NCBI GenBank assembly: GCA_963971575.1
Contig: OZ020611.1
Span: 208,795,324-208,859,323, forward strand
DNA: 64,000 nucleotides
Source of the DNA: Liopterus haemorrhoidalis
Lineage: Eukaryota; Arthropoda; Insecta; Coleoptera; Dytiscidae
Reading direction: 5' to 3'
The translations under genes were made by a program, and so were the position numbers. Under the pieces are notes generated by a model. It searched no databases, was not told the DNA's origin, and was given only the letters and a program-made list of their open reading frames with translations. Of this stretch, positions 1-64,000 are shown piece after piece; the first letter of the stretch is position 1, and each line of letters starts with the position of its first letter.

Positions 1-200
1 AAATTATCGTACAGCAAGATAAATTATGCATTTTACAATAGGTATATAAGCTATATTTTACTATGATCAGTATTTTATAGAAAATGCATCTTCCCCTGTT
101 ATTTTCAGGTTTTCGTAGGTATTATCAAGAAAACCTTATTTCGTCACATAAGTCTGTCTGTTCGGTAGAAATTGTGGCCAAGTGGCTGGATTTAGAGCTA

Positions 201-572
201 AAAGGGATATTTTGTTTCTTTTTTTATTTTTTTCAAAACTTGCTACGTTCAACTTTGTAAAACTTATGTTGATTATAATTTTGTAAATAAATGGTTGCCA
301 TTTTGAAATGGTTTAACATAAAAATATGACTTTTTGATGTCATTGTAAAGCTAATTTAATGTACTTTTAGGAAAAAAATATAAAATTATCAATTCCCTAT
401 GCTAGATCAAAAGTTGACATCATTTCCGGTGAAACCGGAAGTGCCTCAGAATTCTTATAGTAACCTTTAGATGGGCCTTTTTGTCTAGTTTAACTTTTGT
501 TCTGAAGATTTTTTGTATCTTCACAAATAAAGCAGATTTTCGGGGTGCCCCGTTTCAAACAAACACCCTGTA
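201..572 (+). repeat. CAGGGTGT-end dispersed repeat, copy 1 of 3
   Basis: About 370 bp that recurs at 37197-37566 (inverted) and 51018-51386 (same orientation) with high similarity. One end is a short GATATTTTGTTT stretch, the other ends in CAAACAAACACCCTGTATA. It contains TTTCCGGTGAAACCGGAA, a short palindrome present in all three copies. No open frame is shared. The class is unknown; an ACACCCTGTA end is common in insect non-autonomous elements. Confidence 0.75.
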
Positions 573-1956
573 TATGTATAAGCGAATAATAATATTTAAA
601 AACTTACCAAGAGATTTGTAGGTATACAATTTAATGTTTAAAGCATTTTTTTTTTCGACTTGTAGCTTCCGCAAAAATGTATATTAAATATTCATAATTC
701 ATTGATCATGATAAAGAAATTTTTAAAAACTAATTTGCTTTCCTTAATCTTCGTTGTAAGACTTTTCTTTAGTACCACACATTTTTTTTTTTTTTTAATA
801 TAGTTGTGTCTACGACAGAAAAAAAAGATTTTTTTCGAAAAACTAATCTTATCAAAATTTTCTATTGAACTATTCCGGTTTCCATTAATGTACATTTTTG
901 AGAATTTATCAGATTTTTAGACCAAATCCTATGGAAAATAGGATTCGGAATAAAAATTTTTTTTTTTGACAATTGTCGAAAAACAATTTGTCCAAAATCG
1001 TCAAATATATTTGTTTTTTCAAAAATAAAATTTTGCTCGTTTATCTACACAACATTTTTAAAAAATATTTAATCATTCGTTTAATACAAATTTGATTATA
1101 TTTTTCGGGTGATATGTTTTATTTTATTTTTTGAAGTCTCAGTATTTTTCGTATATGCGGGTAACAGAACTGTATATGCTGGCCGAATTTCAACTCTTTA
1201 GGTCTAGCCGTTTCGTAACAATTTCTACCTTACAAAAAAACAGACAGACACATGAGTAACTGGCTCTCTAATATAAGGGTTTTTAGTATACTTAAAAACG
1301 GTAAAAATTGATGTGAATTATCACGCATTTCACATTTTAAGGGTATCTAGTAAATGACAACAAGTTATGAGTTTATTTTTGATTACCATTGCGTCAGAAA
1401 AAAATTTAAAGAATCGTGGGATAAAAAAAAAATGTGTTCAAAAATTTATAAAAATCTTGAAAAGTAATCTGATCAAAAATGCTGTGACGCCTGCTTCCAT
1501 TTAGCAGAAAAGAAGCGAATTTAGCTACGAAATACGCGCGCATTCAAGTATTTTTTATAACAGAAAATGCGATATTTTCCGAAAATACAATCACATCAAA
1601 AATTGTTATTATTCCGGTTCATATTATTGCATTACTTATTTATTTATTTTCGCTTTCTATTTTCGCTCTCATGTGGAGGGACTACAAATGTTTAGTATAC
1701 TTTTGACATAAATCGTATTAAAACAATGAATTTAAAAAAATATATTTTCGTTTCTTAATCTACGTTTTAAAGACCTATTTTTGAAACCCCAGATTAAATT
1801 TAATAAACAATTAAGATTATTTTTTTGAAAAATAATCTGACCAAAATTCCTTTGAACTCTTCCGAGTCACATCAATAAAAACCTAGTTTACCTAGTTTTG
1901 CTGCTCATAGATACTTTTTGTTCAAGTCTGTATTTTATGTAAATATAAAACAGTAA

Positions 1957-2091
1957 TGCCCAGTTGCATAATAATCTTAAAACTAAATGTAAGCTAAAAC
2001 TCGATGTAAAACACAAAATTGGCTTGCAGCACAATGCGTTTTAATGAATTTCAGCTTACATCTAGTTTTAAGACTTTTATGCAACCTGGCA
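1957..2091. mobile_element. Small PIF/Harbinger-type MITE (135 bp)
   Basis: Imperfect inverted ends, TGCCCAGTTGCATAA on the left and the complement of TTATGCAACCTGGCA on the right, continue inward for about 40 bp. The element is flanked on both sides by TAA (1954-1956 and 2092-2094), the 3-bp TWA target duplication typical of PIF/Harbinger. It sits 75 bp before an exon. Confidence 0.7.
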
Positions 2092-2167
2092 TAAAAATCA
2101 TGTCATGAGAATAGTTCTTAATCTAATATTAACCAACTTAAGTAGACTTAATTCTTTTGCATGATAG

Positions 2168-2875
2168 ATATACCAAAATCTTTTTCTGGAAGTGCATCTG
2201 CATTAGTTAGTGAGAACGTGCCAAAACCGCAACCCAGAAATAACAACCCGCAACCTGTCCCGATTCCAAGAAGAGTAGTACCAACAGTAGTTGGAGCTAT
2301 AGTGAAAAAAACTCCAGAAGATTCTAACAACAATCTTACTAATAATTCTAATGCTTCTTCATCTCATATGGATACTAAATTTGATACAGCAGGTCGTAGA
2401 AGAGGTTTCCAAATTGGAAAATCATTATTTTCAATCATCAATGAATCATCAAATGATATTTCAGATAATGAAAGAAGAACTTCAGAAAACAGTTTTGTAT
2501 CATCATCAAGTAGTAGTAATCTAGAAAAATTATCTTCCGAACATGATTTGGAAATTGAAAATATCGATATGTTTAATCAGAAAGAAAAATCTAATAAGAA
2601 ACATAAAAAATATTCGAGGCACCTACATGGTACGGAAGTTGAGATTCATGATTTGAATCAAAATAAAAAGTACGAAGAGATTTTTGTTAAGAGACCTAGT
2701 GCTGGAAGTAGTAGTTTACCTAGTAATAATTCAGTAACGAGTTTGAGGAGTATGGATAGTATACCTACCTTCTTGGGTAATGGAAGTATTAAGAAATGGG
2801 ACAATCGAGACCACTTAGATGGAATTTCTGTCGATTCGAGTACAATAAACTGGGCTGTCGGTGATAGTGATGCAG
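2168..2875 (+). CDS. Cobl-like WH2 protein, internal exon (first visible)
   Basis: An exon of 708 nt (236 codons). The frame opens before the acceptor (pyrimidine tract then GATAG at 2163-2167) and runs through a Ser/Asn-rich, basic low-complexity region. A Pro-Arg block near 2221-2283 (QPRNNNPQPVPIPRR) could bind SH3 domains. The exon closes just after SSTINWAVGDSDA. The donor is CAG|GCATGT at 2876, a GC donor; joining to 7278 keeps the frame and makes one Asp codon. The nearby GT at 2880-2881 would shift frame and hit a stop in the next exon. The exon is symmetric (phase 1-1), so skipping it would keep frame. The open frame running on to 3108 is intron read-through. The family assignment rests on the downstream exons. 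Confidence 0.75.
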
Positions 2876-3615
2876 GCATGTCTTTAATGCTTTACTTTAA
2901 CACATTTCACTTTTATTTACTTTTAGTATTATTTTCAGTCTTAACTAATTCAGTATTACATTTAAAAAAAAATTATGTGAAGTGTGAATTTTCACACCTT
3001 AAAGAGTTTCGTAGGTATTTAGCAAGTGAAGATGGCCAACAAATGAATCGATTCTTACGGCAGTACACAACCATATTAATCTTATACAAAACTGACAATC
3101 TGAAATAAAATTAGTAACAATCTATACATCAAAATTTGCAAAGAATTTTTATTTATCTACTAAAATATTTTTAATTGTAAACTAAGTTGTTATGTAATTG
3201 TAAATAAACAAATAGCATTATAGATTTGAATTTGAATATGAATTGAATTTTATTTTTGAAATTGAGTAAATATACAAAATCATATTATACATCAATAAAT
3301 ATTCACAAAAATTTTACATAAATAATAATAACATAAAAATACAGTGTCATAAAAGACTAACGTCTTGTGGAGGCACAACAAGAAAAAATAAATAAATATA
3401 GAAATAATCTTTACAAATCTTGATTAAAAATTAAAAAAATCTTGATACTGAAAAATAGAGACGATATATCAAAACGGCTATAACGCTCATATAAAAATCT
3501 ACAAAAAAAAATAATAATGAAAAAATACTAAATATCGAAAAAAGTAAAAATCAGTTGTTGATTATGGTACAAATACGGTCCTGCGTCAATTGAAATAACC
3601 AAGTTTTAATCTTTT

Positions 3616-4165
3616 TCATGAATACATGTTGTGAAACTTTAAAGAAGAAAGATAATCAGGGAAATTATTGCATAATTTAGGCAATGCACTTATAAAATTT
3701 CTGTTTACAATATTTTTATTAATTTTGAAAGTTCTAAATGATTTGTTAACTTTACATTTAGTTCTGTAATAATCGTTAGGAGTTACGAAATATTTAACGA
3801 TTCTTTTATTTTTAAATAGAAATAAGAAAAGGCAGGTTTCTTTAAAAAGTTTTTCAGTGGGATATCGGTGAGGTTTTTTAAACATTATTTTTAAAATAAT
3901 TTGTTGTGTTATTTTAATTTTATTGATGGTTGATTTATTTGCACCATCCCACGCTAAAATCCCGTAAGATAATAGAGATTGAACTAATCCATAAAAAATA
4001 ATTTTTAAAGTGCCTATTTCTAAACAGCGGTTAAGCTGTCTAAAGAGATAAATATATTTCCTTAACCGGTTATTTAGGTAATTAATGTGCAGTTTCCACG
4101 ACATATGACTGTCATTTATAACTCCCAAATATTTGATGTCATTTTTAATTAAAATTTTATTATTA
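3616..4165 (-). pseudogene. 5'-truncated LINE reverse-transcriptase C-terminal fragment
   Basis: The minus strand encodes about 180 residues beginning near IKNDIKYLGVINDSHMSWK and continuing with YGLVQSLLSYGILAWDGA. This matches the region after the polymerase core of jockey/CR1-group LINEs, where a KYLGV..D..M.W..HI motif precedes L.YGI..W. The polymerase motifs and endonuclease are missing. The break at about 4160 falls in an AT-rich palindromic stretch, as expected for 5' truncation. The A-rich 3' end lies toward 3240-3600. It is antisense inside the host intron. Confidence 0.75.
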
Positions 4166-4490
4166 AAATTTTTTAATAATAAAATTTTTGTTTAAAAGGT
4201 GCCATCTTGTATACCAAAGGACGCATATTTGCGTACGACGTGGCAAATTGTAGTTAAAGTTTTATTCTATAAATATGGTTTAAACTCTTTTGTTCTATTG
4301 TGAAAACTGCTTGCAGTTCTTATACTACTGCTGCGGGTAAAAATATTTATATTTACGTAATGAACACGTGTATCAAGTGGAATTCTATTATCATCAAATG
4401 TAAAATACTTTTTGAAGCAGGTTTTATACTATAAAAAAATTATTACGTATTATTAGAACATTTTTACACAAAACTATATAAATGATTTAT

Positions 4491-5660
4491 TATATCGCTG
4501 GCTGCATTCCATACTATTCTATGTCCACTTTTTCTACATTTGAGTTATTGACATTTTAAAATTTGACATAACAGATCTCAAAACCATATTTTATTTTTGT
4601 GTTTTTAGTTTATTTAATATTTTTTATAAGTAATTGGGAATTTATTTATGCAATAAAAAATATAAATTACTAATAGTTATTAACAAAACTTTAATTTTTT
4701 ATTAGGACATAGAATAAAAGGAAAATATACTATAATAACAAAATGCAGATATTTTATTCTATGTCCAAAACTACACCTCTATTATAAATAAATCTTCAGA
4801 GAAAGAATATTTTTATTTAACATTAGCATACAAAACTATTATAATTTCCTTACAATTTTATTCGCATTTTCATAGAAAATAATATAAATTATAATAATCA
4901 CTTTTTAACTTAAAATTATTATTGCAATAACTGAAACAATGAATGTAGTAACGTAAAATTAGATAATATTTTTCTGGATAAAGGTTAGTTTCCAATTGAC
5001 GTAAACGTAGAATTCTACGTCTAAGTGAACAAATAAATAATAGTAAAATGCATTTTAGGGTTTCTTATCACACGTAGATGGACGTAGAAATGGAAACGTT
5101 AAAGTAGAATATTAATATTTTTGTATTTCACGTTTACGTTTTGATGCTTTGCCTACTTATATATTCACGTAGACGTAGAATTCTACGTTGACGTCAATTG
5201 GAAATCATCCTTAAGAATATAAAAATAGTACTTTATACTTCAGTGCAATATTTGATCCCAAATTTTCTTCAAATGTTGGATCATCTGCATCAGATGCACT
5301 ATTTGTTTCTAAAATGTCGTCCATTTTTTGAAAACTGGCACTACATATTATTTAAATAATATTAAATTTAGAAAACTTGCACATACATTGACAGCTATTT
5401 TTTAAATGCGCGAATATTCTATGTCCACAAAACGCAAGGCTGTTATTGGTTGATGGACATAGAATATAAACGCTCAAAATTTATACCATATAAGACAGAT
5501 AGAATAAAAATGAATATAGTTTTACAAAGTACTGGAGTAGAAAATGGACATGGTATGATGTAGTTTATGTACATTTTGTCTCATAGAATAATGTGGCACT
5601 CATAACGCAATTTATTACAAAAGTGGACATAGAATAGAATGGAACTCAGCCAGCGATATA
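4491..5660. mobile_element. Non-autonomous TIR transposon, 1.17 kb
   Basis: The ends are long inverted repeats: TATATCGCTGGCTGCATTCC at the left and its near-complement at the right (about 5613-5660), about 45 bp with few mismatches. The motif ATTCTATGTCC recurs inside (near 4750, 5413 and 5455 in either orientation). A minus-strand stretch at about 5240-5326 encodes an acidic peptide beginning MDDILETNSASDADDPTF, probably the N-terminus of a lost element protein. A Harbinger MITE is nested at 4982-5211. The superfamily is not certain because the target duplication is ambiguous. Confidence 0.7.
4982..5211. mobile_element. Nested Harbinger-type MITE with 50-bp inverted repeats
   Basis: The left arm starts AGGTTAGTTTCCAATTGACG and the right arm is its near-complement. 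Each arm carries the palindrome GTAGAATTCTAC followed by GTC. TAA flanks both sides (4979-4981 and 5212-5214), fitting PIF/Harbinger. It sits inside the larger TIR element. Confidence 0.75.
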
Positions 5661-5732
5661 TTAAGTATATTATATTTTAAACTTACAAATATATTTAGTA
5701 AATTACAGAACATTGTTGTCTGATATCTATGA

Positions 5733-6154
5733 CTCACTCCGTTCCAAAATAAGTGTCCGATTTTAGTTTTTTTAATGGATTATCGAAATAATTAAATTAT
5801 GCGTATCAGTAGTTATTTATTTAAATTGGTCCTCGATTTGGGTTTCTTTAACGCCATTCAATCATTACAACACAAAGAGTCCTCGTCCAGTATTGATGAA
5901 CTCATTGCGTCTGTGCATAAAACATGGGATGAAATAACCGCGGAAAAACTAGACAATTGTTTCATTACACTGCAGAAGTGTATGGAATTGACCATGCTTC
6001 ATAGAGGAGGCAACGATTACAAGCTTCCTCACATTTAATTTAGTTGTGAAAATATACGTTATATATCCCTTTGCATATTTTTTTATGAAATTGGACACTT
6101 ATTTTGGAACAAATAAAATTCCTAAATCGGACACTTATTTTTGAATGGAGGGAG
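5733..6154 (+). mobile_element. Stowaway/plant-mariner-like transposon derivative, copy 1
   Basis: The left end reads CTCACTCCGTTCCAAAATAA and the right end complements to CTCCCTCCATTCAAAAATAA, each followed by GTGTCCGATTT; the repeats span about 31 bp. TA follows the right end (6155-6156); the left duplication is degraded. A second copy of the terminal motif lies just inside the right end (about 6088-6111). The interior encodes only a transposase C-terminus, so this is an internally deleted copy. The ends strongly recall the plant Stowaway consensus (CTCCCTCCGT), which is mobilised by plant-type mariner transposases. Confidence 0.75.
5826..6038 (+). pseudogene. Plant-type mariner transposase, C-terminal remnant
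   Basis: The segment encodes LVLDLGFFNAIQSLQHK, then SIDELIASVHKTWDE, then NCFITLQKCME, RGGNDYKLPHI and a stop. This order (DLGFF.AIQSLQ, then IDEL, LTLQ.CM, and GGN.YK.PH at the C-terminus) is the signature of the last 75 or so residues of plant mariner-like (DD39D) transposases. The helix-turn-helix region and the first two catalytic aspartates are absent; the Asp of LDLGFF lies downstream of the expected third catalytic position. Family recognition is from memory of the motif. Confidence 0.7.
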
Positions 6155-6359
6155 TATTAAGTTATTGAGCGATAAAATTTTTACTACAATTTTCTGTAAA
6201 ATGCTCGAATGTGCTAAGTTTTTTATATAAAATAGGTTGTTACTAATTTTATTTCAGATTGTAAGTTTTGTATAAGAAACTTGTAATCTGTGGGGGTTAT
6301 ACGTAGCATTAAGCGTTTAAGAGCTTTCATTTAATACTGTCGTACATTAGTTGTTTATG

Positions 6360-7225
6360 TTTTTGGTTGGACCCACCTGAAATTTGGTGAACAAAAATTT
6401 TGGAAATATTTTTAGTCGTGCAATTACAGAATTTTCTTAAAATATTACTTGCCTTTTCTTAACATATTCTATTATTTATTATCTTAAATAAATTTAAAAA
6501 AGAGATTTTTTTTTTTCTAAAATATTGATATTTTTCGAAGAAATAATCTAATCAAAAATTCCCTTTTCAAGTTTTTGAACTAAGCCTTCTGTGTGATAAC
6601 ATTTTTTGGAAATATATTTGACAAACAAAAATCCATCAGAAAGTTTCTATTTTATTTATTTATTTTCATCCCTTAATCAATAGTTAAAGAGCTTCCATTT
6701 TATACTTCACAATACGTTTAAAAACAGTAAATAAATTTTGTCAACGATATAAAAACGAAAATAAAATCTAAATATTCCTTTTGTATTAATCCGGTTCACA
6801 TAAATGTGCATTACTTAGAATTTTTTCAGATTTTTAGACCAACCTCTCTGGGTTACAAGGGGGACACATTTCATAAAGCATATTTTTGGCAAAAACTGCC
6901 TTGAAATAAAATGTTTTTTAAAAATTGTTTTTTTTTTTCATTAATCCACACACCAAGAGCATTAGTACCTACCCCTCAAAATTTAAAATAAATATTTGTT
7001 GATTATTGGTTTCCTTTTTTCTACAAATATATTAATAATATATTTCGAGTGACATACTTTTCCCAAATCTGTTATTTTTCTCATTTATGGGTTAAAGAAC
7101 TGTATAAGTTTGTATTCAACTCCATAGATTCAGTCTTTTGCCTGTAATGTATACCGTATCATACAGACATACAGATATATGAGAGATGGTATAATGGTTT
7201 CTTTGTTTTACCTACGAAACTCTAA
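6360..7225. repeat. AGGGTTTTGTAGGTAT-family fragments in the intron
   Basis: The stretch shares with later copies the boxes AATTCCCTTTTCAA, TTTTTAGACCAACC and GTATTCAACTCCATAG, then a run ending in ACCTACGAAACTCTAAA at about 7210, which is the degraded AGGGTTTTGTAGGTAT end. No coding capacity is seen. Confidence 0.6.
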
Positions 7226-7277
7226 ATATTTTATTTTTCAGTTAATTTTATTTTGTTTTTCATTTTCTTTTAAATAG

Positions 7278-8530
7278 ATTCATCATGTCCAACACCAAGC
7301 ATCAAGAGTGCAAGAGTCTGCGCTTCATCATTACATTCTACGAACATAGAAAATGTAGAATCTTCTGTTGATACTAGTCACGTGTCAGACAAATTTCTTA
7401 ATTCGGAATCTGTAGTTTCATCACCTTCCGTTATAAATGAAAAACTTAGAACATCTACACCGAGAAAGGAAGAAATTCCAAAAGAAAATGGAATACAAAA
7501 AGATGTTTCACCAAGATTAATAATTCAAAAAGAACCTGAATTAGTTTTAAAATCAGAAGAAATAAATGAATTGGAAGCGGAATGGCAGTATCAATTGCCG
7601 TCACCACCTAAAGCTTTTAGAGATACAAGTCCGACTAATTTTACCGATATGACAAACTATGACACAATCACCTTTAATGGACTATCAGTCGATTCAGTGG
7701 TTACTCCACCACCTACGTTTGATGCAAATGACCGATCAGATAGTAAAACAATATCAGAAGTGGATTCGGAAAAAAAAGTTTTAACTTCAAAATACTTATC
7801 ACTAGAAAATCTAGAAAAAAGAAAGTCATTAGTTCTAGAAAGAGAATTAGCTAGTCTTAAAGTTGCTCAAAATGAGAAAAATGACATCACACTCAGGAAT
7901 CAAAAAAATAATTTAATAAATGAAGTTGAAGAAGTTATCCAAAACAGATCGAACCGTTCTTCAACGCTATCCAGAACAAACAGTCAATCCAAAGAAAAAA
8001 TATTACAATCCGACAGTACTTTACCTAACTTCAAAATAACAACATACGATCAACCAAAATCAAAAATAAACATCTTTGAAGATGACACTATAAGAAGTAA
8101 CGTTGATAAAAAATACGATCAAGAAAAAAGAAATTCAGTCGCTGATATTAACATAAGTTTCAAACCTAAAAATTTTGAATCTGATACTTTTTTAGCACAC
8201 AAAAGAAACTCATTAGGTAGTTCTTCGACAGAAAATTTAACTTTCATGAAAAGAATGAACAGTATTGATGATGCAATGTTTAAAAAACCGCAAGAAGTAC
8301 CAAAATACAGTAAATTTAGTTCATTAGCAAAGAAAAATATATCTAACGGAGACTCAGTTTCAAGATCGGAATCCTTTTCTCAGACAAATGGTTGGTCCAA
8401 GTCTAATCCGGTCAAGAGATCAAAGTCACAAGTTTCTTTAGAAAGATATAATAAAGAAGAAAAAGTAAATGAAGAAGATATGCAAAAATCAAATAGTATG
8501 TGGAATGTATCAGGACTTCAAAGTTTAGAG
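7278..8530 (+). CDS. Cobl-like WH2 protein, middle exon
   Basis: The acceptor TTTTAAATAG precedes 7278 and the donor GAG|GTGAGC follows 8530. The exon opens with SSCPTPSIKSARVCASSL in frame with the upstream exon and ends in phase 0. The product is Ser/Lys/Asn-rich and probably disordered. At 7583-7624 it carries WQYQLPSPPKAFRD, which resembles a W.Y.LP.PP.AF.D motif of Cobl/Cobll1 proteins (recognised from memory). A likely short helical stretch follows at about 7796-7870 (SLENLEKRKSLVLERELASL). Several RSxS and RNS sites suggest phosphorylation. The first ATG-free start at 7382 is not used; translation enters from the upstream exon. Confidence 0.75.
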
Positions 8531-10968
8531 GTGAGCTTTTTACCCTTATAAATACTATCCTATTTTCTTTTACGACCTTTGTAAATATATATATTTTTTT
8601 AAATAACTTTGGAAGGTTGCTAAAACAAAACTTGCCGCTCTTACTAACATTTAAGCTTCAATACTAATTATAAATTATAAGGGGATTATTTAATTTGTAT
8701 TCTAATACTACACGTTCATAAAAGAATAAATTTCAGAAATCTTATAGCAGCCTGAATGCTCAGAGTTTGAGACAATATTATTTGCTGGAATCGTGTCAAG
8801 GTGTACAAGTTTAAGTAAACGTAGTTTTTTTTTTTTTTCAAACGCTATATCCAGTCGAGTCAGCCAATTTAGGAATAACTGGTTCCCATAGTGAGGGAGG
8901 AAGACAGACAAATTCAAGGAGAGGCGATCCCCTCCTATGGATTATTTGATGAAAGTGGAGCGGGAAGGGGTTTTAAATATTTATATTTTTCAGTTTAATC
9001 TATAAAATCGACTCCCTCAAAAAATTGCTGTAACTACCTATGCAGTGTAAATAAATAAAAACTAACAAATAAAAATAATGGAGGTTTATAAGAAACTGCT
9101 GTAAATTTTAGCAACCAATTTCCAAAAATTGGCTGAGTAACACTGGCTCTATCCAAAGACATCCAGAAAAGCCAGCTCGACATACGTTATTAATTAAACA
9201 ACGAAAGTTGCTCTTGTACTTCCGGTTTGTTTCGAAAAATTCGATGCTACTATTCGATTTATTGGGTAAATTTTGGTCATCATTTTTCCCCAACTTACTC
9301 ATACGTTGCATTTTCGAGAAAAATTGTGTGGACTAGAGCTCGTTCAACTTAACTTCAGCGCAGGGTATTATAAATTACGTCATCAATTCTGCGCGAGAAA
9401 ACAGCTGATCACATTGACGTACATAAGGGTTTTTAACACTTGTTGTGGAAACCAAACACACAAAATCATGTATTTGAAATACTTTTTTTACTCATTTTAG
9501 TACAGGGTATACCTTGGAACGTACGAGAAATAAATAATAATAATGGAAATAAACAACCAACATCGCACAATACGCGTAGTCAAAAACAAATCAAAGTAAG
9601 TGACGCCACTGAAATGTGTTAAGCTAACTGTTGATAACGTAATGGATGAAATTTGGATTCTGCGCAATAGAGTGGGTGATGAAGTTAAGTTGAACGAGCT
9701 CTAATACACCCTGTATAGTTTTATTATAGTTTGGTTTTTAAATGTTTTATCAGTATACATTAATCCAGTTCGAAAAGGTTACAGAGTTGTGGTTTATTGA
9801 AAAAAAAAAAAAAAAAATGCAAGACATTTCAATTCGAGAAATTCAAATAATAAATAAATCATAACTATAAAATCAAAATAATTGTTTAAAAAGATCACCA
9901 GAGACTTACACAATTGAGCACGAACAAATAGGGCGTATGTTGCTTCCTTTTTTCACACATAATAGTTGTTTGCGTACTGAAAAGTATTACTAGATTTGAT
10001 CGGGGTAATTAGATACTATTCTTTCAATAAGTTTGGACAAGCCTATGACTGCAACCGTTGAAACGTTTGTACATGCCGTTTGACCGCTAGCAAGCATATG
10101 GACGTGAGTTCAAGTCCTACTTATATCAAATAATTTGTGTAAAAAATATTTATACAAATTACAGGTTCTGCTTAGCCATTCACAACCGGCTGTATACTGT
10201 AAGTGCCTCTCTGTGTACACTAAATAATGGACGTAGAGCCTCGTTTATAATAGATGTACTATTTATCAATAGCATAAAAATCACAGTACTCTTTTTGTTC
10301 TGTTTAACAACAGTGAAAGTCTTTTATACTACCTTTATGGATTTGCCATGCATTAAGTTATAGACCTATTACAAACGAGGCTTAGTACCATACTGCTCTT
10401 GAATGTGAAAATATGTCACGAAACCTGGAAACATGAGGCCTAGGCCTACCTCGAGCTGTTGCGCCAATGATGACGATTCTTTCAATAAGCCATATCTCTG
10501 GAAATTTTTTAAATCGGACCTACAACTTTTTTTTGCTTAATATTCATGAAGGAATCTGCAAAATTGTAGTGTGTTCTTGCAGATTCCTTCTGGAGCACTC
10601 GAGATTTTTTAATTGACATTAAAATCATAACATCAAGGAATTCTGAATTAAATTCAATAAATAATCGTTAGGCTTCCTATAGGGAAATAAATTTAAGAAT
10701 TTTAAATAAAATTAATATTCAAAATTTGATTGTGTTGTGTTTACACAGCTGTCAAACTAAAATTGTAGGAATAAATATTTTTTACAATATTTTATGAATC
10801 TGTTTTGCCGTTTTATCAACAAAAATTGACCACCTTAGCGCTGGGATGAACGGATGATTTTTATGAACGTGGTAGTATTATTTTACAAATTAAAAACTTT
10901 ATCCCTCATATATTCTTATTACAATTCTTGTTTTATCGGAATAAAATTGATATTTTAATTTTTTTAAG
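8531..10968 (+). other. Second visible intron of the Cobl-like gene
   Basis: A canonical GT-AG intron (GTGAGC to TTTTTTTAAG) of 2,438 bp. It contains a MITE at 9334-9703 and a stretch at about 10062-10130 with a tRNA-like B-box (GAGTTCAAGTCCTAC), a possible degenerate SINE. Nothing else was recognised; the short frames in it are not supported as genes. Confidence 0.7.
9334..9703. mobile_element. MITE with perfect 23-bp inverted ends
   Basis: The left end TAGAGCTCGTTCAACTTAAC (continuing TTC) at 9334-9356 is exactly complementary to 9681-9703. The right flank continues into ATACACCCTGTATA, so the true element may extend about 12 bp further out, with the left side degraded. The interior has no long meaningful frame. 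The superfamily is unknown. Confidence 0.75.
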
Positions 10969-12333
10969 GTGATGCGCATGATTCTTCCTAAATTGGGTAA
11001 TACCCCTCCAACTAGTCCACCAGCTGATAAAGTAGAAGAACCAATCAAAACTCCCATCAAACAAGAAAAACCAGCATCGCCTCCACCACAAAAACCAGAT
11101 CCAGAACCCGTCAAAGAAACTCCAAAAGTATATCAATACAGAGGACCGCCATCTATAAACTTGGGTACATGGTCAGATAGACCTAAAAGTCAAATATCCC
11201 TCAAGGAAGATAAGGATTATAAAATTAGTAACATAGGAGCTATGAAAGCAAAATTTAGCTCACAAACAAATGTGAATGCAGAAGTAAAAAAAGATAATGT
11301 AGGTAGTGTAAATATTAGAGTAAACAGTGTTGAATCGAAGGACCAAGTTGATTCTGGAAAACTAAATATTAAAATCAACGAACCAAGTAAAACGATTATA
11401 AATCAAAGTCCTGGAAATGTGATTATTAAGATAGGAAATACAAACAACGAAGAAACAAAACCAGAAAGTAAAAATTTTTACTCTCGATTCTTAAATCAAA
11501 CAACAGCGGCTGGTTATCGAAAGCCATTGGGTAATATTAACGGTGAGAATAAACCTCGACCACGTTCAATTGCGTTTGATTCATCATGTCCTGATATATC
11601 CAGAGTACCAATTGTAAGAGCGGTAGAGTTAAAAAAAACCTACAAAGAAGCACAAAAATCAGTCACGCAAATAACACATACAGATGATGGATATATTCCA
11701 AATGGAGATGGTCCGAAGAGCTTCGATATACCCGAGAAAAGTAGTACGTTAGGTAATAGGTATTCTAGTGTTTATGTTAGTTCAGAAAATATTAACAGTA
11801 ACAAAGCACAAAGCTTCTACTCGAAACCTGTGTCTCGAGTGAATAGCTTTGCTTTCACAAGACCTACTAATAATACTCCAGTAGTAAAGGGCTTTAGAAT
11901 ACCTCAAGATACAAATACGGATAATAACAAACCTAGCTGGCAAAGTAATCATTATGGCACATTACCTGCTAAGCCAGTATCATCTCAAAATAACATTCCA
12001 TTCTCACAGCATCATCTCAAACGTACTAATCATTTGAATCAGTTTGATAAATTTAGTAATAATAATTCTACCCCAATAGAAAAAGTCGTCTTAAGAAGTA
12101 CGGGCAATAGAAACATCCAAACAAGAAATTCAACTGGTAGTTTTAATACTGTTGGTTTACCAAATGGTAATGCTTCTATACCTGAACCACCAGTTCCACC
12201 CCAGCTACCTAAAATTACTTCTGTAAAGAAAAAACTATCGAGACAGATCGAACCAGTCGCAGATCCAAGAGATCAGCTACTCAACGCAATTAGGAACTTC
12301 GGTGGAAAATCAGGATTAAAACCTGGGAAATAA
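10969..12333 (+). CDS. Cobl-like protein, last coding exon with WH2 motif
   Basis: The acceptor TTTTTTTAAG ends at 10968 and the exon starts in phase 0 (VMRMILPKLGNTPPTSPP). A Pro-rich segment (about 11002-11110, PPTSPP and KPASPPPQKPDPEP) could bind SH3 or profilin. At 11137-11226 lies YRGPPSINLGTWSDRPKSQI, a conserved-looking block. The C-terminus (12262-12330) reads DPRDQLLNAIRNFGG then KSGLKPGK, matching WH2 spacing: an amphipathic LL..I helix followed by an LK linker that binds monomeric actin. With the middle-exon motif this suggests an actin nucleator or regulator of the cordon-bleu family acting at the cell cortex. TAA at 12331-12333 ends the protein. Other WH2 proteins remain possible. 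Confidence 0.7.
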   Translation: MMRMILPKLGNTPPTSPPADKVEEPIKTPIKQEKPASPPPQKPDPEPVKETPKVYQYRGPPSINLGTWSDRPKSQISLKEDKDYKISNIGAMKAKFSSQTNVNAEVKKDNVGSVNIRVNSVESKDQVDSGKLNIKINEPSKTIINQSPGNVIIKIGNTNNEETKPESKNFYSRFLNQTTAAGYRKPLGNINGENKPRPRSIAFDSSCPDISRVPIVRAVELKKTYKEAQKSVTQITHTDDGYIPNGDGPKSFDIPEKSSTLGNRYSSVYVSSENINSNKAQSFYSKPVSRVNSFAFTRPTNNTPVVKGFRIPQDTNTDNNKPSWQSNHYGTLPAKPVSSQNNIPFSQHHLKRTNHLNQFDKFSNNNSTPIEKVVLRSTGNRNIQTRNSTGSFNTVGLPNGNASIPEPPVPPQLPKITSVKKKLSRQIEPVADPRDQLLNAIRNFGGKSGLKPGK

Positions 12334-12886
12334 TGTATATGTTAGAGTATTTAGATTTATGTCGGGTTTTGTAAATGTGTATAAACATGTTAAGTATGTG
12401 GGAACACACCATAGTCATTACCTTTTATGTTTTAGTCATTTATTTAGATTCTATTTATGTCTATTATACAAGCTCAATAATACTACTTATTAATTTAACT
12501 TTGTTATTAATTCTTGTTGTGCATTTATGTAATATCCATATATACGTAATTTGAAGCAATATTTGAAAAAAAATAGTGGTTATTATATTCAAGGGACCAA
12601 AGGTTGTAGGAAAGAATTCTATTTATTTCTTTAGATGGCGACTCTGTAGATTTTTTCCAGAAGTATTAGAACACTCTAGTCCATTTGCTTAATTTTATTA
12701 CCTTGAGAACACATTTGTAAAGAGACAAATATTTTTACTAGAAAATATTTTTCTTACTTGACTTACGTAGCAAATGGATTACAGTAACCCAAATGAATGT
12801 TTATGAAACATCTTTCCTTGTACTTATATGATACAGTATGACCATAGATTAATTTCAGGATACGTTCCCAGAATTTAAATCACTCG
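12334..12886 (+). other. Probable 3' UTR and downstream flank
   Basis: AT-rich sequence directly after the stop codon. No AATAAA was noticed close to the stop, so the polyadenylation site cannot be placed. No repeat was recognised until the palindrome at 12887. Confidence 0.4.
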
Positions 12887-13014
12887 TGGCTGGTTGCTAA
12901 AGTAAGAATTATCCTTAACTCGAGTTAAAATCATTTGTTTTTGTATGTTGTAGCATACAAAAACAAATGATTTTAACTTGAATTAGAGAAAACTCTTACG
13001 TTAGCAACCCGCCA
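12887..13014. repeat. 128-bp near-perfect palindrome (foldback), copy 1
   Basis: The arms start TGGCTGGTTGCTAAAGTAAG and pair with a right arm ending CTTACGTTAGCAACCCGCCA; the middle is ATCATTTGTTTTTGTAT, a short loop, then its complement. A second copy at 15650-15777 is about 95 percent identical by eye. Transcribed, it would form a hairpin of about 55 bp. It is non-coding, and no clear target duplication was found. Confidence 0.8.
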
Positions 13015-13339
13015 TCAATGAAATAACTGAGTTATTTTAATTTTGTCTAAATAGGTATAGGTGAAAATATAAATTGGACAATAATAATATTATTAAGACA
13101 CTTACGGAGCACAGAGCAACATCTTGATATCCCAAACATCACTTCGGAAGTTTCATTTAACTATACTATCCAGTCACCTCAGGGGTTGACTTAGGTGTTG
13201 TTCTAACAAGTCATTTTCAATGATTAATTTTTTATGAAAAGGAAAAAGAGTTCACGTGTATCATATTTGTTAATCATATTAAAACTATACAATTACCATT
13301 TCATTTTTATTAATACCAAAATTAATTTTGGTATCTTGG

Positions 13340-13815
13340 CAACCAAGTGCCTATATTTCTGTATTGTCAACTGACAATAACTGAAGCGCCTCTTGTGAGA
13401 TTTTGAGAAACTGACAGGTGGAGGATAGTCGAGTTTGTTTACTGTTGTTTTCATAGCGAGTTTTTAAAAAATGTCTTTAAAATTGCAAGAAAAATTAAAT
13501 GCGACGTGAATTGTTGTGTTTATCTTTGCAATGCAAAAGTAGGTCGTGATAGAGACCTAAGTTTTGATCGTGTTCCGAAACGTGGCAAAAAAGCCTTATT
13601 ACCTTCAATTATAACCCTAGAGGTTACTTGGGCACTGAGAAAACGGAAAATTTCATTTAACGCAACCCTCATATTGAATAATAAATTAATTTCAATAAAT
13701 ATCACATGAAGATACCATTGAACCTGTCAAAAATATCCTATCTGCGTCAGCCATGATGTACAATGCAGTGGCGCCTCTATCGGTAGTGTCAGATGACAAT
13801 AGTGCCTTTCAATTA
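13340..13815. mobile_element. Degraded TIR-like element with a THAP fragment
   Basis: Around 13362-13396 and 13767-13810 there are imperfect inverted repeats sharing ATTGTCA, CTGACA and AGCGCC/GGCGCC blocks. Between them lies a THAP zinc-finger-like N-terminus (13473-13709). THAP domains are the DNA-binding part of P-element-type transposases, so this may be a P-like relic, but the ends are too degraded to be sure. Confidence 0.4.
13473..13709 (+). pseudogene. THAP zinc-finger N-terminal fragment
   Basis: The frame reads KIKCDVNCCVYLCNAKVGR followed by DRDLSFDRVPKRGKK. This fits the start of a C2CH THAP domain, where a CC..C cluster is followed by an LSF.R.PK motif. The second Cys and the His that complete the zinc site are missing, and after about 40 residues the sequence drifts to a stop at 13707-13709. 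It has no ATG in frame. It is a broken remnant, of transposase or host THAP origin. Confidence 0.5.
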
Positions 13816-14179
13816 AGAGGATGAGCTATCCAGTACAAAGTTGCACCTAATACGCTATTTTGTACGTCTCTCTTAAGCCAACATTTTTCAATATTGTCGA
13901 AACAATTTGTTTTAAGGAATAGCTAAAATGCAACTTATTGGAAGAACATTTTGAATTTGTTAATTGTTTTGTTAATTACATTACAGAGATAAAAATCTGC
14001 AAATGTATTGCCAGAAAGGTGTAATTTAAAGCTTCTTTAATTAGTGTTTCAAATTTGGTTGCTTTATGATTTATAATAAATTCTATAGAATGACGCACAA
14101 TTTGTGCTTTTTAGTCAAAAAATTGGCTGATCTTGTACGCCACCAGCAAAAAAAAAACAAACTTATTTCTGTTGGTTCC

Positions 14180-14320
14180 TCTCATGAAGTTCCAGCCCTA
14201 GTTATGCCACTTGGTAGTACGTTCCTGTACCCCAACCCGCTGTACTGTTGTTGTCGGAATGGGTTCTCATTCTGTTAAGTGCCTGAATAAAATAAATAAA
14301 TAAATAAGCAAATAAATAAA
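14180..14320 (+). repeat. Possible 3' end of a LINE or SINE with (AAATA)n tail
   Basis: A GC-richer stretch (GTTCCTGTACCCCAACCCGC near 14221) runs into GCCTGAATAAAATAAATAAA and further AAATA repeats. This arrangement is typical of a retroposon 3' end. No coding motif was seen. Confidence 0.35.
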
Positions 14321-14418
14321 ATAAGCCTGTATTTCAGTGCTGATATTCCAGATACATTCTTAATTTTTATAATAGTCCAAAAATATATATGTCTGTTCAT
14401 AACGCCATTTCATTTAGG

Positions 14419-14644
14419 CAGTGGCGCACCCAGGAATTTTTGTTGGAGGGGGGCCGGAAGACAAAATTATTTAAATTATGAATAAAGTTCACACTTTTAA
14501 ATTTCAAGTGATGATCTAAAAAAAAAGGTCCTCACGTCTAAAATACAAATGACGACCTAAAAAAAAAAGGTCCTCTATTTTATAAATTTTCTAGTGTGTT
14601 TGTGTGTTTTTATTTTTATTTCATTCCTTCTTAGTGCGCCACTG
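14419..14644. mobile_element. hAT-type MITE, CAGTGGCGCACCCAGG family, copy 1
   Basis: The left end CAGTGGCGCACCCAGGAATT is mirrored by GTGCGCCACTG at the right. The 8-bp target duplication CATTTAGG is exact on both sides (14411-14418 and 14645-14652), a hAT hallmark. The interior has two direct copies of a GGTCCTC..AAATACAAGTGATGACCT-like unit, expanded in the relative at 32614. Confidence 0.85.
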
Positions 14645-14652
14645 CATTTAGG

Positions 14653-15508
14653 GTACATTCGATTTGACGCACCGAGTGCACCAAGCACGTTCTGTATACT
14701 CAAACTTGTTCGATTTGACGCTCGAACACTCAATTACATTCGTTTTGCGGTCGAGGGTGTATTTAGAGTGCGTCTAGGTGTCCGGGGTTTTAAGTCCGGG
14801 CATATAGGGTTTGACGGAAAAAGGTGGAGGAACGGTGGGAAAAATACTACATTTTTGTATTTGTGACGTTTCGAAAGCTGTTTTGTGTTTATAAACACAG
14901 CATCAAAATAATTAAATACACCGTGCATAACACTAACATGAAAGAAACAGGGTTATGTTCTATATGTAAATTTATAGGAGGTCTCAATATTGGCAAGGTA
15001 CGATAATGCTATCATAAGCTGTTTCTCGAGTTTTGTTTCGGGATTTCCCCCTGGTCACAGATGCAGTTTTCCAAGAACAGTTTCGAAAACTGTAGGAGAT
15101 ATTATCCGACTCAATTTGTAATGCGAAACTAGATCTGGTTACTGTTGTGGTGTAAACAGACTTTGGCGTATCCGTGTGAATCAATACTATGATAATGTTA
15201 TAAATGTATTGTCAATATACAACATAAAAAATGAACTTTCCTTGTTAGTTACGTATTACAAAATGAGACAGATAATACCCGAAAATGTGATTTGAAATGT
15301 TGATCTGTAAAATTTGGCACAGTATTTTCTGCAAACCCCCACGCTTTTTCTAAAATTACTTGTTCAGATTCATCATTGCAAAATAATTCAACGGCAAACC
15401 GAAGTATATAATTTTGATTCATGACTAATGTGAACTAATCTGACAGTAAAAACGCCGCCAACAAAACAAAATTGTAGGCTTAGATTTTTTAAACCTTACG
15501 TCACTATT
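14653..15508. other. Region without recognised genes
   Basis: GC content is higher than the surroundings and short frames exist on both strands (for example 14594-14866), but none shows a recognisable domain or splice context. Confidence 0.4.
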
Positions 15509-15645
15509 GCCCGGTTTTACAATCAACTGTTAAGGTTCTGGCTAGTGGTTACCGTGGAAACATATGGTAATTATTATATTGCAAATATGTCGTTAGTCAA
15601 TGATTTGAGCTAACCAACAGGTAACCATAGATTATAAAACCGACC
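15509..15645. mobile_element. Small MITE-like inverted-repeat element
   Basis: GCCCGGTTTTACAATCAACT at the left partly mirrors ATTATAAAACCGACCC at the right, and the interior has GTGGTTACC/GGTAACCA pairing. It abuts the palindrome at 15650. The target duplication is unclear. Confidence 0.5.
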
Positions 15646-15649
15646 CTTG

Positions 15650-15777
15650 TGGCCGGTTGCTAACGTAAGAATTATCCCTAACTCGAGTTAAAATCATTTG
15701 TTTTTGTATGTTGTAATATACAAAAACAAATGATTTTAACTCGAGTTAGAGAAAACTCTTACGTTAGCAACCCGCCA
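15650..15777. repeat. 128-bp near-perfect palindrome (foldback), copy 2
   Basis: This is the same unit as 12887-13014. The arms GGTTGCTAACGTAAGA and TCTTACGTTAGCAACC are exact complements. The middle ACTCGAGTTAAAATCATTTG pairs exactly with the other arm, leaving a loop of about 8 bp. Only about four arm mismatches were seen, so it is younger or better conserved than copy 1. Confidence 0.85.
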
Positions 15778-17807
15778 TTAGTCAGTGTTCTATTCATGAC
15801 GTCACCATTAACTGTTCGCTCAGCGCTCGCTCTACCCTGTGCAACTCGAATGTACCCTTAGGAGTAATATTGCTTCACAATACAATACACAAAATGTTTG
15901 AATAATATTCATACATAAATGAATCATATGTTGATATTTTTCAATAGTGATCACTAAACATTATTAAATATTACTAGACCTCCTTTTCACTTTTAACAAG
16001 TTGGGTGTAAAAAATTAAAGTATTATATTTTGGAACTACAAGAAATTTCAGAATGCTACGAAAAACTTTTATTAGAGTGAAATGTGTTCATTCAGTGCGC
16101 TAATAAATATGAACTCGCAAATCTGAGGTCCAAAAATGTACCTCAACTGTCTCAAACCTACTTGATTTATGTATATGTACCCCATAGCACTAAGCCTTTT
16201 AATGAACATACGAAACTACTATTCAGTGTTACTAAAAAAGTGTTTTGATATTCATCGTATACTCAGTTTCAATGAATCATTGAAAATTACTTGAAACTGA
16301 ACTTGTACTGTGTTTTTTACATCACATTTTATCAAATTAGTCATTTTAAGAAATTTATATATTGTACATAAAAATTTACAAACTGTCCTAGAAACTGCAT
16401 TGTTTTCGAGTTAATTCCAATCTACCAGTTTTTTTTTTTTTTATATATAATTGTATTGTTACGTAAACGAATGTTACTACCTCTGTGTTTAAATTGTTTA
16501 ACTCAATTTGGCTTCAAACGAATTATAAATCAAATAAAAAGACAATATTTAAACAGTATTTTAATTTTTTTCAACATAGAGAGAGTATGTTGAACAACAA
16601 TTTCCAAGATCAAATAAAACCAATTAAAAAAAAAAAAAATGAACAACAACACAATTCGTAAATTGTCCCATCATGGTATAAGGTTAAAAATTTATATCTA
16701 ATAACTGTGCGTCTCTTTCTTTATTAACCACTTACAGAGATCAATCTGAACTGCGGTATCCTGATACCTCTTCACCATTTTCTCGCATATTGAACAACTT
16801 TTCGCAGTAAATAGTTATCAGATGTGTTTGATTGCGGGGATTGATAAGGGACTAATAACACTTCGGATTTCCATATGTGACTACGCTTCAAGCCTCGTCA
16901 TTTGAACTGGAGTTAGACAGGCTACTGCGCATGCTAGAAATTTTCGTACGAACCAAATCATGATCAGAAAATAGAGATTAGTCTCCATTGACATAAATTA
17001 CATTTCTAACTGTAAATATATTTAGTTGGAAAAGTTTATTTTTTATAATCAGTAGGAGTTAAGGGTGATGTTTATGAATTCGAATTGGTTCTGTACCGTA
17101 CGAAAATATTTTTCAAATTTGCTCTGGTCAACTGACTACAAATTTGCAAATTTTATTTGGAAATTGGTCAACTGACTGTGTCAGAAACAGACATAGAATT
17201 ATTTTAAATGAATTTGGGATTTAATTAGCTAATGAACATGTTGATCCCTGAAATACATTCTTCTAAATTTTATAACTTCTGGAAAAAATCTTTAGTTAGT
17301 ACTAAGGAGTCTGCTAATATGTCTTAACTCGTACTCATGTATCTATACTTTATTGAGTGATTAAATTTATTTATGATACTATTTTCAACTTAAAATTGCT
17401 CAACTAACTAAACTATAGTATACCTTCTTGAAAAGTAAACTTATATGTTATTTGTTAAAAAGTGTAAAAATTAAATTTGTTGAATTCGAATTAAATTTAA
17501 TTTAATTAATTTACGATTTTTTTTTGAAGATTTGAAAATAGTATTTAATACGATTTTTCGTAATTATAAATTATTTTGTACATTTATTTTTTAAAGATTT
17601 TGATATAATTTAACTTGAACATTTTGTAGAAAAGTTCGTATTTAATTTGCAAAAAATATGCCTTGTTTGACTGATTTGTGTCATAGTTTACTTTACTGAG
17701 ATTAAAAAAATGTTAAAATATTAACTGTATTTTGTTATATACTCCCCCACCCCCGTTTCATATTTTACAGCGCAAGAAATGGATTTTAATATTAAGGTAA
17801 GTCAAAT
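15778..17807. other. AT-rich region, nothing recognised
   Basis: About 2 kb with homopolymer T and A runs. No open frame, splice-like exon or inverted repeat that could be named was seen. Confidence 0.4.
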
Positions 17808-17809
17808 TA

Positions 17810-18215
17810 CAGTCTGTTCCAAACGATTAAGCGGAACTAGATTTTGCAATCTAGTTACTTTCATCGTTTAAATCGTGCCTTTCGGCCGTTTTGTTTAAGC
17901 TTTGTAAATCATACTTACAATAAACATTTTTTGGTTAAGGTTAATATCATTTTAAAATGTCATTTTCTTTATATTTTGATTTTTGTGTCATTCTTAATAC
18001 AAATTTCGCATTTATTTATTTTTTTGTCATTAAAATATCCAAAAAAAATATTTAATTTTGACATATGTCATTCGTTTCCATGGTTTCATTGTTGGAATTT
18101 TAAATTTTGACATCCCAACGTGAAAAATGAAATAACCCAAGCAAGGTCCCTTCTCGTGACAACCTAAAAGAACTAAATTCCCATTTAGTTCCGCTTAACC
18201 GTTTGGAACAGACTG
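17810..18215. mobile_element. TA-flanked MITE, CAGTCTGTTCCAAACG ends
   Basis: The left end CAGTCTGTTCCAAACGATTA and the right end (complement CAGTCTGTTCCAAACGGTTA) share about 30 bp. TA flanks both sides, as in Tc1/mariner-class insertions. A related element lies inverted at 54170-54574: both contain the block AAGCAAGGTCCCTTCTCGTG or its complement. The single long frame inside is not conserved. Confidence 0.8.
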
Positions 18216-19345
18216 TATGTATAGTTTCAAACCAGCAACATCAGTAAAACCAGAAATACATTATTTTGAAATTATTTTTAGAAATGTTTATAAATTATTT
18301 ATTACATTATTATTATTATTTATTGAAAACAAGTCTCTTGAATTTTATTTTCAAATTTCTCTAAGTGGTGACAAGCATCTAACGATCCCGCACGTCATAT
18401 ATGGGATGATTTTGAGTTGAATACACACAGCTGCAACCTAAACCCTGGCGCTATGTGAAAATTAGGCCAGATCCCGAACTCGAACAAACCAGAAATCAAT
18501 CAGACCTGCAGATCAGCGAAATAGCAGAATTTCTACTAGCTGAAATGATAACAAAATGCCAATAAATGGAAAAAAACATTTTATTATTGTTATTATTATT
18601 ATCAAGGCCGGCGAGTTATATCGTTCACCCATGCGTATGGAATGGGGCGGGCCCCGCACTGGCGCAATGCAATTGCTAATGATAGCCCTGCAAAGTTTGT
18701 AACCGACTCTGTTTATTATTTGTCGAAAAACGTCCCTCAATTGTTCATAGATACCTGCTGCGGCTTGGTTAGTTAGTTACAATTCTTGTCTCTCTTTCTC
18801 CAAATTATCTCTCACAAACTAATCCCACACTATTAACTAGTGTAACAAATAGGTTTTACTTCTCTTAGGAGGTGTCTGTAGCTGTTCAATGATCAAAACA
18901 TAATTGTATTATGACGGTTTCTCCTCTCCTGTTACTCTTCCAGGAAACTATGAATTATTAGATAGCTAAGATGACCAAATTTTGAAAATTGTAACCAGAA
19001 TAAATAACGACCCCCCCCCAAGATTATATTTGCTTTCCATAAGCACATTAGCATTTAAAATCAAATTATTTCAAGTGTATGTTTAAATATACTTCTAGTA
19101 GTAGCTCGTGCTGAACGGACTGTTCCTATATATACCTAAGGTTCGTTTCGAAGCATTATACAGTAATGAATGTTTATCAATACAGACACAAGTCTTTTTA
19201 TCTAAGCCTTATCGGTAGAAGATTGATTGAACAATTTATCTGTTCTTAAACTCCGCACATAATTCATTTTAACGAAAATAAAAACGCTGTTAATGCACAT
19301 ACACACACAGCAACATGGTTTGCTGAGGTACTAAGTTGCAGTCAC
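18216..19345. other. Region without recognised genes
   Basis: It contains a (TTA)n-like stretch near 18578-18602 and a GC-rich patch at 18605-18680 (GGCGGGCCCCGCACTGGCGC), but no motif or repeat boundary that I recognise. Confidence 0.35.
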
Positions 19346-19353
19346 TCTACAAC

Positions 19354-20826
19354 CAGTGTTGTAATAGATACATTTGAAAATATATCTAGATACAGATACC
19401 TGAGGAAAAATGTATCTAGATGCAGATACAGATACAAATTTTAAAAAGTATCTAGATACAGATACATTTTTTTTTACAATGTATCTAGATACTTCAAGAT
19501 ACTTTTAAGGTACTTTCGGAAAAATGAAAACACCACAAAAAAAAGAAATAACTAGAGCAAGGAATATATTTGTTCACAATAAAAAATAAGTTATGCACTA
19601 TTATTACTCTTAAAATAAACACAAATAGCCTTTGAAGCTGTGTGTCAGAAATATTAACTAACTATATACCTATGTAATCTTTAAAAAAATCACTTTTTTA
19701 TTCCAATTTCAGCGGATATCTCGAACATTTTTTGTTCGATAGTAAATTACTGATTATTAAATGAGTATTTAGGATGACAAAAATAAAACGACAATTTTAT
19801 TTATTATATTTTTCTTTATTTAATTCACATTTATAAAATTAATTCTTATTCTTAGATAAGATAATTACTTAATGGTTGTTTTACTTAACCGTTGTTAATA
19901 AAATTATTTAATTTTTTTTTTTATTTATTATTTTTTTAAATTTATTCAGAGCTGGAAATACAATTACACTTTATTAAAATTTTATAGATAAAAATAAATT
20001 AAATAAATAAATAAATTATAAGTTTGAGAATTATGTTAAAATACAAGTTCTATATATAATTAATTAAATTTTGGAAAACATCCTTTTATTTTTTTCCTAT
20101 TTTTTTAAATAAAAAATAAAAAAAAAATAAAAAATAAAAGAATGTTTTCCAAAATTTAATTAATTACATATAGAACTTGTATTTTATCATAATTCTCAAA
20201 GTTATAATTTATTTAATTTATTTAATTTATTTTTATCTATAAAATTTTAATAAAATGTAATTGTATTTCCAGCTCTGAAAATGGCTTACGCCGAAACTAG
20301 TTAGCTAATTTTTTTTTTTTTTTTTAAATGAAATAATTTTATTAACAACGGTTACCCAAACCACCTTTAAATATAGTTACTAAACGTGTTTTTTTATTAT
20401 TATTATAGTATGCAAAGATAATTTTGCAAAGTAACTTGCCAGGCTGCAAGGGTTATACGCATTTCAAATGCGAAACATGTGGTGTACATATTTGTCTAAC
20501 AAAGATAAAAACCTTCTATAAATTTCATTTAAATTAAACTCTGATTGGTTAATTTAAACTTAAAATTCAAATATCTGAATGATGCTAAATGTTTTACCTA
20601 CTTGAAAAATCGTAAGGACATATTTTGTAAAAAGACCTTGAAAAAGACAATATAGGAAAGTATCTGAAAAAAGTACCTGAAATACAGATACTTAGATACT
20701 GATTTAAATATCTAGATACAGATACAGATACATATTTTAAAATGTACCTAGATACAGTAACTAGATACTTGCACAGTATCTAGTTACTGTATCTAGATAC
20801 AAATACCTAGATACATTACAACACTG
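19354..20826. mobile_element. Non-autonomous hAT element with GTATCTAGATAC arrays
   Basis: The inverted ends are CAGTGTTGTAAT. The exact 8-bp target duplication TCTACAAC lies at 19346-19353 and 20827-20834. Both subterminal regions are packed with GTATCTAGATAC and AGATACAGATAC motifs, probably transposase-binding sites. There is no transposase. A separate foldback (19888-20352) sits in the middle. Length is 1,473 bp. Confidence 0.85.
19888..20352. repeat. Long inverted repeat nested inside the hAT element
   Basis: The left arm, from CCGTTGTTAATAAAATTATT through TTCAGAGCTGGAAATACAAT to the centre near 20115, pairs with a right arm ending in CCAGCTCTGA and then AATAATTTTATTAACAACGG. Each arm is about 200 bp, extremely AT-rich and nearly perfect. 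It could be a nested foldback element or the hAT core. Confidence 0.75.
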
Positions 20827-21162
20827 TCTACAACCTACTATCTCTTATGGAAACAGACAAATTTCTTTGGGGAACTCGTTACTGCATATGCGTTCAATAT
20901 AAGTAGTGTGTTGGTGCTGTCTTGCATTTAAATTCAAACCACAAAACATCCATTCAAACCATCCTGCTAGCGTATATTAAGGTAGGAATTTAAAAGAAAG
21001 TGCTCGATGTTTTTTTGTAAATTATATGTTATAACTAATATATTGCGTTATTATTACAAACAATTAAATATCTTTTTCGTTATCTATTTTGGGTGTTACA
21101 CCAAAACAAAAGCCGATACTGATACTTTTATTGAAAATACTGCTTGTAAAGTATTTACATGC

Positions 21163-21310
21163 CGACCGGCGTAGCGTAGTGCTAGCACACATGCCCTGCG
21201 TTGCTAAGGTCTTGAGTTGGCATCCTGTTCAGGTATGGAATTTTCATCATGAAAAATGAGTATAGTCCTAGCTAATTGTCTTAGTAGCAAAGGCCATAAA
21301 CGTGAAATAA
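21163..21310 (+). repeat. tRNA-derived SINE, copy 1
   Basis: It starts GCCGACCGGCGTAGCGTAGT with an A-box-like TAGCGTAGTGCTAGC, then a B-box-like GGTCTTGAGTTGGCATCC, then a tail domain containing CCTAGCTAATTGTCTTAGTA that recurs in the copy at 51975-52140. It ends in an A-rich stretch. Pol III box spacing fits a tRNA-derived SINE. Confidence 0.7.
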
Positions 21311-22017
21311 AAAAAAAGTATCATACATCCTACTTTTATCATCTGAGCAGAGTGTGTTTACAAGACAATGAAACAAATTCGACGATTAGTTTTATATACT
21401 TGAGTACAAAGGATAAAATTCTTATTAATGTGTCGATTTTTTATGTTCATGTATCTACCCCGCTGTCCGTTTTAATTTCGTTCTCATTTAAAAAAAATCT
21501 TTATCCTCTTTGTGTAAATAAAGATTCTGTATTTACGAAAACAATTCTTTTTACTGGTTTGATTAAAATACCACACTCTCTCCCAAAAAAATCGTGTATA
21601 CGCTACTGAGTGCATGTGTAATATTTACGAATAATCTATATTAATTGGTCATTAAAAAGGGATTAAATAATTGTATAATGAGATAAAAATGCATGTATAA
21701 TTTAAGCAACATTGTCACTTAGATATGAGTACATAAAGATGCTTTTCCTTTCTTCTGACTGCTTTCGTAACATATATTTTTTTTTTTTTAATAAAGATTC
21801 TTTATTGTCTGTTTATAAAATACTTACATATTAAGGTGCGTACTGACTTGAGCATTTGTACGCGCACGGATTATGTGTGCGCACAAATGCTCAGGTGAGT
21901 ACGAGGTATAATTTGTGTGCGCGTACAGTAATCCTTCCACGAATGCTATCCATAGCTTGTCGGTCCCACCGATAAGATCAAAGAACTTGTGCGCTCAGTG
22001 TGTACGGGTTTATACAG

Positions 22018-22275
22018 TCATTTAATTGTGCGCGTAAATTTAAGTAAACACCAGTAAATATTCAACATGGAATGGAGTAAAAATGTATTGTATGCTGGTA
22101 AACGAATCCCCAGTTGCAAAAAACGTAGGGTTATGGCTAATCGTTCTTTCGCGGGAACAGCCCTTATAAAACTTGTCTTTCTCCCAATTTTATGAGCAAC
22201 TTTATTAACAAGTAGTTCAAAATCTGCCGCTGACATTCGAACAAAATTTTGAATTTGTCCACTAACCTCTTACAT
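22018..22275 (-). pseudogene. HARBI1-like nuclease fragment
   Basis: The minus strand encodes QIQNFVRMSAADFELLVNKV followed by TSFIRAVPAKERLAITLRFL and QLG. The pattern MS..DFE.L...V...I and then RLA.TLRFL..G is the N-terminal part of PIF/Harbinger nucleases. The catalytic DDE residues are not present. The frame then drifts and stops. It confirms the superfamily of the surrounding element. Confidence 0.8.
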
Positions 22276-22385
22276 TTGCAGTTCTGCTAGCAAACTTAAA
22301 CTATTGTATATTTCCCTGCTTCTATATAGTTCTGTCATCCACCACCGTTTTTTTTTTTTTTTTTTTACTAAGTCTACTATGGCCA

Positions 22386-22825
22386 CATTCAGCAGACTCA
22401 CCAGTGAGTTACCGGTTGGTAAATTTTTTTCCTGTATGCCTACGTTGATCTACCAGTGAGTTACCGTACTTACTCACCGGTCGCCATTTTATTCACCGGA
22501 TTTCATTAACGATTAGTTGCTCACTGGTGGACATTTTGACAGTTATATCTGTAGTAACAAAGAATCAAGCACAAAGCAAGTAAAAAATTTTGGAATTGAG
22601 TGTTAAGTCAGTTTACTTAGATATTGAGGAGATGTATATAAAGCACATGTACTTTTAAAATTACTGTAAAAGCTTACAATCAAAATTTACTGTCATTACA
22701 ATCTGTCATTGTTTAGATATTGTAGTTTTCATATACGCCGTTCGACAACGCTGTCAAAAAATGTGCATTTAGTCAAATTCACCGGTAAGTTTGTACCGGT
22801 AAGACACCGATGAGTCTGCTGAATG
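22386..22825. mobile_element. MITE nested in the Harbinger element
   Basis: Exact 15-bp inverted ends CATTCAGCAGACTCA and TGAGTCTGCTGAATG are followed by repeated CACCAGTGAGTTACCGGT-like motifs at both sides. 440 bp, no coding potential, target duplication unclear. Confidence 0.75.
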
Positions 22826-23092
22826 CGACTTATGTACGCTACACTTGTTAAGCCAACAACATTTCTTTCCGCCATCGTTGACACTACTTACTTTAAATAA
22901 ATATGTTCCTGGATATAGCTGAAATATGCGGAGCGAGATTTTACGCGCACAAATTAGAAAGTTGTGTGTGCAAATTTTTTTACCCGCACGAAAATCCTTG
23001 CTCGCACGAAAATCCGTGCGCGTACAAATGCTCAAGTCAGTACGCACCTTTATAGTACAACAAATGAATTTATTCTATATACATTTTGATTA

Positions 23093-25474
23093 CTATATCA
23101 GGTTGCTGAAATTTTTTTCTTTATAGTTTGTTAACATAAGTTGGCGTTTTGTATTGATGACTGCGATATAGTCCTGTACAGTAGTAGGTTGATTGGCTGG
23201 TTCCATAAGGTACTCTAGTGTATTTCCCATTATCCAGATGGCGGTATTTTGGGTACTAGTTGGGGTGAGTTTGAAATCTGGTCGGTGCAGGTGGAATGGC
23301 ATGAAGCGATGACCAGTTGTTTCTGATAGGAATATTTCTGTAGCTTGCCAAATATGGGCTGATGTTACACAGTCCCCTATTCTGTGAACTATTGTATCTA
23401 TTTTGTTGGGGCAATGGTCGCAAAACGGGTTGTTGTGTCTATTGGTTCTATATAGTTTCTCATTTGTAGGGAAGATATTATGTACTATTTCAAGCCAAAG
23501 ACTTTTTTGTGTGTGAGGCAAAATTTTACTGTTTATGTTTTTCCATATTTGTGGCCAGTGGAATTGTGGATGTTGAGTTTGAACTTTAGGTGGTGGGTAG
23601 TGCTGGATTAGGTGGTTATATATAGTTTTGGTTACGGTGGCTTTTGCAATTTCTGGGGGTAGATAACTAATTTCGGTTAATAACCTTATCACGTGAGGAG
23701 CTTGAGGGGGAGCTATATTTATGTATGGGGGGTTTTGCGTGTTGTTTGCGTTTATAAATTGTGCCAGAAAATCTTGAGTGTAGGTTTGATGTTCTCCGTA
23801 TAGATGTATATTACTTCTTTTTATGAGGAGCGCGTTGGCTTTTTGTAACGTGTTTATGACGTTTAGTCCACCTTTTTCTCTCGGAAGATTTGTACATGGT
23901 TGCGCTATTCTGCATGTCTTCTGGTACCATAAGAACCATCCTATTGCTGACGTCACTTTTTGGTGATATTTTTGAGGTAGTGGCAAGGTTTGAGCGGTAT
24001 ACCAAATCTTTGATAGGGCATATGAATTTATGAATATTGCTCTCTGCAATATATTTAAATTTCTTTGTTTGTTCCCTAGCAGCGTTGCTCTTACAGAGTT
24101 GGTTATTTTGGACCATGTTTCGTTGATTGTTTTCTTGATTGTGGAGTGATATTCGATGCCTAGTATTTTAAGGAACTCAGCTTTATTCATCCAGTTATGC
24201 GTTGTTTCAGATTGGAAGTTAAAATTTAGAAACTTTGTTTTGGTTGCATTGAGAAGAGACCCAGAGCACTGGTTGTATTGGTCTATAATATTTTTAATTT
24301 TTTCAGTATTACTTGGGGTTGTGAAAATTGCTACATCATCTGCAAAGGCGAATATATTCCCTTGGTTTGGCTGTAATAATTTCTTTATTTTTGCCAATAG
24401 TGGTTCAATGGCGATGATGAAAAGCATCATTGAGAGGGGGCAGCCCTGTCGAACTGAATTGTTTATTTTTATTTTCGTGACAGCACGGTTATTTAATACT
24501 ACGGTTGACGATGCATTTTTTAGAATTTGTTTGACGCATTCTGTTAGTTCATTACTGAAGCCCATTTTCTTCATTACCTCTATCAGGTATATGGGTGCTA
24601 TCCTGTCGAAAGCGTGGTCGTAGTCCAAGGAAATGAGTTGTGCTTTTGTACCTTCGATATTAATGCGTGCAATTGTATCTCTTATTCCACATGTGTTGTT
24701 TATGATGCATCGTCCTGGAATTGCAGTTTTGATGATTTCCAATTACTTCTTCAAGGAGTGGTGCTAGTCTGTTTTTGAGGGCCTTGGTGAATATTTTATA
24801 ATCAGAATTTAGGAGAGATATGGGTCTTAGGTCATTTAGGGAGTATATTTTCTTGTTATTTTTGGGGATCGTAATGATGTAGCCTTTTTTGAAATCTTCC
24901 GGTATGTCTTGTTGTCGCAGGACTACATTTAGGACCTCTACTAAGTCTTCTTTAATGAATTCCCAGAGTTTTAGGTAGAGTTCACGGGGAAGACCGTCTG
25001 GACCCGGTGATTTATTTTGTTGGCTATCTTTTAGTACAGTATACACCTCTTCCGCAGTGAATTCTCTCATTACGTCATTTTGCATTCCTGACCTTAGTTT
25101 CGGAACGTCTGTACACAATTCGTCTATGTTTTCTATTGTGGGGGTTTGCTGATTATAAAGTTGTTCGAAATATCTGGCTACCTCTGTTTTAATCCTATTC
25201 TGGTCGCTAATTACCTCATCGTTTGTCGTTCGGAGTTCATAGATGGATTTTTGTTGTTTCCTTTTTTCCAGTTTGATTAAGTGATATAGCGATGTGTCTT
25301 CTTTCGGGATGTTGTCTGCTCCTGTGTAATGTTTTATTGGAGATAGTTGTTTCCTGTGTAGACTTATTAATTTTGCTTTAATCATGTTAATTTCAGACCG
25401 GATTTCAGGATCCAAGGAGTTTCTTTTATACAAATTTTGTAGCCTGCAGAGAAGGAAGTTTTTTGTGTTATTAA
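23093..25474 (-). pseudogene. LINE ORF2, reverse transcriptase part (frameshifted)
   Basis: The frame reopens after the LTR with NNTKNFLLCRLQNLYKRN and runs through SPGPDGLPRELYLKLW, LRPISLLNSDYKIFTKAL, SVRQGCPLSMMLF and FAFADDVAIF; the catalytic FADD lies at 24335-24346. The C-terminus has FCDHCPNKIDTIVHRIGDC, a CCHC zinc-binding site near 23370-23430. Near 24735 the sequence slips one base in an A run: GNHQNCNSRT in one frame versus KTAIPGRCII in the next. The expected text is GNHQ followed by TAIPGRCI, so one extra base is likely. The motif order and FADD fit the Tx1/L1 group. Confidence 0.85.
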
Positions 25475-26498
25475 TGTAACGAATCGGTCAGTTCACTGGA
25501 ATAAAGAACCAACTTTCACAAATCACCAATATTTCTTAGAAAAAGGGTTGCCATCGTGTTTTGTTTCTTTTTTTTACAAGGGGTATTTTAAAAAATATAT
25601 TTTTACGGATAATAAAATAAAAATTAGAAATTTTCGTTTAAAGCACGTATTTTTTAGAAATATATTTTTTTAAATGGTTCATTGTTCAAGAAGAGTATTA
25701 TTCAGAGTTATTGCTTAATAACTTTGAACATAGCATCTTCTTGAACAAAGCAAAACCCTTTTCTTGGGAATATACCTAAACTGCTTATTTAAACCCCTAT
25801 CTCCCTGGAGATGAGATCAGTACGTATTCGGCCCGGTTAACGTAAACATCAAACTCGTTGATTCCTAGAGGAACTGGTTCGGCATTCTGGTGTGCTACCG
25901 ATTCAATTTATTTCATATCATTTTTTGTTACTAATTTTTCATAAATTCATATAATTTTAAACATTCAAACCAATTGTAATTTTATATTTTTAATAAACAT
26001 TTAAACTTAATATTAAAAATCATATTCTTTTATTTAACGTGTGTAACCATTCACTTCTAAATAGTTAAGTGCACAGTTAAGATCCAGACTACTACAAGAT
26101 GCCCGATCCGTCGGTTGGTAAGTACCAAAATATATCATTTAATGCACATATTATAATGTTGAACCCTGGATAAAACTCACGCCTGGTACCCGAACTCCTT
26201 AGTTACCAATCTCACCTCAGTTTGTGAATCAAATTCTTATATTCACCATTTTTATTTGGCTTTTTATACAAAATTGTCTTCGGACACTGGCTTCCGGTCT
26301 AAAGGCCCCTTTTGTCTAGCACGAAGGCTGACGATTATGTGGATTATGCCACATCGGAGGCTGGATTAGACGTTAAATCATCATAATTATTAAATTTAAA
26401 ACAGTAAGCATTTCGATATGTTTACTTTCTATCATGGCTCTCTACATATTTTATACAAATGGTACGATACAAAAGATTCGTACCAGGGGCCCGCTACA
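25475..26498. mobile_element. Solo LTR (1,024 bp) inserted in the LINE
   Basis: The insert starts TGTAACGAATCGG and ends GGGCCCGCTACA, the TG...CA ends of an LTR. It is flanked by TTAA on both sides (25471-25474 and 26499-26502). Removing it rejoins the LINE reading frame (MFRELN then NTKNFLL). It has an AT-rich promoter-like and AATAAA-like interior and no gag or pol frame. The retrotransposon family (BEL, Gypsy or Copia) cannot be told from the LTR alone. Confidence 0.85.
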
Positions 26499-27388
26499 TT
26501 AAGTTCCCTAAACATTTCGGATGTTTTCCATTTAAGAAACTTTGTCAATTGTGGTTTGAGATACCTAATCCACCATTGTAGCGTATTGGGGTACGAGCAT
26601 TTTTGTCTTCTCCAGTATTCCAGTTTTAATCTTAGCATCTGCATATCGAGATGTTCCGACTGTAGGATGTTTTTGTGGAGTCTCCATATTTTTGTTCCGT
26701 TCGGGAGGTTCCGGTTTCCGATTTTTATCTGACACAGGACTGCTAGATGGTCTGATATTTCGCTGGGTATTCTTTTAATATCCATTACTTGGTCTGTTAA
26801 GTTATAAGATGTATAAAATCTGTCTAATCGGGAGGCGGAATTTAGGCGGTAGAAGGTGAACCCAGGCTCATTTCCTTTTATTGAGTTCCAGACATCTTTG
26901 AGGCGCAGACCGATTACTAGCTCCTGTAGAGCTGGGCAAAAGTTGAAGGAATTTAAACTGTCTTTTTGATGAAGTACGCAGTTGAAATCCCCACCTATAA
27001 CTGTTTTTTCGGCTGGGTGGTCGAAGAGGGGTGTTATAATAGCAGAAAAGAAGTCGTTGCGTTCTTTTCTCGTTTGTGATCCAGAGGGAGCGTAGACGTT
27101 GATTATTTTTGTGTTGCTCACTGTTATAGCTATTCCTCTGCCATCTGGAGTCATAATTGGATGTTCCATATTTATGTGATCTTTCACCGCAATAGCAGTG
27201 CCTAGGTTGCCGGTTGAATTGTTAAAAATTTTGAAGCCTGGAAGGGTTAGATTTGGGTTTACCACTTCTTGAAGTAAAGCTATGTCTATGTCCCATAAAA
27301 GTAACTGCCTATGTAGTATGGTTTCTTTAAGATGTGTTCTGATGGAGTTTATATTAATAGTTATGATGTTAGTTAGGGTTTGTTCCAT
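26499..27388 (-). pseudogene. LINE ORF2, endonuclease part
   Basis: It starts MEQTLTNIITININSIRT at 27388, overlapping the end of ORF1 by about 20 nt in a different frame. It has the AP-endonuclease order: ININ (metal-binding Asn), LLQEV (catalytic Glu), INVYAPSG, GGDFNCVL and SASRLDRFY, then SDHLAVLC (catalytic Asp-His). It continues to MFRELN, where the solo LTR cuts it. The residues expected for strand nicking are visible. Confidence 0.85.
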
Positions 27389-28469
27389 TATTATTTTTGT
27401 TTTTGTTTGAATTTTTTTCGCATCGTGTTGTGGTTTTGCGTCGTAGTGAGATGGTAGTTAATTTGTCAGTAGAGGCAGTGGATTCATACTCAGATACGTC
27501 TGACAGATCACTGCCTCCGCTGGCCAATTCAGTTTCTTCGAGAGTAACGCGGTTGTTTTTTTCTTGTTCTTCATTGTCTGATTCATCCTTCTGTTTTTGG
27601 TCTCGGTCACGTGTGTCTTGTTGATTTGTATCTTTTTTTGGTTCACCTGTCTTCTGCTTTTTAGAAGGATGTGGTGTGGCGTCTGTTGGCTTATTGTTGT
27701 CTGCAGCATATGCTGCGTTGGCTATTTGTCTGAGTATACTAATGTGATCTTTGGGAGGGGTATTGTGAAGAGGCATTATTTTTTCCACTTCTTCTGCCCA
27801 CGATGGTTTATTATTAGTTATATTTTCTTGTCTTGGTAAGTTTCTTACTGTTTCTGCAAAGGATTGGCGCGTTGCTGGATCATTTAGGTTTATCTGCAGA
27901 GGTTTGCTTCTACGGGGGCAGGATTGGCCGATATGATCATTTTGGTTACAGAATCTACATGTCTGGGGTTGGTTGGGATACGTTACTAATGTTTTGTGAT
28001 CTTTGATTGTTAAGTACGACGGAATGTTTTTCTTTAGTTTTATATGGACTATTCTTACCCCGCTGAAGACTTGAAATTTTACATTGTTGCTCCATTTCTC
28101 TCGTATGATGGTTGTTACTTCTCCGTATTCTTCCAACGCTTTTCGAATTAGTTCATTTTCCATCTCTGGTGGTAGGTCGTAGATTCTTACGTCTATGGCT
28201 CCATCTGCCATTCCAATATTGACTAAATATCTCTGGCCGTCTTCTACGTAGTACAATTTAGTGTTTTTATTCACGATATCTTGGGCAGCTTGCAGGTTGT
28301 CCATTTTTATAAAGACTTGTTTGTATATGTGGTCAATTTGAACTGTGTTGAGTTGTTCATAATTCAGCTGGATATTGTCATGTATCCATTGATGAATTTG
28401 TGGCGGAGATGGCTTTTTAGGCACACTTCTAAAGTTGATAACTGCTGTATTTATTCTTTGAACGGGCAT
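27369..28469 (-). CDS. LINE ORF1 protein with CCHC zinc knuckle
   Basis: An intact 366-residue frame starting at an ATG (28469). An RNA-recognition-like central part (VRIYDLPPEMENELIRKALE, about residues 94-113) is followed by one zinc knuckle, CRFCNQNDHIGQSC (residues 171-184, C-x2-C-x4-H-x4-C). The C-terminal third is charged and disordered, rich in Lys, Asp and Asn. This is the nucleic-acid-binding protein that coats LINE RNA. It is the only undamaged frame of this LINE. Confidence 0.85.
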   Translation of the reverse strand: MPVQRINTAVINFRSVPKKPSPPQIHQWIHDNIQLNYEQLNTVQIDHIYKQVFIKMDNLQAAQDIVNKNTKLYYVEDGQRYLVNIGMADGAIDVRIYDLPPEMENELIRKALEEYGEVTTIIREKWSNNVKFQVFSGVRIVHIKLKKNIPSYLTIKDHKTLVTYPNQPQTCRFCNQNDHIGQSCPRRSKPLQINLNDPATRQSFAETVRNLPRQENITNNKPSWAEEVEKIMPLHNTPPKDHISILRQIANAAYAADNNKPTDATPHPSKKQKTGEPKKDTNQQDTRDRDQKQKDESDNEEQEKNNRVTLEETELASGGSDLSDVSEYESTASTDKLTTISLRRKTTTRCEKNSNKNKNNNGTNPN

Positions 28470-28520
28470 TTTGACACGCTAGTAATTGACTTGACTTGAT
28501 CCGATTAAGCTAATTATTTA

Positions 28521-29226
28521 TTTTAATGACACCAGTACCAGAGCACTGTGTTACACGATGTTGCTCGGACGAAACTCGATAGCACACTGACATATGAAAT
28601 AAGTTTATTTTATTTATTATTTTTTACAAGTAGAAACTTCTGCGTTGATGTATATTTTGCCGAATTTGTACTTAAATGTTAAAAACTTCTCAAGAGTATT
28701 TATTTAAACGAAAATGTGAAGTTTGACGAAGAAATATTTAATAATAAGGTAAGATATTTTTCATGTATTTATTCTATATTATAACATTCTTTTAGTGGTT
28801 GTTTTTTGATCTCAATAATGAGATCAGAGCCAAAGCCAATCGATGAAAACTATATAAAATTAGGCAATCCTGCACAATAGTTTAAATAGGTTAATATGAA
28901 CATAGACTAAAGTTCTCTTTATGAATGCCTAAATGAATCCTAAATGAGATTCAGCTTAAAAGCATTATCTTAGGTTATTGTTAAAAACATTGCTGATTTT
29001 TTTTTTTTTTTTTTGTTAACCACCTTAAAATGATTTGTATGTTAGTTAAAGTGAATCGAAACAGTGGAATCTCAGGGCACTATTTTGCCAGATAATCAAC
29101 AATTAATTTAGCCAAAACATGGTATTTATGAGTTTGACGCAGTATTACTTACATCTTGTGATACAGTACCTAAATATTTTTTAATTAATTTTCGTATATC
29201 ACTAGGAGATATGACTATAAGCAATA
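28521..29226. other. Region without recognised genes
   Basis: Upstream of the LINE. AT-rich with a poly-T run near 28998-29014. No named repeat or coding motif seen. Confidence 0.35.
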
Positions 29227-29234
29227 CCGTAACT

Positions 29235-29420
29235 CAGTGGCGCACCCAGGGAGCCCCCCCTCTCTCTAAGAAGGAAGGAAATGAAAATAAAAATACACAA
29301 ACACACTTGAAAATTTTAAAAATAGAGATGAGGACCTTTTTTTAGGTCATCACTTTATATTTTCATAATTTAAATAATTTTGTCTTACCCCCCCAACCGA
29401 AATTCCTGGGTGCGCCACTG
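29235..29420. mobile_element. hAT-type MITE, CAGTGGCGCACCCAGG family, copy 2
   Basis: The ends CAGTGGCGCACCCAGG and CCTGGGTGCGCCACTG are complementary. The exact 8-bp duplication CCGTAACT flanks both sides (29227-29234 and 29421-29428). It is 186 bp, inverted relative to copy 1 at 14419. Confidence 0.9.
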
Positions 29421-29619
29421 CCGTAACTAGGCAGATGTACAGAGGAGTCCAGAAAACTTTCAAATACTGCCCTTTTTTATTACTTGTCAAACTTTTTGGA
29501 TTTCCTTTTATTACTCGTCAGACTCATTTTGGACCCGACACCGGTCGTTTTAAAACAGTTGTATCACTTGTAGTAGTTTTAAAAATGTCACTACTACTGC
29601 GAACCGGTTACTAAATTAT

Positions 29620-31088
29620 TTGTTTTTTTTTTAAATCAACACTTCTGGGAAATGGGATGTGGGACAAAAGTTTTTTTTTTGACATTTTGAGAGAAAATCG
29701 TAAATATATTTGTTTTTTCAAAAATTAAATTATCTACGTCTATCTGCGCATCAAGAGGTTTTATTTGATACCCTACTAAATTTTTTTTACATATATTTAT
29801 TCCTTCGTTAAATACAAATTTGTTTATATTTTTCGCGCAATGTGTTTTTTACTATTTGCGAGTTAAAGAACTGTATATGCAGCCAAATTTCAACTCTCTT
29901 GGTCTTGCCGTTTTTTTTTACCATACAGACACATTAGTGACGGTAGAAGGTTTTTTTTTGTCGTACCTGCAAAACCCTAAAAAGGTCTTTGAGCAAACCT
30001 AAAAAAATCTGATGTGAAGTGTGAATTTACACATTTTAGGGTTTTGTAGGTATTTAATAAGTGTAAGAAGCCAACATAATACTGGATGTCTAGGAATATT
30101 TATTCTATAATCACATCAAAATCAACAGATTTTTGATAATCATTTTTATTCGTTATTTGAATACTAAGAGCTTCCATTTATTTTTTTTAAACAAAATTTA
30201 AATAATATGCCTAAAATCACAGCATTTTTTTTCTACTTTTGCTTCGTATTCAAGTCTTCATTAGATTAATAAGGAATATATTGATTAAAAACTTCATTTT
30301 TTTAAATTTCAGAAACGTATTTCTCACTATCAACAATGTGTTATTTGTTTTATAAGTATTTCATTACAAAAACTGCACTATTTTTTAAAAACGCAATCGA
30401 AACAATACATATTACCTAAATTTTTTTCAGATTTTTGTTCAACTTTTGTGGGTAAAAGGGGGCGGGACAAGAACTTTTTTAGCACATTTTTGACTAAAAT
30501 CGTGTTTATAGAATTTTGTTTATTCGAATTTTAAAAAACTAATATCCGTTCCTTAATCTACGTCTTAAGAGCTTTAGATACAACACCAAAAAAATTTAAA
30601 AAATATTTTTTTTTCGACGACAAAAAATTTACATTTTTCGAAAAACTAACCTGATCAAAAATTTCTATTGAACTATTCCGTTTTCCGTCAATGTTCATTA
30701 TGGAGATTTTTTTCTAATTTTTAGATCAACCCCTCTGAGAGATAGGGTGGGGGACAAAAGTTTTTTGACATATTTTTGGCATAAATTCCACAAAAAAAAA
30801 GATTTTTCAAAAATAAAAATTTGCTTGTTGATCCGCGCATTAAGAGGTTTCATTTGGAATGACACAAAAATGTTTATTTTTTTATTAAATACATAACTGT
30901 TTTTTGAACTCTCAGTATTTTTCCTATATGTGGGTCATGGTCCCAGCATCTCTGGGCAGGCCTCCAGGCTAGAAATTTTGGCCCAAAAATAATATAATAA
31001 AATATACAAACAACTGAATTAAAAGAACAAGTTACAAGGTGTCATTTGAAATTGTGTTATTTTATTCATTTTATAATGGGTGTTTTAC
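29620..31088. repeat. AGGGTTTTGTAGGTAT-family fragments, clustered
   Basis: Several partial copies lie end to end. One ends near 30000 with TACCTGCAAAACCCTAAA. The next begins AAGTGTGAATTTACACATTT with AGGGTTTTGTAGGTATTTAA at about 30035. Further copies carry the TTCTATTGAACTATTCCG box (about 30660). From about 30945 a GC-richer insert begins (CATCTCTGGGCAGGCCTCC). No coding. Confidence 0.65.
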
Positions 31089-31092
31089 TTAA

Positions 31093-31343
31093 CACGTTCG
31101 CGGACAGTACGGCTTTAGCCGTCGAATATTTTTCTTAGCTCAGGTCATGACGGTCTAAACCGTCCTACTTTTTTATTCAAATATACAAATGACGGCTGGG
31201 GCAGGTTTTAATTCCATTTAAGTATATGAAAACTAGTATAAACTGTCCTCAGAACCAAACACAGTAAATATCTTATTATAAACAAAAATCTAAAAAAGTG
31301 ACATTTTGGGTACATCTCATTGTATAAAATTGTCCGCGACGTG
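31093..31343. mobile_element. piggyBac-type MITE (251 bp)
   Basis: It is flanked by TTAA on both sides (31089-31092 and 31344-31347). The ends are CACGTTCGCGGACA and TGTCCGCGACGTG. Inside each end there are short palindromes (ACGGCTTTAGCCGT and ACGGTCTAAACCGT). The TTAA target and CG-rich short ends fit piggyBac-like non-autonomous elements. Confidence 0.85.
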
Positions 31344-31347
31344 TTAA

Positions 31348-32613
31348 CTTATACAATTATATTAAAATACAAAAAACACAATATCAGAAAAAATTACAAG
31401 TTTCCTCCGGGCCCTCAAGCTCGGGCCCGACGCTAGGGCCCTGCCAGCCCCCTCCTTCCCCTTGTGGGGCTATATTGTGGGCCAAAACAATTTCTACCCT
31501 ACAGACAGACAGACAGACATATGAGTGAAGCTATAAGGGTTTTTTGGTGGTCATACCTACAAAACCCTAATAAATGGAATTGAAATCGGAACTGTTATCT
31601 AATTTAACTTATTGTATAATTAAAACATTGTTGCATACTTTGTATGAATGGCTCTTTTCATTACTTAGAAGGGACAATAAACTAAAATAATTATTATTAC
31701 AAGCATTTCCATAATCTACAGAGATATTTGAAATAATTCAACAATAACCAAAACCCTTGTCATGAAAGTTAGGCAATTTTCACAGGCGTATTCTGCGTAT
31801 TATCCTTGGCGGGCATTGTGCTCGGTGAACGGCTGAAGTCGAGCAGCTAAACTAACTTGGCTGTGCGCCGGGTTGTCTCTGATAACATTGTGACAACGAA
31901 TCCAATAGTACCTTGTTCTGTGCGTAAACAAACGTGCCTATTCAACTTGTTTGCAAGATTTTACATTAGAAAGTCAGATCTGTATTTAATATAGCTATTT
32001 TATGTATGAAATTAATTTGGTTGCATTTTAAACATTTATTTCCTATTTAATAAAATTAAATAACGCAAGTCTTATCCAGTGCTGTAGTCGTATAAAAAGC
32101 AACAGCAGCAGTGGTGAAAGACAGGGGCGAAAGGGGCACAGGACCAGGCCGCCCTCTTGAAGTGGCGCCAAAAGAACGCTAATATACATATTCTAAGAAT
32201 ATTCTAGAAATATACATATTCTAAGTTTTTATTGTTTTTCTGTTTTTATTTCGGACAAAAAAATAAATTTTCATTTCTATATCAATCTCGTACATATTCA
32301 ATACAAAATTGAATATAAATACGTACACATATTTTGATTATATAATAATATTCAGTCTTCCTTTGGGCTTCTACAAAATATTCAAAACATTATATATGCA
32401 TATTATTGTCAGTAGCGGCTCTAGTAAATATGGCGCCCCAATGCAAAATTCAAAACGACGCCCCCGTGTTAAAAATTTAACCAAAGAAAGGTGAAAAATA
32501 TGTCCCTTCCGACAAGGCGCCCCATGCCGTGCACAACTCGCTTACAGAGCCGGCCTTAGTAAGTGTGGATCCACGGGCGAGATTTTTTTGCTGCCCTCAT
32601 AAAAAAAAAATTA
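31348..32613. other. Mosaic of transposon ends, no gene
   Basis: It contains a GC-rich CGGGCCCTCAAGCTCGGGCC patch (31398-31440), the end of an AGGGTTTTGTAGGTAT-family copy (to about 31570), and hAT-like ends with GGCGCCCC motifs (about 32130-32170 and 32408-32530). No frame of interest. Confidence 0.45.
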
Positions 32614-32846
32614 AGAAGGTCTTCACCTCCCAGATCCAAGAGAAGAGCAATAAAAAAGGTCCTCACCTCCCAAATCCAAGTGAAAAGCAAAAAAAAGTCC
32701 TCACCTCCCAAATCCAAGTGAAAAGCAAAAAAAAGGTCCTCACCTCCCAAATCCAAGTGAGGAGCAAACAAGAAAAAGGTCCTCACCTCCCAAATCCAAG
32801 TGAAGAGCAAAAAAAAGGTCCTCACTTTTAAAATACAAGTGATGAC
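32614..32846. repeat. Tandem array of a 44-bp unit from the hAT MITE
   Basis: About five copies of AAAAGGTCCTCACCTCCCAA then ATCCAAGTGAAGAGCAAA. The last copy switches to CACTTTTAAAATACAAGTGA, the sequence found singly inside the hAT MITEs at 14419 and 29235. The array is open in one frame on each strand, which is a by-product of its near-44-bp period and not a gene. Confidence 0.8.
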
Positions 32847-33018
32847 CTGACCGACTAGTTTTTAAAATAATTTACGTAGAAAATGATTATTCAGCAGTAC
32901 GTTGTTTACTGGTAGCATTACTAATATCATTAACAACTTTTATAGAAATATATTTGATTAAATTTCTTATACATCTGCAAACATTCTATAACTGATTTTG
33001 GTGGCACATTTAGATATA

Positions 33019-33160
33019 CAGTGGTACCTCGACTTACGAACTTAATTCGTTTCTGACCACGGTTCGTATCTAGAAAAATAAGTGTCTGGAAACACAATTT
33101 TCAATTATATCTTATGGTAAATCAATTAATCCGTTCACAGATTCAAAAATAAAAAAATAA
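33019..33160. mobile_element. pogo/Tigger-like terminal fragment
   Basis: CAGTGGTACCTCGACTTACG with the continuation AACTTAATTCGTTTCTGACC looks like a Tigger-type terminal repeat. The rest is cut off by the mariner insertion at 33180. Confidence 0.45.
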
Positions 33161-33179
33161 AAAAAAAAAAATAATAATA

Positions 33180-34491
33180 CAAGGTGTCTCAAAAGAAATT
33201 TTATATTTATTTAGCTTACTGCGTGAACGCAAAGTATCCGAGGGGCGCGGGGGTTATGTCAATCGGTAGCCTGGCTCTTGGGAATTCAGTCGCTATGGAG
33301 CGTTTCTCGGGAGCAGACCGCGCGTTATGCGTGCGAGAGTTTTACAAAAACGGTGATTCGGCGACTGTAGCGCGTAGAAAATTCTGCAGTATTCGAGGTT
33401 TTCGCCACTTAAATGATGCGCCAAGCATTCCTCTCATTCGACATTGGGTTAAAAAGTTTGAAGAGACTGGTACAATGCTGGATAAATCAAAATCCGGGCG
33501 ACCTAGGTCATCAAGAACGGTAGAAAACGTGGAGAATGTTAATCAGTCTGTTCGTGACGACCCGAACCTTTCAATTCGGAAGCGCGCAAGTGCTTTAAAT
33601 GTGCATAGATCATCATTACATCGCATTATGCACAAAGACCTAAAGCTGCACCCCTACAAAATTCAATTGGTTCAAGAATTAAAGCCCCAAGATGCCAGTC
33701 AGAGGCTTAATTTCGTAAATCAGGTGATTGAGCGATTTTCAACGTTTACCAACATTTTGTTTTCAGATGAAGCTCATTTTCATCTTAATGGCCACGGAAA
33801 TAAGCAGAACTGCCGCTACTGGAGTGCAACGAATCCGAAACGCAAACATCAGAAACCCCTACATTCGCCTAAAGTGACCGTATGGGCTGCGATGTCGGCG
33901 CGAGGAATTATGGGCCCTTACTTTTTTGAAGACGAAAGGGGGCGTGCAGTTACAGTGAATTCAGAGCGTTATGTGGAGATGTTAGACAACTTCTTGGTAC
34001 CTGAACTGCAAAACTTTCCTGGCTATAACCAAAGAACATGGTTCCAACAGGACGGAGCAACTTCACACACGTCCAATATGTCTCTGCCACGTGTTCGTGA
34101 AATTTTCTCAGGCAAATTGATCTCCCGGAGAGGTGATATAAATTGGCCTCCACGCAGTCCAGATTTAACCCCTATGGACTTTTTCCTATGGGGTTATCTT
34201 AAATCTAAAGTTTACGCCAATAAACCGACTTCACTGGCGCATTTGAAAGAAAATATCCGTCTCGAAATGGCAGCCATCCCTGAGTCCACCTGCCGAGACG
34301 TCATAAGTAATTTTACTGTTCGATTAAATGAGTCCCGAGAACGCGAGGGTCTACATTTAGATGATATTATTTTTAAGAAATAAATCCCCAAAAAGTGTAT
34401 TTTAATAATTAATAAACATTTTTTCTATATACGGCTTACTTTTTTTTTTTAATCGATTCACTAAATATAAAATTTCTTTTGAGACACCTTG
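33180..34491 (+). mobile_element. Complete mariner/Tc1-type transposon
   Basis: Inverted ends CAAGGTGTCTCAAAAGAAAT continue to TTTATATTTA, giving about 30 bp that match exactly at the right end. TA flanks both sides (33178-33179 and 34492-34493). It is 1,312 bp with a single uninterrupted transposase. Both ends and the frame being intact suggests a recent insertion. Confidence 0.9.
33256..34383 (+). CDS. Transposase, IS630/Tc1/mariner superfamily (DDD)
   Basis: The first ATG is at 33256 (375 residues); a second at 33295 opens the more family-like MERFSGADRALCVREFYKNG. The frame open from 33184 lies in the terminal repeat and has no ATG. An N-terminal helix-turn-helix (REFYKNGDSATVARRKF) and a second one with GRPRSSRTVENV linker precede the catalytic core. 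Catalytic acids: Asp in NILFSDEAHFHLNG, Asp in WFQQDGATSHTS, and Asp in NWPPRSPDLTPMDFFLWG. About 36 residues separate the last two, by hand count. It cuts and pastes DNA at TA sites. No stop or frameshift was seen, so it could be functional. Confidence 0.9.
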   Translation: MSIGSLALGNSVAMERFSGADRALCVREFYKNGDSATVARRKFCSIRGFRHLNDAPSIPLIRHWVKKFEETGTMLDKSKSGRPRSSRTVENVENVNQSVRDDPNLSIRKRASALNVHRSSLHRIMHKDLKLHPYKIQLVQELKPQDASQRLNFVNQVIERFSTFTNILFSDEAHFHLNGHGNKQNCRYWSATNPKRKHQKPLHSPKVTVWAAMSARGIMGPYFFEDERGRAVTVNSERYVEMLDNFLVPELQNFPGYNQRTWFQQDGATSHTSNMSLPRVREIFSGKLISRRGDINWPPRSPDLTPMDFFLWGYLKSKVYANKPTSLAHLKENIRLEMAAIPESTCRDVISNFTVRLNESREREGLHLDDIIFKK

Positions 34492-34493
34492 TA

Positions 34494-35149
34494 TAACTAT
34501 TCTCAACTAAATGAAGAAAATGCAAAGAAATGAAGACTGAGATGAAATGTGATAAGAAGCATTATTACACAATAAATATGCATTTTATATATCTCGGGTC
34601 CCCCCCCCTCGCCCTCCATCTGAAACGCCGCTGTTGTTTAGTACAACTTATATCAGTCCTTTTTGTGTGTAAAACATTATAATTTCAAAAATACCTAAGA
34701 AGATATTGATATTCACATTTATCTACAAAATAAAACCAAATACCGATTTTAAGAGCGCTATTGTCTCCAAAACTACTCTCTTTATTATATTTCTACTATT
34801 TTTACTCTATTTCACGTTTGAGGTGTCATTTTAAAATTACATTTTGAAGGTTATACCGAAGTCAGATTTCCACTTTATCTTATCTGAATCGAGTAATTAG
34901 TTGCTTAAAACAGTTTTATCATTTGACTGGGCGAATATTTTAGTCGATGTGTCAGGGGGAAAAAGGATCAACGCTCTCCTTCATATAATTCGTTGGAGCA
35001 TATTTGGAAAGTGATGTATTTTCACTTGAACAATAATTATGTCACTTTAACAAGAGTAGGCAATCTTAAAAAAATGTTTATTTACACGAAAAAAAAAAGA
35101 AAGTGCCAATATTGTTTACAATGAAGTAATTGAAAAATTAACTACTGTT
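34494..35149. other. Region without recognised genes
   Basis: AT-rich sequence with one C-run (34603-34612). No motif or element boundary seen. Confidence 0.35.
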
Positions 35150-35358
35150 GTGGTTAAATTTTATCTTCAACTCCCCGGGCAGCACCGTGTAATCTGCTGG
35201 TCCTGGGAGGGGCCCAGGCCCGTCGCTCCCCCCCTTGGCTGCGCCTCTGGTTGTGGTTAACAAATTCTATCTTCAACTATCCGGGCAGCGCCGTGTAATC
35301 TGTTGGTCCTGGGAGGGGACCAGGCCTGTCGCCCCCCCACCCTTGGCTGCGCCACTGA
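35150..35358. repeat. Two tandem copies of a GC-rich 106-bp unit
   Basis: The unit TATCTTCAACTCCCCGGGCA then CCGTGTAATCTGCTGGTCCT and CCCTTGGCTGCGCC occurs twice, the second copy with a few changes. The CTTGGCTGCGCCACTG end looks like a hAT MITE terminus, so this may be a partially duplicated MITE end. Confidence 0.65.
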
Positions 35359-36067
35359 ATACATTAGACTGTTTTAGATCTTTCTCATTCCCCAAAACTA
35401 CCCGTTTATATCAAAATTCTGTTACGAAATATAGCCTACAATTTGCCCTCTTTCACCTTAAGGTGTGTTGAAAATGTCTTGAATTTTGGTCCAGTTATTT
35501 TGACAGACAGTCTACCGGACCGGTTTATGGTTTCCCGTACAAAAATCATTAGTACAAAAGTCATTCAAATTATTTGCCTTAATTATGAACTCTCATGAAC
35601 ACTTCTAGCGAAAATATTGACGTTATAATCCATATGTGAAAATAAAATATTTATGTGCCATGGACTCTAGATATAAAATAAATTATTTATAGTATTTGAA
35701 TGAAAAATAAGGATAAAGTCACAACTTTTTCCGTGACTATCAGTTCACCTGATTGACACATTTTACCTTTATCTAAATTTGCCTTTTAAATAAATTTCAG
35801 CATGTATTACATGTGCTATTTTTTTAAAACAGAACATTATCGTGCAACACGATAACAACTATTTACATAAAATTGCATAGAAAATGTCACGTGCAAGGAA
35901 ACATAACTTATATCTTGAAATATTATATTTTACATTTCATTACAAATTCAAAATATGTCCTACTGCTCTATTTTTATGATGGAATAATCCTTATTTTGAA
36001 TGTTATATTTATGCACTATGCAGAACTATTGACCTTAATTTATGTCATGTCACGGAAAAAATGTGGA

Positions 36068-36692
36068 TTATTTGATTTAAAATAGAATTTAAAATCTATT
36101 AACGATTTTTTTGTCTATAAGAAGTTTTAAACAAACTATTCTCATTTCTAAAGAAATGTTAGATGGGCTGACTTTTGATTTCACTTACCTAAAATCTCCA
36201 TCTTGCCCCATTAAATATCAGTTCTTTCTTATTATTTTCTATACGATTTATCGCTAGATCTTTTGTTGATCTCTACATCTTCGCGAAGTTGTCTCAATTG
36301 ACGATATCCAAAGTGACGTCAGCAACACTAGCGCCAGTGAGTTTTTGTCAAACTACTCTTACAAATATTTCATTTGTACATTGCCGGAATATATTGAATA
36401 ATTTTATTTTCAAAGAAAACGACGTATCGGATGCGAAATTAATATATGTTAAAACATAAGATCTTTCTATTTAAGAATTAAAAAGGTGATGTCAAGCACA
36501 CCAAAAAAACACACCAAGATGCATCTAACAAACTTCCTAGTTTTGATCACCCTAGACACATATGCAAACAACTTAATCGTATAAGAACTGGTCATGGAAG
36601 ATGCAATGACTTTTTGTATAAGTGGGGTTTGTCATCCTCCCCAGAATGTGATTGTGAAGAGCCATATCACACTATTGAACATATATGAAATG

Positions 36693-36731
<39 letters not shown>

Positions 36732-37135
36732 CGGAGAATTTCTTTCTTCTGTTGAAATTAAATATACTTAATTTAGTTGGGACAAAGAAGATCGTGTTGT
36801 GAATAAATTATTTGATTTAAAATAGAATTTAAAATCTATTAAGGTTTTTTTTTTTTTTTTTTTAATGTCTATAAGAAGTTTTAAACAACCTATTCTAATT
36901 TCTAAAGAAATGTTAGATGGGCTGACTTTTGACTTCACTTACCTAAAATCTCCATCTTGCCCCATTAAATATCAGTTCAAATTAATTGTTGTTATAATTA
37001 CCTATGCTAATTGCACATTGTTGTTATAGATACCTTGAATAAAGCCAACGAACAGTTGGCGAAATATAGGCCTTATGAAATAAATGTGGGTTATTCTCAA
37101 CACGATCTTCTTTGTCCCAACTAAATTAAGTATAT
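36068..37135. repeat. Duplicated and inverted segments around a LINE remnant
   Basis: A 157-bp segment (36068-36224, starting TTATTTGATTTAAAATAGAA) is repeated directly at 36808-36978 with a longer T run. In addition 36762-36806 (ATACTTAATTTAGTTGGGAC) is inverted at 37091-37135. The stem-loop GCCAACGAACAGTTGGC at about 37037 recalls 3' regions of Penelope-like elements. A (TA)n microsatellite lies at 36696-36726. Confidence 0.6.
36529..36690 (+). pseudogene. LINE ORF2 C-terminal remnant
   Basis: The frame reads KLPSFDHPRHICKQLNRIRT then GHGRCNDFLYKWGL and SSPECDCEEPYHTIEHI before TGA at 36686. The RTGH.R..DFL.K.G.....C.C.....T..H pattern is the C-terminal segment of R1/I/jockey-group LINE ORF2. 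Only about 50 residues remain. Confidence 0.65.
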
Positions 37136-37196
37136 ATATATAATGATCAACAGAAGATCAAAAATTTTCCGTCTGGTTATATATATATATATACAC

Positions 37197-37566
37197 AGGG
37201 TGTTTGTTTGAAACGGGGCACCCCGCAAATCTCCTTTATTTGTAAAGATACAAAAAATCTTCAGAACAAAGGTTAAACTAGACAAAAAGGCCCATCTAAA
37301 GGTTACTATAAGAATTCTGATGCCCTTCCGGTTTCACCGGAAATGATGTCAACTTTTGATCTAGCATAGGAAATCGATAATTTAATATTTTTTTTCCTAA
37401 AAGTACATTAAATTAGCTTTACAATGACACCAAAAAGTCATATTTTTATGTTAACCATTTCAAAATAGCGACCATTTACTTACAAAATAATAATCAACAT
37501 AAGTTTTACAAAGTTGAACGTAGCAAGCTTTGAAAACAATAAAAAAAGAAACAAAATATCTCTAAA
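37197..37566 (-). repeat. CAGGGTGT-end dispersed repeat, copy 2
   Basis: This is the inverted copy of 201-572 with the same CAGGGTGTTTGTTTGAAACG end and internal TTTCACCGGAAATGATGTCA box. It lies next to the AT dinucleotide run. Confidence 0.8.
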
Positions 37567-37885
37567 AGTCTACACATCGTATAAACTACAGTCGTAAGTC
37601 ACGGCAGAATTTAAAAATTAATATTTTCATATCTCAATTTTACTTCCTAAAAAAAAATAAATTAATTCTCCAAAAATTATAAGTAGTAAAATTTATGAGT
37701 TAAGTATTTGTACCTTCCTGAAAATGTTGTGTTTCGACAATTACGGCCAATGGCCTAATATTTATAGATATACCTATAATTTACAAAATATTTAAATATA
37801 TTTTCTTTCTCAATTTTACAGTTAAACAATTAAACAATTTCTTAACAATTGAAAGTGTAAATCAATGTTTACTTAGATAATAAAT

Positions 37886-38455
37886 AGGGGCGGACTGGGA
37901 GTCGAGCTGATAATTTTAAATTTTTACTGGCTCTTTTTTCAAAGTAATACACCAGATCTGGAATGGAGAGTTTGGACACACAGCCACGATTTCACAAGTC
38001 CACACCGTATATTCGCGAAATATACTAACACACACGAATCTAAATACATGCGTAAAATGCATTCACGACAACACAGCAGAGTGAACGAAAATGCTGTAGA
38101 ACAAGACTAATTCTACCTCTGCTTAAAGAGGCATGATACTAAGAGCTCAGATGATGCGGTAACCGAAATGAGCTACTAAAATACACTAAGACACGAGACG
38201 AATGTATATCACATACATTCGTGAACTGCCACAAAGCCAGTACCTGAGCAGCGGTCGCGTGCAGACAGAACTGAGTACAAAAATTAACACGACACAGATG
38301 GTTCGAATGTTATTCGGTGACTAAATTAAAAATAATGTTGGATTAAAAATCACCCCCTCCCACATAAATATTCATAATTTGCGCGACTGGCGCGAACAGC
38401 TTCAAGGAAAATATTTCTATGCTAGCCCGAAAACGGCCCTTGCCCAGTCCGACCC
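37886..38455. mobile_element. Non-autonomous element with GGGGCGGACTGG ends
   Basis: The left end GGGGCGGACTGGGAGTCGAG is mirrored by the complement of TTGCCCAGTCCGACCC at the right. Similar ends occur in hAT-type MITEs. The interior has no transposase frame and the target duplication is unclear. Confidence 0.55.
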
Positions 38456-41029
38456 AATGATTGCACCGAACACTTATGATCAATATCATATCTCCAAAAT
38501 GGCTTCTTGATCTTGGTCATGGTCTTTTGTGATGGGTGCATCTAAATTCGGATATCTAACGTAGAACGATGACAATTCATTCATGATTTAACATTAGAGG
38601 CACAGTATTTTTCCTATATTCCGGACAAAGAATAGTATTTAGGTGCTGAAATCAATCCTTTTTTTCTTTTTTTTTTTCTTTAAAATACTCAACAAATATA
38701 ATCATTTCTTGGCTGGCATAAATTGTAGGTATATAATTAAGAATAATAGTGTTAAAGTAAAGTTCTGTTATTTCTGTGAATCAGTTGCGGTGGTAATTCT
38801 AATCTGTTATTAACATACCGAATAATGAAAGAGTTATCTTACGTCAATAAATGCACAGGTAATTTTTTACCACTGTGTTTTTATGCGTTAGAAAATCCTG
38901 TTTCTTTTCGAACGATCACCTTCTTTTTATCAGAGTCGCACTCAAATTCCAATTTTGTTTTAATTTTCGAGGAATTAAATAGGTTGAATGTAAAAAAGCA
39001 TTCCGCATTGATGGGAACCAGACGAATACAACTTTAGTTCTTACAAGCCTACAAACTTACAACATTTTCGTTCATATTATGTTTTTTAAATTCTAGAATT
39101 TTTGGGTGATCATGTTTTTAAATTTTCTTGTAGGCTATTAATTATGGTTTTACTGGTCCGAGTACCCGGATTCAGACTCAGGGAGTCCGATTGCAAATAC
39201 TCTGACTCGATACACGTTACCAAAGACCCCGATACTCGACGAGTCTCGAGATAGCCGGTTATCTGAAAGAAAAAATGATTTTCTTGTACCTTCTATATTT
39301 CATTTAATAATAATTAATCTGCAGACAAATAATAACAAAACAGATAAGTCGTGCAACACCCAATGTAAAAATATGTACAATCTTGCTAATTAGGCTGTCT
39401 AAATCATAGGCGTAGCACTTCTTTTTATATCTCAGTGTCTATTGGAAACTATGGTGACTGCGCGCACATTTACTATTCTGTAGAAAGCGAGTTGTGATTT
39501 GTCTGGTTGTATTAGCTTTTAGTACTCTTTCTTTGTGTCTGGTATTGTGTCCAGCTTTTAACTAAATTTCATTTATCATTAATAGCTAATTAAAATTAAC
39601 TATATGCTGAAGAATAACGAACTCGGATCAGATTCGTTGGCCCCAAAAATACCGGAACTTCTCAAACCCTTGTAGCAATCTTATTAGCAGTTATATGGAT
39701 TTACCAATAATTTAATAATATGCCAATAATTTAATAATATGATCATCTATTACATTGGATAAGACATGTGTGAAGGATGAAAAAAGGATAGAATGAAAAT
39801 GAAAATTTGGAAAGGAATATTAACCATCCGTCGATCAATGGGAAGACTTTGAAAAAAATAGAGAAACAATATTCAAACTGTGTTCCGCGGAACCCCAAAG
39901 GTGAAGCCTTAATTGGTGTACTGTAAATATACCATGAATTCAAAAAGATATTACATTAGAGTTGGCTTGGAAAATGTAGTAATGTCAACAGCAAGCTTTA
40001 GAATTAATTAACTGTCATCACTGTTGTTGTTGTCATAAGTTTACACTGTTATATAAAGCTTGCATTTGACATTATTTTATTTTTCATAGCTGGTTAGCTT
40101 ACGTAATTTCTTTTTGAACTCATGGTATCACATGTAGAGAAATTTGTAAAAACAAAAGAACTAGGCCAAACTGCAATAAAATCTAACATTTATGAGAAAA
40201 GCATTACATTATAAAACAATTATTAATTCATCCATTTTCTGTATTCCAGAATTAACTAAAATTTAGGATTAATAGATTCAATTAAAAGTGTTTAGGGTTT
40301 TTGCATTTTTTTCCCTTAAATAAATTTGTTTGACAGTTCAATGATGTACATATATGCCTGTATAGGGAAAACTATATATTCAATTCTAAGAATACAAGAA
40401 AATTTATTGATATATGTATGCATTCTAATTTGTAAAATAATGTTTTATTGTACTACTTTGCAAAGCAATAAATATTTATATTATATAATTTAGGATTTTT
40501 TTACAGACGGTACTGTATAGAAGTAAATGCACGATAAATCTTCAAGGTGAACAATTTTCTCTGTTTTTTGTACCGTTTTTATGCGATAACATTAAAGCTA
40601 ATTTTCATAATTTCTTGAATAATTTTTATTTTCATGATGTCATTATTTTGTTTAACATAATTTTATTAGTATTTTCCAGCAAATTTTGTTTATACATATG
40701 CATGTATTATAATTTGCTAATTAAAAGTGTTTTTTAATATAATTGCACATCATTTTAAAACAATATTAATAAAATAATCAGCGTTGGTGGCAATAAACAT
40801 ATTCAGAAGAAAACAAAACAATGTAGTAAATTTTAAGAATAAATAAAAAATAAATTCTGTTTGACATTTTTATTGTGTAGATTTATGCAATTAATTACTT
40901 ACGTCAAAGGTAGACAGGCTTCATAAATCATTTTTCCTGTGACCCTATAAGATATATATTACGAAGACTAGAAAGCATCGTGGCGAGAGCTGTATCTTGG
41001 CTCTACCTTCGGTGCAAGATTCTGGTGTG
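38456..41029. other. AT-rich region, nothing recognised
   Basis: About 2.6 kb. A patch at 39155-39260 is unusually rich in GACTC/GAGTC motifs (GGATTCAGACTCAGGGAGTC) and could be a degraded subterminal repeat, but its boundaries are unclear. No coding motif seen. Confidence 0.4.
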
Positions 41030-41032
41030 TAA

Positions 41033-41478
41033 TGGTTGGTTTATATACGGAACAAGAATAAGGTATAGGAAATAAGAATAGTACACAAGAATAAAAAATA
41101 TTAAACCGTTTATATAGGACATAACATATCGTCGCTGCGCCTGCGTAGTTGCGTTGGCCTGTGTTTAACGCTTGTCACTTGACAGGTTCTTAAAACTTAC
41201 AAGAACAATAAATAAAAATAATAAAAACATTTTATTGTTGTTTACAACCCTCTGATCACAACTGAAAAACATCTGTTGAACAAACTTTATACTGTGCGCA
41301 GGATTATCGTGTCTTATTCTTGAAATAAGAATAAAATGTTAAATGTTACCAACTACTCTTATGTTTAAGTTAAATTTCATTCCTACATAAACCGATATAC
41401 GGCGCAGCCATATTTTAACATCTTGTGTACTATTCTTATTTCCTATTCCTTATTCTTGTTCCGTATATAAACCAACCA
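41033..41478. mobile_element. PIF/Harbinger-type MITE with about 60-bp ends
   Basis: The left TGGTTGGTTTATATACGGAA, continuing CAAGAATAAGG, matches the complement of the right end over about 60 bp. TAA flanks both sides (41030-41032 and 41479-41481). It is 446 bp with no frame. It lies 290 bp from a Harbinger nuclease relic at 41767. Confidence 0.85.
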
Positions 41479-41766
41479 TAACTTGAACACATGTGATTCT
41501 ACCATCGTTTATGTAAGCGGTTTATGGTGCGCTTATGGTCATTTCAGTTAAATATTTAAGCTCTTTAAATGTGAAGGTCACAGGCTTTAGCGTGAAGTGC
41601 AATTACGGTCACCATTTAACGTTAAATAAATGCTTAAATTTTTCTTTAAGCTACAGCCAGATATATCTCTCCATAGCGCTAAATTTGAGGTTGTGTTTGA
41701 CATTGGATCAGACTCTAACGTTTCCCGAAATTGTATTTAAAGTTAAACATTTTTATTTACAAGAAA

Positions 41767-42197
41767 ATGGAATTGATCCATGCTTTAGTTCATTTAATTG
41801 CCAAAGAAGATGACAACAGGTAATAAAAGATAAATTTATAAACATTATAAATTATCAAAAATATGAACTATGTATTTTTAGGAACAATCTTCGCATAGAA
41901 CGAAGATTTATAAGATACACAGAAAATCCATTTTAAATGGCTAATGAGAGTTTTAGAATTTTTTTTCGACTGTCAAAAGAAATGATTTTCTACGAAATTT
42001 TGCAATCACTACATAATGGATAACCTACAAGGCAAGACAAACTTCCTCTACATCTGAAAGTGTTAGGAACTATCAACTTTTTGGCAACTGGTTCTGACCA
42101 AAAAGCTGTGGGAAACTCCATTTTTAATTGCATGGCTCAGAGTAGTTTAAGCAAAGCTATAAACCAAGTATGCAGGCTCTGCAGGCTCATTACGAAT
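41767..42197 (+). pseudogene. Harbinger (HARBI1-like) nuclease N-terminal relic with intron
   Basis: An ATG opens MELIHALVHLIAKEDDN. A GT donor at 41820 and an AG at 41880-41881 define a putative 62-bp intron, and the frame continues RNNLRIERRFIRYTENPF. After TAA at 41934 it reads MANESFRIFFRLSKEMIF, a second TAA at 42021, then LGTINFLATGSDQKAVGN and MAQSSLSKAINQV. The FRLSK and FLATGS.Q..VG order with SQSS.S..I..V is the N-terminal half of PIF/Harbinger nucleases. Two stop codons and the lack of catalytic residues make it dead. The intron is inferred from phase only. Confidence 0.75.
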
Positions 42198-42199
42198 CG

Positions 42200-42949
42200 C
42201 TTAAGCCATGTGTGTTATTTTGTATGAAAATTACCTATGAACATACATTTTTATCTTAAAATTATACTTTTACTATTTATTATTTTTGGGTAAATATTGT
42301 AAACATGGTTTAATAAATCATGTACTTTGAATTCATTTTGCTATGTATTTTTTTTTGTTTTTTCTTCAATAAATAAAGATTTTAAGTTTTTGGTTATATC
42401 ACGTTATATGTTCTGACAGCCAGCACTAAAAACACTAAACTAACATTTGCCTGACTATTGCTTTCTCCCTTTATTCAATGCGCACAGACAGCGACAGACA
42501 ATGCTGAGTTGAACGTTACTTAATTAGCCTCTAACAAGGTCACAATTCTGTAGCTGAAGTATTTAAATTTAGTTGACCATAATAGCAAAATTTTAAATAA
42601 TTTAACAGTCGAAGTTAAATATTCATTTAGCCTTAAATTCTGTAAGTTTAACATGTTGGACCATAATCGCACTATTAGTCACGAAAATTATAAAGAGAAA
42701 TACTCGAAAACGTCTAAGCCAACCATAACTGTAGGTAATAAAATGAAACCAATTAAGATAGATTGGAAATATGGAAAGAATGGACGACAGCACACTGACG
42801 AAGATCTTCAAAACAGTATATACGCAAATATAAGCAGATAGGGACAAAAAAAAATTAAATATTTTTGGAGGTAATCACATAAATAAATTTTATTTGTCAA
42901 AAATAAAAATTTAGCTTTATTTGACAGAGCGAAAATTTAAAGAAATATA
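42200..42949. other. Region without recognised genes
   Basis: Short opposing frames near 42623-42847 overlap on both strands and show no domain. Nothing else recognised. Confidence 0.35.
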
Positions 42950-42978
42950 CTCCCTCTGTCCAAAAATATGCTATACAT

Positions 42979-43872
42979 TTTGATTTTTAGGGTTTTGTAG
43001 GTATGAAAATTGTAGCCAAACGGCTAAACCTAGAGAGTTGAAATTTGGCATGTTTATACAACGCTTTGACCCGCACATAGGAAAATTACTAAAACATCTA
43101 AAAAACATATACCCCTAAAAATATAAACAAATATGTGTTCATCGAAAAAGAAAATAGTTTTTTAAAATTCTGAGTAGGGTATCAAATGAAAACCCGTAGT
43201 ATGTGGATTAACGATCAAAATTTTATTTTTGCAAAATAAATTATTTTGACGCGATTTATGCCAAAATTGTGCAAAATTTTTTTTGTGCCTCACACCCTCT
43301 AGCCCTGATGGTTTCAACTAAAAAACTGAAAAAATTCTAAGTAATGTACATTGGTGAGAACCGGAATAGTACAACAGGAATTTTTGATCAGATTATGTGG
43401 AAAATAACGCATTTTTTGTGTTTTTAACTAAAATATGTAAAATTCATCTGGAAACAATTTTATTTTTTGTTTTTTTTTTCATTTTTATTTTGTTTAAATT
43501 ATTTTGTCAAAATTCTAGTTATATTTTGGCAAATGTTACATTTAATTTTTAAAAGCGTAAATTTAATAACCAGTGGGAAGTGTTGAAATTATAATTTAAT
43601 TCTATGTTTCAATGTATACGAAATCAGAGAGGCGGAACTTATGACTTAAAACAACCAATGGAAGTCATAGGCCCAATTTTCAAAATCTTAATGAACCTTG
43701 CTATATAAAAAAATACTGCACATATTTAGAAACCTAAATAATGGTATTAGGCATTCGAATTAAAATTAACAAAAAAATAGTTTAGTTTTGGCATCCTAAA
43801 AAATCATCATTCACTTACTAAATACCTGCGAAACCCTGAAATATGTGCAAACTCACACTTCACATATATTTT
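42979..43872 (+). repeat. AGGGTTTTGTAGGTAT-family element lacking the tRNA-like cassette
   Basis: It starts AGGGTTTTGTAGGTATGAAA and ends ATACCTGCGAAACCCTGAAA then TTCACATATAT. It shares with the copies at 53097, 61446 and 62863 the boxes GGCTAAACCTAGAGAGTTGA, ATTAACGATCAAAATTTTAT and ATAACGCATTTTTTGTG. Where the others have a tRNA-like cassette it has only a short AT stretch (about 43425-43460). Non-coding. Confidence 0.8.
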
Positions 43873-43989
43873 TTTTTTTTCTTGTTCGAAAATATGATAT
43901 ACATTTACAATTTTAATTAATTAGAATGAATTTATTTATGAAATAGTTACAAATATCTAATTAAACGAAGAATAATACAAAAAAAATAA

Positions 43990-44330
43990 TAATAATAATA
44001 ATTACAAGGACGTGGCTGTCTCCACAGCTTGTATGGAACATGATAATGTTTGTAATCGTCCCTTGCGATGAAGTTTTGCCTTATTAATGTGCGGAATATT
44101 ATAGAAATTCTCTCCTTTTTCTAACATGGTTGCTTCTAGACAAGTTTGCAATGTTAGAAAAACATTATCAAAGGTTTGTATGTTTTATACATCAAATGCA
44201 TTTTGTACGCATTCAATCAGTTCGTCGATTGTATTCGGTGAAGATGTAAGTATTGTATAGAATTGAAAAAGTCAAGTTCCAATACATTAAAATCTGGACT
44301 ATTTGGTGGTTGTGTTTTAAGTCTTTTTGG
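43990..44330 (-). pseudogene. Plant-type mariner transposase remnant, copy 2
   Basis: The minus strand carries, across at least one frame slip, KTQPPNSPDFNVLELDFFNS, then NTIDELIECVQ-like text, then VFLTLQTCLEATMLEKGEN and FYNIPHINKAKLHRKGRL. PPNSPD..VL.L.FF with TLQ.C...M....N.Y.IPHI.K is the C-terminal part of plant mariner-like transposases and includes the third catalytic Asp (SPD). It is broken by stops. Confidence 0.75.
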
Positions 44331-44415
44331 CACTTCTTCCAATTTAAGAATTTGGCACTTCTTCCAATTTAAGAATTTGGCACTTCTTCCAATTTAAGAA
44401 TTTGGCACTTCTTCC
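44326..44415. repeat. 25-bp tandem repeat, about 3.6 copies
   Basis: The unit AATTTAAGAATTTGGCACTT then CTTCC is repeated almost exactly. It lies within the degenerate mariner coding region, just upstream of the PPNSPD block on the minus strand. Confidence 0.85.
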
Positions 44416-44640
44416 TTACAATTCAATACGATTTTGATAAAAATTCGCTATTTTGTTAAAACACCGGGTGTCACTTTAATTTGTCTAAAATACGCGTTTT
44501 TATTTTTTTCTGTGAATTACTTTTGAAATATACAAAACAATTTGCTCGCCATTTGTTTATAAGTTGCCTAGCACTTATTTAAAATTAAAAACAAAAAAAG
44601 ATCAATATAATATTACTTTCGTTAATCCCATATTTTTTAA

Positions 44641-44899
44641 AGGCCCGGTCTCTCCACCTTCAGGTAAACCTCTAGGTAACTATCTTACAGATAAGGTTAT
44701 CTAGAACTTCATTTGCTGAATAAATGTCAATACCAATCAGTGAATTCAATATGTCAGTTTCATTATCCGTTAGATAGCTATCCGATAGATTTTACATTGA
44801 AATACGGTATGACATTTATTCAGCACTGAAAGTATCACATAACCTTATCTGTCAGATAGTTACCTAGAGGTTTTCCTGAAGGTGGAAAGACTGGGCCTA
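44641..44899. mobile_element. MITE nested in the plant-type mariner
   Basis: The left end GGCCCGGTCTCTCCACCTTC, with AGGTAAACCTCTAGGTAACT, is mirrored by the right end over about 60 bp with few mismatches. 259 bp, no frame. The target duplication cannot be set cleanly. Confidence 0.8.
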
Positions 44900-44934
44900 A
44901 GTAATGTACACTATATTTTCGGACGGAAAGAGTT

Positions 44935-46130
44935 TTTTTTTTATCGTTGAATACATACTTGTTTATTTTTCCCGCGATGTGTTTACTTGAATTGTCAATA
45001 GTTTTCCTATATCTGTGGGTCGATAAGCTATACATGCATGCTAAATTTCAAATTTTCTTTTTAGGCCTAACCGTTAGGCCACAATTTCCATCCTACAGAC
45101 AGACACATGAGCGACGTTATAAGGGTTTTATGGCCATACCTACAAAACCCTAAAAATTAACTAAAAATTTGAAGTGAAGTGTGAATTTTCACACATTTCA
45201 GGGTTTTGCAGGTATTTAGTAGGTGTAAGAATCCAACAACTGGATGTTTAGGTATATTTATCACATCAAAAGCAACAGCTTTTTTTGATATTCACTGTTA
45301 TTCGTTATTTGAGAACTAAGAGCTTCCATTTAATTTTTTTAAACAAAGCTTAAATAACTTGCCAAATTCCCAGCGTTATTTTCTGCATTTGCTTCGTATA
45401 CAAGTCTTCATTAGATTAATAAGAAATATTGTACAGTATAGAGTGTAGTGTGGTGTGGTGTGAGTAACTCAGTTCGCCACTATTAAAAAAATATATAATT
45501 TTTTTAATATTTTTAATTCCAAAAAAATACAAGCACTATCTTAGCTATAAATACAAAAAATCCATAACATTATCAGCCATAATTTAACCATGAATTAAAA
45601 AAAAAATAATTTTTTCAAAAACACAAAAACTGTCATATTTTTCAAAAACACAATCTAATCAAAAATTCCACTCGTACCTTTCCGGCTCAGATCAATGTTC
45701 ATTACCTATAATTTTTTCAGATTTTTAGTTTAACCCATTTTGGTAAAAGGATGCGGGACATTTTTGGCGTGTTAAAAGCAAAAGCAATTTTGGAAGCTAA
45801 AAGCAATTTTGGACGTGTTTAGCATTTAATTCGTGTTAAAAGAAACAAATTTCAAAAAACTATCTATCGTTCCGTAATCTTCGTCTTTAGAGCTTTCTTG
45901 ATACCAGACAATAGATTTTAAAAAAATATTTTTTTTATGAACGACACAAAATAATCGACATTTTTCGAAAAATTTCTGATCAAAAATTCCTGTTGAACTA
46001 TTTCGGTTCCCATCAATGTTCAATACGGAGTTTTTTTTTAGATTTTTAGATCAATCCCTTTGAAAGATAGGGTGGGGGACAAAAATTTTTTGACAAATTT
46101 TTGGCATAAATACAGTAAAAAAAACAACCA
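44935..46130. repeat. AGGGTTTTGTAGGTAT-family copies, back to back
   Basis: A minus-oriented end (ACCTACAAAACCCTAAAAAT near 45138-45157) is followed by AAGTGTGAATTTTCACACAT with AGGGTTTTGCAGGTATTTAG (about 45175-45220), so two elements abut. The later part carries TTCCTGTTGAACTATTTCGG and related boxes. No coding. Confidence 0.65.
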
Positions 46131-47065
46131 TACTATATAAAAATATTAAAAATATTGCCCAAATCCCAGATGTCCGATTTATAAGGGCAATAGACATCGC
46201 CATAAACTTATCACATCTGGTTTAAAATAAAGTAGCTACATAAAGTGAATTGTTTGTTTACTATTAACCCGGCAAAAATGTTAGATAATTCACTTCTATA
46301 GAGTTTTATTTATTTAACTGAGTGGCGTTCTACCTACATATTGCAAACCAACAACTGTATTGAACGAACGACCGACAATTGACCGACCTGTGTCTCGGGA
46401 ACATGTTTACTTAGCCGGCTCAGCAAACTGAACGACCTCCACTGATCCGGTTCCGCAAACTGAGCCGAAATTCCCATCTCTAGTTATTGCCGATATCATC
46501 AGATTATTAATTAACTTTACAAAATAGTACACCCCCCAGCAAAATGTCCTAGCTTCATTACTGACGGCACTGCCTCAAAAAAGTACCGGAGTTATAAAGT
46601 GAAGTGCAACTTGCCACCACAAGAAACAATCAACAGGGCGCCACTGGTTGTGACCCGTGCATGTTGACACCTCTTGAAGTTTTGTCACGTGTAGTTATTT
46701 TATCGGTCGAACCTGTTCAAGTTGTCAAAACGTGTTTTTCACAGCACCACCAGACCTTGACCTTCGTTTACCTCAATATACTCTTCAACCAAAATTCAAT
46801 TTTTTTATCTATTTATTGTTCCGAAGTTTTTATTATGATTTATTTCAATTTAATGATATAGTGTCACCGAAAACATAAAAAATCATCACGTCATTTTAAT
46901 TATACACAGTAAAACCGCAAATTTATGGATCTGAATCATCTGGAACAATCCGGTTTTTTTGGTTTACGAATATTTATTGCTAAAACGTCACACGAGAAAT
47001 GTTACATATTTGTTGTTTGTCAGAACCTGATTAATTCCTGAAAATTATTTTTGCGAAAAATGCTA
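46131..47065. other. Region without recognised genes
   Basis: No convincing coding region. Near 46910-46980 a CAGTAAAACCGCAAATTTAT stretch resembles a pogo-like end but has no partner. Confidence 0.35.
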
Positions 47066-47073
47066 ACTGTAGG

Positions 47074-48427
47074 CAGTGCCGGTTCTAGGGGTTATGGCGC
47101 CACGATGCAAAGATTGGTTCGGCGCCCTTAAAAAAAAAAGTTGAACAGAAATTTGTTTGTTCTATACAAAAAATAAGTCACCCAGAAATTCGCTTGTTCT
47201 ATAAAAAAAAAGTCGACCAAAAGTTTTTTTTTTAATGGTCTAATTTAAACTTTTTTAATATCTTTTAAGAAAGTCAACCAGAATTTTGTTTGTTTCCCGC
47301 CCCTATTTGCCAATATTTGGCCTGCCACCGAGGTTCTGTGCACCCCTAACACCCCTGCTTGGTGCGGCCCAGTATTGACACAATATATTTTCATTAGAAA
47401 TTATGAAATAGGTAATAATAAAATACTTCAGTGCTTATAAGTATTAAATTTTATTTTTAAGTGTAAATAGTACGCACATATATAATAATACGGTGAATTT
47501 CTTTTATCGTGCAACATTGAAATTATTATAATGCATGGTTTCCCTACTAACGATAAACTATTTTCACAGCAAGTTGCCCTCCATTTATTTTGCAACATAG
47601 GGATAAATATTCATTGAAAATGCAACATTTTTTATTGAAAATACATTGAAAATGCAATTATTTAATACAAAAATAACAACAAAAAAAAATCAACTAAATT
47701 AAATTTTCAAAAATACCACCATTAACTTGTAAACATAAGGCGATCATAAAAAATTATTTAAAATATTTATTGTTTGCCCTTGTGGGGTATCAGTAGGAAT
47801 AAAGTGGAAATTGGAATATTCGCTATTTTGAGATACACCATATTAGCAAATCACCATCGATATATAGCAGGAATTGATCTGAACTAATTCATTGATTTTA
47901 TGCAACTGAATTCTAAGTTTTGTACGTCACACAAGCGATACGAATAAGCACTAGTTTTATGCGTATAGGTACCTGGAGCACCGAAAATAAAAATAACGCC
48001 CCGTTTTTAAAAAATTAAAAATTTTTTGCGAAGAAAAAATTGTCGAAGACTTTTTGTTTAGCTCGCCAGTATAAAAACGGCGCCGTTAAATCGTTCGTTG
48101 CGATGGCGCCCCTTGATCGTGGCGCCCTGATGCGACGCATCCTTTGTATCCATTGTGGAGCCGGCATTGCTTTGATTTATGACTTTAAGATTGTAGTTTA
48201 TGGCGTAACTGTTAAAACTAAACTAGCGCAAATTAAAGTTTTATTCACTTGTGATTATAATATATCTATATGAGTAGACTTGTTTAAAATATAATTCTAT
48301 TATCAGATTTTTGGCGTGTCGTCAGATTTTTAATTATAAAAGTGTTCCGAAAGGTAATTTCGGCGCACTTAGCGCAAGGCGCCCCGATGCGACGCATCCT
48401 ATGCTTACCGTGTGGAGACTGGCACTG
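47074..48427. mobile_element. Non-autonomous hAT element with GGCGCC-rich ends
   Basis: The left end CAGTGCCGGTTCTAGGGGTT pairs imperfectly with the complement of GTGTGGAGACTGGCACTG at the right. Flanking 8-mers ACTGTAGG (47066-47073) and ACTGTACG (48428-48435) match at 7 of 8, supporting a hAT target duplication. Each end carries GGCGCC and GATGCGACGCATCC motifs. The interior is AT-rich without transposase. 1,354 bp. Confidence 0.75.
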
Positions 48428-48474
48428 ACTGTACGAAAATTGTATTACAGCGAAGTATGTTTACAGTGACTATC

Positions 48475-49849
48475 AGATCAATTCTGTAAAAAATTACTGT
48501 GTAGTAACGTTTCTACAAGATAAAATATTATAAAAAGTATAATGACTTTCATTCATGATAGTAACTGACCTTGCTCATAGAGACATAATCGGCCCGATTC
48601 TGTAAAAAGTTACTAGGTTAGTTGCTACTGAGTAACGTTGCTACGAAATAACTTTTATAGTAACTTTCTTATCAATCGCCAAACAATTGGTATTCTCCAA
48701 GCATAAGCACAAGCAACGTTCTTATAACAAGTTATATTTAGTAACGTTGCTACAAAGAACCGTGAAGCTAGAAGCAGATTACGTTCTGCGCAGGCGAGGT
48801 ATTCGTTTTTAATTGAGTTTGACAGCTATGTTGTGAGTTTCTGAGGTTAAACGAAAAATGTTTTATAAACAAAATCAGAAAAAGAATTGCAAACAGATGG
48901 AAATTCTGTTGAATTTCCTGGCAAATAACCCGGTCATGGTCGGTGATAGGAGTGTTTAAAAAATAATTGACAGGAGAGAGTGGTGGTGCTGTGGTGATGT
49001 GCTATGTGGTTACTGTTTTCTATGTGGTGGTGCAAGTTATAGTCCAAATTTAAATTAATTGCGTGAAATACAGTTAAAGAAGTTCGGATAGCCATTGAAC
49101 AGGCGCGCACTTAAAACATTGATCTGGGAAGGGTCCATTTCGAAAAAATATCTGTAATATAATACAAATGTATTGTTGTGTTTTTATGGAGAGGACTGGG
49201 TTTATATATTAATTTAATTTTGATTATAGTTTAATTTTTAATAATAAAAAAGGTGATTCTTATTTGCAATCGCTTAGTTTTTATTAAATAAGATTTGATT
49301 TTTCAAATCCTTGGGGGAGGGGGTCTGAACTCGTCGACCACCCCCTTGTGTGCGCGGCTTCTATTGACAGTCGTAGTTTAATACATTTAAAAAATATTGT
49401 AATGTTATACTATTATAAAACAAATGTAAATAAACAAAAATATAAATTGAAATAAAGAACTCGAAGAATTTTGTGCTATACAGAAAATAAAATAAAAATC
49501 CTTTTATAATTATTGTCGCTATGTGCCCTTCATTGTAAAATGCTTGAAATAATTCATTATTAAACAGAAAAATTGCGATTTTTCACGATTTTAACAAGTT
49601 ATTTTGAAGTTACTAAGTGTAGCAACTGCTTTCTGTTAGTTGTTATCCATAATAACTTTTTTAGCAACTAGTTACTAATTTCATAGTAACTTTTTTCTTA
49701 CAGAATACGGATTTCGTGAAAGTTGCTAAAAAAGTTACTGACCTTGTATTTAGCAACTTTTATTGTAACTTTTTTGTAGTAACTTGCTTACAGAATTGGG
49801 CCGATTTAGATACTATTATCATAGTAACTGAGTTACAGAATTGGTCTGT
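48475..49849. mobile_element. Nested pair of TTCTGTAA-end transposons
   Basis: The outer ends AGATCAATTCTGTAAAAAAT and TTACAGAATTGGTCT enclose an inner pair, AATCGGCCCGATTCTGTAAA (48587) and TTACAGAATTGGGCCGATT (to 49807). Both pairs are followed inward by repeated GTAACTTTTT and GTTGCTA motifs, so one related element sits inside another or the ends were duplicated. Near 48885-48955 the plus strand reads NCKQMEILLNFLANNPVMVG, which resembles the start of the Myb/SANT-like protein of Harbinger elements; this is weak. Confidence 0.6.
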
Positions 49850-50534
49850 ATATTTTTTTAGAAAAAAATATAATATAAATCTGGAAAAGATTCATTAAAA
49901 TATATAATAGTATATTCTGTAACAAGGTTGAAATGAGAAAATTCGATGCGACTGGAACCACGAGCATCGAATTTTCTCTTCCAACCGAGTCACAGACCCT
50001 ACTTTCTACACGACTACCAGAAAAAAAAAAAAAAATTAACAAATAATTATTTTAATAAACATTTTATCTTAACACATAATTTATATTACATAACAAATTA
50101 ATCAATTAATTAAACTATTTTTTTTATTTATTATTTGTTTAATTTTAATTTAATTTGCCGCACATCGGCCACTATTTTAGGTTACGAAGTTATGTTGCAT
50201 TTATTTAATGTAAACGTTGCATATATCTTAATGTAACCCTACAAAAACAAAAGACAACAAGTATGGAATAGTTATTCCATAAGTGATGGAATGAAATACA
50301 CGCAAAATGCATAAGAAGATAAGTGCTTTAGAATAGCATTCCAACTCTTGTGTTAGAATATTAACTTTCTGTAGTCAAAATTGGTTTTAGAATTGGTAAA
50401 TTCTATAGTGGTCGTGGAGAAACAATTTTTATTTATTATTTAATAAATAAGAGCTCAACAATGAAATTAAGATAAATTTATATCAAAATATCTGCTTAGA
50501 TATTCTAAGCATTGAAGTACTAGTATACAAAAAC
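49850..50534. other. Region without recognised genes
   Basis: AT-rich with an A run (50022-50035). A small inverted GAAAATTCGATGC/GCATCGAATTTTC pair lies at about 49938-49977. Nothing else named. Confidence 0.35.
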
Positions 50535-50800
50535 AACTTAGGATGGGTAGCTCACGTTATCCGAATAGAAGATGGTCGACTTCCTAAACAGATCTTGAAC
50601 CCCGAACTAGAACATGGTAATAGAAACCCGGGGATGTCTTGCCAAAGGTATAATGGATTCCGTTAAAAATATTCTTTGAATATGCAATTTAATGAATCCC
50701 TGGGAACAAAGAGCTACAAATCGTCCTGCTTGGAGAAATTGAGCTCTGAAGCAATAAATATCTTTAGAAGAAAATAATCGAACGTTGCAGAGATCACTAG
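50535..50800 (+). pseudogene. LINE reverse-transcriptase C-terminal remnant
   Basis: The frame GWVAHVIRIEDGRLPKQILN, PELEHGNRNPGMSCQRYNGF, then after a stop and shift NPWEQRATNRPAWRN, follows the C-terminal tail of insect craniofacial-type/RTE-like LINE proteins (W.GHV.RM...R.PK...., G.R..GRP..R, D......W...A.NR..WR). The polymerase itself is absent. Confidence 0.65.
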
Positions 50801-51017
50801 AGAGAGAAGAAAACAACGTACTCAAAGAATATCGGACACTACTGTGTCCTCCTTTGCTGTATATGCGGAAGAGTTTTCACATTCTCGTCAGAAGTTATAA
50901 AACTAGTTATAAAATAAACTGTTATAACTAGTTATTATATGAAATAACATGAAATAACTTAAATTTTAATTTTTCAATTAAATGTTTTATAAATAACAAG
51001 AGTTTAATAGTTTATTT

Positions 51018-51386
51018 TAGAGATATTTTGTTTATTTTTTTTATTGTTTTCAAAGCTTGCTACGTTCAACTTTGTAAAACTTATGTTGATTATTATTTTG
51101 TAAATAAATGGTCACCATTTTGAAATGGTTAACATAAACATATGACTTTTTAGTGTCATTATAAAGCTAATTTAATGTTCTTTTAGGAAAAAAATATAAA
51201 ATTATCGATTCCCTATGCTAGATCAAAAGTTGACATCATTTCCGGTGAAACCGGAAGTGCCTCAGAATTCTTATAGTAACCTTTAGATGGGCCTTTTTGT
51301 CTAGTTTAACTTTTGTTCTGAAGATTTTTTGTATCTTTACAAATAAAGGAGATTTTCGGGGTGCCCCGTTTCAAACAAACACCCTG
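51018..51386 (+). repeat. CAGGGTGT-end dispersed repeat, copy 3
   Basis: Same orientation as 201-572, from AGAGATATTTTGTTTATTTT to CAAACAAACACCCTGTA, about 95 percent identical by eye. A short ATACAGTGAATTTCTTTTAT stretch follows that also occurs inside the hAT element near 47491. Confidence 0.8.
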
Positions 51387-51455
51387 TATACAGTGAATTT
51401 CTTTTATCCTGCAACACTAAAATTATTATTATGCATGGTTTCCGTACACTGTATA

Positions 51456-51850
51456 TTATAGTAGAGCGTCAATTATTCGAACTAATTGGGACCAAGGGAT
51501 AAGTTTGGATAAACGATTTTTTCGGATAATCGATCTGATAGAAAAATAAGAAAAAACAAGTACATACATGTTTTATTGTTTACATAAGTTATTCTGCCGC
51601 TTTTGTTAAATTAACATCCTAACCTAACCTAACTATTTTGAAAAGTAATCACTTAATTTCTTTTGAACCAGTCTTTGTCCTCTTTTCTTCGCAGCCAAAT
51701 CACGTATCCTTTTTAAGAGAAGTAGTTGACTCGGGATGCACTCTTCTTGTCGTTCATACCAAGACATTACTGTTTCCAATGCAGTAAAAGCCTATGAGAC
51801 CTGTTGCGTATAAGCGTTCGGACAAGCGACGTCTCGGTTAATTGACTTCG
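51456..51850 (-). pseudogene. pogo/Tigger transposase C-terminal remnant
   Basis: On the minus strand about 51630-51795 encode AFTALETVMSWYERQEECIP then SQLLLLKRIRDLAAKKRGQR and KKLSDYFSK with a stop. An AL......W.E.Q..C.......L..IRD.A...R.....K...YF pattern is the end of Tigger/Jerky-like DDE transposases. The terminal motif TAGAGCGTCAATTATTCGAA (51463-51482) with GATAAGTTTGGATAAACG fits a Tigger-type end. The catalytic region is lost. Confidence 0.7.
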
Positions 51851-51974
51851 GTTTTTTCCTAATACTTAGGGGGTATTAATATATTAGGTGGTACTTAGCG
51901 TTACAAAAGCTAACAACTTTGGGAAACACTACTGTAGGTAACAATCAGCTGTTGATTCGATAACCAATAAGATG

Positions 51975-52140
51975 GCTAAAAGCTGCTTAGCGTAGTGGCA
52001 GCACAGGTGCCCTGCGATTCGGATTCGAATCCCGTTCAGGCAAGAAATTTTCAAAATTTAAGAATTGTCCTGACTAATTGCCTAAGTAACAAAATAATTA
52101 TAATAAAAATATTTCAGTTTCAAGTCGTACCGACTTAAAA
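51975..52140 (+). repeat. tRNA-derived SINE, copy 2
   Basis: An A-box-like TTAGCGTAGTGGCAGCAC and a near-perfect B-box GGATTCGAATCCC are followed by TCCTGACTAATTGCCTAAGT and an A-rich tail. It is the better-preserved relative of 21163-21310. Confidence 0.75.
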
Positions 52141-52390
52141 GTACAACTTGAAAGTACTTGAAAGTGAACTATTTTTAATTATTTTTATTATGCTCGAAGC
52201 TACAGATAGCTCAAGAGTAAGAATGCGAAAGTGTTTGAATCTAAATTAAAAGCACTTTGAACACTTTTAAAAACAAATACTTCACTTTTAAATCATTATA
52301 GAGAATATATTTTTTCGTAAACCGTAAAATATATTTAAAAAATGTTTAAGTTGTTTCAAAAGCTCTATTCGAGCACACCCAATACGACGT

Positions 52391-53070
52391 ATTAGGTCGT
52401 CAAGGGTGAAACATGTAGAAAAAAAAGGCAAAGTTGGTTGATAACTTATAAATATAAGGAATTATTTTATCCATCAAAGTATGCACCCATATTATCTATA
52501 CACTTTTGCCATTTAAGCGGCAGGTTGTTTAGGCCAGTGGTATAAAACCCTGGCGGACGATAGTCAATGAATTCCAGGAAGGCCAGTTTTACAGCATTGT
52601 CGGAATTAAACTGTTTTCCTATTAAAAAGTTGTCCAAATTGCGGAAGAAGTGGCAGTCAGTGGAGGCTAGGTCTGGTGAGTATGGAGGATGATGAAGAAG
52701 TTCCAACTCCAATTCTTGTAGTTTTGCCAGTCATTTGTGCAGTGTGTGGCCTAGCGTTATCATGCAATAAGATATGAGTCGATCTGTTCGCCAATCTAGG
52801 CTGTTTTTATTTAAATTTTTGTATCATTTCGTCCAGTTGGTTGCAGTATATCTCTGCTGTGATCGATGAGTCAGGTTTTTTTAAATTTTTTTGTTTGGTT
52901 TTTAGGTTACCTGTACGAAATTTGGCGAACCAATTTAATATTGTCTGCTGCGTAGTAACACTAGAGCCAAATACACTATTAATGTTTCGCGCGGTCTGTG
53001 ATGTCGTAGTTCCACGTAAGAACTCATACTTCATAATAGTGCGAATTTTCGACCGTTCCATTTTCAACAA
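52391..53070 (-). pseudogene. Mariner transposase, internally deleted and frameshifted
   Basis: The N-terminus starts MERSKIRTIMKYEFLRGTTT (from 53061) with the helix-turn-helix and ILNWFAKFRTG, and ends near QLDEMIQKF. The sequence then jumps to LHDNARPHTAQMTGKT in another frame (second catalytic Asp) and LELLHHPPYSPDLASTDCHF in a third (third catalytic Asp), ending at 52467. The first catalytic Asp region is deleted. The 3' terminal repeat TTAGGTCGTCAAGGGTGAAA is at about 52393. The other end is lost at the AGGGTTTTGTAGGTAT-family element starting near 53097. Confidence 0.85.
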
Positions 53071-53150
53071 AATACATTTTTAAAAAAAGTTTTTGATTTT
53101 TTTAGTGTTTTGTAGGTATGACCAAAAAACCCTTATACCGTTATTTTGTC

Positions 53151-53192
<42 letters not shown>

Positions 53193-53666
53193 TCGGTACA
53201 AATTGTAGCCAAACGGATAAACCTAGAGAGTTGAAATTTGGCATGCTTATACAACTCTTTGACCCGCACATAGGAAAAATACTAAAACATCTAAAAAACA
53301 TACCCCCCTAAAAATATAAACAAATATGTGCTCATCGAAAACAAAAATATTTTTTTTAAATTCTGAGTAGGGTATCAAATGAAAGCCCTTAGTACGTGGA
53401 TTAACGATCAAATTTTTATTTTTGAAAAACAAATTATTTTGATGCGATTTTTGCCAAAATTGTGCAAAAAAAATTTGATCCCACACCCTGTAGCCCAGAT
53501 GGTTTAAACTAAAAATCTAAAAAAATTCTAAGTAATGTATATTGGTGTGAACCGAAATAGTACAACAGGAATTTTTGATCAGCTTATGTTTTCGGAAAAT
53601 AACGCATTTTTTGTGGTTTTTGGTTCACAAAGTACAAAAGTTATACCAATGTAAGACACTCACATG

Positions 53667-54753
53667 TAGGGATGGGAATTTATTTTTGAATATCGATATA
53701 TGCGCGATTCGATACATCGTAAGTATGATATCGATATTCGATATATATCGAAGTAAAAATATCGATATTTTCGATATATCGAAATAACTAACACGTAACA
53801 TGTAAGATATATAAATTACATATTTTTTGGTTGGCTTGGCGGGAAAAGAAGTCGCCAATTGACAGACAATCACTTTACAGTTGGTACTCACCCAGCTATC
53901 AACCAACTTTCTAATATTATCCTTGTTAACTGGTCTCTTAATTAAATATATATTCTGTTCACTTTTGTAAGGAGAAACCAGATTTTTTGGTTACTTTTAT
54001 AGTGTATTACGGTCTTTAAATATCAATTAAAAATATTCCTTATACTGTAAAACCGACTTTAGATTTATTGGTTATGATCATTATTAAGAAAATGACAATT
54101 TTTATAATTTTTTAATACCAGCATGTCAATTTCAAAGGTGCAAATTATTGAAATCAAAATTTCGTCTTATAGGCTATTCCAAACGATTAGGCGGAACTAA
54201 ATGGAAATTTCGTTATTTTAGGCTGTCACGAAAAGGGACCTTGCTTGGGTTATTTCATGTTTTAGGTTTGGTATGTGAAAAATTTAAATTCTAACAGTGA
54301 AACTATGGAAACGAATGACATATATCAAATATTTTAATACATTTTTCCATATTTTGAAGACAAAAAAATTAATACATGGGAAATTTTTATTAAGAATGAC
54401 AAAAAACTAAAATGTAATGAAAAGGACATTTTATAATGACAATCAATTTAATCTAGAATTTGCAATATGAGCATGATTTTCAAAGCCTAAACAAAATGAC
54501 CAAAAGTCCGAATTAATTGATAAAAATTACTAGATTTCAAAAATTAGTATCGCCTAAACGTTTGGAATAGCCTATAGTTTGTTTCTACAAAAGTGAACAC
54601 CAAATATTTAAATGTAAAAAATATACAAGAATACCGATATTTTGAGCGAATATCGATATTTTGCGCGATATATCGCATTTCAAATATCGATATAAAAATA
54701 TCGATATATTTTTCTAAAGTATCGATATTTTCGATATATCGTTCCCATCCCTA
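53667..54753. mobile_element. Non-autonomous hAT element with ATATCGATAT arrays
   Basis: The ends are TAGGGATGGGAA and TTCCCATCCCTA. The exact 8-bp duplication CTCACATG lies at 53659-53666 and 54754-54761. Subterminal regions are dense in ATATCGATAT and TCGATATATCG motifs. A TA-flanked MITE is nested at 54170-54574. No transposase. Confidence 0.9.
54170..54574. mobile_element. TA-flanked MITE nested in the hAT element
   Basis: The ends TAGGCTATTCCAAACGATTA and the complement of CGTTTGGAATAGCCTA are flanked by TA on both sides. The interior block GTCACGAAAAGGGACCTTGC is the complement of that in the MITE at 17810-18215, so the two are relatives with diverged tips. Confidence 0.85.
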
Positions 54754-54763
54754 CTCACATGCA

Positions 54764-54852
54764 AGGCGTACGATGGCGTTATTGGTTAGTGCACTGGTGT
54801 CGTAGCTAAAACTCGCTGGTAAACGAAGAGCTTTCGAGTTCGAGTACTGAGT
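54764..54852 (+). other. tRNA-like cassette (A and B boxes), variant 1
   Basis: An A-box-like TGGCGTTATTGGTTAGTGCA and a B-box-like GAGTTCGAGTACT. The spacing is longer than in the other variants. It sits between the ATAACGCATTTTTTGTG box and the ATTTTTATTATGTTGAAATT box of its element, at the same place as the cassettes at 61779 and 63381. It is not a normal tRNA gene by eye because the acceptor and anticodon stems are poor. Confidence 0.55.
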
Positions 54853-55139
54853 GAATTTTATTTTTTCTGTTTTTTTTTTTGCATTTTTATTATGTTGAAA
54901 TTATTTTGTCAAAATTCTAGTTATATTTTGACAAATGTTGTATTTAATTTTTAAGAGCGTAAATTTAATAATTATCTTATTATATGATTAACAGACGATA
55001 AATTATTTTAAAAATATCGTTCATTTTGCCGTGATTACTACAAAGTAAAATTTGTCCTACACACTCAGCATACCGCCTTCACTTATTATATACCTGCGAA
55101 ACCCTGAAATGTGTGAATATTCACACTTCACATCAATTT

Positions 55140-55696
55140 TTTTTATAATAGTATTAAATGGGTCAAAAATGTTCTATTGTTCTTGATTTATTCGCTAATT
55201 CTTCTTTTTCCGACGGGAAATGACAGAACATACCTGTACACCTGTTTTGGTGATATTGCACATTTCGCGGAGTTGATTCTTGTAACTGACAAGGATGAAG
55301 GACTCTGGAGGCGTTACACCGTGTCATATCAGAACGCTAAGTGTTTAAATAAACAATAGACTTATTGTCTGGGCTTTTAATTACTTTTGCAAACCGTGTT
55401 TTATAATATCGTTTAGTAATTAGTTTTGTAGACGCTAAAAATGATTAGGCATAGTTTGTTTATTCATTGGAGCACGATAATTTAAAATACAAACAACAAT
55501 TTGAACAAGTTTATGGACAACTTTAATAATTATTACTGTGTAATTTTTCAAAAATTGAGCAACTGATTAACTAACTTATCTGACCTTGTCAAATAAGTTG
55601 TTTTTCCTGGTTCCTGTCAGTTGTTATGTTCATGATTTCCCAATTTGCACTTCATTCAGTGGCGGCTCGTGCATTTTTGGGACCCAGAGCTGCAAA
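55140..55696. other. Region without recognised genes
   Basis: AT-rich; near 55660 a CAGTGGCGGCTCGTGCATTT stretch looks like a hAT MITE end that is cut off by the LINE 3' end. Confidence 0.4.
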
Positions 55697-57022
55697 TTAT
55701 TTATTTATTTATTTAATTTTCAAGCATTACAAGCAATAAGCCTAAATAGCTCAATATAATACAAATATAAAATACATACTTAAACAAAACAGTACAGAAT
55801 TAAATTTTACAATACATTAACTAACTGAGTTAATCTATTTTTAAAAACATTAAACGATGAATTAAATATATCTAAATTATTACAATTGAGGGAATTGAAC
55901 AATTTAGATAATCTATTAGTAGAAGTATTGCATCCGTAGTTGGTTGAATGTTGCTGTTCTTGCAATAAATTGAGGTTCCTCGTTGTTCTAGTAGGAGCTC
56001 TCAGGTGGAAGCTTGAAAGGATGTCAGGTGCATAAGTTACTCCATTAAGTATTTTGTACAACAAACAGAGATCGCATATATTTCGTCGGTATATTAGTGG
56101 CATGATATTCAGCGTAGCATATCTCTCTTCCCGGTTCATGTCACCATACGGAATGCCCAGTTTGAATAGAGCGTATTTACTGAATTTACTTTGAACGCGC
56201 TCAAGCCTTTCACAAAAAGTAACTTGCTGAGGGGACCATATAGTGCTGGCGTATTCAAGATGACTTCTCACAAGTGAAAAGTATAGCAACTTGATAGCAT
56301 GGATATTAGTAAATTCTTTGGTTTGACGTATGATAAAGCCAAGCATCCTTAGCGACTTGATAGTGATGATATTTATATGCTTCTCAAAGGACAAACAGTC
56401 TGTGAATATTACACCTAAATCACGTATTTCTGATACCCTTTCAAGTGTAATCCCATTAAGATGGTAAGAAACAGTTGTCTTAATTCTTTTGCGAGAGAAG
56501 ATTATCGTCTTACATTTTGCAGTGTTTAGGCTTAAACAATTTTCCTTACACCAGTTTTCAATTGCGCCCACATCTGATTGCAGCTCAACTGTGTTGATAG
56601 CGTTGTTGACTTTCAGAAACAACTTCATGTCGTCGGCAAAAAGCAGATATGACGAATATGACAATCTGGAGCCAATATCGTTCACGAAAAGTGAGAATAA
56701 GACAGGCCCAAGATGAGAACCTTGGGGCACACCGGAAGTAACAGATATTGCTTCAGAGGTACAGTTGAAAATCTTAACAAATTGTTTCCGACCAGAGAGA
56801 TAAGACTCGAGCCACTGGAGAAGATTTGCGCTGATGCCGTAAGCTTTTAATTTTGCTAACAAAATTCGATGGTCTACTTGATCGAAAGCTTTGCGAAAAT
56901 CGGTGTATACAGCATGAACTTCAGATCCTTCTTCTAAGCATGTTGAAATAAAATCTTTATAACAAAATAAATTGGTGACGGTGGAGCGTCCTTTAAAAAA
57001 GCCGTGATTATCCTTGATTATA
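55697..57022 (-). pseudogene. 5'-truncated LINE reverse transcriptase
   Basis: It opens within the polymerase at IIKDNHGFFKGRSTVTNLF, and continues without a stop through YTDFRKAFDQVDHRILLAKL, TSGVPQGSHLGPVLFSLFVN, LLFADDMKLFLK (catalytic FADD at 56629-56640) and IRDLGVIFTDCLSFEKHI to LEYASTIWSPQ, ending at 55807. The (AAAT)n-like tail is at 55697-55720. Motifs place it in the CR1/jockey group. The 5' truncation joins a TTF-type fragment at about 57030. The remaining frame is unbroken, so it is fairly young. Confidence 0.85.
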
Positions 57023-57036
57023 ATACAAGGATAGGT

Positions 57037-57228
57037 TTAGGTGTTTAACCACGACGTTTTATCATATAAGACTCTGTTGAATTGTCTCTTATAATTATAA
57101 TTTTTGCTTTTTGCACTTTCCGAAATATTTATATTTGGTGTGTGTCGCCCCAATTTTTTAATATCATTTTTTTCTTCTAACATTCGTCTGTTAAATGGAA
57201 TTTCCAATAATGATTTGACAGTATTCAT
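57037..57228 (-). pseudogene. ZMYM1/TTF-type hAT-like protein fragment
   Basis: An ATG at 57228 opens MNTVKSLLEIPFNRRMLEEK, then KKLGRHTPNINISES and KNYNYKRQFNRVLYDKTSWL. The order PF..R..EEK..IK.LGR.TP...I then R.F....Y.K..WL resembles the start of TTF-type zinc-finger hAT-derived proteins (ZMYM1-like). The zinc-binding Cys residues that should follow are lost where the LINE begins. Recognition is from memory. Confidence 0.5.
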
Positions 57229-57570
57229 TTTTTAAACCTATTGTTTTATAATCTAGGTTTATTCACAGTTACATTTCTAACTATTCACAGTTACAAGGTA
57301 GTGCAGGGTGAGGCTTAGCCTCTCGCTTGGCAAAATGACTGCCCTCATTGGTATATCTTTCTTCTGTATTAGTGGTGCAACCATGTCCAATAGCTGACTT
57401 TATACCTTTTGATTCATTCTGAAGAAATTGCAGTAATCTGCTGACTCTCGAAGCAAATTACCATGATAATGTGTCGACCACCGCCTTAACTATTTCCTGG
57501 TTCATAATCTTCTCTTCTTCTTCAGTTTATTATTGAAAGCTGCACATCACGCAACGAGTATATCGTGATA

Positions 57571-58508
57571 GTCGTGAGTCGGTGAGTCGGTGAGTCGGTG
57601 AGTCGGTGAGTCGGTGGGTCGGTGAGTCGGTGAGTCGGTGAGTCGGTGAGTCGGTGAGTCGTGAGTCGTGAGTCGTGAGTCGGTGAGTCGGTGAGTCGGT
57701 GAGTCGTTGAGTCGTTGAGTCGTGAGTCGTGAGTCGTGAGTCGTGAGTCGTGTGTCGTGAGTCGTGAGTCGGTGAGTCGGAGAGTCGGTGAGTCGGAGAG
57801 TCGGAGAGTCGGAGAGTCGGAGAGTCGGAGAGTCGGAGAGTCGGAGAGTCGGAGAGTCGGAGAGTCTGTGAGTCGGAGAGTCGGAGAGTCGGAGAGTCGG
57901 AGAGTCGGAGAGTCGGAGAGTCGGAGAGTCGGAGAGTCGGAGAGTCGGTGAGTCGGTGAGTCGGTGAGTCGGTGAGTCGGTGAGTCGGTGAGTCGGTGAG
58001 TCGGTGAGTCGGTGAGTCGGTGAGTCGGTGAGTCGGTGAGTCGGTGAGTCGGTGAGTCGGTGAGTCGGTGAGTCGGTGAGTCGGTGAGTCGGTGAGTCGT
58101 TGAGTCGTGAGTCGTGAGTCGTGAGTCGTGAGTCGTGAGTCGTGAGTCGTGAGTCGTGAGTCGTGAGTCGTGAGTCGTGAGTCGTGAGTCGTGAGTCGTG
58201 AGTCGTGAGTCGTGAGTCGTGAGTCGTGAGTCGTGAGTCGTGAGTCGTGAGTCGTGAGTCGTGAGTCGTGAGTCGTGAGTCGTGAGTCGGCAGTCGGCAG
58301 TCGGCAGTCGGCAGTCGGCAGTCGGCAGTCGGCAGTCGGCAGTCGGCAGTCGGCAGTCGGCAGTCGGCAGTCGGCAGTCGGCAGTCGGCAGTCGGCAGTC
58401 GGCAGTCGGCAGTCGGCAGTCGGCAGTCGGCAGTCGGCAGTCGGCAGTCGGCAGTCGGCAGTCGGCAGTCGGCAGTCGGCAGTCGGCAGTCGGCAGTCGG
58501 CAGTCGGA
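57571..58508. repeat. Composite minisatellite of 7- and 8-bp units
   Basis: A 938-bp array of blocks around a GAGTC/CAGTC core: 8-bp GGTGAGTC (from 57571, again about 57950-58098), 8-bp GGAGAGTC (about 57775-57950), 7-bp CGTGAGT (about 58099-58285) and 7-bp GGCAGTC (about 58286-58508). Copies within blocks are nearly identical, with rare singletons (GTGGGTCG, GTGTGTCG). Both strands are stop-free in more than one frame, but encoded products are simple heptad or octad repeats with no evidence of translation. Confidence 0.95.
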
Positions 58509-59305
58509 GCCGTAGCAATGTTTTTGGCACCCTTGGCAAATACTTAAAGTAGACACTTGTAAATTGATTTAACCTAATAGTCCGGTTTGTTTAGCTATAA
58601 TTTCATTGTTTTAATCGATTTTTTATATTAAAACAACGAAATTATAGCTAAATTGATTTCAAGCCACTTTTAAAATTTATGGTATATATTATGGTAGTAT
58701 TAAATAAAAATGATCGTCAGCTGCCGACATAACGGGGTAAAGATCGTCAGTGTCATAATTACAGTATAAAATGCTTAGACTAAATGCCCGCTCAGCAATT
58801 ATAATCCCTCAGCTGACGGTCCTACCCCCATTGTGCAAACAGCTGATTGTTGTTTTTGTTATTCTTATTATATAATAAGTTTCATTGAATTTGAAATGAC
58901 TTTACATCATTTTTTTTATGTTTATACAAGCGACTGACGTATAATCCCCCACTACACACGCAGCTGACTTATTTTATTATTATTATTATTACTTAAATAA
59001 TAACTGTACAAATTTTCAAGTGGTTTGAAATGACGTTTGGATTTTTTTTTTACAATATGTATATATTTTTCTCACGACTAGCCAATCATCAACTTACTAC
59101 CCGAAAGGAATAATTTCCAATATGAATCAATCGGGATGTAATGACCAGGTCACTTGCAACGCTGCCTCCCGGACTATAAGACAAAGCCCTTTTATCTCTT
59201 TTTTTTCTTTTGCCTTCTGCGGGCTTCAATCCCGTCAATATTATTGATCAATAAAATGCCTTCAATATTATTGATCAATAATATTGATAGTGTGCGGGGG
59301 CCTTA
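58509..59305. other. Region without recognised genes
   Basis: An inverted pair AATTTCATTGTTTTAA/TTAAAACAACGAAATT lies at about 58600-58640. Repeated CAGCTGACG/CAGCTGACT words occur near 58720, 58810 and 58965. Near 59240-59290 AATATTATTGATCAATAA is duplicated. No coding motif. Confidence 0.4.
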
Positions 59306-60946
59306 CGAGCCCTGTCCACTTTCAGTTGGCCCAGCTATGAAATTTTCAGTTTCTTTAGAAATTATTAAATAATAAGTAAAAGTAAATGCTGCTTTGTACA
59401 TTTTTTGACAATATAATCATATTAGAAGCAAAGGGGTCAAAATTTATTCCGTAATATTTAATTTGTGATTATAAAAATAATATTCGTAAAACAAACGTAT
59501 TTTTTGAGTTCATGTATTCTTGTACTGTATATAAAATAACTGGGTTTTAGCGGTAGCTATGTGTAGTAGGCGTTAGAAAACAAAGTTTATTTATTGACTG
59601 TGATGTATTAAAAGTGTTAAGTCTAAATAATTTTAAAACATGGGCAGAGGCAAAGCTACTGATGAAAAAATTCGGTTAATCATCGTGAACTTAGCAAAAA
59701 CAGGAAAAACCAATTCCGAAATCGGAAAATTATTAGGTTTGTCAAGATACAGTATTAGAAATATTGTAAAATTGTACAAAACAAGTGCATCAGTTGCCCC
59801 AAAGCCCCAGTACGTGAAGAAAACTACACTGACGGACAATGACAAACGTGCATTGAAAAGAATTATTAAGAATAACAGACGTGCTAACTACAGTCAATTG
59901 AGTGTACTGTGGAGCGATGTTGTTGGAAGACGTGTTTCAAGGTTTACATGTCATAAGAAAGCTAAAAAATTAGGATTTGGAACCTATAAGGCAATATTTT
60001 TTTAATCGAACTCTTAAATGTATATTTACATAAATTTATAACACTTTCTTAGGCCAAGGAAAAACCATTGTTGACGTCTAAGCAAAAGAAAAACAGGTTG
60101 AAATGGGCAAGAGAACATAAAGTATGGAATTGTGAAAAGTGGAACAGCGTGCAATGGAGCGATGAGTCTAGGTTTGAAGTCTGTGTAGGGGACAACCGGA
60201 GCAGAGTTGTTCGTCAGAAACATGAAGCATATCATCCAGATTGCTTGAAAAGGAAGGTGAAATTTCCAGCATCTGTCATGGTGTGGGGTTTAATGTCTGC
60301 AAGAGGTGTAGCAAAACTTCACTTTATCGATGGCATTGTTAACACAGCCAAATATTTAAGTATTTTAGAGGAGTCTCTGTTGCCAACTATGGAACATGCA
60401 TTAATCTCTGGGGAGGATTTTATTTTTCAACAAGATGGAGCCGCTTGCCATACGTCAAAAAAATCTTTGAAATGGTTCCGTGATCATTCTATTCCACTTT
60501 TAGAGTGGGTTTCAAGTAGCCCAGACTTATCCCCCATCGAGACCCTTTGGCACGAAATGAAAAAACGATTGCGTATAACACCGGCTAGAACAATTCCAGA
60601 ATTAAGACTAAAGCTTCAAGAAATATGAGATAATTTTACTCCTCGACAATGCCAAGACCTTGTAAATACTATGCCTAGAAGAATTAATGCCGTTATAAAA
60701 ATGAAAGGTGACGTTACCCAGAGGTAACTTCTGAAATAGGTTTCCAAGTTAATGGCTTTCCAATGGAAATATTATTTTTTTCTTATTAATTTACTTTAAT
60801 AGTTGTAAATATTAATCGTAAATCTCTAAAATGTTCAATTGAAAATAAAATATTACCTAGATTTCATAAGCTATTCGCATTCTGTTAATTGAACACCAAT
60901 AAGTAAAAATTTCGTAGCTGGGCCAACTGATAGTGGACAGGGCTCG
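59306..60946 (+). mobile_element. Tc1 (DD34E) transposon, full length
   Basis: The left end CGAGCCCTGTCCACTTTCAG with TTGGCCCAGCTA matches the complement of the right end with few mismatches. TA flanks both sides (59304-59305 and 60947-60948). It is 1,641 bp and carries one transposase gene on the plus strand with an apparent intron and a single nonsense codon. Confidence 0.9.
59640..60727 (+). pseudogene. Tc1 transposase (two exons, one in-frame TGA)
   Basis: Exon 1 runs from ATG at 59640 to 59990 (MGRGKATDEKIRLIIVNLAK, a paired-like HTH, then a second HTH ending KKLGFGTYK). Positions 59991-60052 are a putative 62-bp intron (AAG|GCAATA ... TTTCTTAG) in phase 0. Exon 2 starts AKEKPLLTSKQKKNRLKWAR. 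Catalytic residues: Asp in QWSDESRFEV, Asp in FQQDGAACHTS and Glu in SPDLSPIETLW, with 34 residues between the last two (DD34E). At 60626 a TGA interrupts QEI.DNFTPRQCQ, where Trp is usual; the frame then continues to TAA at 60725. The copy is otherwise intact. Confidence 0.85.
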
Positions 60947-60948
60947 TA

Positions 60949-61445
60949 TATTTAAAAATAACAACTTAGAACAATTTAAATTATCTTCTATATTTAAACC
61001 ATTATTTTTCTCTATTTAGAAATTAAATTTTTGTATTTATAAAAAGTTGGCAATATTAATATTAACAAAACGTGCCATCATTTTCTCCATATTTTTTTCT
61101 TGGCAATAATTTTATTAATTCATAAAATATAATAAAATTCTGCATGTTGTATGATTATAAAACAGGTTTTCAAAGTTAAAACGTGATTTAAAAACATAAC
61201 TCATCAGACCTTAAAACGTATGAATATTTGAGTGAATGTTTGCTTTATATGAATACTAAAATGTGATATATTAATAAATTCGCGGTCACTTTTTATGAGA
61301 TTACATAATAATAAATAATTTGTATGTTTATTTCATATTTAGAGTTTCAATTACATTTTAATCGAAGTGCTTGTACTTTCAAATATAAGGGAAAACATTA
61401 TAAATCGGGTAAAGCTTTAAAAATAAATTTTATGTTAAAATATTT
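60949..61445. other. AT-rich region, nothing recognised
   Basis: No frame, inverted repeat or named motif was seen. Confidence 0.35.
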
Positions 61446-62573
61446 TTTTTGTTAATTTTAATTCGAATACCTAATACCATTATTTAGGTTTCTAAATATG
61501 TGCAGATTTTTTTTTTTTTTTTTGTAGCAATGTTCATTAAGATTTTGATAATTGCGCCTATAGCTTCCATTGGTTGTTTTAAGTCATATGCTCCGCTCCT
61601 CTGGTTTCGTATACATGACACATAAAAGAATGAAAATATAATTCCAACAATTCCAACTGGTTATTAAATTTACGCTCTTAAAAATTAAATGTACCATTTG
61701 CCAAAATATAACTAGAATTTTGACAAAATAATTTAAACAAAATAAAAATGAAAGAAAAAACAAAAAATAAAATTGTTTCCTCTGCCCGGGAGCGAACCTT
61801 AGTTTGCTGTGCAGCAAGCGAGCAAGCTAATCATTAGACTAGGATACGCCTTATAGTATAGTGTGTTACATAACTATAACTTTTGTACATTGTCAACTAA
61901 AAACACAAAAAATGCGTTATTTTCCTAGCGTTATTTTTGATCAGAAAACATAATCTGATCAAAATTTCCTGTTGTTCTATTCTAGTTAATGTACACCAAT
62001 GTACATTAATTTTTTTGCCACATTTTGACAATTTTTTTTTTTTGCATAATTTTGGCGAAAATCGCATCAAAATAATTTATTTTTGTAACGGGACGCCACT
62101 GTGCCCAGTTTTTTTAGTGCGAAGAGATGAGGGTTGCTATGTTTACGAGTTGTTATTGTGAGATGAATGTTTAAACGTCAAAAAATACAAAAACTATTTT
62201 ACATTTATATTCTATTATAATTGATTTAAATGAACAAAGTTTTTTACTATATGTTGTGGATAGTGTGGTGTAATTAATTATGTAGTTTGTTTTACCCTAA
62301 ATAAATCTTAATAAATATATATTTTTTGCAATAAAATGCTACGTTTTGCAAAAATAAAATTTGGTCGTTAATCCACGTACTAAGGGTGTTTCATTTGATA
62401 CCCTACTCAGAATTACAAAAAAAAACATGTTTTTGTTCGATGAACACATATTTGTTTATATGTACAAATTTCAACTCTCTAGGTTTAGCCGTTTGGTTAC
62501 AATTTTTACCGAACAGACAGACGACAAAATGAAGGTGTAAGGATTTTTTGGATTATCTACAAAACCCTAAAAA
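61446..62573 (-). repeat. AGGGTTTTGTAGGTAT-family element with tRNA-like cassette, minus orientation
   Basis: Read on the minus strand it begins AGGGTTTTGTAGATAATCC at 62573 side, carries CCAAACGGCTAAACCTAGAG, the ATAACGCATTTTTTGTG box, the tRNA-like cassette (61779-61850), AATTATTTTGTCAAAATTCT and GAAACCTAAATAATGGTATT. It lacks the final CACACTTCACATC tip. Non-coding. Confidence 0.75.
61779..61850 (-). other. tRNA-like cassette, variant 2
   Basis: On the minus strand an A-box-like TAGTCTAATGATTAGCTTGC and a strong B-box-like AGGTTCGCTCCCGGGC. Length is about 72 nt, close to a tRNA. It is flanked by TATGTAACACACTATACTAT and AAACAATTTTATTTTTTG, which are shared with the other copies better than the cassette itself is. 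Confidence 0.6.
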
Positions 62574-62574
62574 T

Positions 62575-62850
62575 GAAGCCTTTTAACAATATATTTCTTA
62601 TTAATCTAATGAAGACTTGAATACGAAGCAAATGCAGAAAAAAATGCTGGGTATTTTGGCAAATAATTTAATTTTTTTTTTAAACAAATGGAAGCTTTTA
62701 GCACTCAAATAACGAATAAAAATGATTATCAAAAATCTGTTGATTTTGATGTAATTATAGAACAAATATTCCTAGACATCCAGTATTATGTTGGCTTCTT
62801 ACACTTAATAAATGCCTACAAAACCCTGAAATGGGTAAAAATTCATTCTT
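62575..62850 (-). repeat. End module of an AGGGTTTTGTAGGTAT-family element
   Basis: On the minus strand this starts AATGAATTTTTACCCATTTC with AGGGTTTTGTAGGCATTTAT and continues GTGTAAGAAGCCAACATAAT, matching 30015-30290 and 45170-45430. It abuts, head to head, the next element starting at 62863. Confidence 0.7.
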
Positions 62851-62862
62851 CATTCAATTTTT

Positions 62863-63847
62863 AGGGTTTTGTAGGTATGACCAAAAAACCCTTATACCGT
62901 CATTTTGTCGTCTGTCTGTCTGTCTGTCTGTTCGGTAAAAATTGTAGCCAAACGGCTAAACCTAGAGAGTTGAAATTTGGCATGCTTATACAACTCTTTG
63001 ACCGGCACATAGGAAAAATACTAAAACATCTAAAAAACATATCCCCCTAAAGATATAAAAAATATGTGCTCATCGAAAAAAAAAATATATTTTTTTAAAA
63101 TTCTGAGTCGGGTATCATATGAAAGCCCTTGGTACGTGGATTAACGATCAAATTTTTATTTTTGCAAAATAAATTATTTTGAAGCGATTTTTGCCCAAAC
63201 TGTGCAAATTTTTGTGCAACCCAGCAGGTTTAAACTAAAAATCTGAAAAAATTCTAAGCAATGTACATTGGTGTAAACCGAATTTTTAATCAGATTATGT
63301 TTTTGGAAAAAACGCATTTTTTGTGTTTTTTTGCTAATAATGTACACATGTTACTTATGTAACACGCTAGATTGGAAAATGGATCCTGGTGTAATGGTAA
63401 TGGCGCTGGTATATCACCCGTCTAAATCAGTTCGAACCCTGCGAGAGGACATAAAATTATTTTTTGTTTATTTTTTGCATTTTTATTTTGTTAAATAATT
63501 TCTAGTTATATTTTGGCAAATGTTGCATTTATTTTTTAAAAGCGTAAATTTAAAAACCAGTGGAAAGTGTTGAAATTATAATTAAATTCTATGTTTGAAT
63601 GTATACTAAATCAGAAGGCGGGGCCTATGACTTAAGCAACCAATGGAAGCCATAGGCGTAATTTTCAAAATTTTAAAGAACCTTGCTATATAAAAAAAAA
63701 AAAAAAATACTGCACATATTTAGAAACCTAAATAATGGTATTAGGCATTCAAATTAAAATTCATAAAAAAATATTTTGACAAATAATCATCATTCAGTTA
63801 CTAAATACCTGCGACCCTGAAATGTGTGAAAATTCACACTTCACATC
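62863..63847 (+). repeat. AGGGTTTTGTAGGTAT-family element with tRNA-like cassette, best copy
   Basis: It starts AGGGTTTTGTAGGTATGACC, includes a short (GTCT)n run (62909-62931), CGGCTAAACCTAGAGAGTTG, ACTCTTTGACCGGCACATAG, the ATTTTTTGTG box, the cassette at 63381-63450, TGGCAAATGTTGCATTTATT and the end ATACCTGCGACCCTGAAATG with TCACACTTCACATCAA. It is about 985 bp, the least interrupted long copy. No open frame. Confidence 0.85.
63381..63450 (+). other. tRNA-like cassette, variant 3
   Basis: An A-box-like TGGTGTAATGGTAATGGCGC and a canonical-looking B-box AGTTCGAACCCTG. It is about 70 nt and begins GGATCC. Flanks ATGTTACTTATGTAACACGC and AAAATTATTTTTTG match the other copies. Confidence 0.65.
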
Positions 63848-64000
63848 AATCCTATAATATAATACGCCTGTTTGTATGTTCGTATGTTCGACCGGTCGTT
63901 TCTTCATTCCCCGATAGAGGCGCGCATATGTTAATTATTTATGTCAAAATTGTTTAAAATATATTGTTGATGCAATAATAGTGAATTTTCTACAAACACT

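Follow-up and report, generated by a model that had tools for sequence, protein, structure and literature searches.

Rolling-circle transposons are known capturers of gene pieces, and tRNA-derived SINEs are families of high copy number, divided into subfamilies, that carry a tRNA-like box A and box B. Among literature titles and the opening lines of abstracts, no description was found of a Pol III unit in Helentrons, Helitrons, MITEs or DINE-1/HINEs. The closest described elements are those of the HINE/DINE-1 (INE-1) type, which, in the passages of PMC4067079 and PMC2374699 that describe them, are marked by subterminal inverted repeats (subTIRs), a 3' palindrome, a GTCY microsatellite, insertion at T-runs and very high copy number, and which are treated in corresponding passages as deletion derivatives of Helentrons with Rep, helicase and endonuclease (Thomas et al., 2014, PMC4067079). 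For Drosophila DINE-1, Pol III promoter sequences and similarity to tRNAs are reported as absent in the pertinent passage of Yang and Barbash (2008, PMC2374699). MITEs with a (GTCY)n microsatellite, to go by the title of Coates et al. (2011) as cited in PMC4067079, have inverted ends together with this microsatellite, and may belong with these elements under a different name.

The family described here occurs in several copies in the window, by which we mean the whole stretch of 64,000 nucleotides that was analysed; its features are collected in Table 1. By their sequence, these copies are HINE/DINE-1-like non-autonomous Helentrons, that is, rolling-circle elements, and not members of a TIR or MITE family: the subTIR, the 3' palindrome, the T-rich insertion site, the GTCY microsatellite and the origin by deletion from a Helentron are all found. 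The microsatellite, in the form GTCT, is present in three of the four named copies and absent from the one at 42 kb. With the (GTCY)n MITEs, as far as their title describes them, the family has the inverted ends and the microsatellite in common, but it is without symmetric TIRs or a target duplication; and unlike Drosophila DINE-1, as characterized in the passage cited above, it has a box A/box B-like unit, hereafter the cassette, in every subfamily sampled.

Table 1. Coordinates of the HINE copies in the window and of their parts.
Feature	Position	Strand	Remarks
Full HINE copy, subfamily A	62863..63849	+	5' subTIR AGGGTTTTGTAGGTAT to 3' end CACTTCACATCAA
GTCT microsatellite	62910..62931	+	typical of DINE-1/HINE block A, by the description in PMC2374699
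ACGCATTTTTTGTG box, A copy	63312-63325	+
Leader, moderately variable	63326..63364	+	from ACGCATTTTTTGTG box to end of ATGTAACA
Cassette, A type, predicted Pol III unit	63365..63455	+
Box A TGGTGTAATGG, A-type cassette	63387..63397	+
Box B GTTCGAACCC, A-type cassette	63430..63439	+
T-rich predicted Pol III terminator	63456..63476	+	ATTATTTTTT, TTTATTTTTT
3' subterminal inverted repeat and palindrome	63805..63839	+	ATACCTGCG..CCCTG
Palindrome GTGTGAAAATTCACAC of A copy	63824-63839	+
HINE copy, subfamily B	61427..62568	-	5' end at 62568; truncated at 3' end
Cassette, B type	61772..61863	-	box A-like 61831-61841, box B 61788-61797, terminator 61762-61771
HINE copy, subfamily C	53104..55138	+	nested element inside
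Nested TIR element TAGGGATGGG...CCCATCCCTA	53667..54753	+	1.09 kb; inserted at the cassette's 5' edge
Remainder of C-type cassette	54762..54856	+	box A 54774-54785, box B 54836-54847, terminator 54857-54866
HINE copy, cassette lost	42989..43867	+	site 43421-43458

The coordinates bear out the preliminary description in that three copies carry box A/box B cassettes at one and the same place while the copy at about 43 kb has none; they amend it in that a nested element interrupts the 53-kb copy and splits its cassette, and in that the copy at 61-62 kb is without a 3' end, neither a 3' subTIR nor a palindrome being found in it. The nested element, which we take to be hAT-like, is bordered by an 8-bp target duplication, CTCACATG, at 53659-53666 and 54754-54761, and C-type relatives without the insert have a single CTCACATG-like stretch at that place. 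Elsewhere in the window, 17803-18217 is related to this nested element (80% identity).

The ends of the element were defined from five young full copies (L083-L087). In all five, the 5' end is a T-run followed by AGGGTTTTGTAGGTAT and the 3' end is ATACCTGCGAAACCCTGAAATGTGTGAATATTCACACTTCACATCAA followed by a T-run; L084 and L087 deviate by one or two bases. At the left end the inverted repeat is terminal, but at the right it is subterminal, and thus asymmetric: a near-complement of the 5' AGGGTTTTGTAGGTAT, ATACCTGCGAAACCCT, sits 31 nt from the 3' end and is followed, near the terminus, by the 16-nt palindrome GTGTGAATATTCACAC (one base off in L084). By eye, T-runs flank all five copies and no target duplication besides these Ts is seen in them. 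The ends, asymmetric and without symmetric TIRs or a fixed target duplication, exclude a TIR transposon or MITE of hAT or Merlin type; the earlier designation as a TIR family is therefore withdrawn, the 3' inverted repeat being subterminal with the palindrome after it. Genome-wide searches for the family, over 1.02 Gb, returned 7304, 9703, 2278 and 10353 first-look candidates, of which 40 were scored per search; subfamily C, to which the 53-kb copy belongs, has a young subtype, with 97-99% identity to the query among the copies scored. Viral contigs give no match to one exact 30-mer of the 3' flank.

The same genome holds a Helentron to which these copies can be related. A search for the Helitron Rep domain gives 91 matches, two of which, both on contig C14, fall in a frame of 2492 aa; the one scanned with Pfam (L165) contains Helitron_like_N, PIF1 and a C-terminal Exo_endo_phos, and this succession of Rep, PIF1 helicase and endonuclease is the Helentron architecture. 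The HINE 3' end recurs about 0.7 kb downstream of the 2492-aa frame with 91-94% identity, and the full HINE 5' part, cassette included, lies upstream of it (at L168) with 80-88% identity to the five HINE queries tried; the cassette there has box A TAGTGCAATGGT and box B TGTTCAAATCC, 44 nt apart. The junction of a cassette-bearing 5' part with the Helentron body, searched with a pattern that itself requires the leader letters TAACAC, occurs at 124 places and at none in the control; all 72 of the places printed with their letters, among 100 listed of the 124, carry such a cassette by eye. Frames as long as that of L165 hold no more than two of the Rep matches, and most of the 124 are therefore probably non-autonomous themselves. 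In the HINE copies, the 3' junctions lie at short repeats (TTTT or TTCACTTA) that recur at either end of the missing stretch, a trace to be expected of internal deletions; to judge from this and from the matching ends, the HINE copies are apparently deletion derivatives of the Helentron.

Two further observations concern the rolling-circle elements of this genome. A second Helitron lineage (L164, G000:C4:31640001-31650000) has a frame of 1664 aa with OTU, Helitron_like_N and PIF1, in which no endonuclease match is found at E<=0.001; three of its copies on contig C4 are spaced by about 9,588 bases, which suggests tandem rolling-circle arrays. A 790-nt segment of Helentron body (L166:421-1210) shows about 100% identity in 40 of 40 scored places (810 candidates) and is a very young expansion.

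Between the two exact flanking boxes, a cassette-length spacing of 145-175 nt occurs at 2524 places in the genome and a deletion-length spacing of 55-85 nt at 18, with none in the control for either; the longest C-type cassettes lie outside these two ranges, and a looser pattern finds 8455 places. As the breakpoints at the 18 places also differ by eye, an ancestral state without cassette is rejected, and the cassette-less copy of the window is probably a secondary loss. Within the cassette, box A is followed by box B about as far downstream as in a tRNA gene (the distance is 41-46 or 53-59 nt in all but two of 22 representatives, and 37 nt in those two, of the shortest C subtype), and a T-run lies some 10-20 nt past box B. 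Together the boxes score better than in dinucleotide shuffles (p<=0.05) in 21 of the 22 representatives, most of which were picked for cassette diversity, and in 19 of 20 copies taken consecutively from the top of 100 listed places of the looser pattern, against 0 of 19 flank pieces of equal length and 16 of 17 real tRNA genes; only the k type, whose box B is degenerate, does not, and this in either sample. Over the first 40 of these listed places, a complete box A (7/7) is found in 22 copies, compared with 1.2 for shuffles. The claim that boxes of Pol III type stand at a fixed internal site is thus upheld, and the cassette, with its boxes at tRNA-like spacing and a T-run downstream (21 of 22), is predicted to be a type 2 Pol III unit. 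TFIIIC would accordingly be expected to bind to it; the unit may be transcribed, and may be of use to the element. A conserved RNA fold is not seen in it (mean z -0.1, 22 sequences).

This arrangement resembles tRNA-derived SINEs in the tRNA-like boxes, the many copies and the subfamilies, but differs from them in that the unit is internal, some 500 nt inside an element that continues on both sides and has HINE ends, and in that a T-run follows at once and no A-rich or other retroposition tail is present; a tRNA-SINE is thereby excluded. So is a SINE inserted into a MITE, there being neither tail nor target duplication and the cassette being present already in the Helentron's own 5' region. 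Since the T-run comes directly after box B, a Pol III transcript should end inside the element, and the hybrid of DNA transposon and SINE that had been proposed gives way to a Helentron-derived HINE.

The cassettes differ far more than their surroundings. Consensus sequences of nine groups (A, from 37 copies; B, from 30; Cs and Cb, from 6 each; Ca, from 5; F and g, from 4 each; Cl and e, from 3 each) were compared in 36 pairs. They differ at 42/2592 sites (1.6%) of the adjacent 5' flank, 321/1467 of the leader and 278/3704 (7.5%) of the 3' flank, and at as many as 602/2286 (26%) of the cassette, where many indels come on top, gaps being uncounted, and where for several pairs the aligner favoured long gaps, so that few cassette sites enter the count. 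At the recent level (C subtypes; F, g and e), the 5' flank differs by 0-1%, the leader by 0-7%, the 3' flank by 0-5% and the cassette by 7-27% plus gaps. In the pair F-g there are 0/177 differences in the flanks, 3/43 in the leader and 19/81 in the cassette; in g-e, 2/174, 0/43 and 22/81, the last with 11 gap columns. The weakest pairs are Cs-Ca and Cs-Cb, with 6/85 in each cassette and 5/104 and 4/105 in the 3' flank; gaps apart, the contrast here is slight (7% against 4-5%), and the cassettes differ mainly by gaps. Two unsorted samples, which avoid the naming of subfamilies by their cassettes, agree with this picture. In the 20 consecutive copies, pairs mismatch on average at 2.0% of sites in the adjacent 5' flank, at 7.5% in the 3' flank, at 11.8% in the leader (median 2.4%; 19 of the 20 measured) and at 21.1% plus 14% gaps in the cassette; in the 16 of them sharing a C leader, the figures are 1.6% in the 5' flank, 3.6% in the 3' flank and 13.8% plus 9% gaps in the cassette. 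The preliminary description had the cassettes diverging far more than their flanks, and offered unusual pressure as one of two explanations; the former is confirmed by both the consensuses and the consecutive copies, and the latter gains support. A change much faster than in both flanks, with the control motifs largely kept, is unusual.

Once inserted, copies seem to decay evenly. In subfamily B (30 copies), copies diverge from the consensus by a mean of 0.047 in the cassette and of 0.038-0.045 in the flanks, although their selection by likeness to a single query may have narrowed the differences; the excess of cassette polymorphism is not significant there (Fisher, p 0.11). In subfamily A (37 copies, a sample that contains sublineages), the cassette outside the boxes stands at 0.137, the flanks at 0.043-0.049 and the boxes at 0.062-0.063; subfamily-level variable sites are enriched in the cassettes of both A (p 1.7e-7) and C (p 2.5e-8). 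Equal decay of cassette and flank, which had been named as the outcome that would speak against exchange of cassettes, is thus found within the homogeneous B, whereas between subfamilies the cassette is much the faster. From the even decay within B it follows that the fast change took place in source lineages.

The best reading of these data, and a probable one, is that the Pol III unit was inherited from the Helentron, and that its promoter motifs are kept while the rest diversifies. Internal deletions of the Helentron would have given rise to HINEs that keep the first ~1 kb and the last ~60-100 bases; the 5' part so kept would carry a small tRNA-like Pol III unit, with box B 37-59 nt past box A and a T-run as terminator, whose predicted product is a short RNA of ~70-110 nt from the cassette alone. 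One ancestral cassette would have diversified stepwise in the source (copying) lineages through substitutions and indels, at a rate several to many times that of the flanks, with box B kept and box A kept more loosely, and copies would decay about evenly after insertion. Change at the recent level is indeed strongest between the leader and the T-run, that is, in the predicted Pol III transcript, and a sliding window along the element rises highest over the cassette (to 0.48). Against this reading count the 3' third, which also rises in the sliding window (to 0.24), at least partly through alternative 3' segments; the contrast of the cassette to the 3' flank (7.5% to 26%), which is far smaller than that to the 5' flank; and the box A columns of the young C group, which are among its most variable (8 of 12 informative, in part at degenerate positions).

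The preliminary description had envisaged instead that different host tRNA genes, or the heads of tRNA-SINEs, were captured repeatedly at one site. For such swaps speak the tRNA-like box spacing, the gap-inclusive identity among the representatives, which does not much exceed that of shuffles (0.57 and 0.46), and the stretch between the boxes, which in 13 of the 22 is closer to one of 17 tRNA genes than are its own shuffles (p<=0.05), the best-matching tRNAs and isotypes differing among the 13. The comparison set, 17 high-scoring tRNA genes of seven isotypes from the same genome, leads to the opposite answer for the stems: acceptor pairing in the cassettes is 3.0/7 (2.8 by chance, 6.7 in real tRNAs) and T stem pairing 1.8/5 (2.4 by chance, 4.9 in real tRNAs), so the cassette does not have the cloverleaf fold of a tRNA gene. 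Searched against Rfam, 20 cassette loci give nothing at E<=1 and the window has no match in a gathering scan, and ARAGORN finds no tRNA in the window while recovering 17 of 17 tRNA controls. The expected similarity to tRNAs thus holds for the inter-box stretch and fails for fold and family matches; because of the former, a tRNA origin of the unit appears likely from sequence comparison. Over leader and cassette, all 22 representatives can be aligned as a single homologous series with intermediates: g, f, f2 and e are steps in it, and the C subtypes are set apart by substitutions and by 11- and 21-nt gaps between the boxes. Independent captures are therefore not needed, captured tRNA genes are rejected, and repeated capture is very unlikely. 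An ordinary unconstrained spacer, its contrast to the flanks an artefact of sorting subfamilies by cassette, is more improbable still; the choice of most representatives for cassette diversity would favour such an artefact, but the unsorted consecutive copies and those grouped by leader show the same contrast, and the boxes are kept far above shuffles.

The remaining alternatives accept a single series and explain the contrast by other means. Template switching or conversion among Helentron and HINE copies could homogenise the flanks and leave old, diverged cassettes either to persist or to be swapped as modules. The near-uniformity of the 5' flanks over the subfamilies fits this, as does the lack of correlation between their distances and those of the cassettes (14 representatives; Mantel r 0.06, p 0.24), set against a clear correlation for the 3' flanks (r 0.59, p 0.001); the difference hints at recombination to the left of the cassette. 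Cassette and 3' flank are, on the other hand, co-inherited by this same measure (with both flanks taken together, r 0.45, p 0.0015; without the C group, 0.38, p 0.046), the intermediates g-f-f2-e and the C subtypes exist, and identical flanks on both sides of different cassettes would require double switches in a short stretch. We consider recombination unlikely, if far from fanciful. tRNA genes have high mutation rates, and germline Pol III transcription might likewise mutate the source cassettes, with selection keeping only the boxes. The coincidence of the fast zone with the predicted transcript would be expected from this, as would a box B region of the C group in which 2 of 16 columns vary and none is informative, and the small cassette excess in dead B copies, if active copies alone are transcribed. 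Transcription-coupled mutagenesis should strike flanks too, but the leader is unchanged at the recent level (0/41 in six C-subtype pairs, and the zero count in g-e, with F-g the exception). Nor are the informative changes in the C group biased to transitions (14 transitions, 17 transversions), and the 11- and 21-nt gaps are among the differences; deamination-type mutation is rejected on the former ground. The likeness to hypermutable tRNA gene loci lies in a Pol III unit with locally fast change; the difference lies in a transcribed body that changes more than the leader, and in dead B copies that are not clearly faster. We consider transcription-coupled hypermutation doubtful, and place it after recombination.

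As to what drives diversification of an inherited unit, the cassette RNA may be the exposed part of an otherwise silent element, new variants escaping transcript-directed silencing by the host; we offer this tentatively, and rank it ahead of recombination and of transcription-coupled mutation, all three being far from certain. A bolder version, which we consider rather improbable, gives the Helentrons of this lineage a tRNA-like RNA of their own, transcribed by Pol III and at work in their life cycle, for example as a decoy or to open source copies, in an arms race with sequence-directed host silencing that would call for a new version in each successful subfamily; if true, the cassette would be an RNA-encoding, antigen-like module within a rolling-circle transposon. 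The family offers near-frozen flanks and thousands of copies as controls around a diversifying promoter module, and lets one test whether the sole transcribed stretch of a transposon is what host silencing sees.

Older, divergent relatives of the family lie in the window at 29550-31650, 44900-46200, 700-1350 and 6500-7300 (66-77% identity), with no cassette seen in them by eye; in the relative at 45-46 kb the site reads TTTTTGTGTTTTTGAAAAAATTATTTTTTTTTT, which by eye is possibly an empty state. At 62802-62863 and 45135-45225, copies stand head to tail, with no more than ~20 bases from the 3' end of one to where the next begins with its 5' end, as if T-run ends had served as insertion targets. 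Finally, 57570-58507 is occupied by tandem arrays of an 8-bp unit, (AGTCGGTG)n, and a 7-bp unit, (AGTCGGC)n, side by side.
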